Source of the DNA: Clostridia bacterium
GTDB taxonomy: Bacteria; Bacillota; Clostridia; Oscillospirales; Acutalibacteraceae
Direction of reading: 5' to 3'
NCBI GenBank assembly: GCA_017624735.1
Contig: JAGAMK010000006.1
Span: forward strand, 1-56,290
DNA length: 56,290 bases
Notes under the pieces: model-generated
Told to the model about the DNA's origin: nothing
The model's database searches: none
Seen by the model: the letters and a program-made list of their open reading frames with translations, nothing else
Translations under genes and position numbers: made by a program
Shown: one piece after another, positions 1 to 56,290 of the stretch
Layout: each line of letters begins with the position of its first letter
Numbering within the stretch: position 1 is the stretch's first letter

Positions 1-147
1 ACGGAGTGACAGAGGGGTTACGAAAAAAGCCTCAGTTAGTAAGGTGTAAAACGAACAAACCCCTCAGTCAAATGCTACGCATTTGCCAGCTCCCCTTTCA
101 GGGGAGCCGAGAATAACTCAATTAAACATCCCGACAAACTCCAATTT
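1..147. repeat. MITE-like dispersed repeat, right part of a copy (R1)
   Basis: This is the right-hand part of a palindromic repeat that recurs at 6876-7056, 34826-34920, 44999-45184 and 56154-56290. The recognisable blocks are GAGGGGTT, then ACCCCTCAG, a small hairpin (AAATG/CATTT around 70-84), the stem AGCTCCCCTTTCAGGGGAGC, and a right end CCCGACAAACTCCAATTT that is the imperfect inverse of the left end of other copies. The left part lies outside the window. No coding capacity is visible. Confidence 0.75.
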
Positions 148-167
148 AACGGGATGATTAAGTTGTA

Positions 168-198
168 TCACAGTATAGGGTGGGGGCTTGCTCCCACC
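168..198. repeat. Short GGTGGG/CCCACC hairpin next to repeat R1
   Basis: The stem GGTGGGgg...CCCACC follows the right end of R1. A related hairpin (TAGGGTGGGG with CTCCACC, 6834-6856) lies beside the second repeat copy. It may be a companion repeat or a fragment of the same family. No function can be assigned. Confidence 0.4.
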
Positions 199-217
199 GA
201 ATTTATAACAATTCACC

Positions 218-246
218 TTGACAAACCTCAAAAACATTTGTATAAT
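218..246 (+). promoter_or_regulatory. Promoter of tRNA-Thr
   Basis: Perfect vegetative sigma-A boxes: TTGACA at 218-223 and TATAAT at 241-246, with a 17-bp spacer, placed about 20 bp upstream of the tRNA 5' end. Confidence 0.85.
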
Positions 247-266
247 AACCCTTGCAATTTTAATAT

Positions 267-342
267 GCTGCTATGGCTCAGGTGGCAGAGCACGTCCTTG
301 GTAAGGACGAGGTCACCGGTTCGAATCCGGTTAGCAGCTCCA
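267..342 (+). tRNA. tRNA-Thr (anticodon GGT)
   Basis: A full cloverleaf can be folded. The acceptor stem is GCTGCTA (267-273) with TAGCAGC (332-338), the D stem GCTC/GAGC, the anticodon stem CGTCC/GGACG with loop TTGGTAA, giving anticodon GGT at 300-302 (reads ACC and ACU), and the T stem ACCGG/CCGGT with loop TTCGAAT. The discriminator is T339 and CCA is encoded at 340-342. It is a single-gene transcript with its own perfect promoter and a terminator immediately downstream. Confidence 0.97.
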
Positions 343-350
343 AAAAAAGT

Positions 351-380
351 AGGCACTTCTTTTGAAGTGCCTATATTTTT
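351..380 (+). terminator. Terminator after tRNA-Thr
   Basis: The 9-bp stem AGGCACTTC/GAAGTGCCT has a TTTT loop, an A tract before it and T-rich sequence after it. It can also serve the convergent HTH gene that ends at 379. Confidence 0.85.
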
Positions 381-711
381 ATATATTAATTGAATCAAGA
401 TAAACAGATAACAGTTTTAATGCTGTTTCTCTTTCTTTAGGAGTACACGAATTAAGCTTTTCTATAATTTCTTCTTGTTGAATTGATATAGAAGGTGTGT
501 TTTCTGTGAAAATACTGTCGGGAGTAATTTGCAAAGCTTTACAAATGTGTAGTAAGGTTTCTGTTCTCATGTTTGTAGAGCCTCTTTCAATATCAGCATA
601 GGTTCTGTCCGAAAGACCTGCCCTTTCGGCCACTTGTGCCTGAGTTAAGCCTAATCGTTTGCGAGCTTGTAAAAGATTGTTTCCGATTTTTTGCATATCA
701 AAAATAAGCAT
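379..711 (-). CDS. Small XRE-family HTH transcriptional regulator
   Basis: A 110-residue protein with an N-terminal lambda-repressor-type helix-turn-helix (about residues 8-62). The recognition region is LTQAQVAERAGLSDRTYADI, followed by the family-typical pattern for the later helices. The C-terminal 45 residues are charged and helical and could dimerise; no enzymatic domain is seen. The start has a GGTGG-type ribosome site. It is divergent from the leucine-rich repeat gene, and the shared intergenic region holds a perfect 14-bp palindrome (740-753) that could be its operator, so autoregulation is likely. The target genes cannot be told from sequence. Confidence 0.85.
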   Translation of the reverse strand: MLIFDMQKIGNNLLQARKRLGLTQAQVAERAGLSDRTYADIERGSTNMRTETLLHICKALQITPDSIFTENTPSISIQQEEIIEKLNSCTPKERETALKLLSVYLDSINI

Positions 712-739
712 TTTTCTTCCACCTTTTTTATCTTATATA

Positions 740-803
740 GGAATTATAATTCCTAAAACACTTGACAAAAAGGAAGAATAACATCATAATAATAGGAAGA
801 ATA
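740..803. promoter_or_regulatory. Divergent promoter/operator region with palindrome and direct repeats
   Basis: For the plus strand, TTGACA (762-767) and CATAAT (785-790) are spaced 17 bp. Just upstream is the perfect palindrome GGAATTATAATTCC (740-753), whose centre also gives a TATAAT for the minus-strand HTH gene. The direct repeat AGGAAGAATA occurs at 771-780 and again at about 794-803, flanking the plus -10 box. This layout suits repressor binding by the adjacent HTH protein. Confidence 0.6.
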
Positions 804-876
804 GTTCTTATACAAGATTATTCTGTCAGTTATTTTGTTTTTTAATCAAAAAAGAAAGAAAAAGGAGAGGAAGAAT

Positions 877-1956
877 ATGGAAACAATTGCAATAATTTTA
901 ATGCTTATAGGTGTTGTGGTACCACTTGTTGGTTTGGTTATGTTGGTGATAAGCCTAATTAAGAAAAAGGCAAAGAAAAAACCACTTATAATCTTATTAG
1001 CAGGTATTTTGTGCTTTATTATTGGTGGCATAATAATGCCGACAGAACCAACAGTAGAACCCGAAGTTCAAAATCCGACTGCAAACGAAAGTGGTTCAAT
1101 TTCGAAATTAATCAAAAATGCTGTTTTACAGTATCCAGCATCTAACGAGATTTTTAAGTATAATGTGTATGATACATATATCGAAATTACAGAGTATATC
1201 GGTAGTCAGGAAGCAACAAGTATAACAGTACCTGCAAAACTCGAAAATCTTCCTGTATATGTGGTTGACCATAGAGTTTTTGACATGTGCAAAGTTCCAA
1301 CTATCATTTTTGAAGAGGGCATCTATGACATTAAGAGTGGTTTTAGTTCATCCTTAGTAAGCGTAACTCTTCCGTCAACTCTTGACTATGTTGGTGGTTA
1401 TCAGTTTAAGAATTGTTATGCGTTAAAGAATGTTGTTATTCCCGAAGGAATTGACAGTATTCAGGTGGGTGCATTTGAAAGTTGTTCAAAATTAAAAGAA
1501 ATTACAATTCCTTCAACAGTTAAAGAAATCAGCACAGGCGTTTTTGCATATTGTACTTCATTAGAAAAGGTGAACTTGTCAAATGGAATGAAAACCATAG
1601 GCGAAAAAGCATTCGTACAATGTAAAAACCTAAAATCTATTGACATTCCTGATACGGTTGAAACAATTAAGTTTAATGCTTTCCAAGGTTCAGGATTAGT
1701 ATCTGTTGAAATCCCTGCAAGCGTAACAAAAATTGGTGCAAGTGCATTCTTGGCTTGTGAATCTCTTAAAGAAGTAAAAGTACACAATTCAGATGTAACT
1801 ATTGAACCACAAACATACGAGTCAAATGGGGTTGCTATGGGAACTCATACAACATTGTTCGGCCAGTGTAATAAAGACCTTGTTGTTTATGGCAAACCTG
1901 CGTCAGCAATAGCAAGAACATGTGCTGAAGAAAATGTTTCCTTTAAAGCATTTTAA
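877..1956 (+). CDS. BspA-type leucine-rich repeat (LRR_5) membrane protein
   Basis: A 359-residue protein. Two hydrophobic helices lie at the N terminus (about residues 2-27 and 35-54), joined by a Lys-rich turn. From about residue 110 there are tandem repeats of about 23 residues, with units such as ITIPSTVKEISTGVFAYC and IDIPDTVETIKFNAFQGSG, the LRR_5/BspA signature found in surface adhesion and ligand-binding proteins. The ATG at 877 is chosen over 835 because AAAGGAGAGG lies just before it. The repeat domain is probably extracellular. The ligand is unknown. It is a single-gene unit closed by a terminator at 1973. Confidence 0.8.
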   Translation: METIAIILMLIGVVVPLVGLVMLVISLIKKKAKKKPLIILLAGILCFIIGGIIMPTEPTVEPEVQNPTANESGSISKLIKNAVLQYPASNEIFKYNVYDTYIEITEYIGSQEATSITVPAKLENLPVYVVDHRVFDMCKVPTIIFEEGIYDIKSGFSSSLVSVTLPSTLDYVGGYQFKNCYALKNVVIPEGIDSIQVGAFESCSKLKEITIPSTVKEISTGVFAYCTSLEKVNLSNGMKTIGEKAFVQCKNLKSIDIPDTVETIKFNAFQGSGLVSVEIPASVTKIGASAFLACESLKEVKVHNSDVTIEPQTYESNGVAMGTHTTLFGQCNKDLVVYGKPASAIARTCAEENVSFKAF

Positions 1957-1972
1957 TATTAAATATAGAATT

Positions 1973-1999
1973 AAGGGGTGGGAGACCACCTCTTTTTTC
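1973..1999 (+). terminator. Terminator after LRR protein
   Basis: Stem GGGGTGG/CCACCTC (one G-U pair) with a GAGA loop, followed by TTTTTTCTTTT. Confidence 0.8.
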
Positions 2000-2030
2000 T
2001 TTTGCAACAAATCATTGCGTGACTTTTTCG

Positions 2031-2048
2031 TATTATTATGTAATAATA
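2031..2048. promoter_or_regulatory. Palindromic operator candidate before HTH-membrane gene
   Basis: TATTATTA-TG-TAATAATA is a perfect 8-2-8 inverted repeat 23 bp before the start of the HTH-membrane protein. A poor -35 (TTGCGT, 2015-2020) precedes it. It is a plausible autoregulatory site; binding is inferred from position only. Confidence 0.45.
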
Positions 2049-2070
2049 AGGTTGTAAGGAGGCGATAGAA

Positions 2071-3540
2071 ATGTCAAAGGTTTCGAAAAATCTTAAAAAG
2101 ATTCGAACAGAAAAGAAAATGACGCAGGATGCCTTGGCAGAAAGAATTCACGTTACTCGTCAGGCAATTTCAAATTGGGAGAACGATAAAACCAAACCGG
2201 ATATTGAGTCCCTTGAAATGTTAGCGGAAGTTCTGGAAGTAGATATTGAAGAATTGATTTACGGAGAGAAAAAGGCTGTTATTGTTTCACAGGACAAGAC
2301 AAAGCAGAAAAATCGTATTAAAATCACACTTGCGATTGTAGGCTCAATTCTTGTGGCATCAGGTCTTGCAATTTTGTTCTTTGGTTTCTGGCAGGATTTC
2401 AGCATTTCTTTACAAACTGCGTTTTCTGTGATTCCTATGCTTGCAGGTCAGGGATTTGCTTTATACACATACTTAAAGAAAAAAGATAGTCCAAGTTGGC
2501 GTGAAAGTGCAAGTGTTATCTGGACTATCGGCACGGTTGCAACAATCGCACTCGTGGACGGTGTTCATAATATCAGCTGGATATATACAGATTATCTTGT
2601 GGTTGATTCCGCGCTTTTGATTCCGATATTATTCATATTCGGCTCTGTTATACCACTCGCTTTTTATTACTATATGACAATTCATATTGCGACTATTGGT
2701 AACTGGCAGAATCTATTGCTTTCATTACTGTTTTTCGCGGTGGGAATATTGTTTACATATTATATGTCTCGTGATAAAGACGATACAAGAGGAAAACTTG
2801 CACAATGGATTACAATGATAGCATCAATTCCTGAAGTGATATTGTTAATTGTTGCAGGCTTCAGAGTTGGAGTTTTAGCAGAGTCCATGTCAGTTCTGTT
2901 TGCAGGATTGCTCTCATTCTTCCTGTGCATATATATCGTATCAATTGATAATACAGTTGTTACGTCACCATTCCGACCAATATCAGCAATAGGTATCTGT
3001 GGAACAATGCTTGCATTATCAATGAGCGGATTCTCCGATTCTCCTGATATAATGGGTGAAGACACAATCAGATTTGTTATATCACTTGTTCTTTGTATTG
3101 CCGTTCCGTTAATTATTACAGTAATTAAAAGAGAAGATTTTGAAGATGAACCATTTAAAATTGCAAAAATCGTAATGCCGTTTGCAATGATTGGTTTAAC
3201 TTTCATATATGCAATTATCGAAAAACCAATAATAGATAATGAAATAACTTTTATGTATAGTGTTATTGATTTCATTTCAGCCATATTGACAATCGCTTTT
3301 GGTGGACTGTTAGTTTATCAAGGTGTAACAGAAATCAAAATACTGACAATCAATTTAGGACTTCTGACTGTGTTTACGCAGATACTGGGAATATATAATA
3401 ATATCGGAGATGGCAACATCTTTGTATTCGGAATACTACTTGTTATTTTCGGTGCGTCGATTATCTTTATCAACTGGAAAATGCTTTCAATTAAAAAGAG
3501 TCAACAGGAACAGTTGAACGGAGGTGGCACAGATGCGTAA
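2071..3540 (+). CDS. XRE-family HTH regulator fused to a multi-pass membrane domain
   Basis: A 489-residue protein. Residues 5-62 are a clear XRE helix-turn-helix (MTQDALAERIHVTRQAISNW), followed by a short linker with Lys/Gln-rich sequence. About 12 hydrophobic helices then run from residue 85 to 470. The architecture is a DNA-binding domain tethered to a membrane sensor that resembles the membrane part of DUF2157-type proteins, though that link is only tentative. AAGGAGGCG precedes the ATG. The stop overlaps the start of the next gene by 8 nt, so the two are translationally coupled and probably act together. The signal sensed is unknown. Confidence 0.7.
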   Translation: MSKVSKNLKKIRTEKKMTQDALAERIHVTRQAISNWENDKTKPDIESLEMLAEVLEVDIEELIYGEKKAVIVSQDKTKQKNRIKITLAIVGSILVASGLAILFFGFWQDFSISLQTAFSVIPMLAGQGFALYTYLKKKDSPSWRESASVIWTIGTVATIALVDGVHNISWIYTDYLVVDSALLIPILFIFGSVIPLAFYYYMTIHIATIGNWQNLLLSLLFFAVGILFTYYMSRDKDDTRGKLAQWITMIASIPEVILLIVAGFRVGVLAESMSVLFAGLLSFFLCIYIVSIDNTVVTSPFRPISAIGICGTMLALSMSGFSDSPDIMGEDTIRFVISLVLCIAVPLIITVIKREDFEDEPFKIAKIVMPFAMIGLTFIYAIIEKPIIDNEITFMYSVIDFISAILTIAFGGLLVYQGVTEIKILTINLGLLTVFTQILGIYNNIGDGNIFVFGILLVIFGASIIFINWKMLSIKKSQQEQLNGGGTDA

Positions 3541-4048
3541 AAAAATTATGCTTCCGATACTCATTATCTCTATTGTTATTCAGTTGCTTGTGCCTGTGGG
3601 AATGATTGCTTACGGAAATAATGCCGAAGACGATTTGCAGAAATACGGAAAGGAATATAAATTCAGAATTAAAATTTACAGCATTTACGAGGGTAAAGTG
3701 GATTATAGTCTTTCTTATATGGCTGAATTGTATCAGGAAGGCAAATTCGGTGTAATCAGGGAAGATGAAGATGGATATGCCGTGGTTACCGAAACTAAAA
3801 CAACAAGACCTGAAGATACAAATTATATTCGCATAAACAGAGAAACACGAATTAAATTGGATGAGTTTTCCGTTGTCACAGGACGAAGCTATATTAGTGT
3901 TAATGAGCAATCCGCATATCTTCTGGTTAAAATATATAAAGGCAATTTTGAAATTGTAGATTTGTATATTGACGGTATTCCTGCTCAAGAATGGGTTTTG
4001 CAATATGAACCAACTACGGAAGATTCGGTAGAAGATTTATTTGGATAA
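3533..4048 (+). CDS. Membrane-anchored extracellular protein, possible GDYXXLXY relative
   Basis: A 171-residue protein with an N-terminal hydrophobic segment (residues 4-24) that is a signal peptide or anchor, then a soluble domain rich in beta-prone sequence. A stretch around residue 50 (GKVDYSLSYM) recalls the GDYXXLXY family, which is commonly encoded beside DUF2157 membrane proteins; this is a weak resemblance. The ATG at 3533 is preferred over the GTG at 3524 because GGAGGTGG ends 5 nt before it. Translation is coupled to the upstream HTH-membrane gene, suggesting an extracellular partner for that sensor. Confidence 0.55.
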   Translation: MRKKIMLPILIISIVIQLLVPVGMIAYGNNAEDDLQKYGKEYKFRIKIYSIYEGKVDYSLSYMAELYQEGKFGVIREDEDGYAVVTETKTTRPEDTNYIRINRETRIKLDEFSVVTGRSYISVNEQSAYLLVKIYKGNFEIVDLYIDGIPAQEWVLQYEPTTEDSVEDLFG

Positions 4049-4055
4049 GCTTATA

Positions 4056-4088
4056 TGGGTGCATATTTTATAATGTGCACCTATTTTT
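4056..4088 (+). terminator. Terminator of the HTH-membrane operon
   Basis: Stem GGTGCATATT/AATGTGCACC (one G-U pair), TTAT loop, then CTATTTTTAT. Confidence 0.75.
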
Positions 4089-4172
4089 ATGCATAAAACA
4101 ATGTATATTTGAATAAATCATGTATAAAAATGCATTAAATACAGTCCCTGGCTGAATTTTTTTCATAAATGC

Positions 4173-4200
4173 TTGACTTTTTCTAAAAAAAGGATATATT
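4173..4200 (+). promoter_or_regulatory. Promoter of the amino acid ABC transporter operon
   Basis: TTGACT (4173-4178) and TATATT (4195-4200), 16-bp spacer, 45 bp before the binding-protein start. Confidence 0.65.
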
Positions 4201-4245
4201 ATTTAGTATAAATTTTAAAAATTATTACATAAGGGGTAATTTGAA

Positions 4246-5061
4246 ATGAAAAAATCAGTTAAAATTCTTTCAATCGTTCTCGCTCTTGTAATCGTTATCG
4301 GTTGCTTCGCAGCTTGTGGCGGAAAAGAAGAACCAAAGGATGAGAGCAAAGTTCTTGTAATGGCTACAAACGCAACATTCCCACCTTACGAGTATGTTGA
4401 GGGTGGCGAATTTGTTGGTATCGACGTTGAAATTGCAAAAGCTATTGCTAATAAGCTTGGTATGACACTTGAAATCAAGGACGTTGACTTCGGTGCTATC
4501 ATCGGTGGTGTTCAGTCAGGTAAATTTGACATGGGTATGGCTGGTATGACAGTTACTGACGAAAGACTTGAAAGTGTAAACTTCTCAACATCTTACGCAA
4601 CAGGTATTCAGTCTGTTATTGTTCTTGCAGATAGTGAATATACATCATTTGAAGATTTCTATACAGGTTTTGATGCAGACGAAAATCCTGCAGGCGTAAA
4701 AGAAGGCATCAAGATTGGTGTTCAGCAGGATACAACAGGTGATATCTATTCTTCAGATGTGCCAGCAAAATGGGGCTTCGGTGAAGACAATGTAATTCGT
4801 TATAAAACAGGTGCAGATGCTGTTCAGGCTCTCAAGTCAGGCAAGGTTACAGCAGTTATCATTGATAACGAGCCTGCAAAGTCATTTGTTGCTGCAAACG
4901 ATGGTCTTAAAATTCTTGATGGTGAATATGCTAATGAAGATTATGCAATCTGTGTTGCAAAAGAAAATACAGAACTTCTTGAATCTATCAACAAGGCTCT
5001 TGCAGAACTTCAGGCAGATGGCACAATTGATAAGATTATCAAAAAATACATTCCTGCATAA
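4246..5061 (+). CDS. Polar amino acid ABC transporter, substrate-binding lipoprotein
   Basis: A 271-residue extracytoplasmic solute-binding protein. The N terminus is a type II signal peptide with lipobox FAAC followed by GG, giving Cys24 as the probable lipidated residue. The mature part is the SBP_bac_3 fold: VMATNATFPPYEYVEG near the start, FVGIDVEIAKAIANKLGM (first lobe) and GMAGMTVTDERLESVNFS. This family binds polar or basic amino acids such as glutamine, arginine or cystine; the exact ligand cannot be told. It is the first gene of a three-gene transporter operon. Confidence 0.92.
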   Translation: MKKSVKILSIVLALVIVIGCFAACGGKEEPKDESKVLVMATNATFPPYEYVEGGEFVGIDVEIAKAIANKLGMTLEIKDVDFGAIIGGVQSGKFDMGMAGMTVTDERLESVNFSTSYATGIQSVIVLADSEYTSFEDFYTGFDADENPAGVKEGIKIGVQQDTTGDIYSSDVPAKWGFGEDNVIRYKTGADAVQALKSGKVTAVIIDNEPAKSFVAANDGLKILDGEYANEDYAICVAKENTELLESINKALAELQADGTIDKIIKKYIPA

Positions 5062-5111
5062 GAAACAACTTGTGGGGTAGTATAATTCAACATTGAAATT
5101 AACACATATTA

Positions 5112-5134
5112 AAGGGCGGTTTACTTCCGCCCTT
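5112..5134 (+). promoter_or_regulatory. Intercistronic stem-loop between binding protein and permease
   Basis: An 8-bp stem AAGGGCGG/CCGCCCTT with a 7-nt loop and no T tract. This is typical of processing or stabilising hairpins that keep binding-protein mRNA more abundant than the permease and ATPase mRNA. Confidence 0.6.
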
Positions 5135-5155
5135 AATTAATGAGAGGAGCATTAC

Positions 5156-5896
5156 ATGAACGCTCTAAGTTTATGGTTTAGTGAACTTAAAGAAACTTTT
5201 ATTTCGTGTTTTATTACTGATGACCGTTGGGAATGGCTTGTAGAAGGCTTTGTAAATTCTGTGATAATTACAGTATTTGCTCTTTTACTCGGACTTGTGG
5301 TAGGCGTTATATTGGCAGCTGTTCGTTCATCATACGATAAGAATGAAGAATCTATGAAAATCAGGGGTGGCATAGGTTATTATGTTCTCAAACTCCTTAA
5401 TGCAATTGCAAAAATTTATATAACAGTTATGCGAGGCATACCTGTTGTTGTTCAACTTATGATATGGTATTTTGTAATTATGGTTTCTGCAGAGGATATT
5501 CCTATTGCAATTGTTGCTTTCGGACTTAATTCCGGTGCCTATGTTGCCGAAATTTTCCGTGGCGGTATTATGTCAATCGACAATGGTCAGTTTGAGGCAG
5601 GTCGTTCATTGGGATTCAGTTATTTTCAGACAATGGTACACGTTGTGATACCTCAGACAGTCAAGTCAACTTTGCCGACACTCCTCAACGAGCTTATTGC
5701 TCTTTTTAAGGAGACATCAATTGCAGGTTATGTAGGAATTCTTGACCTTACAAAAGCAGGCGAAAGAATTAGAGGTATAACTTTTGAAGCATTTATGCCT
5801 CTTATAGCAGTTGCAATTGTATATCTTGTGACAGTCGTTCTTCTTACCAAAATTGTTGCTATCATTGAAAGGAGGCTTCGTCGTAATGAGCGATAA
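5156..5896 (+). CDS. Polar amino acid ABC transporter, permease
   Basis: A 246-residue inner-membrane permease of the HisM/GlnP class with about five membrane helices. The EAA-type cytoplasmic loop that docks with the ATPase is visible near residues 140-170 ([20 protein letters not shown], then EAGRSLG). The family signature [11 protein letters not shown] precedes it. GAGAGGAG lies before the ATG. The last 11 bases overlap the ATPase start. Confidence 0.93.
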
Positions 5897-6626
5897 TATT
5901 ATTGAAGTCAGAGGACTTAAGAAATATTATCTGGGTGGACAGGTTAAAGCTCTTGATGGTATTGATGCTGATATCAAGAAGGGCGAAGTTGTTGTTATAA
6001 TCGGTCCCTCCGGAAGCGGTAAATCAACATTTCTCCGTTCATTGAATCTTCTTGAAATGCCTACGGACGGAACAATTAATTTCAATGGTGTCAACATTAC
6101 CGATAAAAAGGTTGATATTAACATTCACCGTCAGAAGATGGGTATGGTGTTCCAGCATTTCAACCTCTTCAACAATATGAACATCATAAAAAATATGACG
6201 ATTGCTCCCACACAGCTTCTTAAGAAAAGTAAGGAAGAAGCAAATGAGAAGGCATTGACATTGTTGAAAAGAGTAGGACTTGAAGATAGAGCAGAAGCAT
6301 ATCCAAGTCAGCTCTCAGGTGGTCAAAAACAGCGTGTTGCTATTGTTCGTGCCCTTTGTATGGAACCGGAAGTTATGCTTTTTGACGAACCAACATCGGC
6401 ACTTGACCCTGAAATGGTTGGCGAAGTTCTTGATGTTATGAAAGACCTTGCTCGTGCGGGTATGACAATGGTTGTTGTTACTCACGAAATGGGATTTGCT
6501 CGTGAAGTTGGTACAAGAGTTATCTTTATGGATGGTGGTAGAATTATTGAAGAAAACAATCCAAAAGATTTCTTCGAAAATCCACAGAATGACAGACTTA
6601 AAGATTTCTTGTCAAAGGTTTTATAA
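5886..6626 (+). CDS. Polar amino acid ABC transporter, ATP-binding protein
   Basis: A 246-residue GlnQ/HisP-type ATPase. Walker A is GPSGSGKST near residue 40, the ABC signature LSGGQKQR near 143, Walker [14 protein letters not shown] near 165, and the switch histidine is in [15 protein letters not shown] 5886 is chosen over 5853 because GGAGG (5871-5875) is well spaced and the protein then starts as the family does. It overlaps the permease by 11 nt, so the subunits are co-translated. Confidence 0.94.
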
Positions 6627-6637
6627 TGTATAAAGTG

Positions 6638-6675
6638 AAATCACCTTGGTAAAATATTACCGAGGTGATTTTTTA
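6638..6675 (+). terminator. Terminator of ABC operon, overlapping the SD of the next small gene
   Basis: A 15-bp stem, AAATCACCTTGGTAA with TTACCGAGGTGATTT (one mismatch), AATA-type loop, then TTTTTT. The 3' arm contains GAGGTGAT, the ribosome site of the small gene starting at 6675. Confidence 0.8.
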
Positions 6676-6824
6676 TGAATAATATGAATATGGAAACAAA
6701 GGCCTATTTTGATGCTTTGCCAATTTCAATAAGGTCAGCCATTGTGGAATCAGGAGCAAAATTTGATACGGTTGAGCAACTCAAAGTCCTTGTTCAAGCA
6801 TATACGGGACAGGTAAATAGTTGA
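6675..6824 (+). CDS. 49-residue small protein, conserved-type, unknown function
   Basis: The frame encodes MNNMNMETKAYFDALPIS, a central motif SAIVESGAKFDTVEQLKVL, and ends YTGQVNS. The pattern of aromatic-x-x-LP followed by a hydrophobic helix, S-G and an E-x-L helix resembles short uncharacterised proteins I associate with Clostridia, although I cannot search for it. GAGGTGAT lies 6 nt before the ATG but is inside the terminator stem of the transporter operon, so translation would need readthrough and stem opening, or another promoter. No membrane segment. Confidence 0.6.
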   Translation: MNNMNMETKAYFDALPISIRSAIVESGAKFDTVEQLKVLVQAYTGQVNS

Positions 6825-6833
6825 ATAAAAAGA

Positions 6834-6856
6834 TAGGGTGGGGTCTCGACTCCACC
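6834..6856. repeat. GGTGGGG/CTCCACC hairpin beside repeat R2
   Basis: Stem GGTGGGG-loop-CTCCACC followed by ATTTTTC. It could terminate the small gene at 6675. A related hairpin sits near repeat R1 (168-198), so it travels with, or inserts near, the repeat family. Confidence 0.4.
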
Positions 6857-6875
6857 ATTTTTCATTTAAGCATAC

Positions 6876-7056
6876 AAATTTGAATTTGTCGGGCTCATCT
6901 GATTTCTTGTCTCCCCTGAAAGGGGAGATGTCACGAAGTGACAGAGGGGTTATAATAATGTGCAAATAAACCCCTCAGTCTTGCCTTTGGCAATCCAGCT
7001 CCCCTTTCAGGGGAGCCGAGAATAACTCAATTAAACAATTCTACAAACTCCAATTT
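6876..7056. repeat. MITE-like dispersed repeat, complete copy (R2)
   Basis: About 181 bp. Imperfect terminal inverted repeats AAATTTGAATTTGTCGGG (6876-6893) and the inverse of ACAAACTCCAATTT (to 7056) flank two CTCCCCT-loop-AGGGGAG hairpins. Inside are the blocks GAGGGGTT and AACCCCTC, each next to a small hairpin (TCAC/GTGA and TTGCC/GGCAA). It is almost identical to the copy at the window end. No gene is encoded. Confidence 0.8.
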
Positions 7057-7080
7057 GTAATCGGAATTGTCATTTACTTA

Positions 7081-7109
7081 TTGACTCAACGGCACAAAAG
7101 TGATAATAT
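7081..7109 (+). promoter_or_regulatory. Promoter of sulP-type gene
   Basis: TTGACT (7081-7086) and TAATAT (7104-7109), 17-bp spacer, just outside the right end of repeat R2. Confidence 0.6.
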
Positions 7110-7151
7110 TCTCTTCGGCGATTTAGTTTAGTATTAAACGGGTGTGATTAT

Positions 7152-8810
7152 ATGAAGAAATTTTATCTTAAACCAAAGTTTTTCAGCACAATGAAAAACT
7201 ATTCAAAGGAACAGGCTATAAAGGATATTGTAGCAGGTGTCATAGTTGCAATTATTGCATTACCATTGTCAATTGCTTTAGCAGTAGCATCGGGTGTTGA
7301 ACCGGCATGTGGTGTTTATACTGCGATTTTTGCAGGCTTTATGGTTTCCTTTTTAGGTGGTAGCCGTGTGCAGATTGCAGGACCTACTGCTGCCTTTGCA
7401 ACTGTTGTTGCAGGAATTGTGGCAACTCAAGGTATGGAAGGCTTAATTATCGCCACAATCCTTGCAGGTATATTCTTAATTCTTATGGGTGTGTTTAAAT
7501 TAGGCTCCTTGATTAAGTTTATCCCTTACACAATCACAACGGGCTTTACTGCAGGTATTGCAGTTACAATCTTCATCGGTCAGATTAAAGATTTCTTGGG
7601 TTTGCAGTATGCTGATGGGGTAAAACCTATTGAGGCGATTGAAAAAATTGAGGCAAATATCCATGCTATTGGTACTTTCAGTTGGCAAGCACTTTTAGTT
7701 GGTGCAGTTTCTCTTGCTATACTTATTATATATCCTAAATTTGAAAAGAAAATCCCACCATCACTTATCGCTGTTATTGTTGGTGCATTGATGGTTAAAT
7801 TTATTCCATCACTTGACAATGGAGTTTTCACAATAGGTGAGTTATATACAATTCCGTCAGGTTTCCCAAAATTCGCACTTTCGGGAATGGAATTCAGTTT
7901 TGCAAAAGTGTCAGCGGTTTTGCCTGACGCATTTACAATAGCAATTCTTGCTGCTATTGAATCTTTGCTTTCCTGCGTTGTTGCAGATAGTATGGTGAAT
8001 TCACGTCATAACTCAAATGCTGAACTTGTAGCACAGGGCGTGGGTAATATTGCATCTGTATTGTTTGGTGGAATCCCTGCAACCGGCGCAATCGCAAGAA
8101 CTGCAGCTAATGCAAAAAACGGAGGTAGAACTCCTGTGGCAGGTATGGTGCACGCAGTTGTGCTTTTATTGGTACTTTTATTTCTCATGCCTTTGGCAGG
8201 ACTTATTCCAATGCCAACTATTGCAGCAATCCTCTTTATGGTTGCCTACAATATGAGCGAGTGGAAAAAGTTTGTACATATAGTAAAGACAGCACCAAAA
8301 AATGATATTATCGTTATGGTAATAACATTTGGACTTACGGTTATCTTTGATTTGGTTATTGCTATTGAAGTTGGTATGCTTCTTGCTGCTATGCTCTTTA
8401 TGAAACGAATGAGCGAGGAAACAGCGGTAACAGGCTGGAAATACGTGGACAGCGAAAATGATACGGACAGTCTTGATTTGAAAGCTGTTCCAAAGAATGT
8501 CCGTGTTTATGAAATTAGTGGACCGTTGTTCTTTGGCGCAGCGGACAAAATTCTTGATATTCAGTTAAAGGAATATACAAATTGTCTTGTATTGCGAATG
8601 AGAGGTGTTAATGCAATTGATGCAACTGCAATGCACTCTCTTGAAACCCTTTATAAGAAATGCCAGAGTAAAGGAATAGCACTTATTCTTTCTCACGTAA
8701 ACGAGCAACCTCTTAATGCTATGAAAAAAGCAGGATTTTACGACAAAGTTGGTTCAGATAATTTCTGTGCTCATATTGATGAAGCTCTTGCATGTGCTGC
8801 AAACAAATAG
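7152..8810 (+). CDS. SulP-family inorganic anion transporter with STAS domain
   Basis: A 552-residue membrane transporter of the SulP/SLC26 family, whose members move sulfate, bicarbonate or other anions. The N-terminal core (about residues 20-430) has many hydrophobic helices with the family features DIVAGVIVAIIALPLSIALA and ARTAANAKNGGRTPVAGMVHA. The C-terminal STAS domain covers about residues 445-550 (RVYEISGPLFFGAADKI, LRMRGVNAIDATAMHSLE). The family's typical length is met. It is a single-gene unit with its own promoter and terminator. The substrate cannot be told. Confidence 0.93.
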   Translation: MKKFYLKPKFFSTMKNYSKEQAIKDIVAGVIVAIIALPLSIALAVASGVEPACGVYTAIFAGFMVSFLGGSRVQIAGPTAAFATVVAGIVATQGMEGLIIATILAGIFLILMGVFKLGSLIKFIPYTITTGFTAGIAVTIFIGQIKDFLGLQYADGVKPIEAIEKIEANIHAIGTFSWQALLVGAVSLAILIIYPKFEKKIPPSLIAVIVGALMVKFIPSLDNGVFTIGELYTIPSGFPKFALSGMEFSFAKVSAVLPDAFTIAILAAIESLLSCVVADSMVNSRHNSNAELVAQGVGNIASVLFGGIPATGAIARTAANAKNGGRTPVAGMVHAVVLLLVLLFLMPLAGLIPMPTIAAILFMVAYNMSEWKKFVHIVKTAPKNDIIVMVITFGLTVIFDLVIAIEVGMLLAAMLFMKRMSEETAVTGWKYVDSENDTDSLDLKAVPKNVRVYEISGPLFFGAADKILDIQLKEYTNCLVLRMRGVNAIDATAMHSLETLYKKCQSKGIALILSHVNEQPLNAMKKAGFYDKVGSDNFCAHIDEALACAANK

Positions 8811-8823
8811 AATAAAATATAAG

Positions 8824-8856
8824 ATACGGTAGAGAAGAAATCTACCGTATTTTTTC
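8824..8856 (+). terminator. Terminator after SulP gene
   Basis: Perfect 10-bp stem ATACGGTAGA/TCTACCGTAT, 7-nt loop, then TTTTTTC. Confidence 0.9.
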
Positions 8857-9017
8857 TTTTTCGAGAGTTTTTTACTAAACATATTATATATATGTGATTT
8901 TGGCAGTCAAAAAACATATAAATTTAGTGGTAAAAACAGACGAAAACACAAGATGTTGTGCAGATTCTATGTTGTGAAAAAAATCTGCATTTTTCACAAA
9001 TTTTTTTAAAAAAGTTC

Positions 9018-9046
9018 TTGCAATTTTACTAAGTGTATGCTAAAAT
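9018..9046 (+). promoter_or_regulatory. Promoter of the S10 ribosomal superoperon
   Basis: TTGCAA (9018-9023) and TAAAAT (9041-9046), 17-bp spacer, preceded by an A/T-rich tract. Transcription would start near 9053, leaving a leader of about 310 nt. The stretch 8857-9017 shows nothing else recognisable. Confidence 0.75.
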
Positions 9047-9052
9047 ATATAA

Positions 9053-9358
9053 GCATTCTGCGGCTTTGGGCGAATTCTGCCCAAATCACAGAAAACGATA
9101 TGCGATGAAGCGGTAGGTGGCTGCACGACGATGCAGGGAATTACCGTGGAGTATGTCTGATTTTAAATCGGGCGACCAATAATGCTTTAAAAACCTTGCG
9201 GCATACCCCAACTGTGCCGTAACGGTACTTGCAGGAGCATTCTGCGCTATTTTACGCCGTCCGAAAAATCAGAACCGATTTTTCGGTTTTAAAAACGGAA
9301 GGGTGGAAACACCCGGATGAGTTGCAAGTAAAATAACGTGCCCAGTAAATTAGGAGGA
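9053..9358 (+). promoter_or_regulatory. Long structured 5' leader of the S10 operon, candidate autoregulatory RNA
   Basis: Several stems can be drawn: TTTGGGC/GCCCAAA (9065-9086); CGGTA...TACCG enclosing CTGCA-loop-TGCAG (about 9110-9147); GTATG/CATAC closing a multiloop; TGCCG-TAA-CGGTA; an A/U-rich stem CCGAAAAATC/GATTTTTCGG followed by TTTT that looks like an attenuator (about 9260-9290); and GGGTG-GAAA-CACCC. TACTTGCA near 9229 can pair with TTGCAAGTA near 9322. No open frame is evident. It probably senses a ribosomal protein, by analogy with other S10 operon leaders. Which protein is unknown. Confidence 0.6.
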
Positions 9359-9365
9359 AAACAAA

Positions 9366-9683
9366 ATGGCAGCAACAAAAGGTAAGAAAATCAGAATCAG
9401 ACTCAAGGGTTACGACCATGACCTTGTAGATAAGGCAGCTGAGAAGATTGTTGAAACTGCAAAGCGTACAGGCGCTCAGGTTTCAGGTCCAGTTCCACTT
9501 CCTACAGAAAAGGAAATCGTAACAATCCTTCGCGCTGTTCATAAGTACAAGGACAGCCGTGAACAGTTTGAGCAGAGAACACACAAAAGGCTTATCGACA
9601 TTTTAAGACCTTCAAACAAAACTGTTGAAGCTCTTACAAGTCTTGAGCTTCCTGCTGGTGTAGATATCGAGATTAAACTCTAA
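9366..9683 (+). CDS. rpsJ: 30S ribosomal protein S10
   Basis: A 105-residue S10, close to the usual 102-105. Conserved stretches [40 protein letters not shown] and the C-terminal [11 protein letters not shown] are present (first quoted in part of the family core). It sits in the 30S head and also acts as NusE in antitermination. AGGAGG lies 8 nt before the ATG. It is the first gene of the superoperon after the long leader. Confidence 0.98.
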
Positions 9684-9709
9684 TCAAAAGAAAAACACCA
9701 AGCAAGGTC

Positions 9710-9726
9710 AAGTCGGTGAAAAACCG
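9710..9726 (+). promoter_or_regulatory. Small stem-loop between rpsJ and rplC
   Basis: GTCGGT-GAAAA-ACCGAC, 6-bp stem with GAAAA loop, 27 nt before rplC. It has no T tract, so it is probably a processing or translation-modulating hairpin. Confidence 0.45.
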
Positions 9727-9752
9727 ACCAATAACCAAAGGAGGAAATAGAA

Positions 9753-10385
9753 ATGAACAAAGGTCTTATCGGTAAAAAAATCGGTATGACACAGCTCTTC
9801 GACGAAAACGGTAAAGTAATTCCTGTTACAGTTGTTGAAGCTGGTCCATGCACAGTAGTGCAGAAGAAAACAATCGAGAACGACGGCTATGCAGCAGTTC
9901 AGGTTGGTTTTGGCGACGTTAAAGTTACAAAGGTGAACAAGCCAATGGCAGGTCACTTCAAGAAGGCTGACGTTGCTCCAAAGAAAGTGCTCAAGGAATT
10001 CAGACTTGCAGACACAGATTCAGTAAACGTAGGTGACGTCCTCAAGGCTGACATCTTCGCAGTAGGCGACAGAGTTGACGTTGTAGGAACAAGCAAAGGT
10101 AAGGGTACAGCAGGCGTAATTAAGCGTTGGAACTTCTCACGTCTTAAGGAAACTCACGGTACAGGCCCTGTTCACCGTCACGGTGGTTCACTCGGCGTTA
10201 TCGATCCAGCTCGTATCTTTAAAGGCAAGAAGATGGCTGGTCATCTCGGTGCTGAAAAAGTTACAGTACAAAACCTTGACATCGTTAAGGTAGACGTAGA
10301 AAACAACCTCATCGCTATTAAGGGCGCTATTCCAGGTCCTAAGAACGGTATCGTTGTTATCGCAGACTCAGTTAAATCAAAGTAA
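9753..10385 (+). CDS. rplC: 50S ribosomal protein L3
   Basis: A 210-residue L3, normal length for bacteria. It starts [16 protein letters not shown] and carries the loop [32 protein letters not shown] that reaches the peptidyl transferase region (quoted here only as a description of residues around 130-165). It is one of the earliest assembly proteins on 23S rRNA. AAAGGAGG precedes the ATG. Confidence 0.98.
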
Positions 10386-10402
10386 GAGAGGAGAGTTAAG
10401 AA

Positions 10403-11026
10403 ATGGCTAAATTAGCAGTAGTAGATACAAAGGGCAAGAAAGTTTCTGATATCGAGCTTAACGACGGCATTTTCGCTATCGAGCCAAACAAATCAGCAAT
10501 GCACCTTGTAGTAGTTAATTACTTGGCACATCAGCGTCAGGGTACACAGTCAACTCTCACTCGTGCAGAGGTGTCTGGTGGCGGTAAGAAACCATGGAGA
10601 CAGAAGGGCACAGGTAGAGCTCGTCAGGGTTCAACAAGAGCTCCTCAGTGGACACATGGTGGTATCACATTTGGTCCTAAGCCACGTGCTTACGGCTTCT
10701 CAATCAACAAGAAGGTAAGAAGACTTGCTATGAAATCAGCTCTTTCTTCAAAAGTTGCAGCTGATGAAATGATTGTTCTTGATTCATTCAACATGGATGC
10801 AATCAAAACAAAGGAAATGGCAAACGTTCTCGCAGCTATCGAAGCTGGCAAGAAAACACTTATCGTTCTTCCTGAGAAAAATGACGTAGTTTATAAGAGC
10901 GCAAGAAACATCGCTGGTGTTAACACAACTCTTGTAAACACACTTAATGTTTATGACATTCTTAACTGCGACAAAATCGTAGTTCTTAAGGATGCAGTAG
11001 CAAAAATTGAGGAGGTTTACGCATAA
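10403..11026 (+). CDS. rplD: 50S ribosomal protein L4
   Basis: A 207-residue L4. The exit-tunnel loop region is recognisable around residues 45-80 ([20 protein letters not shown], then [11 protein letters not shown]). In several bacteria L4 is the protein that represses its own S10 operon by binding the leader, so it is a natural candidate ligand for the 9053-9358 leader, although this is not shown here. Its last base is shared with the rplW start. Confidence 0.98.
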
Positions 11027-11319
11027 TGAAACTTGCACAGGAAATTATCCTCGCTCCCGTTATTACTGAAGAGTCAATGATGGGCACTGCAGACAAAAAG
11101 TACACATTCAAAGTTGCTAAGGATGCAACTAAGGTTGACATCGCAAAAGCTGTTGAAACACTTTTCGGTGTAAAAGTTGAAAAAGTTAACACAATGAACG
11201 TACGTGGTCAGTTAAGACGCTACGGTCGTTTCGAGGGCTTCAAGGCTTCTTGGAAAAAGGCTATCGTAACTTTGACAGCAGATTCAAAGACAATCGAGTT
11301 CTTTGACGGAATGATGTAA
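11026..11319 (+). CDS. rplW: 50S ribosomal protein L23
   Basis: A 97-residue L23 at the polypeptide exit, where SRP and trigger factor dock. Conserved features are ILAPVITEESM near the start, KYTFKVAKDATKVDIAKAVE in the middle, and VNTMNVRGQLRRYGR. It overlaps the rplD stop by one base (TAATG), so translation is coupled. The ribosome site GAGGAGG-like sequence is inside rplD. Confidence 0.98.
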   Translation: MKLAQEIILAPVITEESMMGTADKKYTFKVAKDATKVDIAKAVETLFGVKVEKVNTMNVRGQLRRYGRFEGFKASWKKAIVTLTADSKTIEFFDGMM

Positions 11320-11329
11320 TGATTTTGAG

Positions 11330-11392
11330 GTCAGGCGGTAAGGTATGGAGTTTCGACATACTCCGCAAAGCTTCCTGACAGGCTCTAGAGCC
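11330..11392 (+). promoter_or_regulatory. Structured spacer between rplW and rplB
   Basis: GTCAGG (11330-11335) pairs with CCTGAC (11374-11379), enclosing GGAGT/ACTCC (11347-11351 with 11360-11364). Immediately after is the perfect palindrome GGCTCTAGAGCC (11381-11392). This 111-nt gap is the longest within the S10 part of the operon, where genes are otherwise 0-70 nt apart. It may be a processing site or translational control element for rplB. Confidence 0.5.
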
Positions 11393-11430
11393 ACTCCATA
11401 TTATTAAAATTAACAAAGGAGATGAAAGAA

Positions 11431-12261
11431 ATGTCGATTAAAGTCTTCAAACCGACAACAAATGCTAGACGTAACATGTCGGTTACAGATTATTCCGAGC
11501 TTTCAAAGGTTGCTCCAGAGAGAAGTCTTCTTGCTCCTCTTAAAAAGCACTCAGGCCGTAACAGCTACGGAAGAATTACAGTTCGTCATCACGGTGGCGG
11601 AAACCGCAGAAAGTACCGTATTATCGACTTCAAGAGAGATAAGATGGGCGCTGCAACAGTATTAACACTTGAGTATGACCCAAACCGTTCAGCTCATATC
11701 GCTCTCGTTCAGTACGAAGATGGTGAAAAGAGATACATCCTTGCTCCTGTAGGCCTTAAAGTAGGCGATACAGTAGCAGCAGGTGCAGACGCTGACATCA
11801 AGCCAGGTAACGCACTTCCTCTTACAAACATCCCAACAGGTACATTCGTACACAACGTAGAACTTTACCCAGGTAGAGGCGGTCAGTTAGCAAGAGCAGC
11901 TGGTAACGCAGCACAGCTCATGGCTAAAGAAGGCATTTATGCACTTCTCAGACTTCCTTCAGGTGAACTTAGAAACGTTCCTGCAACATGTATGGCAACA
12001 GTTGGTACAGTAGGAAATGCTGACCACGAAAACGTTAAAATCGGTAAAGCAGGTCGTACACGTCACATGGGTATCCGTCCAACAGTTCGTGGTTCTGTTA
12101 TGAACCCTAACGACCACCCTCACGGTGGTGGTGAAGGTAAGTCACCAATCGGTCGTCCAGGTCCTTGCACACCATGGGGTAAACCAGCTCTTGGTTACAA
12201 GACAAGAAACAAGAAGAAGAGTTCCGACAAGCTTATCGTAAAGCGTCGTAACGGTAAATAA
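11431..12261 (+). CDS. rplB: 50S ribosomal protein L2
   Basis: A 276-residue L2, the usual length, starting [21 protein letters not shown] 11431 is chosen over 11422 because AAAGGAG abuts 11422, leaving no spacing. The conserved C-terminal region contains the motif [20 protein letters not shown] around residue 225-245, with the histidine implicated in peptidyl transferase activity. It binds 23S rRNA and is needed for subunit association. Confidence 0.98.
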
Positions 12262-12283
12262 TGGGAAAGGAGCTGTCATTTAA

Positions 12284-12565
12284 ATGAGTAGAAGTACTAA
12301 AAAAGGACCTTATGTAGAAGATAGTCTTATGAAAAAGGTCGAAGCAATGAATGCAAATGGCGAGAAAATCGCTATTAAGACATGGAGCCGCAGCTCAACA
12401 ATTTTCCCAGATTTTGTTGGTCATACATTTGCGGTACATGATGGTAGAAAGCATGTTCCTGTATATGTTACAGAAGACATGGTTGGCCACAAATTAGGCG
12501 AATTTGCACCTACAAGAACTTACAAAGGTCATGCAGGTTCAAAAACATCTAACAACGGTAAATAA
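12284..12565 (+). CDS. rpsS: 30S ribosomal protein S19
   Basis: A 93-residue S19, normal length. It begins [20 protein letters not shown] and has the conserved core [20 protein letters not shown] and the tail [15 protein letters not shown]. It lies in the 30S head and contacts S13 and L5 (bridge B1). GGAAAGGAG precedes the ATG. Confidence 0.98.
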
Positions 12566-12587
12566 GTCGAAAGGAGTGTATTAAATA

Positions 12588-12920
12588 ATGGAAGCAACAG
12601 CAAAAGTTACTTTTGTGCGAATTGCACCACGTAAGGTAAAGATTGTTCTTAACCTTATCAGAAATAAACCATGTGATGAAGCAATGGCGATTCTTAAATA
12701 CACACCTAAGGCTGCGTGTGAACCACTTTACAAGCTTCTCAAGTCAGCTATGGCTAACGCAGAGATGAAGAACATGGACGTTTCAAGACTCTATGTTGCA
12801 GCTTGTTCAGTTGACCAGGGTCCTACTCTTAAGAGAATCAGAGCTCGTGACAAGGGTAGAGCTTACAGAATCAACAAGAAAACATCACATATCAACATCA
12901 CACTTAAGGAAGCAGAATAA
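12588..12920 (+). CDS. rplV: 50S ribosomal protein L22
   Basis: A 110-residue L22. It opens with VTFVRIAPRKVKIVLNLIRN, and the beta-hairpin that lines the exit tunnel and touches the macrolide site is near residues 80-95 (DQGPTLKRIRARDKGRA). GAAAGGAG precedes the ATG. Confidence 0.98.
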   Translation: MEATAKVTFVRIAPRKVKIVLNLIRNKPCDEAMAILKYTPKAACEPLYKLLKSAMANAEMKNMDVSRLYVAACSVDQGPTLKRIRARDKGRAYRINKKTSHINITLKEAE

Positions 12921-12935
12921 GGAGGAGGTTAAGTT

Positions 12936-13607
12936 ATGGGCCAGAAAGTTAATCCAACCGGTTTAAGAATCGGCGTTATTAAAAACTGGGAATCACGCTG
13001 GTATGCAGACAAGTCAAGCTTCGGCGACACACTTGTTTCTGACTACGAGCTTCGTGAATATCTCCTTAAGACACTCGCTCCTGCAGGTGTTCCAAAGGTA
13101 GAAATCGAAAGAGATGCAAAAAGAGTTCGCATCAACATTCACTGCGCAAAGCCTGGCATGGTAATCGGCCGTCAGGGTGCAGAGATTGAAAAACTTAAAG
13201 ACACATGTAAAAAGATGCTTGGCGGCGATAAAGAAGTTTTCATCAATATCGTTGAAGTTAAGCAGCCAGACCTCAATGCACAGCTCGTTGCTGAAAGCAT
13301 TGCTTCACAGCTTGAAAGAAGAATTTCTTTCAGAAGAGCTCTTAAGCAGTCAATCGGCAGAACAATGAGACTTGGTGCAAAGGGTATCAAAACTCAGGTT
13401 AGCGGTCGTATCGGCGGTGCTGAAATCGCTCGTTCAGAACAGTATCATGAAGGTACTATTCCACTTCAGACAATTCGTGCTGACATCGATTATGGTTTTG
13501 CAGAAGCAAACACAACATACGGTAAACTCGGTGTTAAAGTATGGATTTACAAAGGCGAAGTTCTTCACGAAAGCCGCAAATCACGTAAAGAAGGAGGCAC
13601 AAAATAA
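12936..13607 (+). CDS. rpsC: 30S ribosomal protein S3
   Basis: A 223-residue S3. The N terminus [20 protein letters not shown] is typical. The KH-type RNA-binding domain contains [15 protein letters not shown] (GxxG near residues 72-76). S3 lies at the mRNA entry tunnel and contributes helicase activity. AAGGAGGAGG precedes it. Its stop overlaps the rplP start by one base. Confidence 0.98.
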
Positions 13608-14032
13608 TGCTTTTACCTAAGAGAGTAAAATACCGTCGCGTTCACAGAGGACGTTTGACAGGTAAAGCTTCAAGAGGTACTCAAGTTACTTATGGTGATT
13701 TCGGTCTTGTGTCTCTTGAACCAGCATGGATTACATCTAACCAAATCGAAGCAGCTCGTATTGCTATGACTCGTTACATCAAGCGTGGCGGTCAGGTTTG
13801 GATTAAGATTTTCCCAGACAAGCCAATTACAGAGAAACCAGCTGAAACTCGAATGGGTTCAGGTAAAGGTTCTCCAGAATATTGGGTAGCAGTTGTTAAG
13901 CCCGGTCGCGTAATGTTCGAAATCAAGGGCGTTTCAGAGGAAGTTGCTCGTGAGGCTATGCGTCTTGCAGCTATGAAACTTCCAGTAAAATGTAAGTTTG
14001 TAACTAAAGAAGAACAGGGTGGTGAGCAGTAA
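13607..14032 (+). CDS. rplP: 50S ribosomal protein L16
   Basis: A 141-residue L16, starting [20 protein letters not shown]. Conserved stretches [20 protein letters not shown] and [20 protein letters not shown] position the A- and P-site tRNA elbow region. It overlaps rpsC and rpmC by one base on each side, so the three are translated as a unit. Confidence 0.98.
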
Positions 14033-14235
14033 TGAAAGCAAGCGAGATTAGAAACCTCTCTGCAAAAGAGTTGGATGCAAAGCTCTTAGAGCTTAAAGAC
14101 GAACTTTTCAAGCTTCGTTTTCAACAAGCCATCAACCAACTCGAAAATCCTATGAGAATCAGTGCTGTTAAGAAGGATATCGCAAGAGTTAAAACAGTAA
14201 TTCGCGATATTGAACTTCACGGCAGTGAGTCTTAA
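14032..14235 (+). CDS. rpmC: 50S ribosomal protein L29
   Basis: A 67-residue helical hairpin protein starting [20 protein letters not shown] with the conserved [18 protein letters not shown]. It sits near the exit tunnel beside L23. It begins at the last base of rplP. Confidence 0.98.
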
Positions 14236-14255
14236 GGAAAGGGAGGGCGTTCAAA

Positions 14256-14510
14256 ATGGAAAGAAACCTCAGAAAAACATTAGTCGGCATCGTAACAAGC
14301 GATAAGATGGACAAAACTGTTGTTGTTTCAATCAAGGACAGAGTTAAGCATCCTCTTTACGGCAAAATCGTTAACAAGACAGTGAAGCTCAAGGCTCACG
14401 ACGAAAATAACGAATGCGGTGTAGGCGACAGAGTATTAGTAATGGAAACACGTCCACTTTCAAAAGATAAGAGATGGCGTGTTGCTGAAATTATCGAGAA
14501 AGCTAAGTAA
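14256..14510 (+). CDS. rpsQ: 30S ribosomal protein S17
   Basis: An 84-residue OB-fold protein. [20 protein letters not shown] and the basic loop [20 protein letters not shown] are family hallmarks. It is a primary 16S rRNA-binding protein of the 30S body. GGAAAGGGAGG precedes the ATG. Confidence 0.98.
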
Positions 14511-14528
14511 TTAAAGGAGGCAATCATT

Positions 14529-14897
14529 GTGATACAGCAGCAAACTTACCTCAAGGTTGCCGACAACACAGGTGCAAAAGAAATTATGTGCATCCGAGTT
14601 CTCGGTGGTTCAGGTAGAAGATATGCTAACATCGGCGATGTTATCGTAGCATCTGTTAAGAAAGCAGCACCAGGCGGCGTTGTTAAAAAAGGCGATGTTG
14701 TGAAAGCAGTCGTTGTTCGTTCAGTAAAAGGCGTTCGCAGAGATGACGGAACATATATCCGTTTCGACGAAAACGCAGCAGTTATTATCAAAGAAGACAA
14801 AAACCCAAAAGGTACTCGTATCTTTGGGCCAGTAGCAAGAGAGCTTCGTGATAAGGACTATATGAAAATCCTTTCACTCGCTCCAGAAGTACTTTAA
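14529..14897 (+). CDS. rplN: 50S ribosomal protein L14
   Basis: A 122-residue L14 that starts at GTG: the product begins [20 protein letters not shown] exactly as the family does, and AAAGGAGG lies 8 nt upstream. It forms an intersubunit bridge and is the docking site of the silencing factor RsfS. It ends [16 protein letters not shown], as usual. Confidence 0.98.
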
Positions 14898-14910
14898 GGA
14901 GGTGCCCTAA

Positions 14911-15249
14911 ATGAATAAGGTTCATGTTAGAACAGGTGACGAAGTTATCGTTATCAACGGTAAAGACCGTGGCAAGAAGGGCAAGGTACTTGAAGTAAGC
15001 CCTTCAGAAGGCAAAGTTATTGTTGAAGGCGTAAATATGGTATCTAAGCACGTTAAACCTCGCAAGATGGGTGAACAGGGTGGTATCATCAAGGCAGAAA
15101 GTGCTCTTTACGCTGATAAAGTTCAGCTTGTTTGTCCTAAGTGCAAACAGCCTACAAGAGTAGGTCACGTAATTGAAGCTGACAAAGACGGTAAGAAAAA
15201 GAAGTATCGTGTTTGCAAAAAAGCAAACTGCGGTGCAAAGTTTGAATAA
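14911..15249 (+). CDS. rplX: 50S ribosomal protein L24, zinc-ribbon variant
   Basis: A 112-residue L24 with the N-terminal KOW motif ([20 protein letters not shown]). The C terminus carries two Cys pairs, [12 protein letters not shown] and [12 protein letters not shown], a probable zinc-binding extension. It is an assembly-initiating protein near the exit tunnel. AAGGAGGTG precedes the ATG. Confidence 0.97.
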
Positions 15250-15263
15250 GGAGGAACAATAAA

Positions 15264-15806
15264 ATGGCAGTTAGACTTAGAGAAATGTACAAAGCCGACG
15301 TTGTTCCTGCACTTCAGAAGAAGTTCAACTACAAGAGCGTTATGCAGATTCCAAAGATTGATAAGGTAATTATCAACGTTGGATGTGGCGAAGCTAAGGA
15401 CAACGCGAAAGTTGTTGACGCAATTATCGGTGACCTTGCAAAAATCACAGGTCAGAAACCAGTTAAGTGCGTTGCTAAGAAATCAGTTGCTAACTTCAAG
15501 CTTCGTGAAGGTATGACAATCGGCGTTAAAGTAACACTTAGAGGCGACAAGATGTATGAATTCATCGACAGATTCTTCAACCTTGCTCTTCCTCGCGTTC
15601 GTGACTTCAGAGGTATCAACCCTAACTCATTCGATGGTAGAGGTAACTACTCAATGGGCGTTAAGGAACAGTTGATTTTCCCTGAAATCGATTACGATAA
15701 GATTGATAAGGTACGTGGCATGGATATTTGCTTCGTAACAACAGCTAACACAGATGAAGAAGCTCGTGAGCTTTTAACACTCATGGGTGCACCATTTGCT
15801 AAATAA
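15264..15806 (+). CDS. rplE: 50S ribosomal protein L5
   Basis: A 180-residue L5, full length. It contains [20 protein letters not shown] and the core [20 protein letters not shown]. It binds 5S rRNA and contacts P-site tRNA and S13. AAGGAGG precedes the ATG. Confidence 0.98.
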
Positions 15807-15819
15807 GGAGGGGTAGACA

Positions 15820-16005
15820 GTGGCAAAGACAGCGATGAAAGTTAAGCAGCAGAGAGCTGCAAAGTATTCAACAAGAGCTTACAACAGATGCAAAATCTGT
15901 GGTAGACCACATGCTTACCTCCGTAAATATGGCGTTTGCCGTATTTGCTTCAGAGAGTTAGCACACGCAGGTCAGATTCCTGGCGTGAAAAAATCAAGCT
16001 GGTAA
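15820..16005 (+). CDS. rpsN: 30S ribosomal protein S14, zinc type
   Basis: A 61-residue short S14, the zinc-binding form, with [20 protein letters not shown] supplying four cysteines. The start is GTG with AAGGAGGGG upstream; the product then begins [12 protein letters not shown] as expected. The short zinc form is typical of Gram-positive bacteria and contrasts with the about 90-100-residue zinc-free form. Confidence 0.97.
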
Positions 16006-16039
16006 TAGAGCAATCTAAAATTATAGGAGGTAACTCATT

Positions 16040-16438
16040 ATGCAAATTACAGATGCAATCGGTGATATGCTCACCAGAATCCGTAATGCGAATTCCGCAA
16101 AGCATGATACAGTGAAAGTGCCTGCATCAAACATGAAGAAAGCGATTGCTCAAATTCTTGTTGATGAAGGTTACATCAAAGGATTTACAGTAGAGGAAGA
16201 CGGCAAACAGGGCGTTATCGAAATCGCTCTCAAGTACGGTCCTAACAAGTCAAGCGTAATCACAGGTCTTAGAAGAGTTTCAAAGCCAGGTTTACGTATT
16301 TACACAAACTGTGAAGACATGCCTAAGGTAATGAAAGGTCTTGGTATTGCAATCCTTTCAACATCAAAGGGTGTTATGACAGATAAAGAGGCTCGCAAAC
16401 TTAACGTAGGTGGCGAAGTTCTCGCATTCGTTTGGTAA
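16040..16438 (+). CDS. rpsH: 30S ribosomal protein S8
   Basis: A 132-residue S8 beginning [20 protein letters not shown] and ending [20 protein letters not shown] with the Phe-Val-Trp tail. It is a primary 16S rRNA binder, and in E. coli the repressor of the spc operon by binding at rplE. TAGGAGG precedes the ATG. Confidence 0.98.
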
Positions 16439-16451
16439 GGAGGTACAGTAA

Positions 16452-16994
16452 ATGTCACGTATAGGCAGAAACCCAGTTGCTATTCCAGCAGGGGTAGAAG
16501 TTAAAGTAGATGGCAGCACTGTTACCGTTAAAGGTCCTAAGGGTACTCTTACTAAAACAGTGCACAGCAACATGAAGGTTGAATTCGACGGCGCAGTTGT
16601 TAAAGTAACTCGTCCAGACGATTCAAACCTCAACAAATCACTCCACGGTCTTACACGTACACTCATCGCTAACATGGTTGAAGGCGTTGAGAAGGGTTAC
16701 AAAAAGGAACTCGAAGTTAATGGCGTTGGTTACCGTGTATCAGTTCAGGGTAAGGACCTTGTTCTTAACATTGGTTTCTCACATCAGGTAATTATGCCTG
16801 CTCCAGAAGGAATCACAGTTGAGACTCCTACACCTAACAAGATTGTTATCTCAGGTCCTGACAAGCAGACAGTTGGTCAGTTCGCAGCAGAAGTTCGCGA
16901 AAAGAGACCACCAGAGCCATATAAGGGCAAGGGTATCAAGTATGCTGACGAGCATATCCGTCGTAAAGAAGGTAAAGCCGGTAAGGGCAAATAA
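16452..16994 (+). CDS. rplF: 50S ribosomal protein L6
   Basis: A 180-residue L6 with the two tandem domains. It begins MSRIGRNPVAIPAGVEVKVD and has the C-terminal signature RPPEPYKGKGIKYADEHIRR. It lies near the factor-binding site and sarcin-ricin loop. AAGGAGG precedes the ATG. Confidence 0.98.
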   Translation: MSRIGRNPVAIPAGVEVKVDGSTVTVKGPKGTLTKTVHSNMKVEFDGAVVKVTRPDDSNLNKSLHGLTRTLIANMVEGVEKGYKKELEVNGVGYRVSVQGKDLVLNIGFSHQVIMPAPEGITVETPTPNKIVISGPDKQTVGQFAAEVREKRPPEPYKGKGIKYADEHIRRKEGKAGKGK

Positions 16995-17012
16995 TAGGAG
17001 GAGAGTAAAGCT

Positions 17013-17372
17013 ATGGTTAACAGACCAGATACAAACGCGGCAAGACTCAAGAGACATAAGAGAGTCCGCGCTAAGATTTCAGGCACAGCTGAGTGCCCAC
17101 GCCTTAATGTGTTCCGTTCTCTCCAGCATATCTATGCTCAGTTGATTGACGACGTTGCAGGTGTTACACTTGTAAGCGCTTCATCAACAGAGAAGGACTT
17201 CGCAAATTACGGCGGAAACAAGGATGCTGCTAAAGAAGTTGGCAAAATCCTTGCAGAAAGAGCAAAAGAAAAGAACATCACAGATGTTGTATTTGACAGA
17301 GGCGGTTACGTTTACACAGGTAGAGTAGCAGCTCTCGCAGAAGGTGCCCGTGAGGGCGGCCTCAACTTCTAA
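17013..17372 (+). CDS. rplR: 50S ribosomal protein L18
   Basis: A 119-residue L18, 5S rRNA binder. Features are [20 protein letters not shown]-type N-terminal core, [20 protein letters not shown] and the C-terminal [29 protein letters not shown] precedes the ATG. Confidence 0.98.
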
Positions 17373-17390
17373 GGAAAGGAGAAAATTAAA

Positions 17391-17891
17391 ATGGCTATTA
17401 TTGACGCATCAACACTTGAACTTCAAGAAAGAGTAGTTGCTATCAACCGTGTTTCAAAGACAGTTAAGGGCGGCCGTATTATGAAATTCTCCGCTTTGGT
17501 TGTTGTAGGTGATGGTAACGGCATCGTAGGCTTCGGTCTTGGTAAATCAGGCGAAGTTCCAGATGCAATCCGTAAGGGTATTGAAGCTGCTAAGAAGAAC
17601 CTTATCAAGGTTGCTCTTAAAGGCACAACAATCCCACACGAAATTATTGGTAAATTTGGCGCAGGCGTAGTTCTTATGAAGCCTGCTGCACCTGGTACAG
17701 GTGTTATCGCTGGCGGACCTGTTCGTGCTGTTGTTGAAACAGTTGGTATTAAGGACATTCGTTCAAAGGCACTTCGTTCAAATAACCCATGCAATGTAGT
17801 ACGTGCTACTATTGACGGACTTTCAAAGCTTCGCACAGCTGAGGAAGTTGCTGCTATCCGCGGCAAATCAGTTAAAGAGATTGTTGAATAA
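17391..17891 (+). CDS. rpsE: 30S ribosomal protein S5
   Basis: A 166-residue S5. The double-stranded RNA-binding N-terminal domain contains [20 protein letters not shown] and [20 protein letters not shown], while the C-terminal domain has the [15 protein letters not shown] stretch. It acts in decoding accuracy and at the mRNA entry. AAGGAAAGGAG precedes the ATG. Confidence 0.98.
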
Positions 17892-17906
17892 GGAAGGGTG
17901 GACAAA

Positions 17907-18086
17907 ATGGATAAAATTCAGGTTAAACTCGTAAAGAGTCTTATCGGAAGCAAAAAAGACCAAATTGCCACCGCTTATGCACTTGGTCTCCGCAAAATTG
18001 GCGATGTATCAGAACAACCTGATAACGCTCAAACACAAGGTAAGATTAAGAAAATCTCTCATCTTTTAGAGGTTACAAAGGCTTAA
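17907..18086 (+). CDS. rpmD: 50S ribosomal protein L30
   Basis: A 59-residue L30 starting [23 protein letters not shown] 17907 is preferred over the GTG at 17898 because GGAAGGG is then correctly spaced and the family starts here. L30 is absent from some lineages but typical of Clostridia. Confidence 0.97.
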
Positions 18087-18099
18087 GGAGGTGCACAAT

Positions 18100-18540
18100 A
18101 TGAAATTGCACGAACTTTCACCATCTGCTGGTTCAAAGAAAGACGTAAAGCGTATCGGTCGTGGTGCTGCTTCTGGTCAAGGTAAAACAGCAGGTAAAGG
18201 TCACAAGGGTCAAAAAGCCCGTGCAGGTAGAGGTATGCAGGTTGGCTTCGAAGGTGGCCAGATGCCTTTACAGAGAAGAATTCCAAAGCGTGGATTTAAC
18301 AACATCTTCGCAAAGGAAATCGCAGCTGTTAATGTTTCAGCTCTCAACGTATTTGAGGATGGCACAACAGTTACAATCGAGGCACTCGTTGAAGCAGGCC
18401 TTGTAAAGAAAGCTCTTGACGGAGTTAAAGTATTAGGAAATGGTGAACTCAGCAAAAAGCTTACTGTTCAGGTTAACGCTTATTCAGAATCTGCTAAGCA
18501 GAAAATCGAAGCAGCAGGCGGAAAGGCTGAGGTGATTTAA
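18100..18540 (+). CDS. rplO: 50S ribosomal protein L15
   Basis: A 146-residue L15 starting [20 protein letters not shown]. The basic N-terminal arm [20 protein letters not shown] is typical. ATG 18100 has AGGAGGTG upstream; the in-frame GTG at 18091 lies within that ribosome site. The end of the gene carries GAGGTGAT, which serves secY. Confidence 0.98.
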
Positions 18541-18542
18541 CC

Positions 18543-19880
18543 GTGTTCCGTACTTTTATTAATGCGTGGAAGATTGTTGATTTAAGAAAGAAACTTCTTT
18601 TCACAGCACTCATACTTTTAATTTACAGAATCGGTTCAGCAATGCCTGTTCCATTCGTTGATATCGTAACGGATGAACATGGTATTTTCGGAGAGGCTGC
18701 TGCAGGTACTTTTGTTACTTACCTTTCAATGATGACAGGTAATGCATTTAACTATGGTACATTGTTTGCACTTTCAATCACACCATATATTAACGCATCA
18801 ATCATTATCCAGCTTCTTGCTGTTGCAATCCCTTATCTTCAGAATCTTTCTAAAGAGGGCGAAGAAGGCAGAAAGAAGATGAATAAGATTACACGTTATT
18901 CTGCTCTTGGCCTTGGCCTTGCACAGAGTATTGCATACTACTTCTTCATCAAATCACAAGGTTTCTTGATGACAGATACAAGTGGTAAAGAATTCACAGG
19001 TTTCTGGGCAGTGTTCCAGGCAGTAGTTGTTATTCTTTGCTACACGGTTGGTACAGCTATCGTAATGTGGCTTGGCGAATTAATCAATGAAAAGGGTATC
19101 GGTAACGGTATTTCAATGATTCTTTTCGCAGGTATCGTAGCTCGTATGCCAACAACAATTGCTGGTCTCTTCCAGTACCTTGACATGGGTGGTAGCAAGG
19201 GTCAGTACTATGTGCTTGTTCCAATCGCAGCAATTGCACTTATTGGTATGATTTTCTTCATTGTTTGGATGGACAATGCAGAAAGAAAAATTCCGATTCA
19301 GTACGCAAAACGTGTTGTAGGTCGTAAGATGTACGGTGGACAGAGCACACATATGCCAATCAAGGTAAATATGTGCGGTGTTCTTCCTGTTATCTTTGCA
19401 GGTTCAATCCTTTCACTTCTTCCTACAATCGCTATGTTTACAGGTACTACAGAAGGTACATTCTGGCACAAGCTTACAATGGTATGGCTTGGTCAGACAC
19501 ATCCCGTATATGGTACACTTTATTTCTTAATGATTATCTTCTTTGCATATTTCTATGCTACAATTCAGTACAACCCAGTAGAAATGGCAGAGAATCTTCG
19601 TAAGAACAGTGGTTCAATCCCAGGTATTCGTCCTGGTAAACCAACCTCAACTTATATTCAGAACATTCTTAATAGATTGACACTCATCGGCGCTCTTCTT
19701 CTTAGCGTTGTTGCTATGTTCCCAATTCTCTATTCACAGCTTGCAGGCCTTTTAGGTGCACAGATGAACCTTGCAATTGGTGGTACATCAATCATTATTA
19801 TGGTTGGTGTTGCTCTTGAAACACAGAAACAGCTTGAAAGCCAGATGATGATGCGTCACTATAAAGGCTTCCTTGATTAA
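18543..19880 (+). CDS. secY: Protein translocase channel subunit SecY
   Basis: A 445-residue, ten-helix membrane protein forming the SecYEG channel. It starts at GTG with GAGGTGAT inside rplO, 2 nt after the rplO stop, so the two are coupled. Hallmarks are LGLGLAQSIAYYFFIKSQ, the plug region near INASIIIQLLAVAIPYL, and the cytoplasmic loop NPVEMAENLRKNSGSIPGIR. The C-terminal Arg/His-rich tail is usual. Confidence 0.98.
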   Translation: MFRTFINAWKIVDLRKKLLFTALILLIYRIGSAMPVPFVDIVTDEHGIFGEAAAGTFVTYLSMMTGNAFNYGTLFALSITPYINASIIIQLLAVAIPYLQNLSKEGEEGRKKMNKITRYSALGLGLAQSIAYYFFIKSQGFLMTDTSGKEFTGFWAVFQAVVVILCYTVGTAIVMWLGELINEKGIGNGISMILFAGIVARMPTTIAGLFQYLDMGGSKGQYYVLVPIAAIALIGMIFFIVWMDNAERKIPIQYAKRVVGRKMYGGQSTHMPIKVNMCGVLPVIFAGSILSLLPTIAMFTGTTEGTFWHKLTMVWLGQTHPVYGTLYFLMIIFFAYFYATIQYNPVEMAENLRKNSGSIPGIRPGKPTSTYIQNILNRLTLIGALLLSVVAMFPILYSQLAGLLGAQMNLAIGGTSIIIMVGVALETQKQLESQMMMRHYKGFLD

Positions 19881-19896
19881 TTTGGAGGTAAATGGT

Positions 19897-20529
19897 ATGA
19901 ACTTAATCCTTCTCGGCGCACCGGGCGCAGGAAAAGGTACACAGGCAGAAAAGATTTGTGAAAAATACAATATCCCTGCTGTGTCAACAGGTAATATCAT
20001 CAGAGAAGCTCTTAAAAACGGTACAGATATGGGACTTAAAGCTAAGTCCTATATCGATGCCGGAAAGTTAGTTCCTGATGATGTTGTTATAGGTATTATC
20101 AAGGAAAGACTTGCAGAAAGTGACTGTGCAAACGGTTTCATTCTTGACGGTTTTCCAAGAACAATACCACAGGCAGAGGCTCTTGATAGCATGGGCATCG
20201 TAATCGACAAGGTTGTTGATATCGAAGTTCCAGATGAAAAGATTGCTGCAAGACTTTCAGGCAGACGTGTTTGCTTAAAGTGTGGTGCAACTTATCACCT
20301 TGAATACAAAAAGCCAGCTAAAGAAGGCATCTGTGACGCTTGTGGCGACGAACTTGTTCAGCGTAAGGATGACAGTCCTGAAACAGTTCTTGACAGACTT
20401 AACGTTTATCACGAACAGACAGAGCCACTTAAGGACTACTATTCAAAGACAGGTAAGCTTGTAATAGTAGAAGGACAGGAAGAAGTTAAAGATACAACTG
20501 CTCTTGTCTTTAAAGCATTGGAGGATTAA
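19897..20529 (+). CDS. adk: Adenylate kinase, zinc-lid type
   Basis: A 210-residue enzyme interconverting AMP, ADP and ATP. The P-loop GAPGAGKGT is at residues 7-15, and the AMP-binding region has DGFPRTIPQA. The LID carries CLKCGATYH and CDACGDELV, four cysteines that bind zinc as in Gram-positive enzymes. ATG 19897 follows TTTGGAGG; longer in-frame starts lack a spaced ribosome site. It ends with GGAG that serves map. Confidence 0.98.
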   Translation: MNLILLGAPGAGKGTQAEKICEKYNIPAVSTGNIIREALKNGTDMGLKAKSYIDAGKLVPDDVVIGIIKERLAESDCANGFILDGFPRTIPQAEALDSMGIVIDKVVDIEVPDEKIAARLSGRRVCLKCGATYHLEYKKPAKEGICDACGDELVQRKDDSPETVLDRLNVYHEQTEPLKDYYSKTGKLVIVEGQEEVKDTTALVFKALED

Positions 20530-20530
20530 C

Positions 20531-21280
20531 ATGATAGTGCTTAGAACTGCAAAAGAAATTGAGATGATGCGTAAGGCTTGTCAGATTTCCGCAGAAGCAT
20601 TACAGGTAGCAGGTGAGGCGGTTAAACCGGGTATAACAACCTATGAGATTGACCGTATTGCTTATAACTACATCAAAAAGCAAGGTGCTGAACCAAACTT
20701 TTTGAATTATAACGGTTTTCCTGCTACCGCATGTATTTCCATAAATGACGAGGTCATCCATGGCATTCCTTCAAAAAAACGAGTGCTTATGGAAGGCGAT
20801 ATTGTCAGTATCGATTTAGGGGCTAAGGTAAACGGCTATAACGGCGACAATGCTGCTACTTTCGCTTGCGGAAAAATTTCCGATGAAGCGAAGCGGCTGT
20901 GCGACACAACGAGAGAAAGCCTTTATAAAGGCATTGAACAGGCTGTCGCAGGCAACAGAATCGGTGATATAGCGTTTGCAATTCAGTCCTACTGTGAAGA
21001 AAGAGGTTACTCAGTTGTCCGTGAATACACTGGACATGGCGTAGGAACACATCTTCACGAAGACCCGTCAGTTCCTAACTACGGAACAGCGGGAAGAGGT
21101 CAAAGACTTCTCCCCGGAATGACAATTGCTATCGAACCAATGATAAACTTAGGTTCAAAAGCAATTAAATGTTTGCCTGACGGTTGGACCGTCAAAACGC
21201 TTGACGGCAAACTGTCCGCTCACTTTGAACACACAATAGCAATTACAAAGGGCGAACCAATAATTCTTACAAAACTTTAA
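20531..21280 (+). CDS. map: Type I methionine aminopeptidase
   Basis: A 249-residue metalloenzyme that removes the initiator methionine. Metal ligands are recognisable in IDLGAKVNGYNGDNAATF (two Asp), GHGVGTHLHEDPSVP (His), IEPMI (Glu) and FEHTIAI (Glu). The start at 20531, one base after the adk stop codon, is chosen for its GGAGG and family N terminus. The adk-map-KOW-infA order is the Gram-positive standard. Confidence 0.98.
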   Translation: MIVLRTAKEIEMMRKACQISAEALQVAGEAVKPGITTYEIDRIAYNYIKKQGAEPNFLNYNGFPATACISINDEVIHGIPSKKRVLMEGDIVSIDLGAKVNGYNGDNAATFACGKISDEAKRLCDTTRESLYKGIEQAVAGNRIGDIAFAIQSYCEERGYSVVREYTGHGVGTHLHEDPSVPNYGTAGRGQRLLPGMTIAIEPMINLGSKAIKCLPDGWTVKTLDGKLSAHFEHTIAITKGEPIILTKL

Positions 21281-21291
21281 TGAGGTGACTT

Positions 21292-21528
21292 ATGGAGTTC
21301 TGTAAAGGTGAGTTAGTCGTTTGTACGGCTGGCCGAGAAAAAGAAAGGCTTATGTGTGTGTTAGCATTTGATGAAAAATATGTTTATCTTTGTGACGGTA
21401 AGGAAAGAAAGCTTGCAAGTCCCAAGCGAAAAAATCCAAAACACGTTAAAAAAACAGGTGAACAAATTTCTGATATTATGTGCTCAACGGACAGGGCATT
21501 GAGAAAAGCATTATCGAAAGAGGTTTAA
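21292..21528 (+). CDS. KOW-domain RNA-binding-like protein between map and infA
   Basis: A 78-residue basic protein. [20 protein letters not shown] resembles the KOW/L14e-type fold, followed by a Lys/Arg-rich patch ([16 protein letters not shown]) that would bind RNA. A KOW protein at this exact place occurs in other Firmicutes (I recall B. subtilis YbzG). GAGGTGAC precedes the ATG and the next gene follows after 4 nt. Probably ribosome-associated; the function is unproven. Confidence 0.8.
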
Positions 21529-21532
21529 ACTT

Positions 21533-21751
21533 ATGGCAAAACAAGACATGATTGAAGTTGAAGGTACAGTCGTTGAAGCTCTTCCTAATACATTCTTTAT
21601 TGTAGAGCTTGAAAACGGACACAAAGTACATGCTCGAATTTCGGGTAAACTTCGTATGAACTACATCAGAATTCTTCCAGGAGATAAGGTTACAGTTGAA
21701 CTTTCACCTTACGACCTTAACAATGGCAGAATTACATGGCGTTCAAAGTAA
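21533..21751 (+). CDS. infA: Translation initiation factor IF-1
   Basis: A 72-residue S1/OB-fold protein. It has [40 protein letters not shown] and [20 protein letters not shown], matching the family throughout. It occupies the 30S A site during initiation. Confidence 0.98.
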
Positions 21752-21788
21752 GAAAATATTGACAGCATTTTATGAGGAGGTAAATTAA

Positions 21789-21902
21789 ATGAAAGTTAGA
21801 CCTTCTGTCAAGAAAATTTGCGAAAAGTGCAAAGTAATTAAGCGCAAGGGCAAAATCATGGTTATCTGTGAAAACCCTAAGCACAAGCAGCGTCAGGGCT
21901 AA
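21789..21902 (+). CDS. rpmJ: 50S ribosomal protein L36, zinc type
   Basis: A 37-residue protein, [20 protein letters not shown] then [17 protein letters not shown]. The zinc ligands C11, C14, C27 and H32 are all present. TGAGGAGG precedes the ATG by 7 nt. Normal length for the zinc-binding form. Confidence 0.97.
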
Positions 21903-21914
21903 GATAAATCGCAA

Positions 21915-22030
21915 TGAGCTGCAACTGCAGAGCAGCTTGAATTTGTCTTAGAGCTTTCGCTCAATCGTTTCTAAAGTACTAAGGAACGATGAATTGTAAA
22001 AAACCATAAAAGGCTTATAAAAAGCCACAT
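21915..22030 (+). promoter_or_regulatory. Structured spacer between rpmJ and rpsM, candidate translational control element
   Basis: In 153 nt there are four stem-loops: GAGCTGC/GCAGCTT (21915-21937), GAGC-TTTC-GCTC (21952-21963), ATCGTTTCT/AGGAACGAT (21963-21990) and GGCTT-ATAAA-AAGCC (22011-22026). The last ends about 30 nt before the rpsM ATG. In other bacteria S4 represses this operon at rpsM, and here rpsD lies in the same operon. Confidence 0.5.
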
Positions 22031-22055
22031 TTTGAAAATGGAGGTGCAACTGTAA

Positions 22056-22424
22056 ATGGCTCGTATTTCAGGTGTTGACTTACCAAGAGAAAAGAGAATC
22101 GAAATCGGTCTCACATACATCTATGGTATAGGCAGAAAAACAGCCAGCGACATTGTTGCTGCAACAGGTATCAATCCAGACACTCGTGTTAAGGATTTAA
22201 CCGAAGAAGACGTTTCAAAACTTCGTGAGTACATCGAAAAGAATGTAACAGTTGAAGGTGACCTCAGAAGAGAAACAGCATTTGATATTAAAAGACTTGT
22301 TGAAATTGGTTGCTACAGAGGCGTTCGTCACCGCAAGAATCTCCCAGTAAGAGGTCAGCGTTCAAAGACAAATGCTCGTACACGTAAGGGACCAAAGAAG
22401 ACAATCGCTAACAAGAAGAAGTAA
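22056..22424 (+). CDS. rpsM: 30S ribosomal protein S13
   Basis: A 122-residue S13. It begins [20 protein letters not shown], has the helix-two-turn-helix region and the basic tail [18 protein letters not shown] that contacts P-site tRNA. TGGAGGTG precedes the ATG. It is the first gene of the alpha part of the superoperon. Confidence 0.98.
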
Positions 22425-22441
22425 GAAGGAGGGACTTTATA

Positions 22442-22846
22442 ATGGCAAAAGCTCAGGTTAAGAAGGGCGCTGCAACACGCAGACGTCGCGAAAAGAAAAA
22501 CATTGAAAAAGGCGCAGTTCATATTCAGTCCACCTTCAATAATACAATCGTTACAATTACTGACACACAGGGTAACGCTGTATCATGGGCAAGCGCTGGT
22601 GAAATGGGCTTCAGAGGCTCAAGAAAATCTACACCATTCGCTGCACAGACAGCTGCTGAAACAGCAGCTAAGGTTGCGATTGACCACGGTATGAAAACCG
22701 TAGAAGTATACGTTAAGGGTCCGGGTTCAGGACGTGAAGCTGCAATCCGTGCATTGCAGACAGTAGGCCTTGAAGTTACAATGATTAAAGACGTAACTCC
22801 AATCCCTCACAACGGCTGCCGCCCACCTAAGAGAAGACGTGTATAA
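22442..22846 (+). CDS. rpsK: 30S ribosomal protein S11
   Basis: A 134-residue S11 with [20 protein letters not shown], the glycine-rich [14 protein letters not shown] and the C-terminal [18 protein letters not shown]. It lies on the 30S platform at the E site. AGAAGGAGG precedes the ATG. Confidence 0.98.
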
Positions 22847-22869
22847 CAGAAATTTGGAGGTAACAGATT

Positions 22870-23496
22870 ATGGCAAGATATACCGGTGCGGTTTGTAAGC
22901 TCTGCCGTCGTGAAGGAAAGAAACTTTTCCTTAAAGGCGACCGTTGCTATACTGGTAAATGTGCTCTTGAGAGACGTTCATACGCTCCTGGTCAGCACGG
23001 CCAGAACCGTAAAAAAGTTTCTGAATACGGCTTGCAGCTTCGTGCAAAACAGACTGCTAAGCGTTACTACGGTATTCAGGAAGGACAGTTCTATAAATAT
23101 TTCTTGATGGCTGAAAAGCGTCAGGGTATTGTCGGTGAAAACCTTTTGAAGATTTGTGAAAGCCGTCTTGATAACGTTGTTTATCTTCTCGGATGGGCTT
23201 CATCTCGTGCAGAAGCAAGACAGCTCACAATCCACGCTCACTTCCGTGTAAACGGTAAGAAGGTTGACGTTCCATCATACCTTCTTAAAGCAGGCGATGT
23301 AGTATCAATTAAGGACAACAGCAAAGATAGCGTTAAGATTAAAGAAGTTCTTGAAGCAAACGCATCTCGTCCAGTTCCTGCATGGCTTGATAAGAATGCA
23401 GAAGAGCTTTCAGCTAAGGTTGTTAAGCTTCCAGAAAGAGAAGAAATCGCTGTTCCAGTTGAAGAGCATCTTATCGTCGAGCTTTATTCTAAATAA
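22870..23496 (+). CDS. rpsD: 30S ribosomal protein S4, zinc-binding form
   Basis: A 208-residue S4. The N terminus has [15 protein letters not shown] and CYTGKC, giving four cysteines (C-x2-C and C-x4-C), the zinc-binding version. The S4 RNA-binding domain follows ([20 protein letters not shown]). It nucleates 30S body assembly and often represses its own operon. Location between rpsK and rpoA is the common bacterial order; in B. subtilis rpsD is elsewhere. Confidence 0.98.
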
Positions 23497-23561
23497 TAGG
23501 CTTGAAACAATAATAACAATAGCGGAAATAATTTTTCTGTACTCAGTTAGGAGGGTTTTGA

Positions 23562-24512
23562 ATGATAGGAATTGAGAAGCCCAGCATTGAAGCACTTGAT
23601 TTAACAGCAGACGGAACTTATGGCAAATTTGTAGTTGAACCTCTTGAAAGAGGCTACGGTACAACACTTGGCAACAGCCTTCGTCGTGTACTTTTGTCAT
23701 CACTTCCAGGATATGCAATTACTTCGGTAAAAATTGACGGTGTTCTTCATGAATTCTCAACCATTGACGGTGTGAAAGAAGATGTAACAGAAATCGTTTT
23801 GAATTTGAAGGGTGTTATCCTTAAAATTCACGGCGACGGACCAGAGACAATGTATATCGACGCAAGTGGCAAGTGCGAGGTTACTGCAGGTGACATCAAG
23901 GCTGATGCTAATGTTGAAATCCTTAATCCTGACCATGTAATCGCAAACCTTGAAGAAGGTGGGGTTCTTAAAATGGAACTTACATGCGATAAGGGCAGAG
24001 GTTATGTTTCAGCAGAAAGAAACAAGCAGCTTATGCAGCCTGTTATCGGCGTAATCGCAATAGATTCAATTTATACACCCGTATTAAAAGTAAATTATAC
24101 GGTTGAAAATACTCGTGTTGGTCAGATTACTGACTACGACAAGCTTTCACTTGAAGCTTGGACAGACGGTACAATTTCAGCGCAAGAGGCCGTTTCTCTC
24201 GGCGCAAAAATCCTTACAGACCATCTCGACCTCTTTGTTGACCTTTCAGACGAGGCAAGAGAAACAGAGACAATGATTGTTAAGCCTGACGATACAAAGG
24301 GCAAGATTCTTGAAATGACAATTGAAGAACTTGACCTTTCAGTTCGTTCTTTCAACTGCCTCAAACGTGCAGGCATTAACACAGTTGAAGACTTAACAAA
24401 CAGAACAGAAGAAGATATGATGAGAGTTAGAAACCTTGGTAGAAAATCTCTTGAAGAGGTTATCGCAAAGCTCGAATCATTAAATCTCTCATTAAGTAAG
24501 GAAGACGAATAA
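23562..24512 (+). CDS. rpoA: RNA polymerase alpha subunit
   Basis: A 316-residue alpha subunit. The N-terminal dimerisation domain has [20 protein letters not shown] and the C-terminal DNA- and activator-binding domain has [20 protein letters not shown] and [20 protein letters not shown] precedes the ATG. Length and order are standard. Confidence 0.98.
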
Positions 24513-24529
24513 TAAAGGAGTGATTTTGA

Positions 24530-24877
24530 ATGCCAGGAACAAGAAAACTCGGCAGAACAAGCGATCACCGCAAGGCTATGCTCAGAGGTATGGTAACATA
24601 TCTTATCGAGAACGGTCAGATTGAAACAACAGTTACAAGAGCCAAAGAAGTAAAGGCTATGGCTGAAAAAATGATTACAATCGCTAAATCAAGCGACCTT
24701 CACTCAAAGAGACAGGTTTACTCTTACATCACAAAAGAGTCTGTAGCTAAGAAGTTGATGGAAGAAGTAGCTCCAAAGTACGCAGACAAGAACGGTGGCT
24801 ACACACGCGTAATCAAGACCGGCCCAAGAAGAGGCGATGCTGCTGAAATGTGCATCATCGAACTCATCGCTGACTAA
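24530..24877 (+). CDS. rplQ: 50S ribosomal protein L17
   Basis: A 115-residue L17, starting [20 protein letters not shown], with [20 protein letters not shown] and the C-terminal [15 protein letters not shown]. It is the last gene of the superoperon and is followed by a strong terminator. Confidence 0.98.
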
Positions 24878-24907
24878 TGCGGTAAGGCTTTAAAAGACCA
24901 TAAAATT

Positions 24908-24938
24908 AACACCTTGGAGAAATCCAAGGTGTTTTTTT
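24908..24938. terminator. Terminator of the ribosomal superoperon
   Basis: Perfect 10-bp stem AACACCTTGG/CCAAGGTGTT followed by TTTTTTT. It also lies downstream of the convergent phosphodiesterase gene and could act for both. Confidence 0.92.
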
Positions 24939-24949
24939 GTTTTGATTAT

Positions 24950-25411
24950 TTATTTTATTTTTATTCCTATACACAAAAACCCATTGTCAACGATATCAAC
25001 AACACCATATTCATCATCCTTTAATGCACCGGGGCAGAAGAGTTTAATGCCGTCTGCATTGTCCTCTTGTTGTCTGTGGTTGTGACCGTAAAGAGCTAAC
25101 TGACAACCATTTCTTTTTGAAAGAGTAATAAGTCTGCTCAATGAACTTTTAACATATTCATAATGTCCGTGGGTTATGTATATTTTAAGTCCACCCTCGT
25201 TTATGATTTGATTTTTGGGATAATCACAATGGAAATCGTTGTTTCCACGAACTTCGTAAATTCGCTTTCCTTCAAGGAGTGGTTTAGCTCGTTCAAAATC
25301 CAAATGACCATCACCTAAAAATACAACTACCTCAGCAGTTGGTTGAGCTTCTATTGCCTTTTTCATAGAAAAGAAATCACCGTGCGAGTCGGACAAAACA
25401 AGTATTCTCAA
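24950..25411 (-). CDS. YfcE/MJ0936-type metallophosphoesterase
   Basis: A 153-residue calcineurin-like phosphoesterase. Metal-binding motifs are visible in order: SDSHGD near the start, GDGHLD, GNNDFHCD, THGHYEYV and YGHNHRQ. The family hydrolyses phosphodiesters and small phosphorylated compounds. A TTG start at 25411 is chosen: it has AAAGGAG 9 nt upstream and gives the usual N terminus MRILVLSDSHGD, whereas the longer ATG at 25435 contains that ribosome site inside the frame. Confidence 0.88.
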   Translation of the reverse strand: MRILVLSDSHGDFFSMKKAIEAQPTAEVVVFLGDGHLDFERAKPLLEGKRIYEVRGNNDFHCDYPKNQIINEGGLKIYITHGHYEYVKSSLSRLITLSKRNGCQLALYGHNHRQQEDNADGIKLFCPGALKDDEYGVVDIVDNGFLCIGIKIK

Positions 25412-25468
25412 GCATATCACTCCTTTACTGTTCATATTATATTATATAATATAACGGTGGTGGTTTCA

Positions 25469-25681
25469 ATGAATAATAAAAATTTTGATGAAATAATTAA
25501 CTCTGTAAAAGCAAATAACAATAAGCAGGAGACAGAGGAGTTTCTTAAACAGAAATTAAATCCGTCACAGACTAAGAAATTACAAGAGGTTATGAGTGAT
25601 AGGTCGGCGTTGGAACAACTTTTATCAACACCACAAGCAAAGGCTTTGTTAAGAAAATTTATGGAGGATAAAGATGATTGA
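25469..25681 (+). CDS. Small unknown protein, first of a three-gene cluster
   Basis: A 70-residue, highly charged, probably all-helical protein. The C-terminal half (LNPSQTKKLQEVMSDRSALE, then STPQAKALLRKF) resembles small proteins found beside the next two genes in Clostridia, as far as I recall. ATG 25469 is chosen because upstream frame sequence is antisense to the phosphodiesterase. The ribosome site is weak (GGTGGTGG). The stop overlaps the next start by 8 nt. Confidence 0.65.
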   Translation: MNNKNFDEIINSVKANNNKQETEEFLKQKLNPSQTKKLQEVMSDRSALEQLLSTPQAKALLRKFMEDKDD

Positions 25682-25988
25682 TATCGAAAATTTACTGTCG
25701 TCAATAAGTGATGAAGATATGGCGAAAATCAAGGATTTAACAAAAAATCTATCAGGTAGCGAAGAAAAAAAGCCAACTGAAACAGAGAAAAACAATTTCC
25801 CCGTTGATTTGAATACAATGAATAAAATAATGTCAGTTATGGGACAAATGGGCAAGGAAGATTATCGAACAAGGCTTATAAATGACTTAAAACCAATGCT
25901 TAGTGATGAAAGGCAGAAAAAAGCCGATGAAGCTATGAAATTTTTGCAACTGATGGAGATTTTGCCACTACTCAGGGGGATGTTTTAA
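25674..25988 (+). CDS. Small unknown protein, second of a three-gene cluster
   Basis: A 104-residue helical protein. The C-terminal region DYRTRLINDLKPMLSDERQK, then KADEAMKFLQLMEILPLLRG, is a recognisable conserved-type pattern of uncharacterised Clostridia proteins. ATGGAGGATAA supplies a ribosome site within the first gene. It is coupled to both neighbours (8-nt and 1-nt overlaps). No membrane segment or catalytic motif is seen. Confidence 0.7.
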   Translation: MIDIENLLSSISDEDMAKIKDLTKNLSGSEEKKPTETEKNNFPVDLNTMNKIMSVMGQMGKEDYRTRLINDLKPMLSDERQKKADEAMKFLQLMEILPLLRGMF

Positions 25989-26404
25989 TGAGTAATTATT
26001 CATACACAGAAATTCAGGATATGCAGAGAAAAGCAATGGAAAGAGTCCGTGAAATGAAACGAAATTCGGATATGGTGACACAATCCGCACAAAGAGAATT
26101 TAACCATGAGAGTAACAACAAGTCGTTTGCTGAGCCTGTATCACCTAAAGTAACAAATATGCCACCAAATTTTCCAAAAGAAACACCGTATCCTTCCTTT
26201 AAGACTGTTTTTGAAGAAGAAAAGGAAAAACCACGAAAGAGTGAGCAACCCGAAAAAGGAAAGATACAAAGGAAAAGCAACAATTCCCTAGAAGCCTTGT
26301 TTGCCGAGCCGGATAAGGCATTATTATTGGGGCTTATTATGCTTTTAAAGAGCGAAAAAGCAGATGAAGGACTCATAATGGCATTAACTTATATTTTATC
26401 GTGA
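25988..26404 (+). CDS. Unknown protein with C-terminal helical tail, third of the cluster
   Basis: A 138-residue protein. The first 110 residues are polar and probably disordered (rich in Lys, Glu, Pro, Asn). The last 35 form the distinctive tail EPDKALLLGLIMLLKSEKAD then EGLIMALTYILS, a pattern of amphipathic or membrane-associated helices. The ATG overlaps the previous stop by one base. The three proteins probably act together, perhaps at the membrane; the role is unknown. Confidence 0.65.
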   Translation: MSNYSYTEIQDMQRKAMERVREMKRNSDMVTQSAQREFNHESNNKSFAEPVSPKVTNMPPNFPKETPYPSFKTVFEEEKEKPRKSEQPEKGKIQRKSNNSLEALFAEPDKALLLGLIMLLKSEKADEGLIMALTYILS

Positions 26405-26423
26405 AAAAAGTCGAAAATTGGCT

Positions 26424-26451
26424 TGACAAATGGACTTTAATGTACTAAAAT
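26424..26451 (+). promoter_or_regulatory. Promoter of the riboswitch-controlled symporter
   Basis: TTGACA (26424-26429) and TAAAAT (26446-26451), 16-bp spacer, about 20 bp after the stop of the preceding gene. Confidence 0.75.
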
Positions 26452-26469
26452 CATTCCATTAACTTAATA

Positions 26470-26592
26470 ATCGTGCGAAGCAGATTGAAAGAGTATTCTG
26501 ACTGTCTGTGGACGATATTCCGGAGAATTCCACATTGTGGATACCGAAGGTGCAAGGCGTAATGCTAATCTCTCAGGTCAAAGGACGGAAAT
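26470..26592 (+). promoter_or_regulatory. Glycine riboswitch, single aptamer with a 5' ghost stem
   Basis: The glycine aptamer core is recognisable: GGAGAATTCC, GTGGATACCGAAGG, GCAAGGCG and ATCTCTCAGGTCAAAGGACGG (last read as 26568-26588). Only one full aptamer is present. Upstream, ATCGT/ACGAT (26470-26516) with CAGA/TCTG forms the short stem expected of a ghost aptamer in singlet glycine riboswitches. The downstream gene is an alanine/glycine symporter, the commonest partner. Confidence 0.9.
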
Positions 26593-26608
26593 TTCTTTTT
26601 AGATTTTT

Positions 26609-26650
26609 CAGGACTGAGTGTGTTGTGCATTCAGTCCTTATTTTTTTTGA
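26609..26650 (+). terminator. Expression-platform terminator of the glycine riboswitch
   Basis: Stem AGGACTGA.../...TTCAGTCCT followed by TATTTTTTTT, 17-20 nt after the aptamer. Control would be transcriptional: terminate or read through depending on glycine. Confidence 0.85.
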
Positions 26651-26666
26651 ATAGGAGAAAGAGAAA

Positions 26667-28088
26667 ATGAATTTTAATGATATCTTGGTAGCAATTGATG
26701 ATTTCGTGTGGGGTGTACCTTTGATGGTACTTATTATTGTAGGTGGACTTTTGCTTACCTGCAGAACAAAACTTGTACAGGTTTTCCATTTGCCATTGGC
26801 TTTAAAGTGGATGGTAAAGGAAGAAGAGGGTGGTAAAGGTGATGTTTCATCCTTTGGTGCTTTGTGTACTGCTCTTTCAGCAACAATCGGTACGGGTAAT
26901 ATCGTAGGTGTTGCTACTGCAATTTGTGCAGGTGGGCCAGGTGCTCTTTTCTGGATGCTTGTAGCAGCGTTTTTAGGTATGGCAACAAAATATGCAGAAG
27001 GTCTTCTTGCGGTTAAATATCGTACTTTTGATGAAGAAGGACACGCATTGGGTGGCCCATTCTACTATATTGAAAAAGGCATGGGGAAAAATTGGAAATG
27101 GCTTGCAAAAGCATTTGCAGTTTTCGGCGTGCTTGCCGGTCTTATGGGTATTGGTACATTCACTCAGGTTAACGGTATTTCATCAGCGGTACATTCATTC
27201 TTCGATGCAAATAATTCAAACACAGTAAATATTCCCTTTATCGGTGAATACTCCTGGTCTATTATAATTACATCAATTATCCTTGCAGTTGTTGTGGGTC
27301 TTGTTGTTATTGGTGGTATTAAGAGAATTTCAAATGTTGCAACAATAGTTGTACCATTTATGGCAATTGCTTATGTAGTTTTTGCACTTATGCTTATTTT
27401 CTCAAATCTTGATAAAATTCCAATGGCAATTGAGCTCATTGTTAAAGGTGCTTTTAATCCAAAAGCAGTAACAGGTGGTGTTGTTGGTACAATGTTAGTT
27501 GCTATGCAAAAGGGTGTTGCACGTGGTATTTTCTCAAATGAGGCAGGATTAGGTTCTGCACCTATCGCATCTGCAGCAGCTAAAACAAAAGAACCTGTTC
27601 GTCAGGGCCTTGTAACTATGACAGGTACATTCCTTGACACTATTGTTATCTGCACAATGACAGGCATTTCAATCGTTCTTACTGGTGCATGGCAGGTAGA
27701 AGGACTTGAAGGTGTTGGAGTAACATCGTATGCCTTTGGCGAAGGTATTCCATTCTTACCGGAAAGAGTAACATCATTTATCCTTATGGTTTGTCTTACA
27801 TTCTTTGCATTCACAACAATTCTTGGTTGGGATTACTATTCAGAAAGCTGTCTTAAATATCTTACCAAGGGTAATAAAAAGATTGTTAAGGTGTTTAGAT
27901 ATTTATACATCCTTGCTGTGTTTATTGGACCATACATGACAATTTCAGCAGTTTGGACAATCGCAGATATTTTCAACGGACTTATGGCAATTCCAAATAT
28001 GATTGCGCTCTTTGCTTTGTCAGGTGTTGTTGCAAAAGAAACAAAGAAATTTTTTGCAGAAGGTAAACATAAGCAAAAAAACAGTTGA
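26667..28088 (+). CDS. Na+:alanine/glycine symporter (AGCS family)
   Basis: A 473-residue multi-pass transporter of the AGCS (AlsT) family. Hallmarks are VGGLLLTCRTKLVQ near the N terminus, the signature ALSATIGTGNIVGVATAI, GPGALFWMLVAAFLGMATKY, and GVARGIFSNEAGLGSAPIAS. It couples sodium to uptake of glycine or alanine. Control by the glycine riboswitch points to glycine as the relevant substrate. AGGAGAAAGAG precedes the ATG. Confidence 0.95.
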   Translation: MNFNDILVAIDDFVWGVPLMVLIIVGGLLLTCRTKLVQVFHLPLALKWMVKEEEGGKGDVSSFGALCTALSATIGTGNIVGVATAICAGGPGALFWMLVAAFLGMATKYAEGLLAVKYRTFDEEGHALGGPFYYIEKGMGKNWKWLAKAFAVFGVLAGLMGIGTFTQVNGISSAVHSFFDANNSNTVNIPFIGEYSWSIIITSIILAVVVGLVVIGGIKRISNVATIVVPFMAIAYVVFALMLIFSNLDKIPMAIELIVKGAFNPKAVTGGVVGTMLVAMQKGVARGIFSNEAGLGSAPIASAAAKTKEPVRQGLVTMTGTFLDTIVICTMTGISIVLTGAWQVEGLEGVGVTSYAFGEGIPFLPERVTSFILMVCLTFFAFTTILGWDYYSESCLKYLTKGNKKIVKVFRYLYILAVFIGPYMTISAVWTIADIFNGLMAIPNMIALFALSGVVAKETKKFFAEGKHKQKNS

Positions 28089-28155
28089 ATTAAATGAAAG
28101 AATAATATATAATTTGTTTATGGGGTGTTCCCTTTAAAGAAAAGGAGAAATTAAA

Positions 28156-28647
28156 ATGAAGATTTGTACAACTTGTTTATTTGAAAATCAGGACGATAAC
28201 GTATACTGCGAAAAATGCGGTGCCAAAATGCCGGAAGAAGCACCAGCTCCAGCTTATGCTTCTGCTCCAGCACAACCACAGTATCAACCACCAGTAAATA
28301 ATCAACCTTCACATCAGAATGCTTATCAACAGCCATATCAGGCACCATATCAGCAACCATATCAGGCAGCATATCAGCAACCAATGCAAATAACTGAAGC
28401 AATGTTACCAGCAGAGTACAAACCAGTTTCAGTTGGTGCATATATTGGATATTCCATACTTTTTGCACTTCCAATTATTGGTTTTATCATGCTTTTGGTT
28501 ACAGCATTTAGTTCAGAAAAAAGCAAGAGTCTTCGTAACTACGCAAAGAGTATACTTGTTATGACATTAATTGCACTTATTCCTACTATTTTGATAATGA
28601 TTCTTGTAGGCTCAATGGCTGGAGATTTATTGTATTACTATTTTTAA
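28156..28647 (+). CDS. Zinc-ribbon membrane protein with Gln/Pro/Tyr-rich linker
   Basis: A 163-residue protein. The N terminus is a zinc ribbon, CTTCLFENQDDNVYCEKCG (C-x2-C...C-x2-C). Residues 27-78 are a low-complexity linker with repeats of QQPYQAPYQQPYQAAYQQP. Two hydrophobic helices follow (about 95-120 and 132-158). This resembles zinc-ribbon plus short membrane-domain proteins common in Clostridia, function unknown. AAAGGAG precedes the ATG. Possibly co-transcribed with the symporter, as no terminator lies between. Confidence 0.75.
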   Translation: MKICTTCLFENQDDNVYCEKCGAKMPEEAPAPAYASAPAQPQYQPPVNNQPSHQNAYQQPYQAPYQQPYQAAYQQPMQITEAMLPAEYKPVSVGAYIGYSILFALPIIGFIMLLVTAFSSEKSKSLRNYAKSILVMTLIALIPTILIMILVGSMAGDLLYYYF

Positions 28648-28657
28648 TAAAACAACA

Positions 28658-28689
28658 AGGGGATGTTTTGATAACATCCCCTGTTTTTT
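28658..28689. terminator. Terminator after the zinc-ribbon gene
   Basis: Perfect 10-bp stem AGGGGATGTT/AACATCCCCT, then GTTTTTTT; it sits between convergent genes. Confidence 0.9.
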
Positions 28690-28691
28690 TA

Positions 28692-29786
28692 TTATTTCTT
28701 CTCATTTATAAATGCTCTGAAAAGCGGCAGACAGGATGAGAAGAATTTTTTATAGCTTTCGCAGTAATCGCGGTCAGCCCGTGTCCGTTTGCATCCACCT
28801 GCACGACAAACTGGATAGAATTTGCATACTTTACATTTATCAGGCACAGAAAGACTTTCTTTTAAAAACTCTATTGCCTTTTCGCAATGTGCAAGAGTAT
28901 CAAAATTCTCATTTTCAGCATTGATATTGCCCAAAAGCCATTCGTCCGTACAGTAAAAATCGCAAGGATAAATATTACCATTACCCTCAGCAACAAATTG
29001 GTGCATACAATGTCCACACATACCGCATTGTTCCGTAGGATTTCCTAAAAACTGATGCACTATATTATCAAACCAACGAATACTCGTGTATTGACCGCGT
29101 ACATAGTCTTTAACATAGTAATTAAAGCATTTTATAAGGAAATTGCTATACTGTTCAGGAGTCATATAAAGTTCGCATTCAGCTGTGTCACCAAAGGGTC
29201 GCAGACACGGAATAAACTGCAAATAACGAAAACCTTTACTTCGGAAGTACTTATAAATTTCATCAATATGGTCTGCACAATAACCTGTAAGAACAGTTAA
29301 TATATTAAATTCTACCTGGTGTTTCTTTAATTTTTCAGCGGCAGCAACAATCTTATAAAAAGTATTCTCTCTGTTTGCGTCAACTCGGAATTTATTGTGT
29401 TCAAAGTTTCCGTCCAGACTCAAGCCCACAAGGAAATTGTTTTGGTGGAAGAATTCGCACCACTCATCGGTTAAGAGTGTACCGTTAGTCTGTGTGCTGA
29501 AATAAATCTTGCTGTTCAACTTGTTTGCAGACTTGACTTTATCCACAAAATGCTTGAAATATGGGAGTCCTGCTATTAAAGGCTCACCGCCCTGAAAAGC
29601 AAAAGAAACACTTTCACCGTTGGCAAATTTTAATGCCTTTTCTATTAAATTGTCAGTTGTTGAGTCCTGCATAATACCGAAAGAAGATACTTCACGCAAC
29701 TCCGTAACATTGTGATAAAAGCAGTATTCACAACGCATATTGCAAAGGCTGGATGCAGGTTTTATCATTATAGAAAGAGGAGGCAT
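28692..29786 (-). CDS. Anaerobic sulfatase-maturating enzyme (radical SAM/SPASM)
   Basis: A 364-residue radical SAM enzyme that oxidises the active-site Cys or Ser of sulfatases to formylglycine. It begins PLSIMIKPASSLCNMRCEYC with the CxxxCxxC cluster site. The SPASM region carries CGMCGHCMHQF, YPCDFYC and CKVCKFYPVCRAGGCKR, enough cysteines for two auxiliary clusters. ATG 29786 is chosen over a GTG at 29798, which abuts the GAGAG ribosome site. It lies directly downstream of a Cys-type sulfatase, its obvious substrate. Confidence 0.93.
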   Translation of the reverse strand: MPPLSIMIKPASSLCNMRCEYCFYHNVTELREVSSFGIMQDSTTDNLIEKALKFANGESVSFAFQGGEPLIAGLPYFKHFVDKVKSANKLNSKIYFSTQTNGTLLTDEWCEFFHQNNFLVGLSLDGNFEHNKFRVDANRENTFYKIVAAAEKLKKHQVEFNILTVLTGYCADHIDEIYKYFRSKGFRYLQFIPCLRPFGDTAECELYMTPEQYSNFLIKCFNYYVKDYVRGQYTSIRWFDNIVHQFLGNPTEQCGMCGHCMHQFVAEGNGNIYPCDFYCTDEWLLGNINAENENFDTLAHCEKAIEFLKESLSVPDKCKVCKFYPVCRAGGCKRTRADRDYCESYKKFFSSCLPLFRAFINEKK

Positions 29787-29817
29787 ATTTTGTTTCACTC
29801 TCTTTTTTAGAAATATA

Positions 29818-29837
29818 CCCCACAGTAATCTGTGGGG
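29818..29837. terminator. Hairpin between sulfatase and its maturase
   Basis: Perfect 8-bp stem CCCCACAG/CTGTGGGG with a 4-nt loop. On the minus strand it follows the sulfatase stop and is trailed only by a weak T-rich stretch, so it may attenuate rather than end the transcript. This would keep the maturase below the sulfatase. Confidence 0.5.
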
Positions 29838-29844
29838 CTTTTAT

Positions 29845-31899
29845 TTAAATATTTTTATAGTATTCGTTATTTATTCCACGACGATTGTCCTTAAATCCAT
29901 TCATAACAGAATCCATTTGCTTGTTCATTTCATCTGCAATTTCAGGATATGTGCTTGTACGATTGTAATTTTCGCCCTTGTCGTCGGAGATTACATAGAG
30001 CCAATTCTTACGAGTCTTATCAAAGAATGCAGGGTTATCGTTCTGCATCTTACGGAAATACTTGAATGTTACATACTCGTTTTCAGTAAGAACAGGATAC
30101 TTATAATTCTTGTATTCCTCACGAGCAAGAACGTCCTTTGTTTCTGCTGTGTATTGAATTGCCTTCAATTTTTCACGTTTCATGTGAAGGATAGGGTGTT
30201 CAATAGTGTGAATTGCAGTATCATCCTTTAAGACAGGAATCATTGAAACACCATCAATTGTTCTGTCAAAAGGAAGATTATTTTCTGTACCAGTTACTGT
30301 GATTCCACAAAGGTCAATGAGCGTTGGGAACATATCGCAAAGAACACCACTCTGACTGCGTGTTTCGCCTTTTTCCCAAAGACCGCCATTGTTTTCCCAC
30401 TTAATCATAAATGGAACTTTCTGACCTGCTTCGTATGCTGTGTATTTACCACCACGGAGATTACCTGTTGAACCCTCAAGAGCAGGACCATTGTCACTTG
30501 TAAAGACTATAATTGTATCGTCCATAACACCGAGTTCTTCAAGTGTGTTAAAGAGCTCACCAAGGTAGTAGTCAAATTCTGTAACACAGTCAACATATGT
30601 ACCCATACCGCTTGTGCCGTCAAAATCATCACCTGCAAAAACAGGACCATGTGGCCATGGAGTTGCATAATAAGCAAAGAATGGCTCGTCAGAATTTGTA
30701 ACCTTATCTGTAATCCAATCATTGATTTCTTCGTGAATCCATTCACTTAACTTGCTCTGGTCTTTTTTGCCGTCAACGAACATCTCGTCAGTACCATGAA
30801 CGATTTCATATTCACCATTTTCTTCAGAAACGTGGTAGAAAGGATTCATATCGTTAACGTGATGGCTACCATAGAAATAGTCAAAGCCTTGGTTAGTTGG
30901 AAGATATTCACCGTAGTCACCTAAGTGCCATTTGCCGAATGCACCTGTGTTATATCCTGCACTTTGGAAAACTTCAGCAATAGTAATTTCGTCACCTAAC
31001 ATACCGTCAACATTGTTACCCATTTCAATAGAGTTGAAAATTCTTGTTGATGCGAACGGTGAGAATGTATCAAATGTTGGATAAATAACATTGTCTGCGT
31101 ATCCTCTGAATGGATAACGACCTGTCATAAGGCTGAAACGAGCAGGGGAGCAAACGGAATATGCAGAATAGAAGTTGTCAAAGTTGAGGCCTTCTTCACC
31201 GATTCTGTCCATATTTGGTGTGTCATAGATTGCGCCATTAAGAGATGTGTCACCATAACCCATGTCGTCCATTAAAATGAAAAGCACATTTGGTTTATCA
31301 GCTGTATTCTTATCAACTTTTTTAAGATAGTCGTCGTGACCTTCCCAGAGTCTGTCCACATTTGGTTGTGAACGAAGATTCATAGTAAGAACATAAAGTA
31401 CTGTTGTTCCTGCAAGAAGAATGCTCAATGCAGTTGTTGCAAAGAATTTAGTACCTTTTTTGTTAAATGACTTTTTGCCCACAACAAAAAGTGCAACAAG
31501 AGCAATAATACAAGGAAGAACAAGTAAAATATTTCCGCCTAAACGCACAAAGAAATTGTAATTACTTGCACCTGAGAAAAGTGGGTTTCCGGCAGATGTC
31601 CATCCTGCTTTACCATTTGAGAATGCACCAAAACCTGCATCAGCACCCCAGATTGCGTAGTAAATGACTATTGAGAGTGCAGAAGCTATGTAACCGATAA
31701 AATTCCAAAGATAGAGCTTTTTAAAAATTAAAAGGCCAAGAATGATAAGAGCAGATATGATGCACATATATGCCACATTAACAACGGCAACAAGGTTAAG
31801 TCGCATAATAAGAAGAGCAATTCCCAAAACAATGCCTAAAACCATAGTTATTATAGGGAAAACCTTCTTTGAATTGTCAAAGAGAACTCCTTTTTTCAT
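29845..31899 (-). CDS. Membrane-anchored Cys-type sulfatase
   Basis: A 684-residue protein. Five or more hydrophobic helices occupy about residues 10-190. The sulfatase domain follows: FILMDDMGYGD (metal Asp pair), then VCSPARFSLMTGRYP with Cys250 as the residue converted to formylglycine, AFGKWHLGDYG, and FTSDNGPALEGSTGNLRGGK. ATG 31899 has GAGGAGG upstream; longer starts do not. It overlaps the acyltransferase gene region by spacing of 1 nt. The catalytic domain is presumably outside the cell. Substrate unknown: host glycan sulfate or a cell-envelope sulfo/phospho ester are both possible. Confidence 0.88.
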   Translation of the reverse strand: MKKGVLFDNSKKVFPIITMVLGIVLGIALLIMRLNLVAVVNVAYMCIISALIILGLLIFKKLYLWNFIGYIASALSIVIYYAIWGADAGFGAFSNGKAGWTSAGNPLFSGASNYNFFVRLGGNILLVLPCIIALVALFVVGKKSFNKKGTKFFATTALSILLAGTTVLYVLTMNLRSQPNVDRLWEGHDDYLKKVDKNTADKPNVLFILMDDMGYGDTSLNGAIYDTPNMDRIGEEGLNFDNFYSAYSVCSPARFSLMTGRYPFRGYADNVIYPTFDTFSPFASTRIFNSIEMGNNVDGMLGDEITIAEVFQSAGYNTGAFGKWHLGDYGEYLPTNQGFDYFYGSHHVNDMNPFYHVSEENGEYEIVHGTDEMFVDGKKDQSKLSEWIHEEINDWITDKVTNSDEPFFAYYATPWPHGPVFAGDDFDGTSGMGTYVDCVTEFDYYLGELFNTLEELGVMDDTIIVFTSDNGPALEGSTGNLRGGKYTAYEAGQKVPFMIKWENNGGLWEKGETRSQSGVLCDMFPTLIDLCGITVTGTENNLPFDRTIDGVSMIPVLKDDTAIHTIEHPILHMKREKLKAIQYTAETKDVLAREEYKNYKYPVLTENEYVTFKYFRKMQNDNPAFFDKTRKNWLYVISDDKGENYNRTSTYPEIADEMNKQMDSVMNGFKDNRRGINNEYYKNI

Positions 31900-31900
31900 A

Positions 31901-32656
31901 TTATTCCTCCTCATATTTTTGTGACTCTGCAAGAATGATATTATAAACCTTCTCATTGAGTTCTTTTACTTGTTCACGATTCATTTCGGTTGTTTCAATA
32001 GGGTCAAGAACAGTAACTTTGATATCAGTAGGAGTTATAACCCCGCCACTGCCTTCAAGAACCTTAAATGCGTTTCGTATATAAATAGGAACAACAGTAA
32101 CACCTGTTTTCTGAACGATTTTAAATGCACCGTTTTTGAATTCATCAGGAGTATTGCTGTATCCGCGTTTTCCTTCGGGGAAGACGACCATTGAAATACC
32201 ATTTTTAATCTGTTCAGCAGTTTTATTAAGGGCTTTGATACCTTCTCGTGCGTTTTCCTGATTGATAGGAACACAGTGAAGAATATGACTTATCTGTTCT
32301 ATTGCAAAGAACTTATTAAGTTGCATTCTCATTAAGAAACCATAATCAAAATCTTTTAATGCATGCAATAAAATTGGAACATCAGCATAACTCTGATGAT
32401 TTGGAGTGAAAAGCACAGGACGGTCTGTTGGTATTTTTTCAAGTCCATCAACAGTAATTCTCAGTTTTGCAGCGTTAACGGCAAACTTGGCCCATTTTTT
32501 TACTGCCTTGTAGCCGAATTTGTCGGCTTTTTTTTGATTTCCTTGTTTTTCAAGTAGTTTGTGATAGAAAATCTTTGGTTCCATAACAAGGAATAAATGA
32601 CCAAAGATTTTTGCAAAAGCTACATAGCTAAATGCTTTTTCTTTAAAGTTTTCCAT
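31901..32656 (-). CDS. 1-acyl-sn-glycerol-3-phosphate acyltransferase (PlsC family)
   Basis: A 251-residue acyltransferase of phospholipid synthesis. The catalytic NHQSYAD gives His87-x4-Asp92, and the substrate-binding FPEGKRG is at about 159-165. A hydrophobic segment lies near residues 10-30. GAGG precedes the ATG inside the end of the carboxypeptidase gene, 4 nt away, and the sulfatase follows 1 nt later, so all are one operon. A lipid or lipid-linked polymer role for the operon is an inference. Confidence 0.88.
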   Translation of the reverse strand: MENFKEKAFSYVAFAKIFGHLFLVMEPKIFYHKLLEKQGNQKKADKFGYKAVKKWAKFAVNAAKLRITVDGLEKIPTDRPVLFTPNHQSYADVPILLHALKDFDYGFLMRMQLNKFFAIEQISHILHCVPINQENAREGIKALNKTAEQIKNGISMVVFPEGKRGYSNTPDEFKNGAFKIVQKTGVTVVPIYIRNAFKVLEGSGGVITPTDIKVTVLDPIETTEMNREQVKELNEKVYNIILAESQKYEEE

Positions 32657-32660
32657 TTGC

Positions 32661-33620
32661 TTATGCCTCTAAGTAATCAATATATTCTTCCAAACACATA
32701 CCAAGTTCATTTATCTTCTTTGCGTGTTCAACACCAACATATCTGAAGTGCCAAGGCTCATACATGATTCCTGTAATGTCGGTTTTATCTTTGTCGTAAC
32801 GGAGAATAAAACCGTAGTTTTCTGCGTTTTCCATAAGCCACTTAAATTGTGCTGTGTTTTCAAATGATTCAGTTAAATTATAATTTCCCTTTTCGAGAAT
32901 ATCAAAACCTAAACCTGTGTTGTGTTCACTTGTACCGGAGAAAGTACGCTCACGATTAGCTTTGTTTATTGCGTCGATTTCAGAAAGACCTTGACCTTTG
33001 TAATAGTTTACTGAACGTGTGAATAATTTGTCTTGCAGATAAATGCTACGATAAGCAGAAACAAGATTTAATGGAACTCCTGCTTCCTTTGCAGCAGCAA
33101 ACATGTCCTTGAGTGGTTGATATGCTGCCTTGTCAACAGCTTTTGTTGAATTATGTTCTTCGCAGTTGAGATACATTGCATCAACATGTTTACCGTTGGA
33201 CCAATAAACCAAATCCCACTTAAAATCTTCAGGGAGTTCATATTTTCTGTTTAAGAGCATTAAATTTCTGCCGTGCTTGAAGATATCAGCTGTTACTGCG
33301 TCCGGTGAACGATATTTAACTGCATCATAGAAAGATTTTGTTATAGGTGCAGATGTTACGGGTTCGGATGGTTCTTCAGTCGGTGTTTTGTCGGTTGATG
33401 GCTCTGTTGCAGAGTTTGTGGGCGGTACTATTGAAGGCTTAGTATCATCCACAGTGTTTGTTTGATTGTTTTCAGTAGGTGAATACTCATAGTCGGGAGT
33501 ATTGTCCTTTGAAGATACTGAAACAATTATTGCGATTACAACAACAAGAACTGCTACGGACAGTAATGCGATTTTTTTGTAGTCAAGAGTATTTTTTTTA
33601 CGTCTTTTATTTGTTGCCAA
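32661..33620 (-). CDS. VanY-type D-alanyl-D-alanine carboxypeptidase (M15B), membrane-anchored
   Basis: A 319-residue protein. An N-terminal anchor helix (about residues 17-36) is followed by a Thr/Pro/Glu-rich linker, then the peptidase domain with SAYRSIYLQDKLF, SGTSEHNTGLGFDI and EPWHFRYVG, which carry the zinc ligands His, Asp and His and the catalytic Glu. It trims peptidoglycan stem peptides. A TTG start at 33620 is chosen: AAAGGAG lies 9 nt upstream and the longer frame would include that site. Confidence 0.88.
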   Translation of the reverse strand: MATNKRRKKNTLDYKKIALLSVAVLVVVIAIIVSVSSKDNTPDYEYSPTENNQTNTVDDTKPSIVPPTNSATEPSTDKTPTEEPSEPVTSAPITKSFYDAVKYRSPDAVTADIFKHGRNLMLLNRKYELPEDFKWDLVYWSNGKHVDAMYLNCEEHNSTKAVDKAAYQPLKDMFAAAKEAGVPLNLVSAYRSIYLQDKLFTRSVNYYKGQGLSEIDAINKANRERTFSGTSEHNTGLGFDILEKGNYNLTESFENTAQFKWLMENAENYGFILRYDKDKTDITGIMYEPWHFRYVGVEHAKKINELGMCLEEYIDYLEA

Positions 33621-33733
33621 TTGAAACAACTCCTTTATTTTACTAATTATAGCATAAAGTTGAATCAAAAAACAATACTATTATATTATAAATATAATTT
33701 AAAATACTAGTAGGACAGATATGATGTATCCTA

Positions 33734-33762
33734 TTGACATTTTTCTGGTTTTGTTGTAAAGT
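33734..33762 (+). promoter_or_regulatory. Promoter of the low-complexity anchored protein
   Basis: TTGACA (33734-33739) and TAAAGT (33757-33762), 17-bp spacer. It is divergent from the carboxypeptidase gene, whose leader has CTATAATT near 33644-33651 on the minus strand. Confidence 0.7.
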
Positions 33763-33802
33763 ATATGAGTGAATGTTTAACTTTTGAAAGGAGTTAAAGA
33801 AA

Positions 33803-34765
33803 ATGGCAAAAAAACAAATGACACCAGAAGAATACAAGGCAAAACTTGAAATAAAAGCAGCTAAGAGTGAAAGATTTTCAAAAGTATTTCTTTCTTCAGT
33901 AGCAGTAATGCTTTCATTGGTAATTGCATTCAGCGTAGTTTCAATTGCACAGACAACAATGTTAACAGTTGGTAAGGGTGGCGCAGTAAGCGTTGGCGGA
34001 AACAATGTTAACGGTGGTAACAGCAGCACACCTAATGGCGACAATTCTTTCGTTGACGGTGGTAACGACGTAACACCTGATAACGGTGACAATTCAGGTG
34101 CTGTAACACCTGATAATAATGGTGGACAGACACAGACTCCTCCTGTTGCTCAAACAAATGAAAATCAAGAAATTCTTGATATGTACAAAACAGCAGTTGC
34201 AAACGCAAGAACAAAGTCAAAGTCAGTTATCCGCGTAAAAGACGGTGCTATCAACTACAAGGGTATTGTTGAAGCAGGTGGACTTTCAAGTACAGCATCT
34301 ACTCTTATGGGTATGTTCATGGCTAAGGACGAAGCTTCAATTGAAGTTAAGAACGAAGCATGGGATAAGGCAAAACTTCCTAACGCAAATGCTCTTACAC
34401 TTAACGGTGTTCAGAAGATTTCTCGTCAGGATAAGGGTAATACATACGTTATAACAGTTGTTGCAAAGAATGCTACAAATCCAAAGGCTAATGCTGATGG
34501 TGTTGGTTCAGTTGCAGGCGTTATTGAAGAAAGCCAGATTACAGGTGCTATCGGTGCTGTTCCGGGTCTTTCACTCAGCAACATCAAAATTGATTACGAA
34601 AATGTAACTGCAGTTGCAACAGTTGATAAAGCAACAGGTAACCTCGTTGAACTCAAACTCAATGCTCCTTGCGTTCTTGGTCTTGATGCAAAACTTGCAT
34701 TCATCACAATGAATGGTGCTAAGGTTGGTATTCAGGTTATCACAGAATACAAAATTTCTTACTAA
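33803..34765 (+). CDS. Membrane-anchored extracellular protein with Gly/Asn/Asp-rich linker, unknown
   Basis: A 320-residue protein. A basic N terminus and one hydrophobic helix (about residues 30-50) anchor it. Residues 55-115 are a low-complexity spacer rich in Gly, Asn, Asp, Thr and Pro. The C-terminal 200 residues form a compact soluble domain, with motifs such as SKSVIRVKDGAINYKGIVEA, VQKISRQDKGNTYVITVVAK and the end GIQVITEYKISY. I do not recognise the domain; it resembles uncharacterised surface domains. GAAAGGAG precedes the ATG. Single-gene unit, probably well expressed (strong promoter, strong terminator). Confidence 0.7.
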   Translation: MAKKQMTPEEYKAKLEIKAAKSERFSKVFLSSVAVMLSLVIAFSVVSIAQTTMLTVGKGGAVSVGGNNVNGGNSSTPNGDNSFVDGGNDVTPDNGDNSGAVTPDNNGGQTQTPPVAQTNENQEILDMYKTAVANARTKSKSVIRVKDGAINYKGIVEAGGLSSTASTLMGMFMAKDEASIEVKNEAWDKAKLPNANALTLNGVQKISRQDKGNTYVITVVAKNATNPKANADGVGSVAGVIEESQITGAIGAVPGLSLSNIKIDYENVTAVATVDKATGNLVELKLNAPCVLGLDAKLAFITMNGAKVGIQVITEYKISY

Positions 34766-34784
34766 TTGAAAATAAAAAAATTAA

Positions 34785-34815
34785 GGACTTGACTCATTGA
34801 GTCAAGTCTTTTTTT
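34785..34815 (+). terminator. Terminator after the anchored protein
   Basis: Perfect 10-bp stem GACTTGACTC/GAGTCAAGTC, ATT loop, then TTTTTTT. Confidence 0.92.
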
Positions 34816-34825
34816 GTCTTCAATG

Positions 34826-34920
34826 TGTAAATTTGAATTTGTCGAACTAAAATAATGCCGCGTAGTGGCACTTGGCTCCCCTGAAAGGGGAGCTGTCAAC
34901 GAAGTTGACTGAGGGGTTTT
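34826..34920. repeat. MITE-like repeat, left half (R3)
   Basis: AAATTTGAATTTGTCG (left end), then TGGCTCCCCTGAAAGGGGAGC, TCAAC-GAA-GTTGA and GAGGGGTTTTT. The right half with its second CCCCT hairpin is absent; other repeats follow directly. Confidence 0.7.
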
Positions 34921-35138
34921 TCTACGCCTGCGATGTAGGGGACGATGACCTCAGCGTCCCGAAATAAAATTATCAAAAAACCCACGGCAGGTGAGACCCG
35001 TCAGCCCCTACAATGCACATATTTGGTTGATTGTCATTCTGAGCGTAGCGAAGAATCTCTTTGTCGATTCAGTAGACCCTTCACTACGTTCAGGGTGACT
35101 TGATTTTTAAATAATTACGAATTCAAAATTACGCATTA
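34921..35138. repeat. Cluster of other intergenic repeats
   Basis: Three repeat-like blocks follow R3. First, TGTAGGGG...GCCCCTACA (about 34934-35012) closes a long imperfect hairpin. Second, GTCATTCTGAGCGTAGCGAA (35033-35052) is mirrored by CTACGTTCAGGGTGAC (about 35084-35099), an inverted repeat. Third, AATTACGAATTCAAAATTAC and GCATTACGAATT near 35113-35144 form a short repetitive A/T block of a sort often seen in gut bacterial genomes. No gene is visible in the 377 bases between 34766 and 35142. Confidence 0.55.
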
Positions 35139-35142
35139 CGAA

Positions 35143-35682
35143 TTATTCTTCCGTCTGCTTACCTAAAAACGATGCTGCGACGGACACAAGTTTGATTTCT
35201 GTCTGTGTGGGCATACTACCATCAGGACTAAGCAAAAGCACAACAGCACCGGCAACATCGCCACCACCGATAATCGGGAAGGCAAGTCCTGCCTCTTTTT
35301 CCTTGTCACTTAAAGGATAAAGTGCCTTTGTGTCGGGGGACGCAATATAGTTTTCACGGTCTTCCATAAGCTTTTCGAGTTCCGGTGAAATATGCTTGTC
35401 CATAGCATCCTTTCGTGGCATACCCGAAACTGCAATAACATGGTCACGGTCAGTAATTATCACAGGTAGATTTGTTGCTCTGTGCAAAACATCCGTGTAT
35501 TGACCCGCAAATTCCGACAACTCACCAATGGGAGAATACTTTTTAAAAATAACCTCACCATCAGCAGCGGTAAAAATTTCCAATGGGTCTCCTTCACGGA
35601 TTCGCATTGTCCTACGAATCTCTTTTGGAATAACAACCCTTCCTAAATCGTCTATTCTTCTCACAATCCCAGTTGCTTTCAT
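35143..35682 (-). CDS. spoVT: Stage V sporulation protein T
   Basis: A 179-residue transcription factor that tunes sigma-G-dependent genes in the forespore. The N-terminal SpoVT/AbrB swapped-hairpin DNA-binding domain is MKATGIVRRIDDLGRVVIPK, then EIRRTMRIREGDPLEI. The C-terminal GAF-like domain has NLPVIITDRDHVIAVSG and LAFPIIGGGDVAGAVVLL. ATG 35682 has AAAGGAG upstream and gives the B. subtilis-like length. A sigma-G-type promoter precedes it. Two truncated 5' copies occur at 39401 and 44972. Confidence 0.95.
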   Translation of the reverse strand: MKATGIVRRIDDLGRVVIPKEIRRTMRIREGDPLEIFTAADGEVIFKKYSPIGELSEFAGQYTDVLHRATNLPVIITDRDHVIAVSGMPRKDAMDKHISPELEKLMEDRENYIASPDTKALYPLSDKEKEAGLAFPIIGGGDVAGAVVLLLSPDGSMPTQTEIKLVSVAASFLGKQTEE

Positions 35683-35716
35683 ATATAAATTCTCCTTTAA
35701 TTTCAAATCGTGATAC

Positions 35717-35745
35717 TATTATTTGTTATTAAAAGAAATTTATAC
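35717..35745 (-). promoter_or_regulatory. Sigma-G-like promoter of spoVT
   Basis: On the minus strand GTATA (35741-35745) is followed after 17 bp by AATAATA (35717-35723), close to the forespore consensus. The same arrangement with identical 17-bp spacing is found before both truncated copies. Confidence 0.6.
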
Positions 35746-35799
35746 TTAGTCTTTTATATTTTGCGATGTCGTATATATTTTACTTTTTGTCAAATATAC

Positions 35800-35828
35800 T
35801 TGACACAGTGTTATGGTTTTGGTAAAAT
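35800..35828 (+). promoter_or_regulatory. Promoter of the restriction-modification operon
   Basis: TTGACA (35800-35805) and TAAAAT (35823-35828), 17-bp spacer, upstream of the small HTH controller. Confidence 0.8.
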
Positions 35829-35861
35829 AAACATGTAATATTTTGAAAGGAGATGATAACG

Positions 35862-36059
35862 GTGGACAAAAAGCGAAAATTTAAAGCTGCACGTGATTTA
35901 TGCGGTTTAACACAAGACGGGCTTGCTAAAGCCGTTGGAGTCTCCCGACAAACAATAGTCAGCATAGAAAAAGGTGGAGGGAACCCAACACTCGACCTAT
36001 GCAAAAGAATTTGTAAAGCACTAAATAAAACCTTAGATGAATTATTTGGGGAGGAATAA
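35862..36059 (+). CDS. Small HTH controller-like protein of the restriction-modification system
   Basis: A 65-residue XRE-family protein consisting of little more than the helix-turn-helix (LTQDGLAKAVGVSRQTIVSI, ending LDELFGEE). A GTG start at 35862 is chosen: AAAGGAG is 9 nt upstream, while the ATG at 35853 abuts it. It lies 4 nt before the RM gene in the same operon, the arrangement of controller (C) proteins that time restriction after methylation. That role is inferred from size and position. It could instead be a generic YgzD-like regulator. Confidence 0.8.
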   Translation: MDKKRKFKAARDLCGLTQDGLAKAVGVSRQTIVSIEKGGGNPTLDLCKRICKALNKTLDELFGEE

Positions 36060-36063
36060 TAAA

Positions 36064-38094
36064 ATGACTAATTGGAAATTAGAAGATAATGTAAATGATT
36101 GGGTTAAAACCGAGTTTTCGCGAATAGGACAAGATAAATTCACAGTAGAATCTGCAATGTCTAAACATTTAAAATCAGCGCTGCAGGAAGGTGCTAAACT
36201 CAAAAAGATTGAATTTGAAGAGGCGGGAGAATCAAGTGGCAAGTCATGGAAACCCGATTTCGAACTTGAATATAATAATTTACCGCCTGTAATCATTGAA
36301 AATAAACTTGGATTAAAAAAGCTGATAGCCACAAGTGGCGATACAATAAAAAAGGATGCTAAATCTGTTCAAAACTATGCTGTGAACGGTGCTATTCATT
36401 ATGCTCAATGTGCTTTGTTAAGCAAAAAATATACTGATGCTATTGCAATAGGTATTGCAGGTGACAATTCTGAAAATGTAACAATAAAGGTTTATTATGT
36501 TTATGGTTCTGGCGATAATACATATAAGATTATTCCAAATTGCACCGAACTCGATTTTTTAGAATCCGAAAGTTCTTTACAAGAATTTTACAAATCTGCT
36601 GTATTGACCGAAGCAGAGAAACATCAAATTTTAATCACATCCCGCGCTAAATTACAAGAGTATGCTAAGAAACTCAATAAATTAATGCACAATCACTCTA
36701 TTACTGCACCACAAAGGGTGTTGTATGTTTCGGGTATGCTTCTATCTATGCAAGACATAGGTAATAAAAAAGTAGGTTTGACGCCAGACGATTTGAAAGG
36801 AATAGATTTACAAGGTTTTCGTGACGGCGATATTATTGTAAATCATATAGAAAATTATTTAAAAAATAAGAAAATTCCTGAAGATAAATTAAACCTAATG
36901 ATGGCTTCTTTTAAAGAAATCAATAAAGATTCAGATCGTGATAAAAATATCCTATTAGATGATATAGTGTCGAAATTGTTAAAAGTAAATGCTAGTGTAA
37001 ACAAGCAGATTTTTACTTACATTTATGAAAACATCTTTCTGTCTATTGATTCTATGAGTGGGCATCTTGATATTATGGGTGAGATGTACTCTGAGTTTTT
37101 GAAGTATGCTTTAGGTGATGGTAAAGAAATCGGAATTGTTTTAACTCCGCCGTATATAACAAAAATGATGGCACAAATATTGGAAGTTGATGAAGAATCG
37201 AGAGTTATGGACTTGGCAACAGGTTCGGCAGGCTTTTTGATTTCTTCTATGGAACTAATGATAGAATGTGCAGAAAATAAATTTGGCAAGGGCACTAAGA
37301 AAGCAAATGATACAATTTCGAAAATCAAGAAAAAACAATTGCTTGGTGTTGAACTCAATGCTGAAATGTACACCTTAGCATCTACGAATATGATTTTACG
37401 TGGTGATGGCTCAAGTAATATCAAAAAAGGCTCATCTTTCGATGAACCACCGGAATTATATAAAAAATTTAATGCAGACAGATTGCTTTTAAACCCACCG
37501 TTCAGTTTCCGAGAAAACGGTATGCCGTTTATTAGTTTTGGATTAAAAAATATGAAAAAAGGTGGTAAAGCCGCCATAATCATTCAGGATTCGGCTGGTA
37601 GTGGAAAAGCTGTTTCTACTTGTAAAACCATTCTTAAATCAAATCAGTTAATTGGTAGTATAAAAATGCCTATCGATTTGTTTAACCCTATGGCAGGTGT
37701 GCAAACAAGTATTTATATATTTGAGCATACCGGCAAAAAACATGACTATACAAAACAAGTTAGATTTATCGATTTTAGAAATGACGGATATAAGCGTACA
37801 AAACGAGGTATGCTTGAATTAGATAACCCTACACAGCGATATAAAGATATCGTTGAAATATTTAAAAACGGCGTTACTGCAAATGTGTCAAGTGAACTCT
37901 GGGATTTGAACAAACAAGTTGTTATGGATGTTATTACATCAAACGGAAATGATTGGAATTTTGACCAGCACAGTAAGATTGACCTTATTCCCACTGTTGC
38001 GGATTTTAAAAAGACTGTTAGCGACTATTTAGCTTGGGAAGTTACTAATGTTTTGAAAAATCAAACCTTGGAGGATGAACGCCTGGGAAAATAG
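36064..38094 (+). CDS. BcgI-like type IIB restriction-modification (RM) subunit
   Basis: A 676-residue fusion of nuclease and N6-adenine methyltransferase. The N-terminal part has a PD-(D/E)xK nuclease core: Pro64-Asp65 in SWKPDFELEY and Glu79-x-Lys81 in VIIENKLGL. The methyltransferase shows GIVLTPPYITKMM, motif I DLATGSAGFLISS (near residue 385) and the catalytic NPPF (near 478). Size and order match BcgI subunit A (637 residues in BcgI), and the next frame is its specificity partner. ATG 36064 follows GGGGAGG. The gene ends CTG GGA AAA TAG, a slippery site in phase with the specificity frame. Confidence 0.85.
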   Translation: MTNWKLEDNVNDWVKTEFSRIGQDKFTVESAMSKHLKSALQEGAKLKKIEFEEAGESSGKSWKPDFELEYNNLPPVIIENKLGLKKLIATSGDTIKKDAKSVQNYAVNGAIHYAQCALLSKKYTDAIAIGIAGDNSENVTIKVYYVYGSGDNTYKIIPNCTELDFLESESSLQEFYKSAVLTEAEKHQILITSRAKLQEYAKKLNKLMHNHSITAPQRVLYVSGMLLSMQDIGNKKVGLTPDDLKGIDLQGFRDGDIIVNHIENYLKNKKIPEDKLNLMMASFKEINKDSDRDKNILLDDIVSKLLKVNASVNKQIFTYIYENIFLSIDSMSGHLDIMGEMYSEFLKYALGDGKEIGIVLTPPYITKMMAQILEVDEESRVMDLATGSAGFLISSMELMIECAENKFGKGTKKANDTISKIKKKQLLGVELNAEMYTLASTNMILRGDGSSNIKKGSSFDEPPELYKKFNADRLLLNPPFSFRENGMPFISFGLKNMKKGGKAAIIIQDSAGSGKAVSTCKTILKSNQLIGSIKMPIDLFNPMAGVQTSIYIFEHTGKKHDYTKQVRFIDFRNDGYKRTKRGMLELDNPTQRYKDIVEIFKNGVTANVSSELWDLNKQVVMDVITSNGNDWNFDQHSKIDLIPTVADFKKTVSDYLAWEVTNVLKNQTLEDERLGK

Positions 38095-38135
38095 AAGCCT
38101 CACTTGACGAAAAACTCAAAAATGTTGAGTGGGGC
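38070..38135 (+). other. Candidate programmed -1 frameshift site joining RM and S subunits
   Basis: The heptamer G GGA AAA (38085-38091) is in the RM frame directly before the TAG (38092-38094). An SD-like GGAGG (38070-38074) ends 10 nt upstream. Five nt downstream begins the stem GCCTCACT (38097-38104) with AGTGGGGC (38128-38135), 8 bp with one G-U pair, and an inner CAA/TTG. After a -1 slip the next codons are ATA GAA GCC TCA, open to the S stop at 39212. The fusion would be 1049 residues. These are the three elements of the dnaX-type frameshift cassette. Confidence 0.6.
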
Positions 38136-38180
38136 GAATATAAAATCTGTGATTTATTTAAAGTTGTAAAAATCACAAAA

Positions 38181-39212
38181 ATGCTTTCAAAAGAAAACTT
38201 AAACAACAAATTTTTATATCCCGCATATTCATCTGATTCTTCGAACAATGGCATTGTCGGTTATACAGATGATCCTGAATTTATTTGCGATGACAAAACA
38301 CCTGTATATGTAACTTTTGGCGATCATACTAGGACGATGAATATTGCAAGAAAAAGTTTTTCAGTTCTTGATAATGTTAAAGTATTATTGCCCACCTATT
38401 ATAGTGATAAAGTTCTTTTATTCATATTTGCAGTATGGCGAAAGCATATACCAAATTTAGGATATGCAAGACATTGGAAAATTGCAAATAAATGCGTTTT
38501 GGAATTGCCCACAAAAAACAATTCATTAGACACTGATTTTATTGAGAATTTTATTGCCGAGCTGGAAGCACGGCACATTGCCGAGCTGGAGGCATACCTC
38601 TCTGTTACAGGACTTAATGATTATAATTTGTCTACTATCGAGCATCAAACTTTGACAAATTATGTTAGCGGAAAAATCGAATTTAAAGAACATAACATTT
38701 TCGAATTGTTTAAAATTGAGTCATACAAAAAGCGTTTTGATTCTAACAAGGTAACTGTTAAGGATAACGGAAAATTCCCGTATGTTGTGCGCATGAGTAC
38801 GAATAACGGACAAAAAGGTTTTATAGATGAAAACAAAGAGTATCTAAATGAAGGAAATACTATTTCTTTCGGGCAAGATACGGCAACGATGTTTTATCAA
38901 GAGAAACCTTATTTCACAGGCGATAAAATTAAGATATTAAAGCCAATACACAACAAATTCGGCAAAGAGAATGCTCTGTTTTTTATTACCGCAATGTCAA
39001 AATCTTTTAGCAATTTTTCTTGGGGAAGCTCAAGTTTTAATGTGAAAATCATTGAAAATCAAAAGATAATTTTACCGATAAAACAAGGTGAAATCGATTT
39101 TGAAACAATTGAAGTTTTAATTTCAGCTATTAAAAAATTAGTTATTAAAGATGTGGTTAATTATAGCAACACAAAAGTTGAAGAAACTAAAAAGTTTATA
39201 AAAAACGATTAG
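38181..39212 (+). CDS. BcgI-like specificity (S) subunit, true N terminus probably reached by -1 frameshift
   Basis: 343 residues from the first ATG. Two target-recognition halves are joined by a helical spacer (IAELEARHIAELEAYL). The second half begins KIEFKEHNIFELFKIE; the matching start of the first half, KNVEWGEYKICDLFKVV, lies upstream of the ATG in the same frame (38118-38168). The ATG has no ribosome site and no ATG, GTG or TTG exists between 38079 and 38180 in this frame. So the functional protein most likely starts upstream, by slippage from the RM gene. It recognises the bipartite DNA target of the complex. Confidence 0.8.
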   Translation: MLSKENLNNKFLYPAYSSDSSNNGIVGYTDDPEFICDDKTPVYVTFGDHTRTMNIARKSFSVLDNVKVLLPTYYSDKVLLFIFAVWRKHIPNLGYARHWKIANKCVLELPTKNNSLDTDFIENFIAELEARHIAELEAYLSVTGLNDYNLSTIEHQTLTNYVSGKIEFKEHNIFELFKIESYKKRFDSNKVTVKDNGKFPYVVRMSTNNGQKGFIDENKEYLNEGNTISFGQDTATMFYQEKPYFTGDKIKILKPIHNKFGKENALFFITAMSKSFSNFSWGSSSFNVKIIENQKIILPIKQGEIDFETIEVLISAIKKLVIKDVVNYSNTKVEETKKFIKND

Positions 39213-39222
39213 TAATATCGTG

Positions 39223-39250
39223 AAAGCGAGGTGAATTTCACCTCGCTTTT
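39223..39250 (+). terminator. Terminator of the restriction-modification operon
   Basis: AAAGCGAGGTGAA/TTCACCTCGCTTT, near-perfect 13-bp arms. A very similar hairpin ends the gene at 45769 (45774-45798), and its 3' half CACCTCGCTTTT recurs at 44814-44826 beside the second spoVT fragment. Confidence 0.85.
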
Positions 39251-39265
39251 ACTATGTATAAAACC

Positions 39266-39401
39266 GCAGAAAAACCGATTTTGACACCCTTGTGTTCAAT
39301 AGGGCAAACTAACAAAAAGCCTAGTGTTTATGTGGGTTTCAAGCGGTTTGCCCTATTATAACACAAGCCTCTATGCGACGTACAATACCTGTTGCTTTCA
39401 T
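39266..39401 (-). repeat. Truncated spoVT 5' end plus element tail, copy A
   Basis: On the minus strand, spoVT-like sequence (ATG to codon 11) runs directly into a tail shared with copy B at 44826-44972. Shared blocks in order are TATAATAGGRCAAAC, CATAAACACTAGG and GTCAAAATCGGTTTTTC. Within copy A a nearly perfect inverted repeat (39289-39309 with 39346-39367, 20 of 21 positions) could form a 79-nt hairpin. The join is at the same codon in both copies, which points to site-specific insertion. Confidence 0.65.
39339..39401 (-). CDS. SpoVT-derived 20-residue micropeptide ORF (copy A)
   Basis: The frame reads MKATGIVRRIEACVIIGQTA and stops. The first 10 residues equal SpoVT. AAGGAGAT lies upstream and a sigma-G-like promoter (GCATA-17-GATACTA) at 39441-39469. 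Compared with copy B, every base difference in codons 1-11 is synonymous, and both continue to a shared IIGQT. It is either a translated peptide or the remnant left by an insertion. The truncated DNA-binding hairpin could not fold as SpoVT alone. Confidence 0.4.
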   Translation of the reverse strand: MKATGIVRRIEACVIIGQTA

Positions 39402-39440
39402 AATATATAATAATCTCCTTGCTTTACAAATTTGTACTGT

Positions 39441-39469
39441 TAGTATCTGTAAAACAAGGAGATTTATGC
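39441..39469 (-). promoter_or_regulatory. Sigma-G-like promoter before spoVT fragment A
   Basis: GCATA (39465-39469) and GATACTA (39441-39447), 17-bp spacer, closest of the three copies to the forespore consensus. Confidence 0.6.
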
Positions 39470-39487
39470 TTCAAATATGTTTTTTAT

Positions 39488-39585
39488 TTATGCCTTTAAA
39501 ATGTTCAGAACATCATACTCTTTATTAAATTCCATAACGAATCCGTTTTTGTCTTTATACGGTGACAAAACCGCATCATATTTTG
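39488..39585 (-). pseudogene. C-terminal coding remnant next to lacZ
   Basis: Reading the minus strand, an open stretch KYDAVLSPYKDKNGFVMEFN then KEYDVLNILKA ends at a stop (39488-39490), with no start or upstream frame because lacZ ends just before. It looks like the tail of a gene cut off when modules were joined. I do not recognise the family. Confidence 0.35.
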
Positions 39586-43549
<3,964 letters not shown>

Positions 43550-43601
43550 AATTAAGCTCCTTTTCATGAATTTTTTTGCCCGTAGCTGTTTTTCTGTCTT
43601 T

Positions 43602-43703
43602 ATTATATTGCCTAAAAGCTGCAATCTCAATAAATAAAATCAACGGATATATGCACAAAATCACTTTGATACACTTGAAAAGCAGGGTTATATCGACTAT
43701 AAT
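43602..43703. promoter_or_regulatory. Divergent lac module promoters
   Basis: Minus strand: TTGAGA (43625-43630) and TATAAT (43602-43607), 17-bp spacer, for symporter-lacZ. Plus strand: TTGAAA (43675-43680) and TATAAT (43698-43703), 17-bp spacer, for the AraC regulator. The 44 bp between the -35 boxes is the natural place for AraC binding. Confidence 0.75.
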
Positions 43704-43733
43704 ATAAACATAATCACTTGAGGAGGTGTCGTT

Positions 43734-44603
43734 TTGTATATAAACGTAGCGTATGTCGATGATGAGAACCCTAATATAGAAGACCTTACAACACCTATAA
43801 AGATCAATAACTGCGGCTATTATCGCGTTCATACCACACCGGTGATCGAAACACCACACCCAGAAGGAAGAAACGATTATCAGCTGTTGTATATCGCCGC
43901 CGGTAAAGGATATTTTTATTTTAAAGGCAGTAAAAAAGCGACCATAGTAGAAAAAGGAAATATGGTGCTTTTCAGGCCAAAAGAACCGCAGGTCTACTAT
44001 TACTATGCCAAGGATAAAACCGAGGTTTATTGGGTCCACTTTACCGGTTGGAAGGTTGAACAGTATCTGGACAGCTATGAGCTACCGAAAAAAGAAAATG
44101 TATTTTTTACCGGCGTATCACCGGATTATCCGTGGATCTATAATCAGATCATCCGTGAACTTCAAGTCCAGCGCGTGAATTATGAGGATGTAATCAAACT
44201 GTTTATGCATCACATTTTTCTAACCATCAGCCGCTATATCAAGGAAGGTAAGCAGGCAAAGAACGAAACCATCAGTGATATTGAAAGAGCTGTGCATTAT
44301 TTTAATGAAAACTATAACAAGCCCATATCCATCGAGCAATACGCGCAAGAACACTTAATGAGTGTGAATTGGTTTATACATAGTTTTAAGGAAGTAATGA
44401 ACGTTCCACCAATGCAGTATATTGTTTCATTGAGAATCGCCGCTGCCAAAGGATATTTGGAAAACAGCGATAAGAATATAAACGAAATCTCAAACATTGT
44501 AGGGTATGAGAATGCTTTGTATTTCAGTAGACTGTTTAAAAAATATACCGGTATGACACCATCGGAGTATAAAAAGAAAAATCAAACAAGAGTCAAAAAG
44601 TAA
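43734..44603 (+). CDS. AraC-family regulator of the lac module
   Basis: A 289-residue regulator. The N-terminal cupin-like sensor domain (residues 25-150) has GKGYFYFKGSKKATIVEKGN. The C-terminal pair of helix-turn-helices includes ISIEQYAQEHLMSVNWFIHS and ISNIVGYENALYFSRLFKKY, ending TGMTPSEYKKK. The start is TTG at 43734, with AGGAGGTG 6 nt upstream. It is divergent from symporter-lacZ and probably activates them in response to a galactoside. Confidence 0.9.
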   Translation: MYINVAYVDDENPNIEDLTTPIKINNCGYYRVHTTPVIETPHPEGRNDYQLLYIAAGKGYFYFKGSKKATIVEKGNMVLFRPKEPQVYYYYAKDKTEVYWVHFTGWKVEQYLDSYELPKKENVFFTGVSPDYPWIYNQIIRELQVQRVNYEDVIKLFMHHIFLTISRYIKEGKQAKNETISDIERAVHYFNENYNKPISIEQYAQEHLMSVNWFIHSFKEVMNVPPMQYIVSLRIAAAKGYLENSDKNINEISNIVGYENALYFSRLFKKYTGMTPSEYKKKNQTRVKK

Positions 44604-44628
44604 AGCGCCGCATTTCTGCGACGCTTTT
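44603..44628 (+). terminator. Terminator after the AraC regulator
   Basis: Stem AAGCGCCGCA/TGCGACGCTT (one mismatch), TTTC loop, then TT. Confidence 0.75.
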
Positions 44629-44640
44629 ACATTAGTAAAA

Positions 44641-44793
44641 TTAATTTTCATTTTCTTCAAGTAGTCTTTTGAATTTTTCGTGGTAACCCCTTATCTTCAC
44701 GCAAACAGCGAAGAGCCATTTCGTCTTCGTCAATTTTCTTCATTTCAATGTCATCGCACAGAATTTCTATATTCCCATTATTGGTGAATTTAA
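44641..44793 (-). pseudogene. Frameshifted gene remnant
   Basis: On the minus strand the frame reads TNNGNIEILCDDIEMKKIDE, DEMALRCLREDKG, then breaks in a GGGG run; shifting frame continues YHEKFKRLLEENEN to a stop at 44641-44643. There is no start. This looks like the C-terminal part of a decayed gene of unknown family at the end of the lac module. Confidence 0.45.
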
Positions 44794-44813
44794 AGCTTCT
44801 TATATGTATGCTA

Positions 44814-44972
44814 CACCTCGCTTTTTTGATCGAAAAACCGATTTTGACTGGATTTTATGCAAATTGGGTTGAACAAAAATCATCGAAAACCCTAGTGTTT
44901 ATGCGGTTTTTTCGATGTTTGTCCTATTATACCATATTCCTCTATTCTTCTCACGATTCCAGTTGCTTTCAT
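44814..44972 (-). repeat. Truncated spoVT 5' end plus element tail, copy B
   Basis: Reading the minus strand, spoVT codons 1-11 are followed by the same tail as copy A (TATAATAGGACAAAC, CATAAACACTAGGG, GTCAAAATCGGTTTTTC). The imperfect inverted arms are GAACAAA...CATCGAAAAC and the later GTTTTTTCGATGTTTG. Upstream of the fragment the sequence matches the spoVT promoter region, but with a repeat (R4) inserted between promoter and start. Confidence 0.65.
44892..44972 (-). CDS. SpoVT-derived 26-residue micropeptide ORF (copy B)
   Basis: The frame reads MKATGIVRRIEEYGIIGQTS then KKPHKH and stops inside the conserved CATAAACACTAG block. AAAGGAG lies 9 nt before the ATG. The first 11 codons differ from copy A only at synonymous positions. 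Its sigma-G-like promoter lies about 240 bp upstream because repeat R4 is inserted between. Coding status is uncertain. Confidence 0.35.
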   Translation of the reverse strand: MKATGIVRRIEEYGIIGQTSKKPHKH

Positions 44973-44998
44973 TTTTATTTTCTCCTTTGTTGCAGAGA

Positions 44999-45184
44999 GT
45001 TCTCTTGGCTCCCCTTGTCAGGGTGCGGGCATCCGGTGGATGCCGAATTAGCACTGTCTGAGCCGGCAGGCGAGTAAGGGAGCTGGCATTTTCGCAGAAA
45101 ATGACTGAGGGGTAGTCCATCTCTCCCTCCGTCAAAATCAAAGATTTTGCCACCTCCCTCGTCAGAGGGAGGCAAGATTGTTCT
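44999..45184. repeat. MITE-like repeat, divergent copy (R4)
   Basis: It contains the family blocks CTTGGCTCCCCTTG, GAGGGGTAG and CCTCCCTCGTCAGAGGGAGG, and two small hairpins in the variable positions (CATTT-TCGCAG-AAAATG and CAAAATC-AAA-GATTTTG). Stem sequences differ from R2 but base pairing is kept. It sits between the promoter and coding part of spoVT fragment B. Confidence 0.65.
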
Positions 45185-45206
45185 CGAAAAATTCAAATTG
45201 TGATGT

Positions 45207-45235
45207 TAGTATTTGTGCTTAAAGGGAATTTATAC
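45207..45235 (-). promoter_or_regulatory. Sigma-G-like promoter before spoVT fragment B
   Basis: GTATA (45231-45235) and AATACTA (45207-45213), 17-bp spacer, on the minus strand. The surrounding bases match the true spoVT upstream region closely. Confidence 0.6.
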
Positions 45236-45243
45236 TGTGCAAA

Positions 45244-45272
45244 TTTACTTTTTAAATATGTTATGATATAAT
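45244..45272 (+). promoter_or_regulatory. Promoter of the DUF4304 gene
   Basis: TTTACT (45244-45249) and TATAAT (45267-45272), 17-bp spacer, 20 bp before the start codon. Confidence 0.65.
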
Positions 45273-45292
45273 AAATAAAAGGCGGTGATTTC

Positions 45293-45769
45293 ATGGAACG
45301 TTTTTTGCCCGAAGAAGATTTGATCGAATTTGTAAAACCTTATTTGAAGTCAAAAGGATTTAAGAAAAAGAACAAGCGTTGGACAAAAGATATTGGAGAA
45401 TTCACTCTTTGCTTTTATATTCAGGGCAGTTGTTATTCAAAAGAAGATTATTATATTCGTCCTGGAATTTTCATTAATGCATTGTTGCCCACAGGGTTGG
45501 TTTATGGACATTGGATGACACAAATTGAGCAAACAACTCCTGAAGAAATAATGCAAAAGTTTGAACAATGGTGCGAGGAATGGACGAATAAACCCTTAAT
45601 CAAGGAACGGTTGATTGCGTTTATGGAATGGGAAGAGAGAAATCCTATTGAAAAACGTCGAGATAATTTAGTGGATTACGAAAAAGACCCTATTCCTGCA
45701 GAAGAGTTTTTGGGGATTGATTCGCCACCATGGTATTCTCCAAAACAATATATTTTAGATAATTTTTAA
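45293..45769 (+). CDS. DUF4304-like protein
   Basis: A 158-residue soluble protein. The pattern LKSKGFKKKNKRWTKDIGEF, TLCFYIQGSCYSKEDYYIRP then GIFINALL is that of DUF4304, a family of unknown function often near immunity or polymorphic-toxin loci. GGCGGTGAT precedes the ATG. It sits just outside spoVT copy B and is a single-gene unit with its own promoter and terminator. Confidence 0.75.
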   Translation: MERFLPEEDLIEFVKPYLKSKGFKKKNKRWTKDIGEFTLCFYIQGSCYSKEDYYIRPGIFINALLPTGLVYGHWMTQIEQTTPEEIMQKFEQWCEEWTNKPLIKERLIAFMEWEERNPIEKRRDNLVDYEKDPIPAEEFLGIDSPPWYSPKQYILDNF

Positions 45770-45773
45770 TGAT

Positions 45774-45803
45774 AAAGCGAGGTGAATTTCACCCCGCTTG
45801 TTT
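45774..45803. terminator. Terminator after the DUF4304 gene
   Basis: AAGCGAGGTGAA/TTCACCCCGCTT (one G-U/mismatch), then GTTTTTTTG; it also lies downstream of the convergent fucosidase. It is nearly the same hairpin as at 39223-39250. Confidence 0.85.
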
Positions 45804-45825
45804 TTTTGTATTTACTTTTTTCAAA

Positions 45826-47301
45826 TTATCCTATTGCAATTTTAAAGCATATTGGTAAATCGTTTTTGATTTCACCTTTAACTTTGATGGTAAGTGACTT
45901 TTCGTCCCTTGTGTAGTTGATTTTTTCGTCACTACCAAGCAATTCAACACTTTCAATTAAGTAATCGTGTGGATTATGTTGTTTGAGAGTCTTAATTTTA
46001 ACAGTTTTTGAAGGACGCATCTGGAACACATAAAGATAGCCATTTTTATATGTAAAACGGAAATCCTTATTAGTGAATTTCTTTTCGTCACCATCCTGGA
46101 AAAAGCCGTCCTTTGCATTGACTTTGCCTTCGCCGAATTGTTTCCAGAAAGTTGTACCGTAAATGCCTTCACCGTTTATTTCGAGCCATTCACCCATTGT
46201 AAGAAGAACTTCTGTTTCTTCGTCAGTAATTGTGCCGTCAGGTTTAGGACCAATATTTATAAGTAAGTTACCATTTTTAGATACAATGTCAACAAGGTCA
46301 CAAATAACTTGTCTTGCACTTTTATATTCATTGTCTTTTCTGTAACCCCAAGAGCATTTACCGATTGCAGTATCTGTCTGCCAATAAAGTGGTGAAATTC
46401 CTGTGAGTGCACCGCGTTCAACATCAAAAGTTGCAACAGTTGGTGGGAATGCTTCGTGTTTATAGTTGATTGTAACTTCTTTGCCCCATTCCTCAGCGCG
46501 ATTATAATAGTATGCACAGAGCTTTTTAAGATAAGGTTTAAATGAATGGTTATGAATCCACCAGTCAAAATAAAGGACGGATGGCTGATATTTATCAATT
46601 AATTCACAAGTTCGGACAAGCCAATCTTCAAGCCATTCTTTGCTTGCACCGATTGTATGTGTATTTTCAGTTGTTTCACCAAGATGATGTGAGTCCCATT
46701 CTTCACAGAAAACTGCAGGACCATAAAAATCACGATAGTTGTCATCGTTAACATCGCTGTCAAAAGTACTGCCGAGATTCATAAAGAAATAATGCTCTGC
46801 ACGATGAGTTGAAGCACACAACGTCAGTCCCTGCTTTTCACATTCTGCTTTTAATTCACCAACAACATCACGGCAAGGACCCATTTTTGTTGCATTCCAA
46901 CGGTTAAATTCTGTGTCATACATAGCAAAACCATCGTGATGCTCGGCAACGGGCATAACATATTTGATGCCTGCTTTTTTGAAAAGTGAAACCCATTTTG
47001 AAGCATCAAAATTTTCTGCCTTAAACATAGGAATAAAGTCTTTATATCCGAAATCCTTGTGTTCGCCATAAGTTTTTCTGTGATGCTCAAATTCACGTGC
47101 ATTTTTGTCATACATACTTCTTGAATACCATTCACTACCAAATGCAGGAACAGAGTAAATGCCCCAATGGATGAAAATGCCAAGTTTGTCGTGCATATAC
47201 CAGTCAGGCACTTTGTGATGTGCAAGAGATGTCCAGTCAGCCTTATATATTCCTTTTTCATTTACTTCATCAATTAAACTCAAATATTCTTGTGTTGTCA
47301 T
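45826..47301 (-). CDS. Alpha-L-fucosidase, GH29 family
   Basis: A 491-residue enzyme that releases L-fucose from glycans. The TIM barrel carries LGIFIHWGIYSVPAFGSEWY, YVMPVAEHHDGFAMYDT, RDVVGELKAECEKQGL and the nucleophile Asp246 in VLYFDWWIHN; SKNGNLLINIGPKPDGTI is also diagnostic. No signal peptide is visible, so it may act on imported oligosaccharides. GGGGTGAT precedes the ATG. It is a lone gene with no transporter nearby. Confidence 0.93.
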   Translation of the reverse strand: MTTQEYLSLIDEVNEKGIYKADWTSLAHHKVPDWYMHDKLGIFIHWGIYSVPAFGSEWYSRSMYDKNAREFEHHRKTYGEHKDFGYKDFIPMFKAENFDASKWVSLFKKAGIKYVMPVAEHHDGFAMYDTEFNRWNATKMGPCRDVVGELKAECEKQGLTLCASTHRAEHYFFMNLGSTFDSDVNDDNYRDFYGPAVFCEEWDSHHLGETTENTHTIGASKEWLEDWLVRTCELIDKYQPSVLYFDWWIHNHSFKPYLKKLCAYYYNRAEEWGKEVTINYKHEAFPPTVATFDVERGALTGISPLYWQTDTAIGKCSWGYRKDNEYKSARQVICDLVDIVSKNGNLLINIGPKPDGTITDEETEVLLTMGEWLEINGEGIYGTTFWKQFGEGKVNAKDGFFQDGDEKKFTNKDFRFTYKNGYLYVFQMRPSKTVKIKTLKQHNPHDYLIESVELLGSDEKINYTRDEKSLTIKVKGEIKNDLPICFKIAIG

Positions 47302-47450
47302 TTTGTATCACCCCAAATGATTATACAAGAAACAAATGGAAAATGCACTACTTTATTAAAAATTTATTTCTCTTGAAACAAAATGCAGATTTTGATACTC
47401 TTATATTATGAAAGGGATTTTTTAACAACTTCTTGTTGGGAGGTATGATT

Positions 47451-47951
47451 ATGAGTAAAGAAATAAATAATCTTGTTTTATCTGCTATGGCAGGTAACAA
47501 GGATGCTTATGGCGAATTGTATGAGTTCTATGCAACTGATATGTATCGGTTTGCTCTGGCTATATGCAGAAACACTTATGATGCACAGGATGCAGTTCAA
47601 GAAACGGCAATCTCTGTCTTTAAAAGCATATCTTCCGTAAGAAATCCCGAAAAATTCAAATCATATCTTTTTGCTTCCCTTTCAAATACTTGCAAAAGAA
47701 TTCAATCTAAAAACAACAATACAAATGAGTTTGAGGACACGGGCTATACTGATAGCGAAATTGAATTTTCAATTCCTGTCCGTGAAGCCTTGGAAAAACT
47801 TGATGATGTTTCAAAAGAAATCATTCTTTTGTCCGTTGTGGCAGGGTTTAAGTCCCACGAAATCGGTAAGATAATGGATTTACCATCGGCAACGGTGAGA
47901 ACAAAACAAAAACGTGCCTTATCAAAACTCAGAGAGGAGTTGGAGTTATGA
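47451..47951 (+). CDS. ECF-type RNA polymerase sigma factor
   Basis: A 166-residue sigma-70 family protein with region 2 (MYRFALAICRNTYDAQDAVQ) and region 4 (KLDDVSKEIILLSVVAGFKS, then HEIGKIMDLPSATVRTKQKR). ATG 47451 is chosen over 47445 and 47433 because GGGAGG is then 7 nt upstream. Its stop overlaps the next gene by 4 nt (ATGA), the classical sigma/anti-sigma coupling. Confidence 0.93.
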   Translation: MSKEINNLVLSAMAGNKDAYGELYEFYATDMYRFALAICRNTYDAQDAVQETAISVFKSISSVRNPEKFKSYLFASLSNTCKRIQSKNNNTNEFEDTGYTDSEIEFSIPVREALEKLDDVSKEIILLSVVAGFKSHEIGKIMDLPSATVRTKQKRALSKLREELEL

Positions 47952-50026
47952 AAAAAGATATAAAAAATGTACTTGATGAAAAAATGCAGGTTAAATTACC
48001 CGAAACCCTTAATAAAGAAAATATTTTATCAGAATTAGATAACGCAGAAACAAATATTACCCCAATGCCAAAGAAAAAGAATACGGCGAAGAAAGTTTTG
48101 CCAATTGCAGCATCATTTATGGTTGTTGTTGGCCTTGTGGGAATGTATTTTGGTTTAGGAATAGGCAACAAAAATGCTCCTGTTATCGGTGAGGACACAG
48201 GTGTTGTAAAATATCAGTCCTACGACAAGGTTTATGAACGATTTGACGAGCTTCACAAGGAAAGCAAAAAAGACAATATCCTTAACGGATTTTTTGGATA
48301 TGCAGACGAGGAAATTGCTGAGGGTGATATGTTAGCGGATGGTAGTGCTGTACCTGAATCAGCGGTAGGAAGCAGCACATCGGATGATAAGGCTACTAAT
48401 ATGAACGGTGGTGCTAAGCCAAACCACGGCACAACAAACACTCAGGAAAAAGATGTTGACGAAGGGGATATCATCAAAACTGATGGCAGATATCTCTATG
48501 TTGTAAATACAGGGACAAATGCGCCTGTTTCCATTGTTGATTGTGCAGACGGTGGAATGAAAAAGGTTGCAGATATTTCTCTCGGAAAAGATAAGAGTAT
48601 AACTGATATATATGTTTACAACAACAATCTTGTGGTTATCGGCAGAAGCTATATGCAAGAGAAGAATACCCAAACAAATAATGCTGTAGGTGATAAAGAA
48701 ATCCTCACTGATGATTGCGTAGTAGTATGGGACGATACCTTTGTAAATGTTTATGATATCACAGATAAATCTGCACCTGTTAAAGTAACGGAGTTTGTAC
48801 AGAGTGGTAATCTTAAATCAAGCCGTATGATAGGCTCAAAGCTTTATACGGTAAGCACATACTATGTTAATGTTCGTGATGAAAACTATCGTGATGATTG
48901 TATTCCTGAAATCGCATTTAACGGTGCTTGCGAAAAAGTTCCTGCAGAAGGTATTTCTATTGTAGAAGATACAAAGTCCACAACATACGCAGTGATTACA
49001 ACTCTTGATGTTGAAAAGGATAAAGAACCACAGTGCGAAGCGGTATTAGGCGAGTGTAATAAACTTTACGCATCATCAAAAGGAATGTTTTTAAGCGAAA
49101 CTGATTGGGACAACAAAACACAGGAAACAACAAGAATCTATCGATTTGAATACACAGAAAATGGTGTGGAATTCAAATGCATGGGTAAGGTTGCCGGCTT
49201 TATCAACAACCAGTTTTCAATGAGCTATGACGGTGAATATTTCCGAATTGCAACAACAGTTGATAAGGTTACAGTTGATGGTTTTAGTATTTCAATGTCC
49301 ATGGACGACCGAGTAAACAACCTTTATATTCTTAATAATGACATGCAGATTGTTGGCAAGGTTGAGGATTTGGCAAAAGGCGAGCTTATTGAATCCGTAC
49401 GTTTTGTGGGCAATATGGCTTATGTTGTTACATTCCGTCAGACAGACCCGTTGTTTGTAATTGATTTGACCGACCCTAAAAACCCAACAGTCAAGGGCGA
49501 ACTTAAAATACCGGGATTTTCAGAGTATCTTCACCCAATTGTGGATGGATTGTTAGTTGGTGTAGGTAAGGACGGAACTTTAACAGGTACAAATGGTGAT
49601 TGTAAGGTTTCACTTTTTGATGTTACAAATCCTTATGAGCCAAAAGAAACAGTTTCTCTTTCCGTGGGTAATGGTAAGGCTTATTCATATTCCGGTGTCG
49701 GCACAAACCATAAGTTGTATATTAACCTTTCAGAAACAGAATTTGCAGTTCCTTTCACTATGAAGGCATATTGGAATCAAGAAAAACCTGAACTGGTCAA
49801 TTGCTATATCAGATATAAACTTCAAAATAATACTCTATGCGAAGTACAAAGATATGACCTTGGTGATGATGTGGGAATGATTTTAGGCGGAACATATATT
49901 GATAATACTTTCTATGTTGTTCTTACTCGTACAGGTCAGGGTGTTGAAGTGGTGTCCTTTGACCTTGAAACACACGAAGAAACAGGTCAATTACAGACAT
50001 ATAAATGGGATTCTAACTTATGGTAA
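47948..50026 (+). CDS. Membrane-anchored beta-propeller protein, probable anti-sigma/sensor
   Basis: A 692-residue protein. A cytoplasmic N terminus of about 50 residues and one membrane helix (about residues 53-75) precede a polar linker and a large extracellular domain from about residue 155 with VDEGDIIKTDGRYLYVVNTG, the signature of the C-terminal beta-propeller family (Beta_propel). Coupling to an ECF sigma gene suggests that the short N terminus binds the sigma factor and the propeller senses an outside signal. A typical anti-sigma zinc motif (HxxxCxxC) is not visible. Confidence 0.8.
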   Translation: MKKDIKNVLDEKMQVKLPETLNKENILSELDNAETNITPMPKKKNTAKKVLPIAASFMVVVGLVGMYFGLGIGNKNAPVIGEDTGVVKYQSYDKVYERFDELHKESKKDNILNGFFGYADEEIAEGDMLADGSAVPESAVGSSTSDDKATNMNGGAKPNHGTTNTQEKDVDEGDIIKTDGRYLYVVNTGTNAPVSIVDCADGGMKKVADISLGKDKSITDIYVYNNNLVVIGRSYMQEKNTQTNNAVGDKEILTDDCVVVWDDTFVNVYDITDKSAPVKVTEFVQSGNLKSSRMIGSKLYTVSTYYVNVRDENYRDDCIPEIAFNGACEKVPAEGISIVEDTKSTTYAVITTLDVEKDKEPQCEAVLGECNKLYASSKGMFLSETDWDNKTQETTRIYRFEYTENGVEFKCMGKVAGFINNQFSMSYDGEYFRIATTVDKVTVDGFSISMSMDDRVNNLYILNNDMQIVGKVEDLAKGELIESVRFVGNMAYVVTFRQTDPLFVIDLTDPKNPTVKGELKIPGFSEYLHPIVDGLLVGVGKDGTLTGTNGDCKVSLFDVTNPYEPKETVSLSVGNGKAYSYSGVGTNHKLYINLSETEFAVPFTMKAYWNQEKPELVNCYIRYKLQNNTLCEVQRYDLGDDVGMILGGTYIDNTFYVVLTRTGQGVEVVSFDLETHEETGQLQTYKWDSNLW

Positions 50027-50247
50027 AGAGAGTAATAGAGTTTTTAATAGGTTTCGCAACAGCGATAACAACATGGCTGTTATTAAGTTATGTTTTCTTT
50101 CCAATTAAGCTTTCAGCACCTGCAAATGAATATTTTATGGCAACCACTACCCATATGGTGCCACTAAAAACGGCTATAACAATTCTCTTTGTCCTCACAG
50201 TTCTGTTTTTATATGAACAAAAGATTAAGAAAAATAAAAATAAGTGA
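50020..50247 (+). CDS. Small two-helix membrane protein
   Basis: A 75-residue protein with two hydrophobic helices (about 5-29 and 48-66) and a Lys-rich C terminus. It overlaps the propeller gene by 7 nt, so it belongs to the same sigma-factor operon. I do not recognise the family. It could be an accessory to the sensor. Confidence 0.6.
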   Translation: MVKRVIEFLIGFATAITTWLLLSYVFFPIKLSAPANEYFMATTTHMVPLKTAITILFVLTVLFLYEQKIKKNKNK

Positions 50248-50265
50248 AAACAAAATTATCTCTCA

Positions 50266-50294
50266 TTGACAAAGATTTCCTTAGGTGATATACT
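50266..50294 (+). promoter_or_regulatory. Promoter before the yybP-ykoY riboswitch
   Basis: TTGACA (50266-50271) and TATACT (50289-50294), 17-bp spacer. Confidence 0.8.
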
Positions 50295-50310
50295 AATATG
50301 GTAACAATTC

Positions 50311-50397
50311 CTAAGGGGAGTAGCTTGGATTACGGCAATCAACAACCGCCAGAAATGGCTGGTTACCGTACTCGATTATTCGGGAAGCAAGACCTTC
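50311..50397 (+). promoter_or_regulatory. yybP-ykoY (manganese) riboswitch
   Basis: The diagnostic 5' strand CTAAGGGGAGTAGC and 3' strand GGGAAGCAAGACCTTCGG pair to close the aptamer, with the conserved internal TCAAC and the hairpin CCGCCAGAAATGGCTGG between. This class senses Mn2+ and usually turns on exporters. Confidence 0.9.
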
Positions 50398-50428
50398 GGC
50401 ATCATCAAGATTGCTGAAGGTCTTTTTT
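50390..50428 (+). terminator. Expression-platform terminator of the yybP-ykoY riboswitch
   Basis: AGACCTTCGGCA/TGCTGAAGGTCT followed by TTTTTG. Its 5' arm uses the AGACCTT strand of the aptamer, so ligand-stabilised aptamer and terminator exclude each other: a transcriptional on-switch for Mn2+. Confidence 0.88.
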
Positions 50429-50479
50429 GATGTTGTATAAATTTATTGCGAAAGCAAAGAAATATAAAGAGGTGTTTTT

Positions 50480-53182
50480 ATGAAGCATTATCTTCATGAG
50501 GTTAATGACGTTTTTGCAGAAGTAAAGAGCAGTGCTGAAGGTCTTACATCTGCTGAAGCTGAAAAACGACTTCAGGAAAATGGAAAGAACAAGTTGGCAG
50601 AGGCTAAAAAGGCTTCAATGCTTTCTCGCTTTATTGACCAGCTTAAAGACCCAATGATTATCATTTTGCTTGTAGCAGCTGTTATTTCTGCTGTAACAGA
50701 ATTTATTGAGCATGACCCTAGTACAGGTGTGTATGTGCCAACAGACTCAATAATCATTCTTGTTGTTGTTCTTATTAACGCAGTTCTTGGTGTTGTTCAG
50801 GAAAGTAAGGCTGAAAAAGCAGTTGAGGCATTGCAGAAGATGTCAGCGGCAACTACAAAAGTTCTTCGTGACGGTAAAGTTGAAACCGTTAAGAGTGAAG
50901 ACTTGGTTGTAGGTGACGTTATTCTTTTAGATGCTGGTGACGCAATCCCTGCTGACTGTCGTATTTTTGAATGTGCAAGTATGAAGATTGAAGAAGCAGC
51001 TCTTACAGGTGAGTCTGTTCCTGTTACAAAACTCGTAAATGCACTTATGGGTAAAAACGACAATGACGAAGTTGCTCTTGGTGACCGTAAGAATATGGCA
51101 TATATGGGCTCAACTCTCGTTTATGGCCGTGGTAAAGCAGTTGTTGTTGCAACTGGTATGGATACAGAGATGGGTAAGATTGCAAATGCTATTACTCTTG
51201 CAGAAGAAGGTAAAACTCCTCTCGAAATCAAACTTGAACAGCTTTCAAAGATTCTCACAAAACTTGTTATCGGTGTTTGCGTAGTTATCTTTGCATACAA
51301 TATTATTTCAAAGATTATTATCGGTGGCAGTACAGAATATTTTGATGTTGCTCTTCATTCATTCATCGCTGCTATCGCTTTGGCTGTTGCTGCAATTCCG
51401 GAAGGTCTTGTTGCAGTTATGACAATCGTTCTTTCAATCGGCGTTACAAATATGTCAAAGAAGAATGCAATTATTCGTAAAATGACAGCTGTTGAAACAC
51501 TTGGTTGTACACAGATTATCTGTTCAGACAAAACAGGTACTCTTACACAGAATGTTATGACAGTTGTTGACCACTATGCTCCTAACGAACAGCAGTTGGC
51601 AACAGCAATGGCTCTTTGTACTAATGCTGAAGTAGCAGAAGACGGTAAGAGCACAGGTGAACCTGATGAAGTAGCTCTTATTAACTATGCTGCAACTCTT
51701 GATTTACCAAAATCAAAGTTAGTTGCTGCATATCCAAGAGTTGGCGAAGTTCCTTTCGATTCAGGAAGAAAGATGATGTCAACTGTTCACAGCAAGGGTA
51801 ATGAATTCGTCCAGTTCACAAAGGGTGCTCCTGACGAAATTCTTAAGAAATGTACTCATATTGATGTTAACGGCGAAGTTTATGAAATGAACGACGAATT
51901 CCGTGCAAAGATTATGGAAGAAAATACAAGAATGGGTAACAAAGCCCTTCGTGTATTTGCTGTTGCATACAAGACATATGATAAAGCACCTGAAGTGTAC
52001 GATTCAGAATCGCTTGAATTTGATATGACATTTATCGGTCTTACAGGTATGATTGACCCTGTTCGTCCAGAAGTTAAGGATGCTATTATTGAGTGCCGTG
52101 GTGCAGGTATCAAGCCTATTATGATTACAGGTGACCACATCAATACAGCAAAGGCTATTGCTCGTGAACTTGGTATCCTTACAGACGACAGTCAGGCTAT
52201 GATGGGTGCTGACATTGATAAATATTCAGACGAAGAATTTGAAAAAATCGTTGAAAACATCTGCGTTTATGCTCGTGTTCAGCCTGAACATAAAACAAGA
52301 ATTGTTAATGCTTGGAGAAACAAGGGCTACGTTACTGCTATGACAGGTGACGGTGTTAACGATGCTCCATCAATCAAGAGTGCCGATATCGGTGTTGGTA
52401 TGGGCATCACAGGTACTGACGTTACAAAGAATGTTGCAGATATGGTTCTCGCAGACGATAACTTTGCAACAATCGTTTCTGCAGTTGGCGAAGGCAGAAG
52501 AATTTACGACAATATCCGTAAAGCAATTCAGTTCCTTCTCGGCTCAAACCTTTCAGAAGTTGTTTCAATCTTCTTTGCAACAATTATGAACTTTACTATC
52601 CTTCGTGCACCACATCTTCTTTTCATCAACCTTGTAACAGACTGTTTCCCAGCACTCGCACTCGGTCTTGAAAAACCTGAAGATGACATCATGAGAAGAA
52701 AACCAAGAAGCAAAAACGACGGTGTTTTCGCTGGTGGACTTGGTTTTGACTGTGCATATCAGGGTATAATCGTTTCTGTTCTTACAGTTATTGCATTCTA
52801 TATCGGTGAATACATTGAAACACTTCACTCAGGCGCACCGTTCAGATTCTTTGGTATTGAAGATAGCGCAGACGGTATGACAATGGCATTCTTCACAATG
52901 GCAATGTGCGAAATCTTCCACTCATTCAATATGCGTTCACAGCGTGGTTCAGCAGTTGCAATGCTCTTTAAGGGACACCACAACGTTGCACTCTATGGCG
53001 CTATGATTGGTTCGTTCCTTCTCACAACGGCAGTTGTTGAAATCGATTTCCTTGCAAACATGTTTGAATTCACAAAGCTTGACCCAATTGAATATGCAAT
53101 TTCACTTGGTCTTGCATTCCTCATCATCCCAATCGTTGAAATCGTTAAAGCAATTCAGAGAATGACTGCTAAGAAAGACTAA
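50480..53182 (+). CDS. P-type cation ATPase (P2A type), probable Mn2+/Ca2+ exporter
   Basis: A 900-residue pump. The actuator TGESVPV is near residue 175, phosphorylation site CSDKTGTLTQN near 350, hinge TGDGVNDAPSIKSADIGVGM near 621. Ion-site helices show AAIPEGL (M4), SNLSEVVSIFFA (M5) and NLVTDCFPALALGLE (M6), the pattern of Ca2+/Mn2+ pumps. The manganese riboswitch upstream points to Mn2+ export rather than Ca2+. AAGAGGTG precedes the ATG. Confidence 0.93.
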   Translation: MKHYLHEVNDVFAEVKSSAEGLTSAEAEKRLQENGKNKLAEAKKASMLSRFIDQLKDPMIIILLVAAVISAVTEFIEHDPSTGVYVPTDSIIILVVVLINAVLGVVQESKAEKAVEALQKMSAATTKVLRDGKVETVKSEDLVVGDVILLDAGDAIPADCRIFECASMKIEEAALTGESVPVTKLVNALMGKNDNDEVALGDRKNMAYMGSTLVYGRGKAVVVATGMDTEMGKIANAITLAEEGKTPLEIKLEQLSKILTKLVIGVCVVIFAYNIISKIIIGGSTEYFDVALHSFIAAIALAVAAIPEGLVAVMTIVLSIGVTNMSKKNAIIRKMTAVETLGCTQIICSDKTGTLTQNVMTVVDHYAPNEQQLATAMALCTNAEVAEDGKSTGEPDEVALINYAATLDLPKSKLVAAYPRVGEVPFDSGRKMMSTVHSKGNEFVQFTKGAPDEILKKCTHIDVNGEVYEMNDEFRAKIMEENTRMGNKALRVFAVAYKTYDKAPEVYDSESLEFDMTFIGLTGMIDPVRPEVKDAIIECRGAGIKPIMITGDHINTAKAIARELGILTDDSQAMMGADIDKYSDEEFEKIVENICVYARVQPEHKTRIVNAWRNKGYVTAMTGDGVNDAPSIKSADIGVGMGITGTDVTKNVADMVLADDNFATIVSAVGEGRRIYDNIRKAIQFLLGSNLSEVVSIFFATIMNFTILRAPHLLFINLVTDCFPALALGLEKPEDDIMRRKPRSKNDGVFAGGLGFDCAYQGIIVSVLTVIAFYIGEYIETLHSGAPFRFFGIEDSADGMTMAFFTMAMCEIFHSFNMRSQRGSAVAMLFKGHHNVALYGAMIGSFLLTTAVVEIDFLANMFEFTKLDPIEYAISLGLAFLIIPIVEIVKAIQRMTAKKD

Positions 53183-53194
53183 AAACTAAATGAA

Positions 53195-53226
53195 AAAACT
53201 CCCACTTTTTACGGTGGGAGTTTTTT
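53195..53226 (+). terminator. Terminator after the P-type ATPase
   Basis: Stem AAAACTCCCAC/GTGGGAGTTTT with a short loop, T tract following. Confidence 0.9.
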
Positions 53227-53256
53227 GTGTCTATACAGACAAAAAGGAGAATGAAA

Positions 53257-53310
53257 ATGAATTTGGGTTCAATGATAATTGAATGGTGTGTTCGGGTATT
53301 TATCATGTGA
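53257..53310 (+). CDS. Possible 17-residue micro-ORF
   Basis: The frame reads MNLGSMIIEWCVRVFIM. AAAGGAG is 7 nt before the ATG, a stronger ribosome site than chance would often give, in an otherwise empty gap of 303 bases. It could be a small membrane peptide or noise. The rest of 53311-53485 is A/T-rich and holds only the presumed promoter of the next gene. Confidence 0.3.
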   Translation: MNLGSMIIEWCVRVFIM

Positions 53311-53485
53311 ACCACTGTAAAAAATATAACAGATAATTGTTTTGAAATAATAGACTTTTATTTAACAAATTGTAAACTTTAGTTTTGTAAGAAAATTGTA
53401 ATAATTATTAAATAATTGTAACAAGTATTGAAAATATCGCACATTAATATATAATTATAATGATAAAGTGTAGGAGTATGTTCTT

Positions 53486-54922
53486 ATGGAATTGATTTTT
53501 AAATCAGAAAAATCCCTAAAGAGAATACAACAAATCAGAGCCTTTCTTTTAAGCGACAAATGGATGGCTATTTTGTTCTGCATCTGCGGTGTGTTTACAA
53601 CACTTGCGGCATTGTTCCCTGATGCTCAATTTGAGATTATCGGTACTATTGTTTGTGTATATATTTCTGCATTTTGCTTTACTTTAAGTGATGATATTAT
53701 GGCTTTGTTGGCGCCACTTTCCCTTACAGCATTGGTTGCCATTAAGTGTTATGACTCATTTGATGCTTTTATGGGATATAAATGGTATATTGTTCCTGTT
53801 TTGCCTTTCTTATTGTTCCCATTAATTGCATACGCAAAACCTCTTTCAACAAGGGGCTCAATGTTTAAACCAATGGTATTTGTGTCAATTGCAATACTTT
53901 TGGGTGGATTTGGGTTTATTCAGCCAGAGGAGTATTTTGCACCTACATCTATCTATCATATGCTTGGTTTAGGCTTTGGTATGGTGTTGATTTACGCATT
54001 CTTCCATGCCCAGATAAGTGGTAAAGAAAGAGACTATTCGCTTATTGATTACCTTACAAAGGTAATGGTTCTTGCAGGGTGCTTTGCTGCTTTCATGGTT
54101 TTCTCATACTACATAATCAATGTAAATGAGGTTATTAGCAAGGGCGGAATAATCTTTATGCAGTGGCGAAATAACTGCTCAACTACCTTGATGATAACAA
54201 TTCCGTTTGCATTCCTGATGGCAAATAAAAAGTCGTATGCAACAGTTTTTGGTTTCCTTTTCTACCTTGCCATATTGCTTACTGGTTCTCGTGGAGGTAT
54301 GGTTTTTGGCTCTGTGGAGATTGTAATGTGCATCGTAATGTATATGCTTTATGATAAGAGAAGAAGACTTGCTTACGTTATTATCTGTGCTTGTACATTG
54401 TTCGGATGCCTTGCTTTTGCACCACAGATTACAGGCTTTTTGGGGCATACAATCGACCGACTGTTTAATGCAGTTAACGGCTTTCTTATGGGTGAAAAAA
54501 CGGAAATCAGAGCCATTCACTATGCACGTGGTATAAACGACTTTCTTTCACATCCGATTTTTGGTACAGGTCTTGGTTATATGGGTAACCGCGATGTTCA
54601 CGCGTCAGTAAGTTTTGCACTTTGTTGGTATCATTGTGCACCAATTCAGGTTTGTGCAAGTTTTGGGCTTGTGGGAATAATAGCATATCTTTATCAGTTC
54701 ATAAGACGAATAATGTTGGTTTGGCGTAGGGCAACACTTTTTAATATGACAATCTTCCTGTCATACATCAGTCTTGAAATGATGTCACTTGTAAATCCTG
54801 GAATTTTCTGCCCTGTTCCTTATTTGTTGTATATCACAATATTTATGGTTATGGTGGAAAAATGTGACGGTGAGTTTCAGGAGAAGCTTATTATCAGAGA
54901 GAAAAAGATAAAACAAAAATAG
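53486..54922 (+). CDS. O-antigen ligase/polymerase-like (Wzy/WaaL) membrane protein
   Basis: A 478-residue protein with about 11 membrane helices. The family region ILLTGSRGGMVFGSVEIVMC, preceded by FMQWRNNCSTTLMITIPFAF, and the large loop with FLSHPIFGTGLGYMGNRDVH match Wzy_C-type proteins that polymerise or ligate surface polysaccharides. TAGGAG precedes the ATG. It is a lone gene rather than part of a polysaccharide cluster, so the substrate is unclear. Confidence 0.85.
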   Translation: MELIFKSEKSLKRIQQIRAFLLSDKWMAILFCICGVFTTLAALFPDAQFEIIGTIVCVYISAFCFTLSDDIMALLAPLSLTALVAIKCYDSFDAFMGYKWYIVPVLPFLLFPLIAYAKPLSTRGSMFKPMVFVSIAILLGGFGFIQPEEYFAPTSIYHMLGLGFGMVLIYAFFHAQISGKERDYSLIDYLTKVMVLAGCFAAFMVFSYYIINVNEVISKGGIIFMQWRNNCSTTLMITIPFAFLMANKKSYATVFGFLFYLAILLTGSRGGMVFGSVEIVMCIVMYMLYDKRRRLAYVIICACTLFGCLAFAPQITGFLGHTIDRLFNAVNGFLMGEKTEIRAIHYARGINDFLSHPIFGTGLGYMGNRDVHASVSFALCWYHCAPIQVCASFGLVGIIAYLYQFIRRIMLVWRRATLFNMTIFLSYISLEMMSLVNPGIFCPVPYLLYITIFMVMVEKCDGEFQEKLIIREKKIKQK

Positions 54923-54924
54923 AG

Positions 54925-54953
54925 AAAAGGCTTGACAATCAAGCCTTTTTTTG
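54925..54953 (+). terminator. Terminator after the Wzy-like gene
   Basis: AAAAGGCTTGA/TCAAGCCTTTT, CAA loop, then TTTTTG. Confidence 0.88.
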
Positions 54954-54970
54954 ATAAAATTCATATTTGC

Positions 54971-55034
54971 TATGGACAATTTTGTGTAGTCCATATCCTT
55001 CCTCCCAAGGAGAGTTTGGGGGGCAAAGTCCATA
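54971..55034 (+). promoter_or_regulatory. Structured leader of rpsF with two exclusive pairings
   Basis: TATGGAC (54971-54977) can pair with AGTCCATA at 54988-54995 or with an identical AGTCCATA at 55027-55034, the second abutting the ribosome site AAGGAGG (55034-55040). TCCTT/AAGGA forms a small hairpin between. This would let the leader switch ribosome access. S6:S18 binding leaders are known for this operon in other bacteria. Confidence 0.5.
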
Positions 55035-55049
55035 AGGAGGTGTAAAAGA

Positions 55050-55328
55050 ATGTCAAAGTATGAGACTATTATGGTTTACTCACTTTCAAAGGGTGAGGAA
55101 GCTGCAAAAGAGCTTATGGAAAAATTCAAGGCTCTTGTGGAATCAAACGGCACTCTTGAAAGCGTTGATGAATGGGGCAAGAGAAGACTTGCTTACCTTA
55201 TCAATGACGAGGCTGAAGGTTACTACGTTCTCTTCAACTATGAAGCAGAAGCAGGTTTCCCAGCAGAGCTTGAGCGTGTTGCAAAGATTACTGACGGTGT
55301 TCTCCGTACATTAATCGTTAAGAAGTAA
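55050..55328 (+). CDS. rpsF: 30S ribosomal protein S6
   Basis: A 92-residue S6 starting MSKYETIMVYSLSKGEEAAK with DEWGKRRLAYLINDEAEGYY in the core. It lies on the 30S platform and binds S18. AAGGAGG is 9 nt upstream. rpsF-ssb-rpsR is the standard bacterial operon. Confidence 0.98.
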   Translation: MSKYETIMVYSLSKGEEAAKELMEKFKALVESNGTLESVDEWGKRRLAYLINDEAEGYYVLFNYEAEAGFPAELERVAKITDGVLRTLIVKK

Positions 55329-55344
55329 TCGGAGGTAAAGATTT

Positions 55345-55806
55345 ATGTTAAACAGCGTAATAATTATGGGCAGACTTACTGCAGACCCCGAACTTCGCAC
55401 AACACCAAGCGGTGTTTCAGTAACACGTTTTACTGTTGCAGTTGACCGTCGTTTCCAAAGACAGGGTGAAGACAGACAAACTGACTTCATCAATGTTGTT
55501 GCATGGAGACAAACAGCAGATTTTGTGACAAGATTTTTCAAAAAAGGTCAGATGATTGCTGTTCAGGGTTCACTTCAGGTTAGTAACTATGAAGATAAGA
55601 ACGGAAATAAGCGCACAAACTATGATGTTGTAGCTGATAACGTTTCTTTCTGTGGCAGCAAGAGTGAAAGCGGTAACTTCGGCGCAAGACAGGAATCAGC
55701 ACCTGCTGTTTCTTACCAGAGCGCAGATGCAGGAAGCTTCTCAGTTTTACCCGACGACAACCAGGGATTCCCATTTGCAGACGATGACGAGGGACTCCCA
55801 TTCTGA
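55345..55806 (+). CDS. ssb: Single-stranded DNA-binding protein
   Basis: A 153-residue SSB. The OB-fold covers residues 1-105 (NSVIIMGRLTADPELRTTPS, DFINVVAWRQTADFVTRFFK). A disordered linker follows and the acidic tip DDDEGLPF recruits replication and repair partners. Lying between rpsF and rpsR is standard. GGAGG precedes the ATG. Confidence 0.97.
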   Translation: MLNSVIIMGRLTADPELRTTPSGVSVTRFTVAVDRRFQRQGEDRQTDFINVVAWRQTADFVTRFFKKGQMIAVQGSLQVSNYEDKNGNKRTNYDVVADNVSFCGSKSESGNFGARQESAPAVSYQSADAGSFSVLPDDNQGFPFADDDEGLPF

Positions 55807-55835
55807 TTTAATCTGAATATAGGAGGAAAACTATA

Positions 55836-56078
55836 ATGGCATACGATAAGAACGCAAGACCTAACAGAAAAGGTCGTAAAAAAGTTTGCGCATTTTGTGT
55901 AGAAAAAGTTGAGAAAATCGACTACAAAGATACAGCAAAGCTTCGTCGTTACACATCAGAAAGAGCAAAGATTCTTCCTCGCCGTGTAACAGGCACTTGT
56001 GCATATCATCAGAGAGAGCTTACAACAGCTATCAAAAGAGCTCGTCAAATCGCTCTCATGCCTTACACAAACGACTAA
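55836..56078 (+). CDS. rpsR: 30S ribosomal protein S18, cysteine-containing form
   Basis: An 80-residue S18. [20 protein letters not shown] and the core [20 protein letters not shown] are typical, and the tail [11 protein letters not shown] is complete. The C-x2-C plus a later Cys/His suggests the zinc-type S18. AGGAGG precedes the ATG. Confidence 0.97.
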
Positions 56079-56087
56079 TAAAAAATT

Positions 56088-56114
56088 AAGCCACTCGTAA
56101 GAGTGGCTTTTTTG
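56088..56114 (+). terminator. Terminator of the rpsF-ssb-rpsR operon
   Basis: Perfect 9-bp stem AAGCCACTC/GAGTGGCTT, GTAA loop, then TTTTTG. Confidence 0.92.
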
Positions 56115-56153
56115 TTGGATTGTTATTAAGACCTTAAACCCAATTTACCATAC

Positions 56154-56290
56154 AAATTTGAATTTGTCGGGCTCATCTGATTTCTTGTCTCCCCTGAAAG
56201 GGGAGATGTCACGAAGTGACAGAGGGGTTATAATAATGTGCAAATAAACCCCTCAGTCTTGCCTTCGGCAATCCAGCTCCCCTTTCAGGG
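56154..56290. repeat. MITE-like dispersed repeat, left part of a copy (R5)
   Basis: Starts AAATTTGAATTTGTCGGG and continues nearly base for base as R2 (6876-7012), with one visible change (GCCTTTGGC to GCCTTCGGC) in a hairpin loop. The copy runs off the window end. The near identity 49 kb away suggests recent movement or gene conversion. Confidence 0.8.

Follow-up and report, generated by a model that had tools for sequence, protein, structure and literature searches.

Evidence for a probable programmed −1 ribosomal frameshift between the RM and S genes of BcgI-like Type IIB restriction-modification systems

Introduction

The E. coli dnaX gene yields two products from one gene through a programmed −1 frameshift. 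This case, summarised in PMC3711429, resembles the junction described here in its slippery heptamer, 5′ SD-like site, 3′ hairpin, two products from one gene and a product ratio that matters; it differs in that the slipped product is short in dnaX and is the long RM-S chain here, and in that the heptamers here are mostly G_GGA_AAR and lie in a restriction system. The transposases of IS3/IS1 are similar in that slippage close to where ORF 1 ends gives an ORF1-ORF2 fusion and in that the sets of heptamers overlap (PMC4066793), although these are mobile-element proteins kept at a low amount and not a restriction-modification subunit pair.

Among Type IIB enzymes, BcgI and BsaXI, with separate RM and S, share with the system studied here an RM fusion subunit and, by prediction, a two-TRD S, and BcgI-type enzymes are (RM)2S (PMC11997821, PMC3874165); judged against the published descriptions of BcgI and BsaXI, the S examined here differs in having no start of its own and in being a predicted frameshift product. 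AloI, TstI and CjeI carry RM and S in one chain (PMC4027205, PMC3874165), with the fusion made at the DNA level instead of by a slip, and some in-frame fusions found in this work retain a slippery site. In the H. pylori systems HP1472/HP1471 and JHP1365/JHP1364, a stop follows RM and no potential S start is present, and these BcgI-like systems were called inactive by the authors, most likely for the missing S start (PMC3936762). A −1 slippery site has been considered in a restriction system for CR.NsoJ138I, a fusion of a C protein and an REase, but there the fusion is in frame and slippage would give a shorter chain, and no protein arising from a slip was seen by the authors in E. coli (PMC3850674). 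Methyltransferases are named among the frameshift-bearing genes of phages (PMC10885494). Among the literature matches listed, none was recognised as describing a ribosomal frameshift in the S gene of a restriction-modification system, and a text search of PMC4081073 gave no match to frameshift terms.

The RM/S junction of the window

The window, that is, the whole 56,290-nt stretch of contig JAGAMK010000006.1 from a Clostridia bacterium that was analysed here, encodes an RM subunit matching Pfam N6_Mtase (9.6e-32) and PADLOC REase_MTase_IIG (2.1e-210), with the motifs KPDF at residue 63, IIENK at 77, DLATGSAGF at 383 and NPPF at 477. KPDF and IIENK together are what we take to be a PD..ExK-like nuclease motif, and the chain is predicted to combine a PD-(D/E)xK nuclease with an N6-adenine methylase, as in BcgI-like Type IIB enzymes. 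The S sequence matches Pfam Methylase_S (5.8e-26) in two stretches within one frame that lacks its own start, and PADLOC Specificity_II (8.2e-27) covers residues 9-375 of P0001; the comparison of S with solved structures gave no match at E 0.001. The features of the junction are listed in Table 1.

Table 1. Genes and putative signal elements at the RM/S junction of the window
Feature	Coordinates	Strand	Remarks
RM subunit gene (endonuclease + N6-adenine methyltransferase)	36064..38094	+	ORF, 676 aa; stop TAG 38092-38094
GGAGG, putative SD-like stimulator	38070..38074	+	10 nt 5′ of the heptamer
Slippery heptamer G_GGA_AAA	38085..38091	+	phased to the RM frame, abuts the RM stop
Hairpin 5′ arm, 12 bp	38097..38108	+	from folding and covariation
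Hairpin 3′ arm, 12 bp	38124..38135	+	also codes VEWG of S
S (specificity) part, after the predicted −1 slip	38091..39212	+	373 codons and stop TAG 39210-39212
Terminator-like hairpin and T-run 3′ of S	39223..39250	+	read by eye, unscored

The S frame is −1 relative to RM and opens just 13 bases upstream of the RM stop, the last S-frame stop before the junction being TGA at 38076-38078. A first-pass annotation had proposed a −1 frameshift at this place, and base-by-base checking confirmed the RM 3′ end CTG GGA AAA TAG and the position of GGAGG; the length of the open −1 frame was also as described, and the first ATG, GTG or TTG of the S frame is at 38181. The stem begins 5 nt past the heptamer, as had been proposed, but is 12 bp long rather than 8 bp. 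The hairpin folds at −17.2 kcal/mol (z −4.4), and none of 200 dinucleotide shuffles folds equally well. With regard to the elements that mark a bacterial −1 frameshift signal, the heptamer is phased to frame 0 at the point where the frame changes, a downstream stimulatory structure follows it, and the optional upstream SD-like site, expected at about 6-17 nt, is found at 10 nt.

We consider it very likely, with a probability of roughly 0.9, that a conserved programmed −1 ribosomal frameshift yields RM and RM-S from one mRNA. Ribosomes finishing RM would meet G GGA AAA with the SD-like site on its 5′ side and the hairpin on its 3′ side, and some of them would slip back one base, GGA/AAA re-pairing as GGG/AAA. 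The slipped ribosomes would skip the adjoining stop and continue into S to produce an RM-S fusion of 1049 residues with a computed mass of ~119 kDa, and the unslipped ones would terminate, giving RM alone (~76 kDa). The support is sequence-based and consists of a conserved signal, the lack of an S start and, directly after the heptamer, an open −1 frame under amino-acid constraint; from these we infer the slippage in the cell, its rate and its purpose.

Conservation of the signal

The main set comprised 145 loci, 8 of which were dropped (the RM end was missed or ran off), and the remaining 137 gave 114 unique junctions once 23 duplicates had been removed; the S frame was called by a rule of thumb as the longest open frame ~120 nt past the RM stop. 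S is in −1 at 83 of the 101 unique non-fusion junctions, and a phased X_XXY_YYZ heptamer no more than 21 nt from the RM stop is present at 80 of these 83 (the exceptions being L016, L064 and L023) versus 2 of the 18 other-frame junctions, the chance of a heptamer so placed being 0.04 per locus. By comparison, 206 of the 30,300 codons in the RM bodies have a phased heptamer (0.7%) and 3 of the 30,300 have G_GGA_AAR, which puts the junction signal above chance. In a later-fetched set with 29 usable junctions, S is in −1 at 20, of which 19 carry the heptamer (exception L178); its nine other-frame junctions include L179, L181 and L184 with some heptamer and L182-L184 with an SD-bearing start, and L158, L165 and L172 of the same set have no clear S. 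The heptamer loci are spread over several phyla but are related, and a tree-corrected independent-pairs test found just 3 pairs. A class-level search around an Acinetobacter genome matched only the starting genome (1 of 274), and an order-level search around a Chryseobacterium genome matched 3 of 296.

The heptamer switches between loci among the versions G_GGA_AAR (51/80), A_AAA_AAR (including the A7 of Streptococcus-type loci, A_AAA_AAA, in 10/80), C_CCA_AAR (9/80) and A_AAT_TTT, with 77 of the 80 belonging to the V_VVA_AAR class and the remaining 3 matching H_HHU_UUY. V_VVA_AAR is the shiftiest class in E. coli, C_CCA_AAG, G_GGA_AAG and A_AAA_AAG being the best, and G_GGA_AAA, the motif of the window itself, was inefficient there according to older work cited in the same paper (PMC4066793). 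On the RM tree, which left out 2 short rows, the heptamer type changes at least 10 times and brings different residues with it (GK, KK, PK, NF), so a protein constraint fails to explain it. Nearest on this tree is L016, at 81% identity and sharing its junction with L139, and the S of L016 begins at an ordinary ATG. The first-pass annotation had named such a relative as grounds for refuting the frameshift, and one does exist, but the heptamer is missing from it too, a pattern that suits a switch in how S is expressed better than an error.

The stem begins 4-7 nt 3′ of the heptamer in 76 of the 80 loci, and stems stronger than all 20 shuffles were found in 63/80 heptamer loci versus 1/19 own-start loci. 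In the 36 of the 80 loci with equal spacing (34 distinct) that were used for covariation, 96.3% of cells are paired, compared with 91.9% when shuffled and 37-51% when slid, and there are 17 double-change cells versus 8.2 in shuffled sets; further pair types are at chance level (74 of 500 shuffles equally high) 3 of the 12 pairs are invariant, and the 3′ arm doubles as coding sequence. An SD-like site (anti-SD pairing of −4 kcal or lower at a spacing of 6-13) is present in 28 of the 31 Bacillota-assigned loci, with 3/31 and 16/31 at the control spacings of 22-29 and 32-39; outside these loci the site is indistinct, with 3/11 for Bacteroidota and 19/38 for other loci, the latter against controls of 13 and 14/38. 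The expectation of the first-pass annotation that heptamer, hairpin and SD-like site would be kept while the flanks vary thus agrees with the heptamer counts in both sets, with the spacer, with the pairing in the 36 equally spaced loci and, for the SD-like site, with the Bacillota-assigned loci.

An SD-bearing S-frame start was found in 2/80 heptamer loci versus 17/19 own-start loci, and in 3 of the 20 later-fetched −1 loci (L163, L173, L178); single loci at which re-initiation may apply are L036, with GTG at +2 and an SD, and L039, with TTG at +20 and an SD. Between −30 and +44, 44 of the 80 have an ATG, GTG or TTG in the S frame (ATG or GTG in 23), 42 of these 44 without an SD. Translation start in Bacteroidota relies little on SDs, so this test is weak for the 11 of the 80 loci that belong there. 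The S frame has a pN/pS of 0.49 and one stop (TGA, in a code-4 Mycoplasma), the third frame 1.81 and 68 stops, and the RM frame 0.75 and 53 stops, many of which are RM's own. The S frame reaches at least 350 aa in 62/80, and 4 of the 18 shorter ones are truncated by the locus end.

Alternative explanations

Translational coupling, in which ribosomes terminating on RM would re-initiate at a non-standard codon and S would be a free protein, is usual for EcoKI hsdM/hsdS with their 1-nt overlap (PMC3510504), and an SD-bearing S start of this kind does exist within the own-start class in 17 of the 114 unique loci. At the 80 −1 loci, the S-frame codon lying over the RM stop is GTG in 8 and ATG in 1, but mostly it is GTA (24), CTA (21), ATA (19) or TTA (7), which are not usual starts, and SD-bearing starts are as rare there as stated above. 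Coupling would also leave the heptamer, spacer and hairpin unexplained, and we regard it as improbable. Still less probable is a frameshift mutation, a sequencing error or a decayed S gene, for which one could cite the 69-contig draft state of the window's genome and the RefSeq labelling of S as incomplete or pseudo in E. coli L150 and L151; against this, the same frame relation recurs at the 83 of 101 junctions across several phyla and in L147 and L149-L151, whose E. coli genomes are complete, most S frames reach at least 350 aa as counted above, and a sequencing error or pseudogene is rejected because the junction is conserved across loci. Equally slight is the case for transcriptional slippage at the A run, which would shift the frame in the mRNA and would suit the A7 of Streptococcus-type loci: it is rejected because 60 of the 80 heptamers have just 3-4 A, and an RNA hairpin at ribosome spacing would lack an explanation.

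If the frameshift is programmed, its purpose is most likely the subunit ratio. As BcgI-type enzymes are (RM)2S, one free RM and one RM-S would make a minimal complete enzyme, and a 1:1 supply of the two would be reached with ~50% frameshifting. An EcoKI M-S fusion required extra M in vitro; in vivo it was active with no separate gene for M, for which the authors credit some free M arising (PMC3510504). It is possible, though less likely, that the frameshift is real and has another use than a ratio: it could hold S in cis on RM, to aid assembly or so that S is never made free, or it could limit activity. The tree requires 12 changes to account for the in-frame RM-S fusions, of which 9 or more fall on starred branches, so fusion itself seems workable, and single-chain TstI is active as a homotetramer (PMC4027205). 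A role in tethering fits less well with the 8 of 13 in-frame fusions that retain V_VVA_AAR at the junction and meet a −1 stop 1-10 codons later, an arrangement that would again yield RM by itself, although 5 of these 8 have no clear stem, four are near-identical at the junction, and the tree shows L056 and L099 to be one enzyme.

Implications

If the programmed frameshift is real, −1 frameshifting would be found outside transposons, kept over several phyla in an antiviral enzyme, as a one-gene answer to the need for two RM per S in (RM)2S enzymes, and it may explain why such S genes have been labelled broken. On this reading, S genes tagged pseudo because they lack an N terminus, those of E. 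coli L150 and L151 among them, are likely to be real genes, with consequences for the annotation of defence systems and methylomes. Ten Helicobacter-type loci in our set carry C_CCA_AAG or, in L093, G_GGA_AAG, and S is in −1 in nine of them. By comparison with the published descriptions of HP1472/HP1471, JHP1365/JHP1364 and HpyUM032XIII (PMC3936762, PMC4209511, PMC4450513), the H. pylori systems whose reported inactivity was put down to a missing S start may be of the same design. HP1471 mutants colonised mice with difficulty (PMC4209511) and a related H. pylori system methylates in its native genome (PMC4450513), a puzzle beside the reported inactivity that the frameshift reading makes testable.

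In-frame fusions and +1 junctions

Of the 13 loci classed as fusion/long, L051 and L063 carry just half an S. A strong hairpin accompanies the slippery site in the in-frame fusions L031 and L056/L099. The junctions of L037, L086, L087 and L107 are near-identical, with A_AAA_AAG at an LKK spot, though the tree places their RM bodies well away from one another; the later-fetched L156 and L159 share this junction, and the other four of the six later fusions (L160, L180, L187, L188) have no such slippery site. Junctions of the L037 type are not strong support, since they have weak stems and Lys-Lys codons are frequent at this place.

We put forward only tentatively that the Type IIB family as a whole may set its subunit ratio by frameshifting in three interchangeable layouts: a −1 slip into S, as in most loci including that of the window; an inverted dnaX-like layout with RM-S in frame, in which a slip would yield RM alone; and a prfB-like +1 slip at CTT-stop. 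Such a family-wide use would explain why H. pylori systems with no S start have been taken for dead and would bear on the mystery of one RM per two TRDs in single-chain IIB enzymes (PMC3874165).

In prfB-type +1 frameshifting, CUU precedes the stop and an SD-like site lies just upstream. Features predicted for such a shift are present in L033, L103, L179 and L181 only, which represent two lineages: their junction reads AAAAGGA, 4 nt, CTT and the stop, the +1 frame is open without an SD-bearing start, and the S part is 362-388 aa long. The best anti-SD pairing is −5.9 in L033 and −3.7 to −3.8 in L103, L179 and L181.

RM and S genes in the window

The RM protein, the endonuclease and N6-adenine methyltransferase subunit, matches the N6_Mtase and Type IIG RM profiles, and the specificity subunit S matches Methylase_S in two stretches as well as a Type II specificity profile. 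The first-pass annotation had proposed a programmed -1 frameshift between them, and the elements it named were found: a phased G_GGA_AAA heptamer at the RM stop, GGAGG ending 10 nt upstream of it, and an S frame in -1, open over its whole length, with no ATG, GTG or TTG upstream of 38181. The stem is also present, but what had been described as 8 bp is part of a 12-bp stem by folding. The locus is single-copy in the host genome (2.04 Mb, 69 contigs, 97.5% completeness; the window is contig 25), the sole other match being 35 bases long. By eye, a small helix-turn-helix gene, possibly for a controller protein, lies just 5′ of RM; elsewhere the window contains two RNA elements scoring over the Rfam gathering score.

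Coordinates of the features located in the window
Feature	Position	Strand	Remarks
RM gene	36064-38094	+	676 aa, 3′ end CTG GGA AAA TAG
Heptamer G_GGA_AAA	38085-38091	+	
S frame	38091 to TAG 39210-39212	+	373 codons, -1 relative to RM
TGA bounding the S frame upstream	38076-38078	+	S frame opens 13 bases upstream of the RM stop
Hairpin stem, 12 bp	38097-38108 with 38124-38135	+	-17.2 kcal/mol, z -4.4
Helix-turn-helix gene	35853-36059	+	
Glycine riboswitch aptamer	26510-26598		
S10-Clostridia ribosomal leader	9097-9178		

Conservation of the heptamer

A set of 84,980 species genomes yielded 54 related loci; further relatives came from searches of 98, 9, 298, 295, 296, 274 and 291 genomes and from named plasmid and phage records. 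The RM end was reached in 137 of the 145 loci analysed, giving 114 unique junctions, in 13 of which RM reads in frame into S. In the other 101, S lies in -1 (83) or +1 (18), and a phased X_XXY_YYZ heptamer no more than 21 nt from the RM stop is carried by 80/83 of the former versus 2/18 of the latter (Fisher p 9e-14, relatedness ignored), so the homologue comparison suggested in the first-pass annotation came out positive. By chance, about 4% of loci would be expected to have one, because phased heptamers occupy 206 of 30,300 codons when the final 300 codons of RM are counted in these loci. The three -1 loci lacking it are L016 and L064, in which S has its own ATG with a strong SD, and L023, which retains the hairpin. 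L016, the window's nearest relative on the tree, is a close homologue with its own S start, of the kind that the first-pass annotation named as counting against a frameshift, and the heptamer is missing there too.

The heptamers are G_GGA_AAG (28), G_GGA_AAA (23), A_AAA_AAA (10), C_CCA_AAG (8), A_AAA_AAG (7), A_AAT_TTT (2), C_CCA_AAA (1) and T_TTT_TTT (1). V_VVA_AAR accounts for 77/80, a class which, according to PMC4066793, has the top frameshift efficiency in E. coli; the remaining three fit its H_HHU_UUY class, and the same paper cites the window motif G_GGA_AAA as poor in earlier E. coli tests. The residues encoded at the heptamer vary (GK, KK, PK, NF), and its type changes at least 10 times on the RM tree.

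In this tree, built from 112 RM proteins by a quick method, 78 rows belonging to the frameshift class fall in one 101-row clade spanning Bacillota, Bacteroidota, Campylobacterota, Pseudomonadota, Mycoplasmatota and Actinomycetota, and the 13 in-frame fusions require 12 changes, at least nine of them on starred branches. An independent-pairs test found only three pairs, so relatedness may still contribute to the correlation between heptamer and -1 frame.

A later set of 35 further places, treated by the same rules and all from the Campylobacteria-type search (33 of the 34 places for which that search had given no locus, the 34th being the other piece of L102, and two extended stretches for loci that previously ran off), serves as a check and not as an independent sample, since its loci are kin of the earlier ones. 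It includes six in-frame fusions and 29 new non-fusion junctions, with S in -1 in 20/29 and the heptamer in 19/20, the exception being L178 with an S frame of 142 aa. An SD-bearing S start occurs in 3/20 (L163, L173, L178). In the -1 loci L163, L166 and L173-L176 the RM stop is further downstream, with G_GGA_AAG 21 nt upstream of it. S is in another frame or unclear in 9/29, of which three have some heptamer.

Hairpin, SD-like site and S start

The best stem starts 4-7 nt 3′ of the heptamer in 76/80 loci and is stronger than all 20 dinucleotide shuffles in 63/80, versus 1/19 loci of the own-start class (L023). Stems and loops vary highly from group to group; the Mycoplasma locus L045 combines A_AAA_AAG with a 14-bp stem with zero mismatches. 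Over 12 stem pairs in 36 loci of identical spacing, three of the pairs being invariant, 96.3% of cells are paired versus 91.9% in shuffled and 37-51% in slid alignments, and cells changed on both sides number 17 versus 8.2 in shuffles; further pair types are not in excess, 74/500 shuffles being as high.

In the 31 loci that we assigned to Bacillota, including L081 from a phage scaffold with no named host, anti-SD pairing peaks about 8 nt 5′ of the heptamer and reaches -4 kcal or lower in 28/31, against 3/31 at the control spacing of 22-29; a second control (32-39) is also high (16/31), probably because of conserved W-E codons. No clear SD-like site was seen in Bacteroidota (3/11; controls 1 and 9) or the remaining groups (19/38; controls 13 and 14).

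Between -30 and +44, 2/80 loci have an ATG, GTG or TTG in the S frame accompanied by an SD of -4 kcal or lower, versus 17/19 own-start loci; with the SD disregarded, such codons occur in 44/80, and ATG or GTG in 23/80. Directly 3′ of the heptamer (34 distinct aligned rows), pN/pS is 0.49 in the S frame, with one stop (a TGA in a code-4 Mycoplasma), 0.75 in the RM frame with 53 stops, its own stop counted, and 1.81 in the third frame with 68 stops. The peptide I/V-D/E-x-x-L-N-x-K-L-x-x-V-E-W-G can be discerned across the rows.

Stoichiometry and related systems

These junctions very probably represent a conserved programmed -1 ribosomal frameshift, by which one mRNA would give both RM and RM-S. 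BcgI-type enzymes are described in PMC3874165, PMC11997821 and PMC4027205 as 2 RM : 1 S. If about half of the ribosomes slipped (near 50%), RM and RM-S would be made at about 1:1, and hence (RM)2S would form with zero free S. An artificial EcoKI M-S fusion required extra M in vitro and was functional in vivo without a separate M gene, for which the authors' reason is that some free M arises (PMC3510504). Frameshift signals are established, as are BcgI-like systems; no report combining the two was among the literature matches listed, and an unlabelled cluster may be present in the supplementary tables of GeneTack or the E. coli heptamer survey.

Variant layouts

Eight of the 13 in-frame fusions (L031, L037, L056, L086, L087, L099, L107, L133) retain a V_VVA_AAR heptamer where RM meets S, followed 1-10 codons later by a stop in the -1 frame, so that a slip would give RM alone; this may be a dnaX-like inverted layout. 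A strong hairpin is present in L031 (-16 kcal) and in L056 and L099 (-22 kcal), whose RM rows in the tree are identical, and absent in the other five. Two of the six later fusions (L156, L159) have such a heptamer and stop.

In L033, L103, L179 and L181, from two lineages, S lies in +1 with no SD-bearing start and RM ends in AAAAGGA-4 nt-CTT-stop, which we take to resemble prfB. Judged from sequence, the inverted layout and a prfB-like +1 layout in the same enzyme family are leads.

Escherichia coli and Helicobacter loci

Three E. coli loci kept outside the 101-junction counts, L147 and L149 (A_AAA_AAG) and L150 (G_GGA_AAG), likewise have S in -1, and the L150 junction is identical to that of phage L080. 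RefSeq marks S in L150 and L151 as pseudo, missing its N-terminus. In L148 an IS1 element, itself annotated with a programmed frameshift, separates RM from the rest of S. Of 5426 complete E. coli genomes, 29 carry a relative of the copy in phage PhiR12_3, and in 22 of these the match covers 80% or more of the query.

The Campylobacter-centred class search gave ten Helicobacter-type loci (L088-L096, L102; genomes of 1.5-2.0 Mb), with S in -1 in 9/10 (another frame in L088) and the heptamer C_CCA_AAG, except G_GGA_AAG in L093. In published work, the H. pylori systems are reported to be inactive, most likely from a stop after RM and no potential S start (PMC3936762), HP1471 deletion and phase-locked mutants both colonise mice poorly (PMC4209511), and the motif of the BcgI-like system of H. 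pylori UM032 is methylated in the native genome and when cloned (PMC4450513). These observations are compatible with S translation by frameshift, the junctions read being those of the ten loci. In four of them (L089, L091, L094, L102) a G tract of 9-13 coincides with the end of the S frame or lies no more than about 20 nt from it, as reported for phase-variable HP1471. In the genome of L090, a gene resembling DNA polymerase I by eye lies 3′ of S (L152), as is the case for HP1470.
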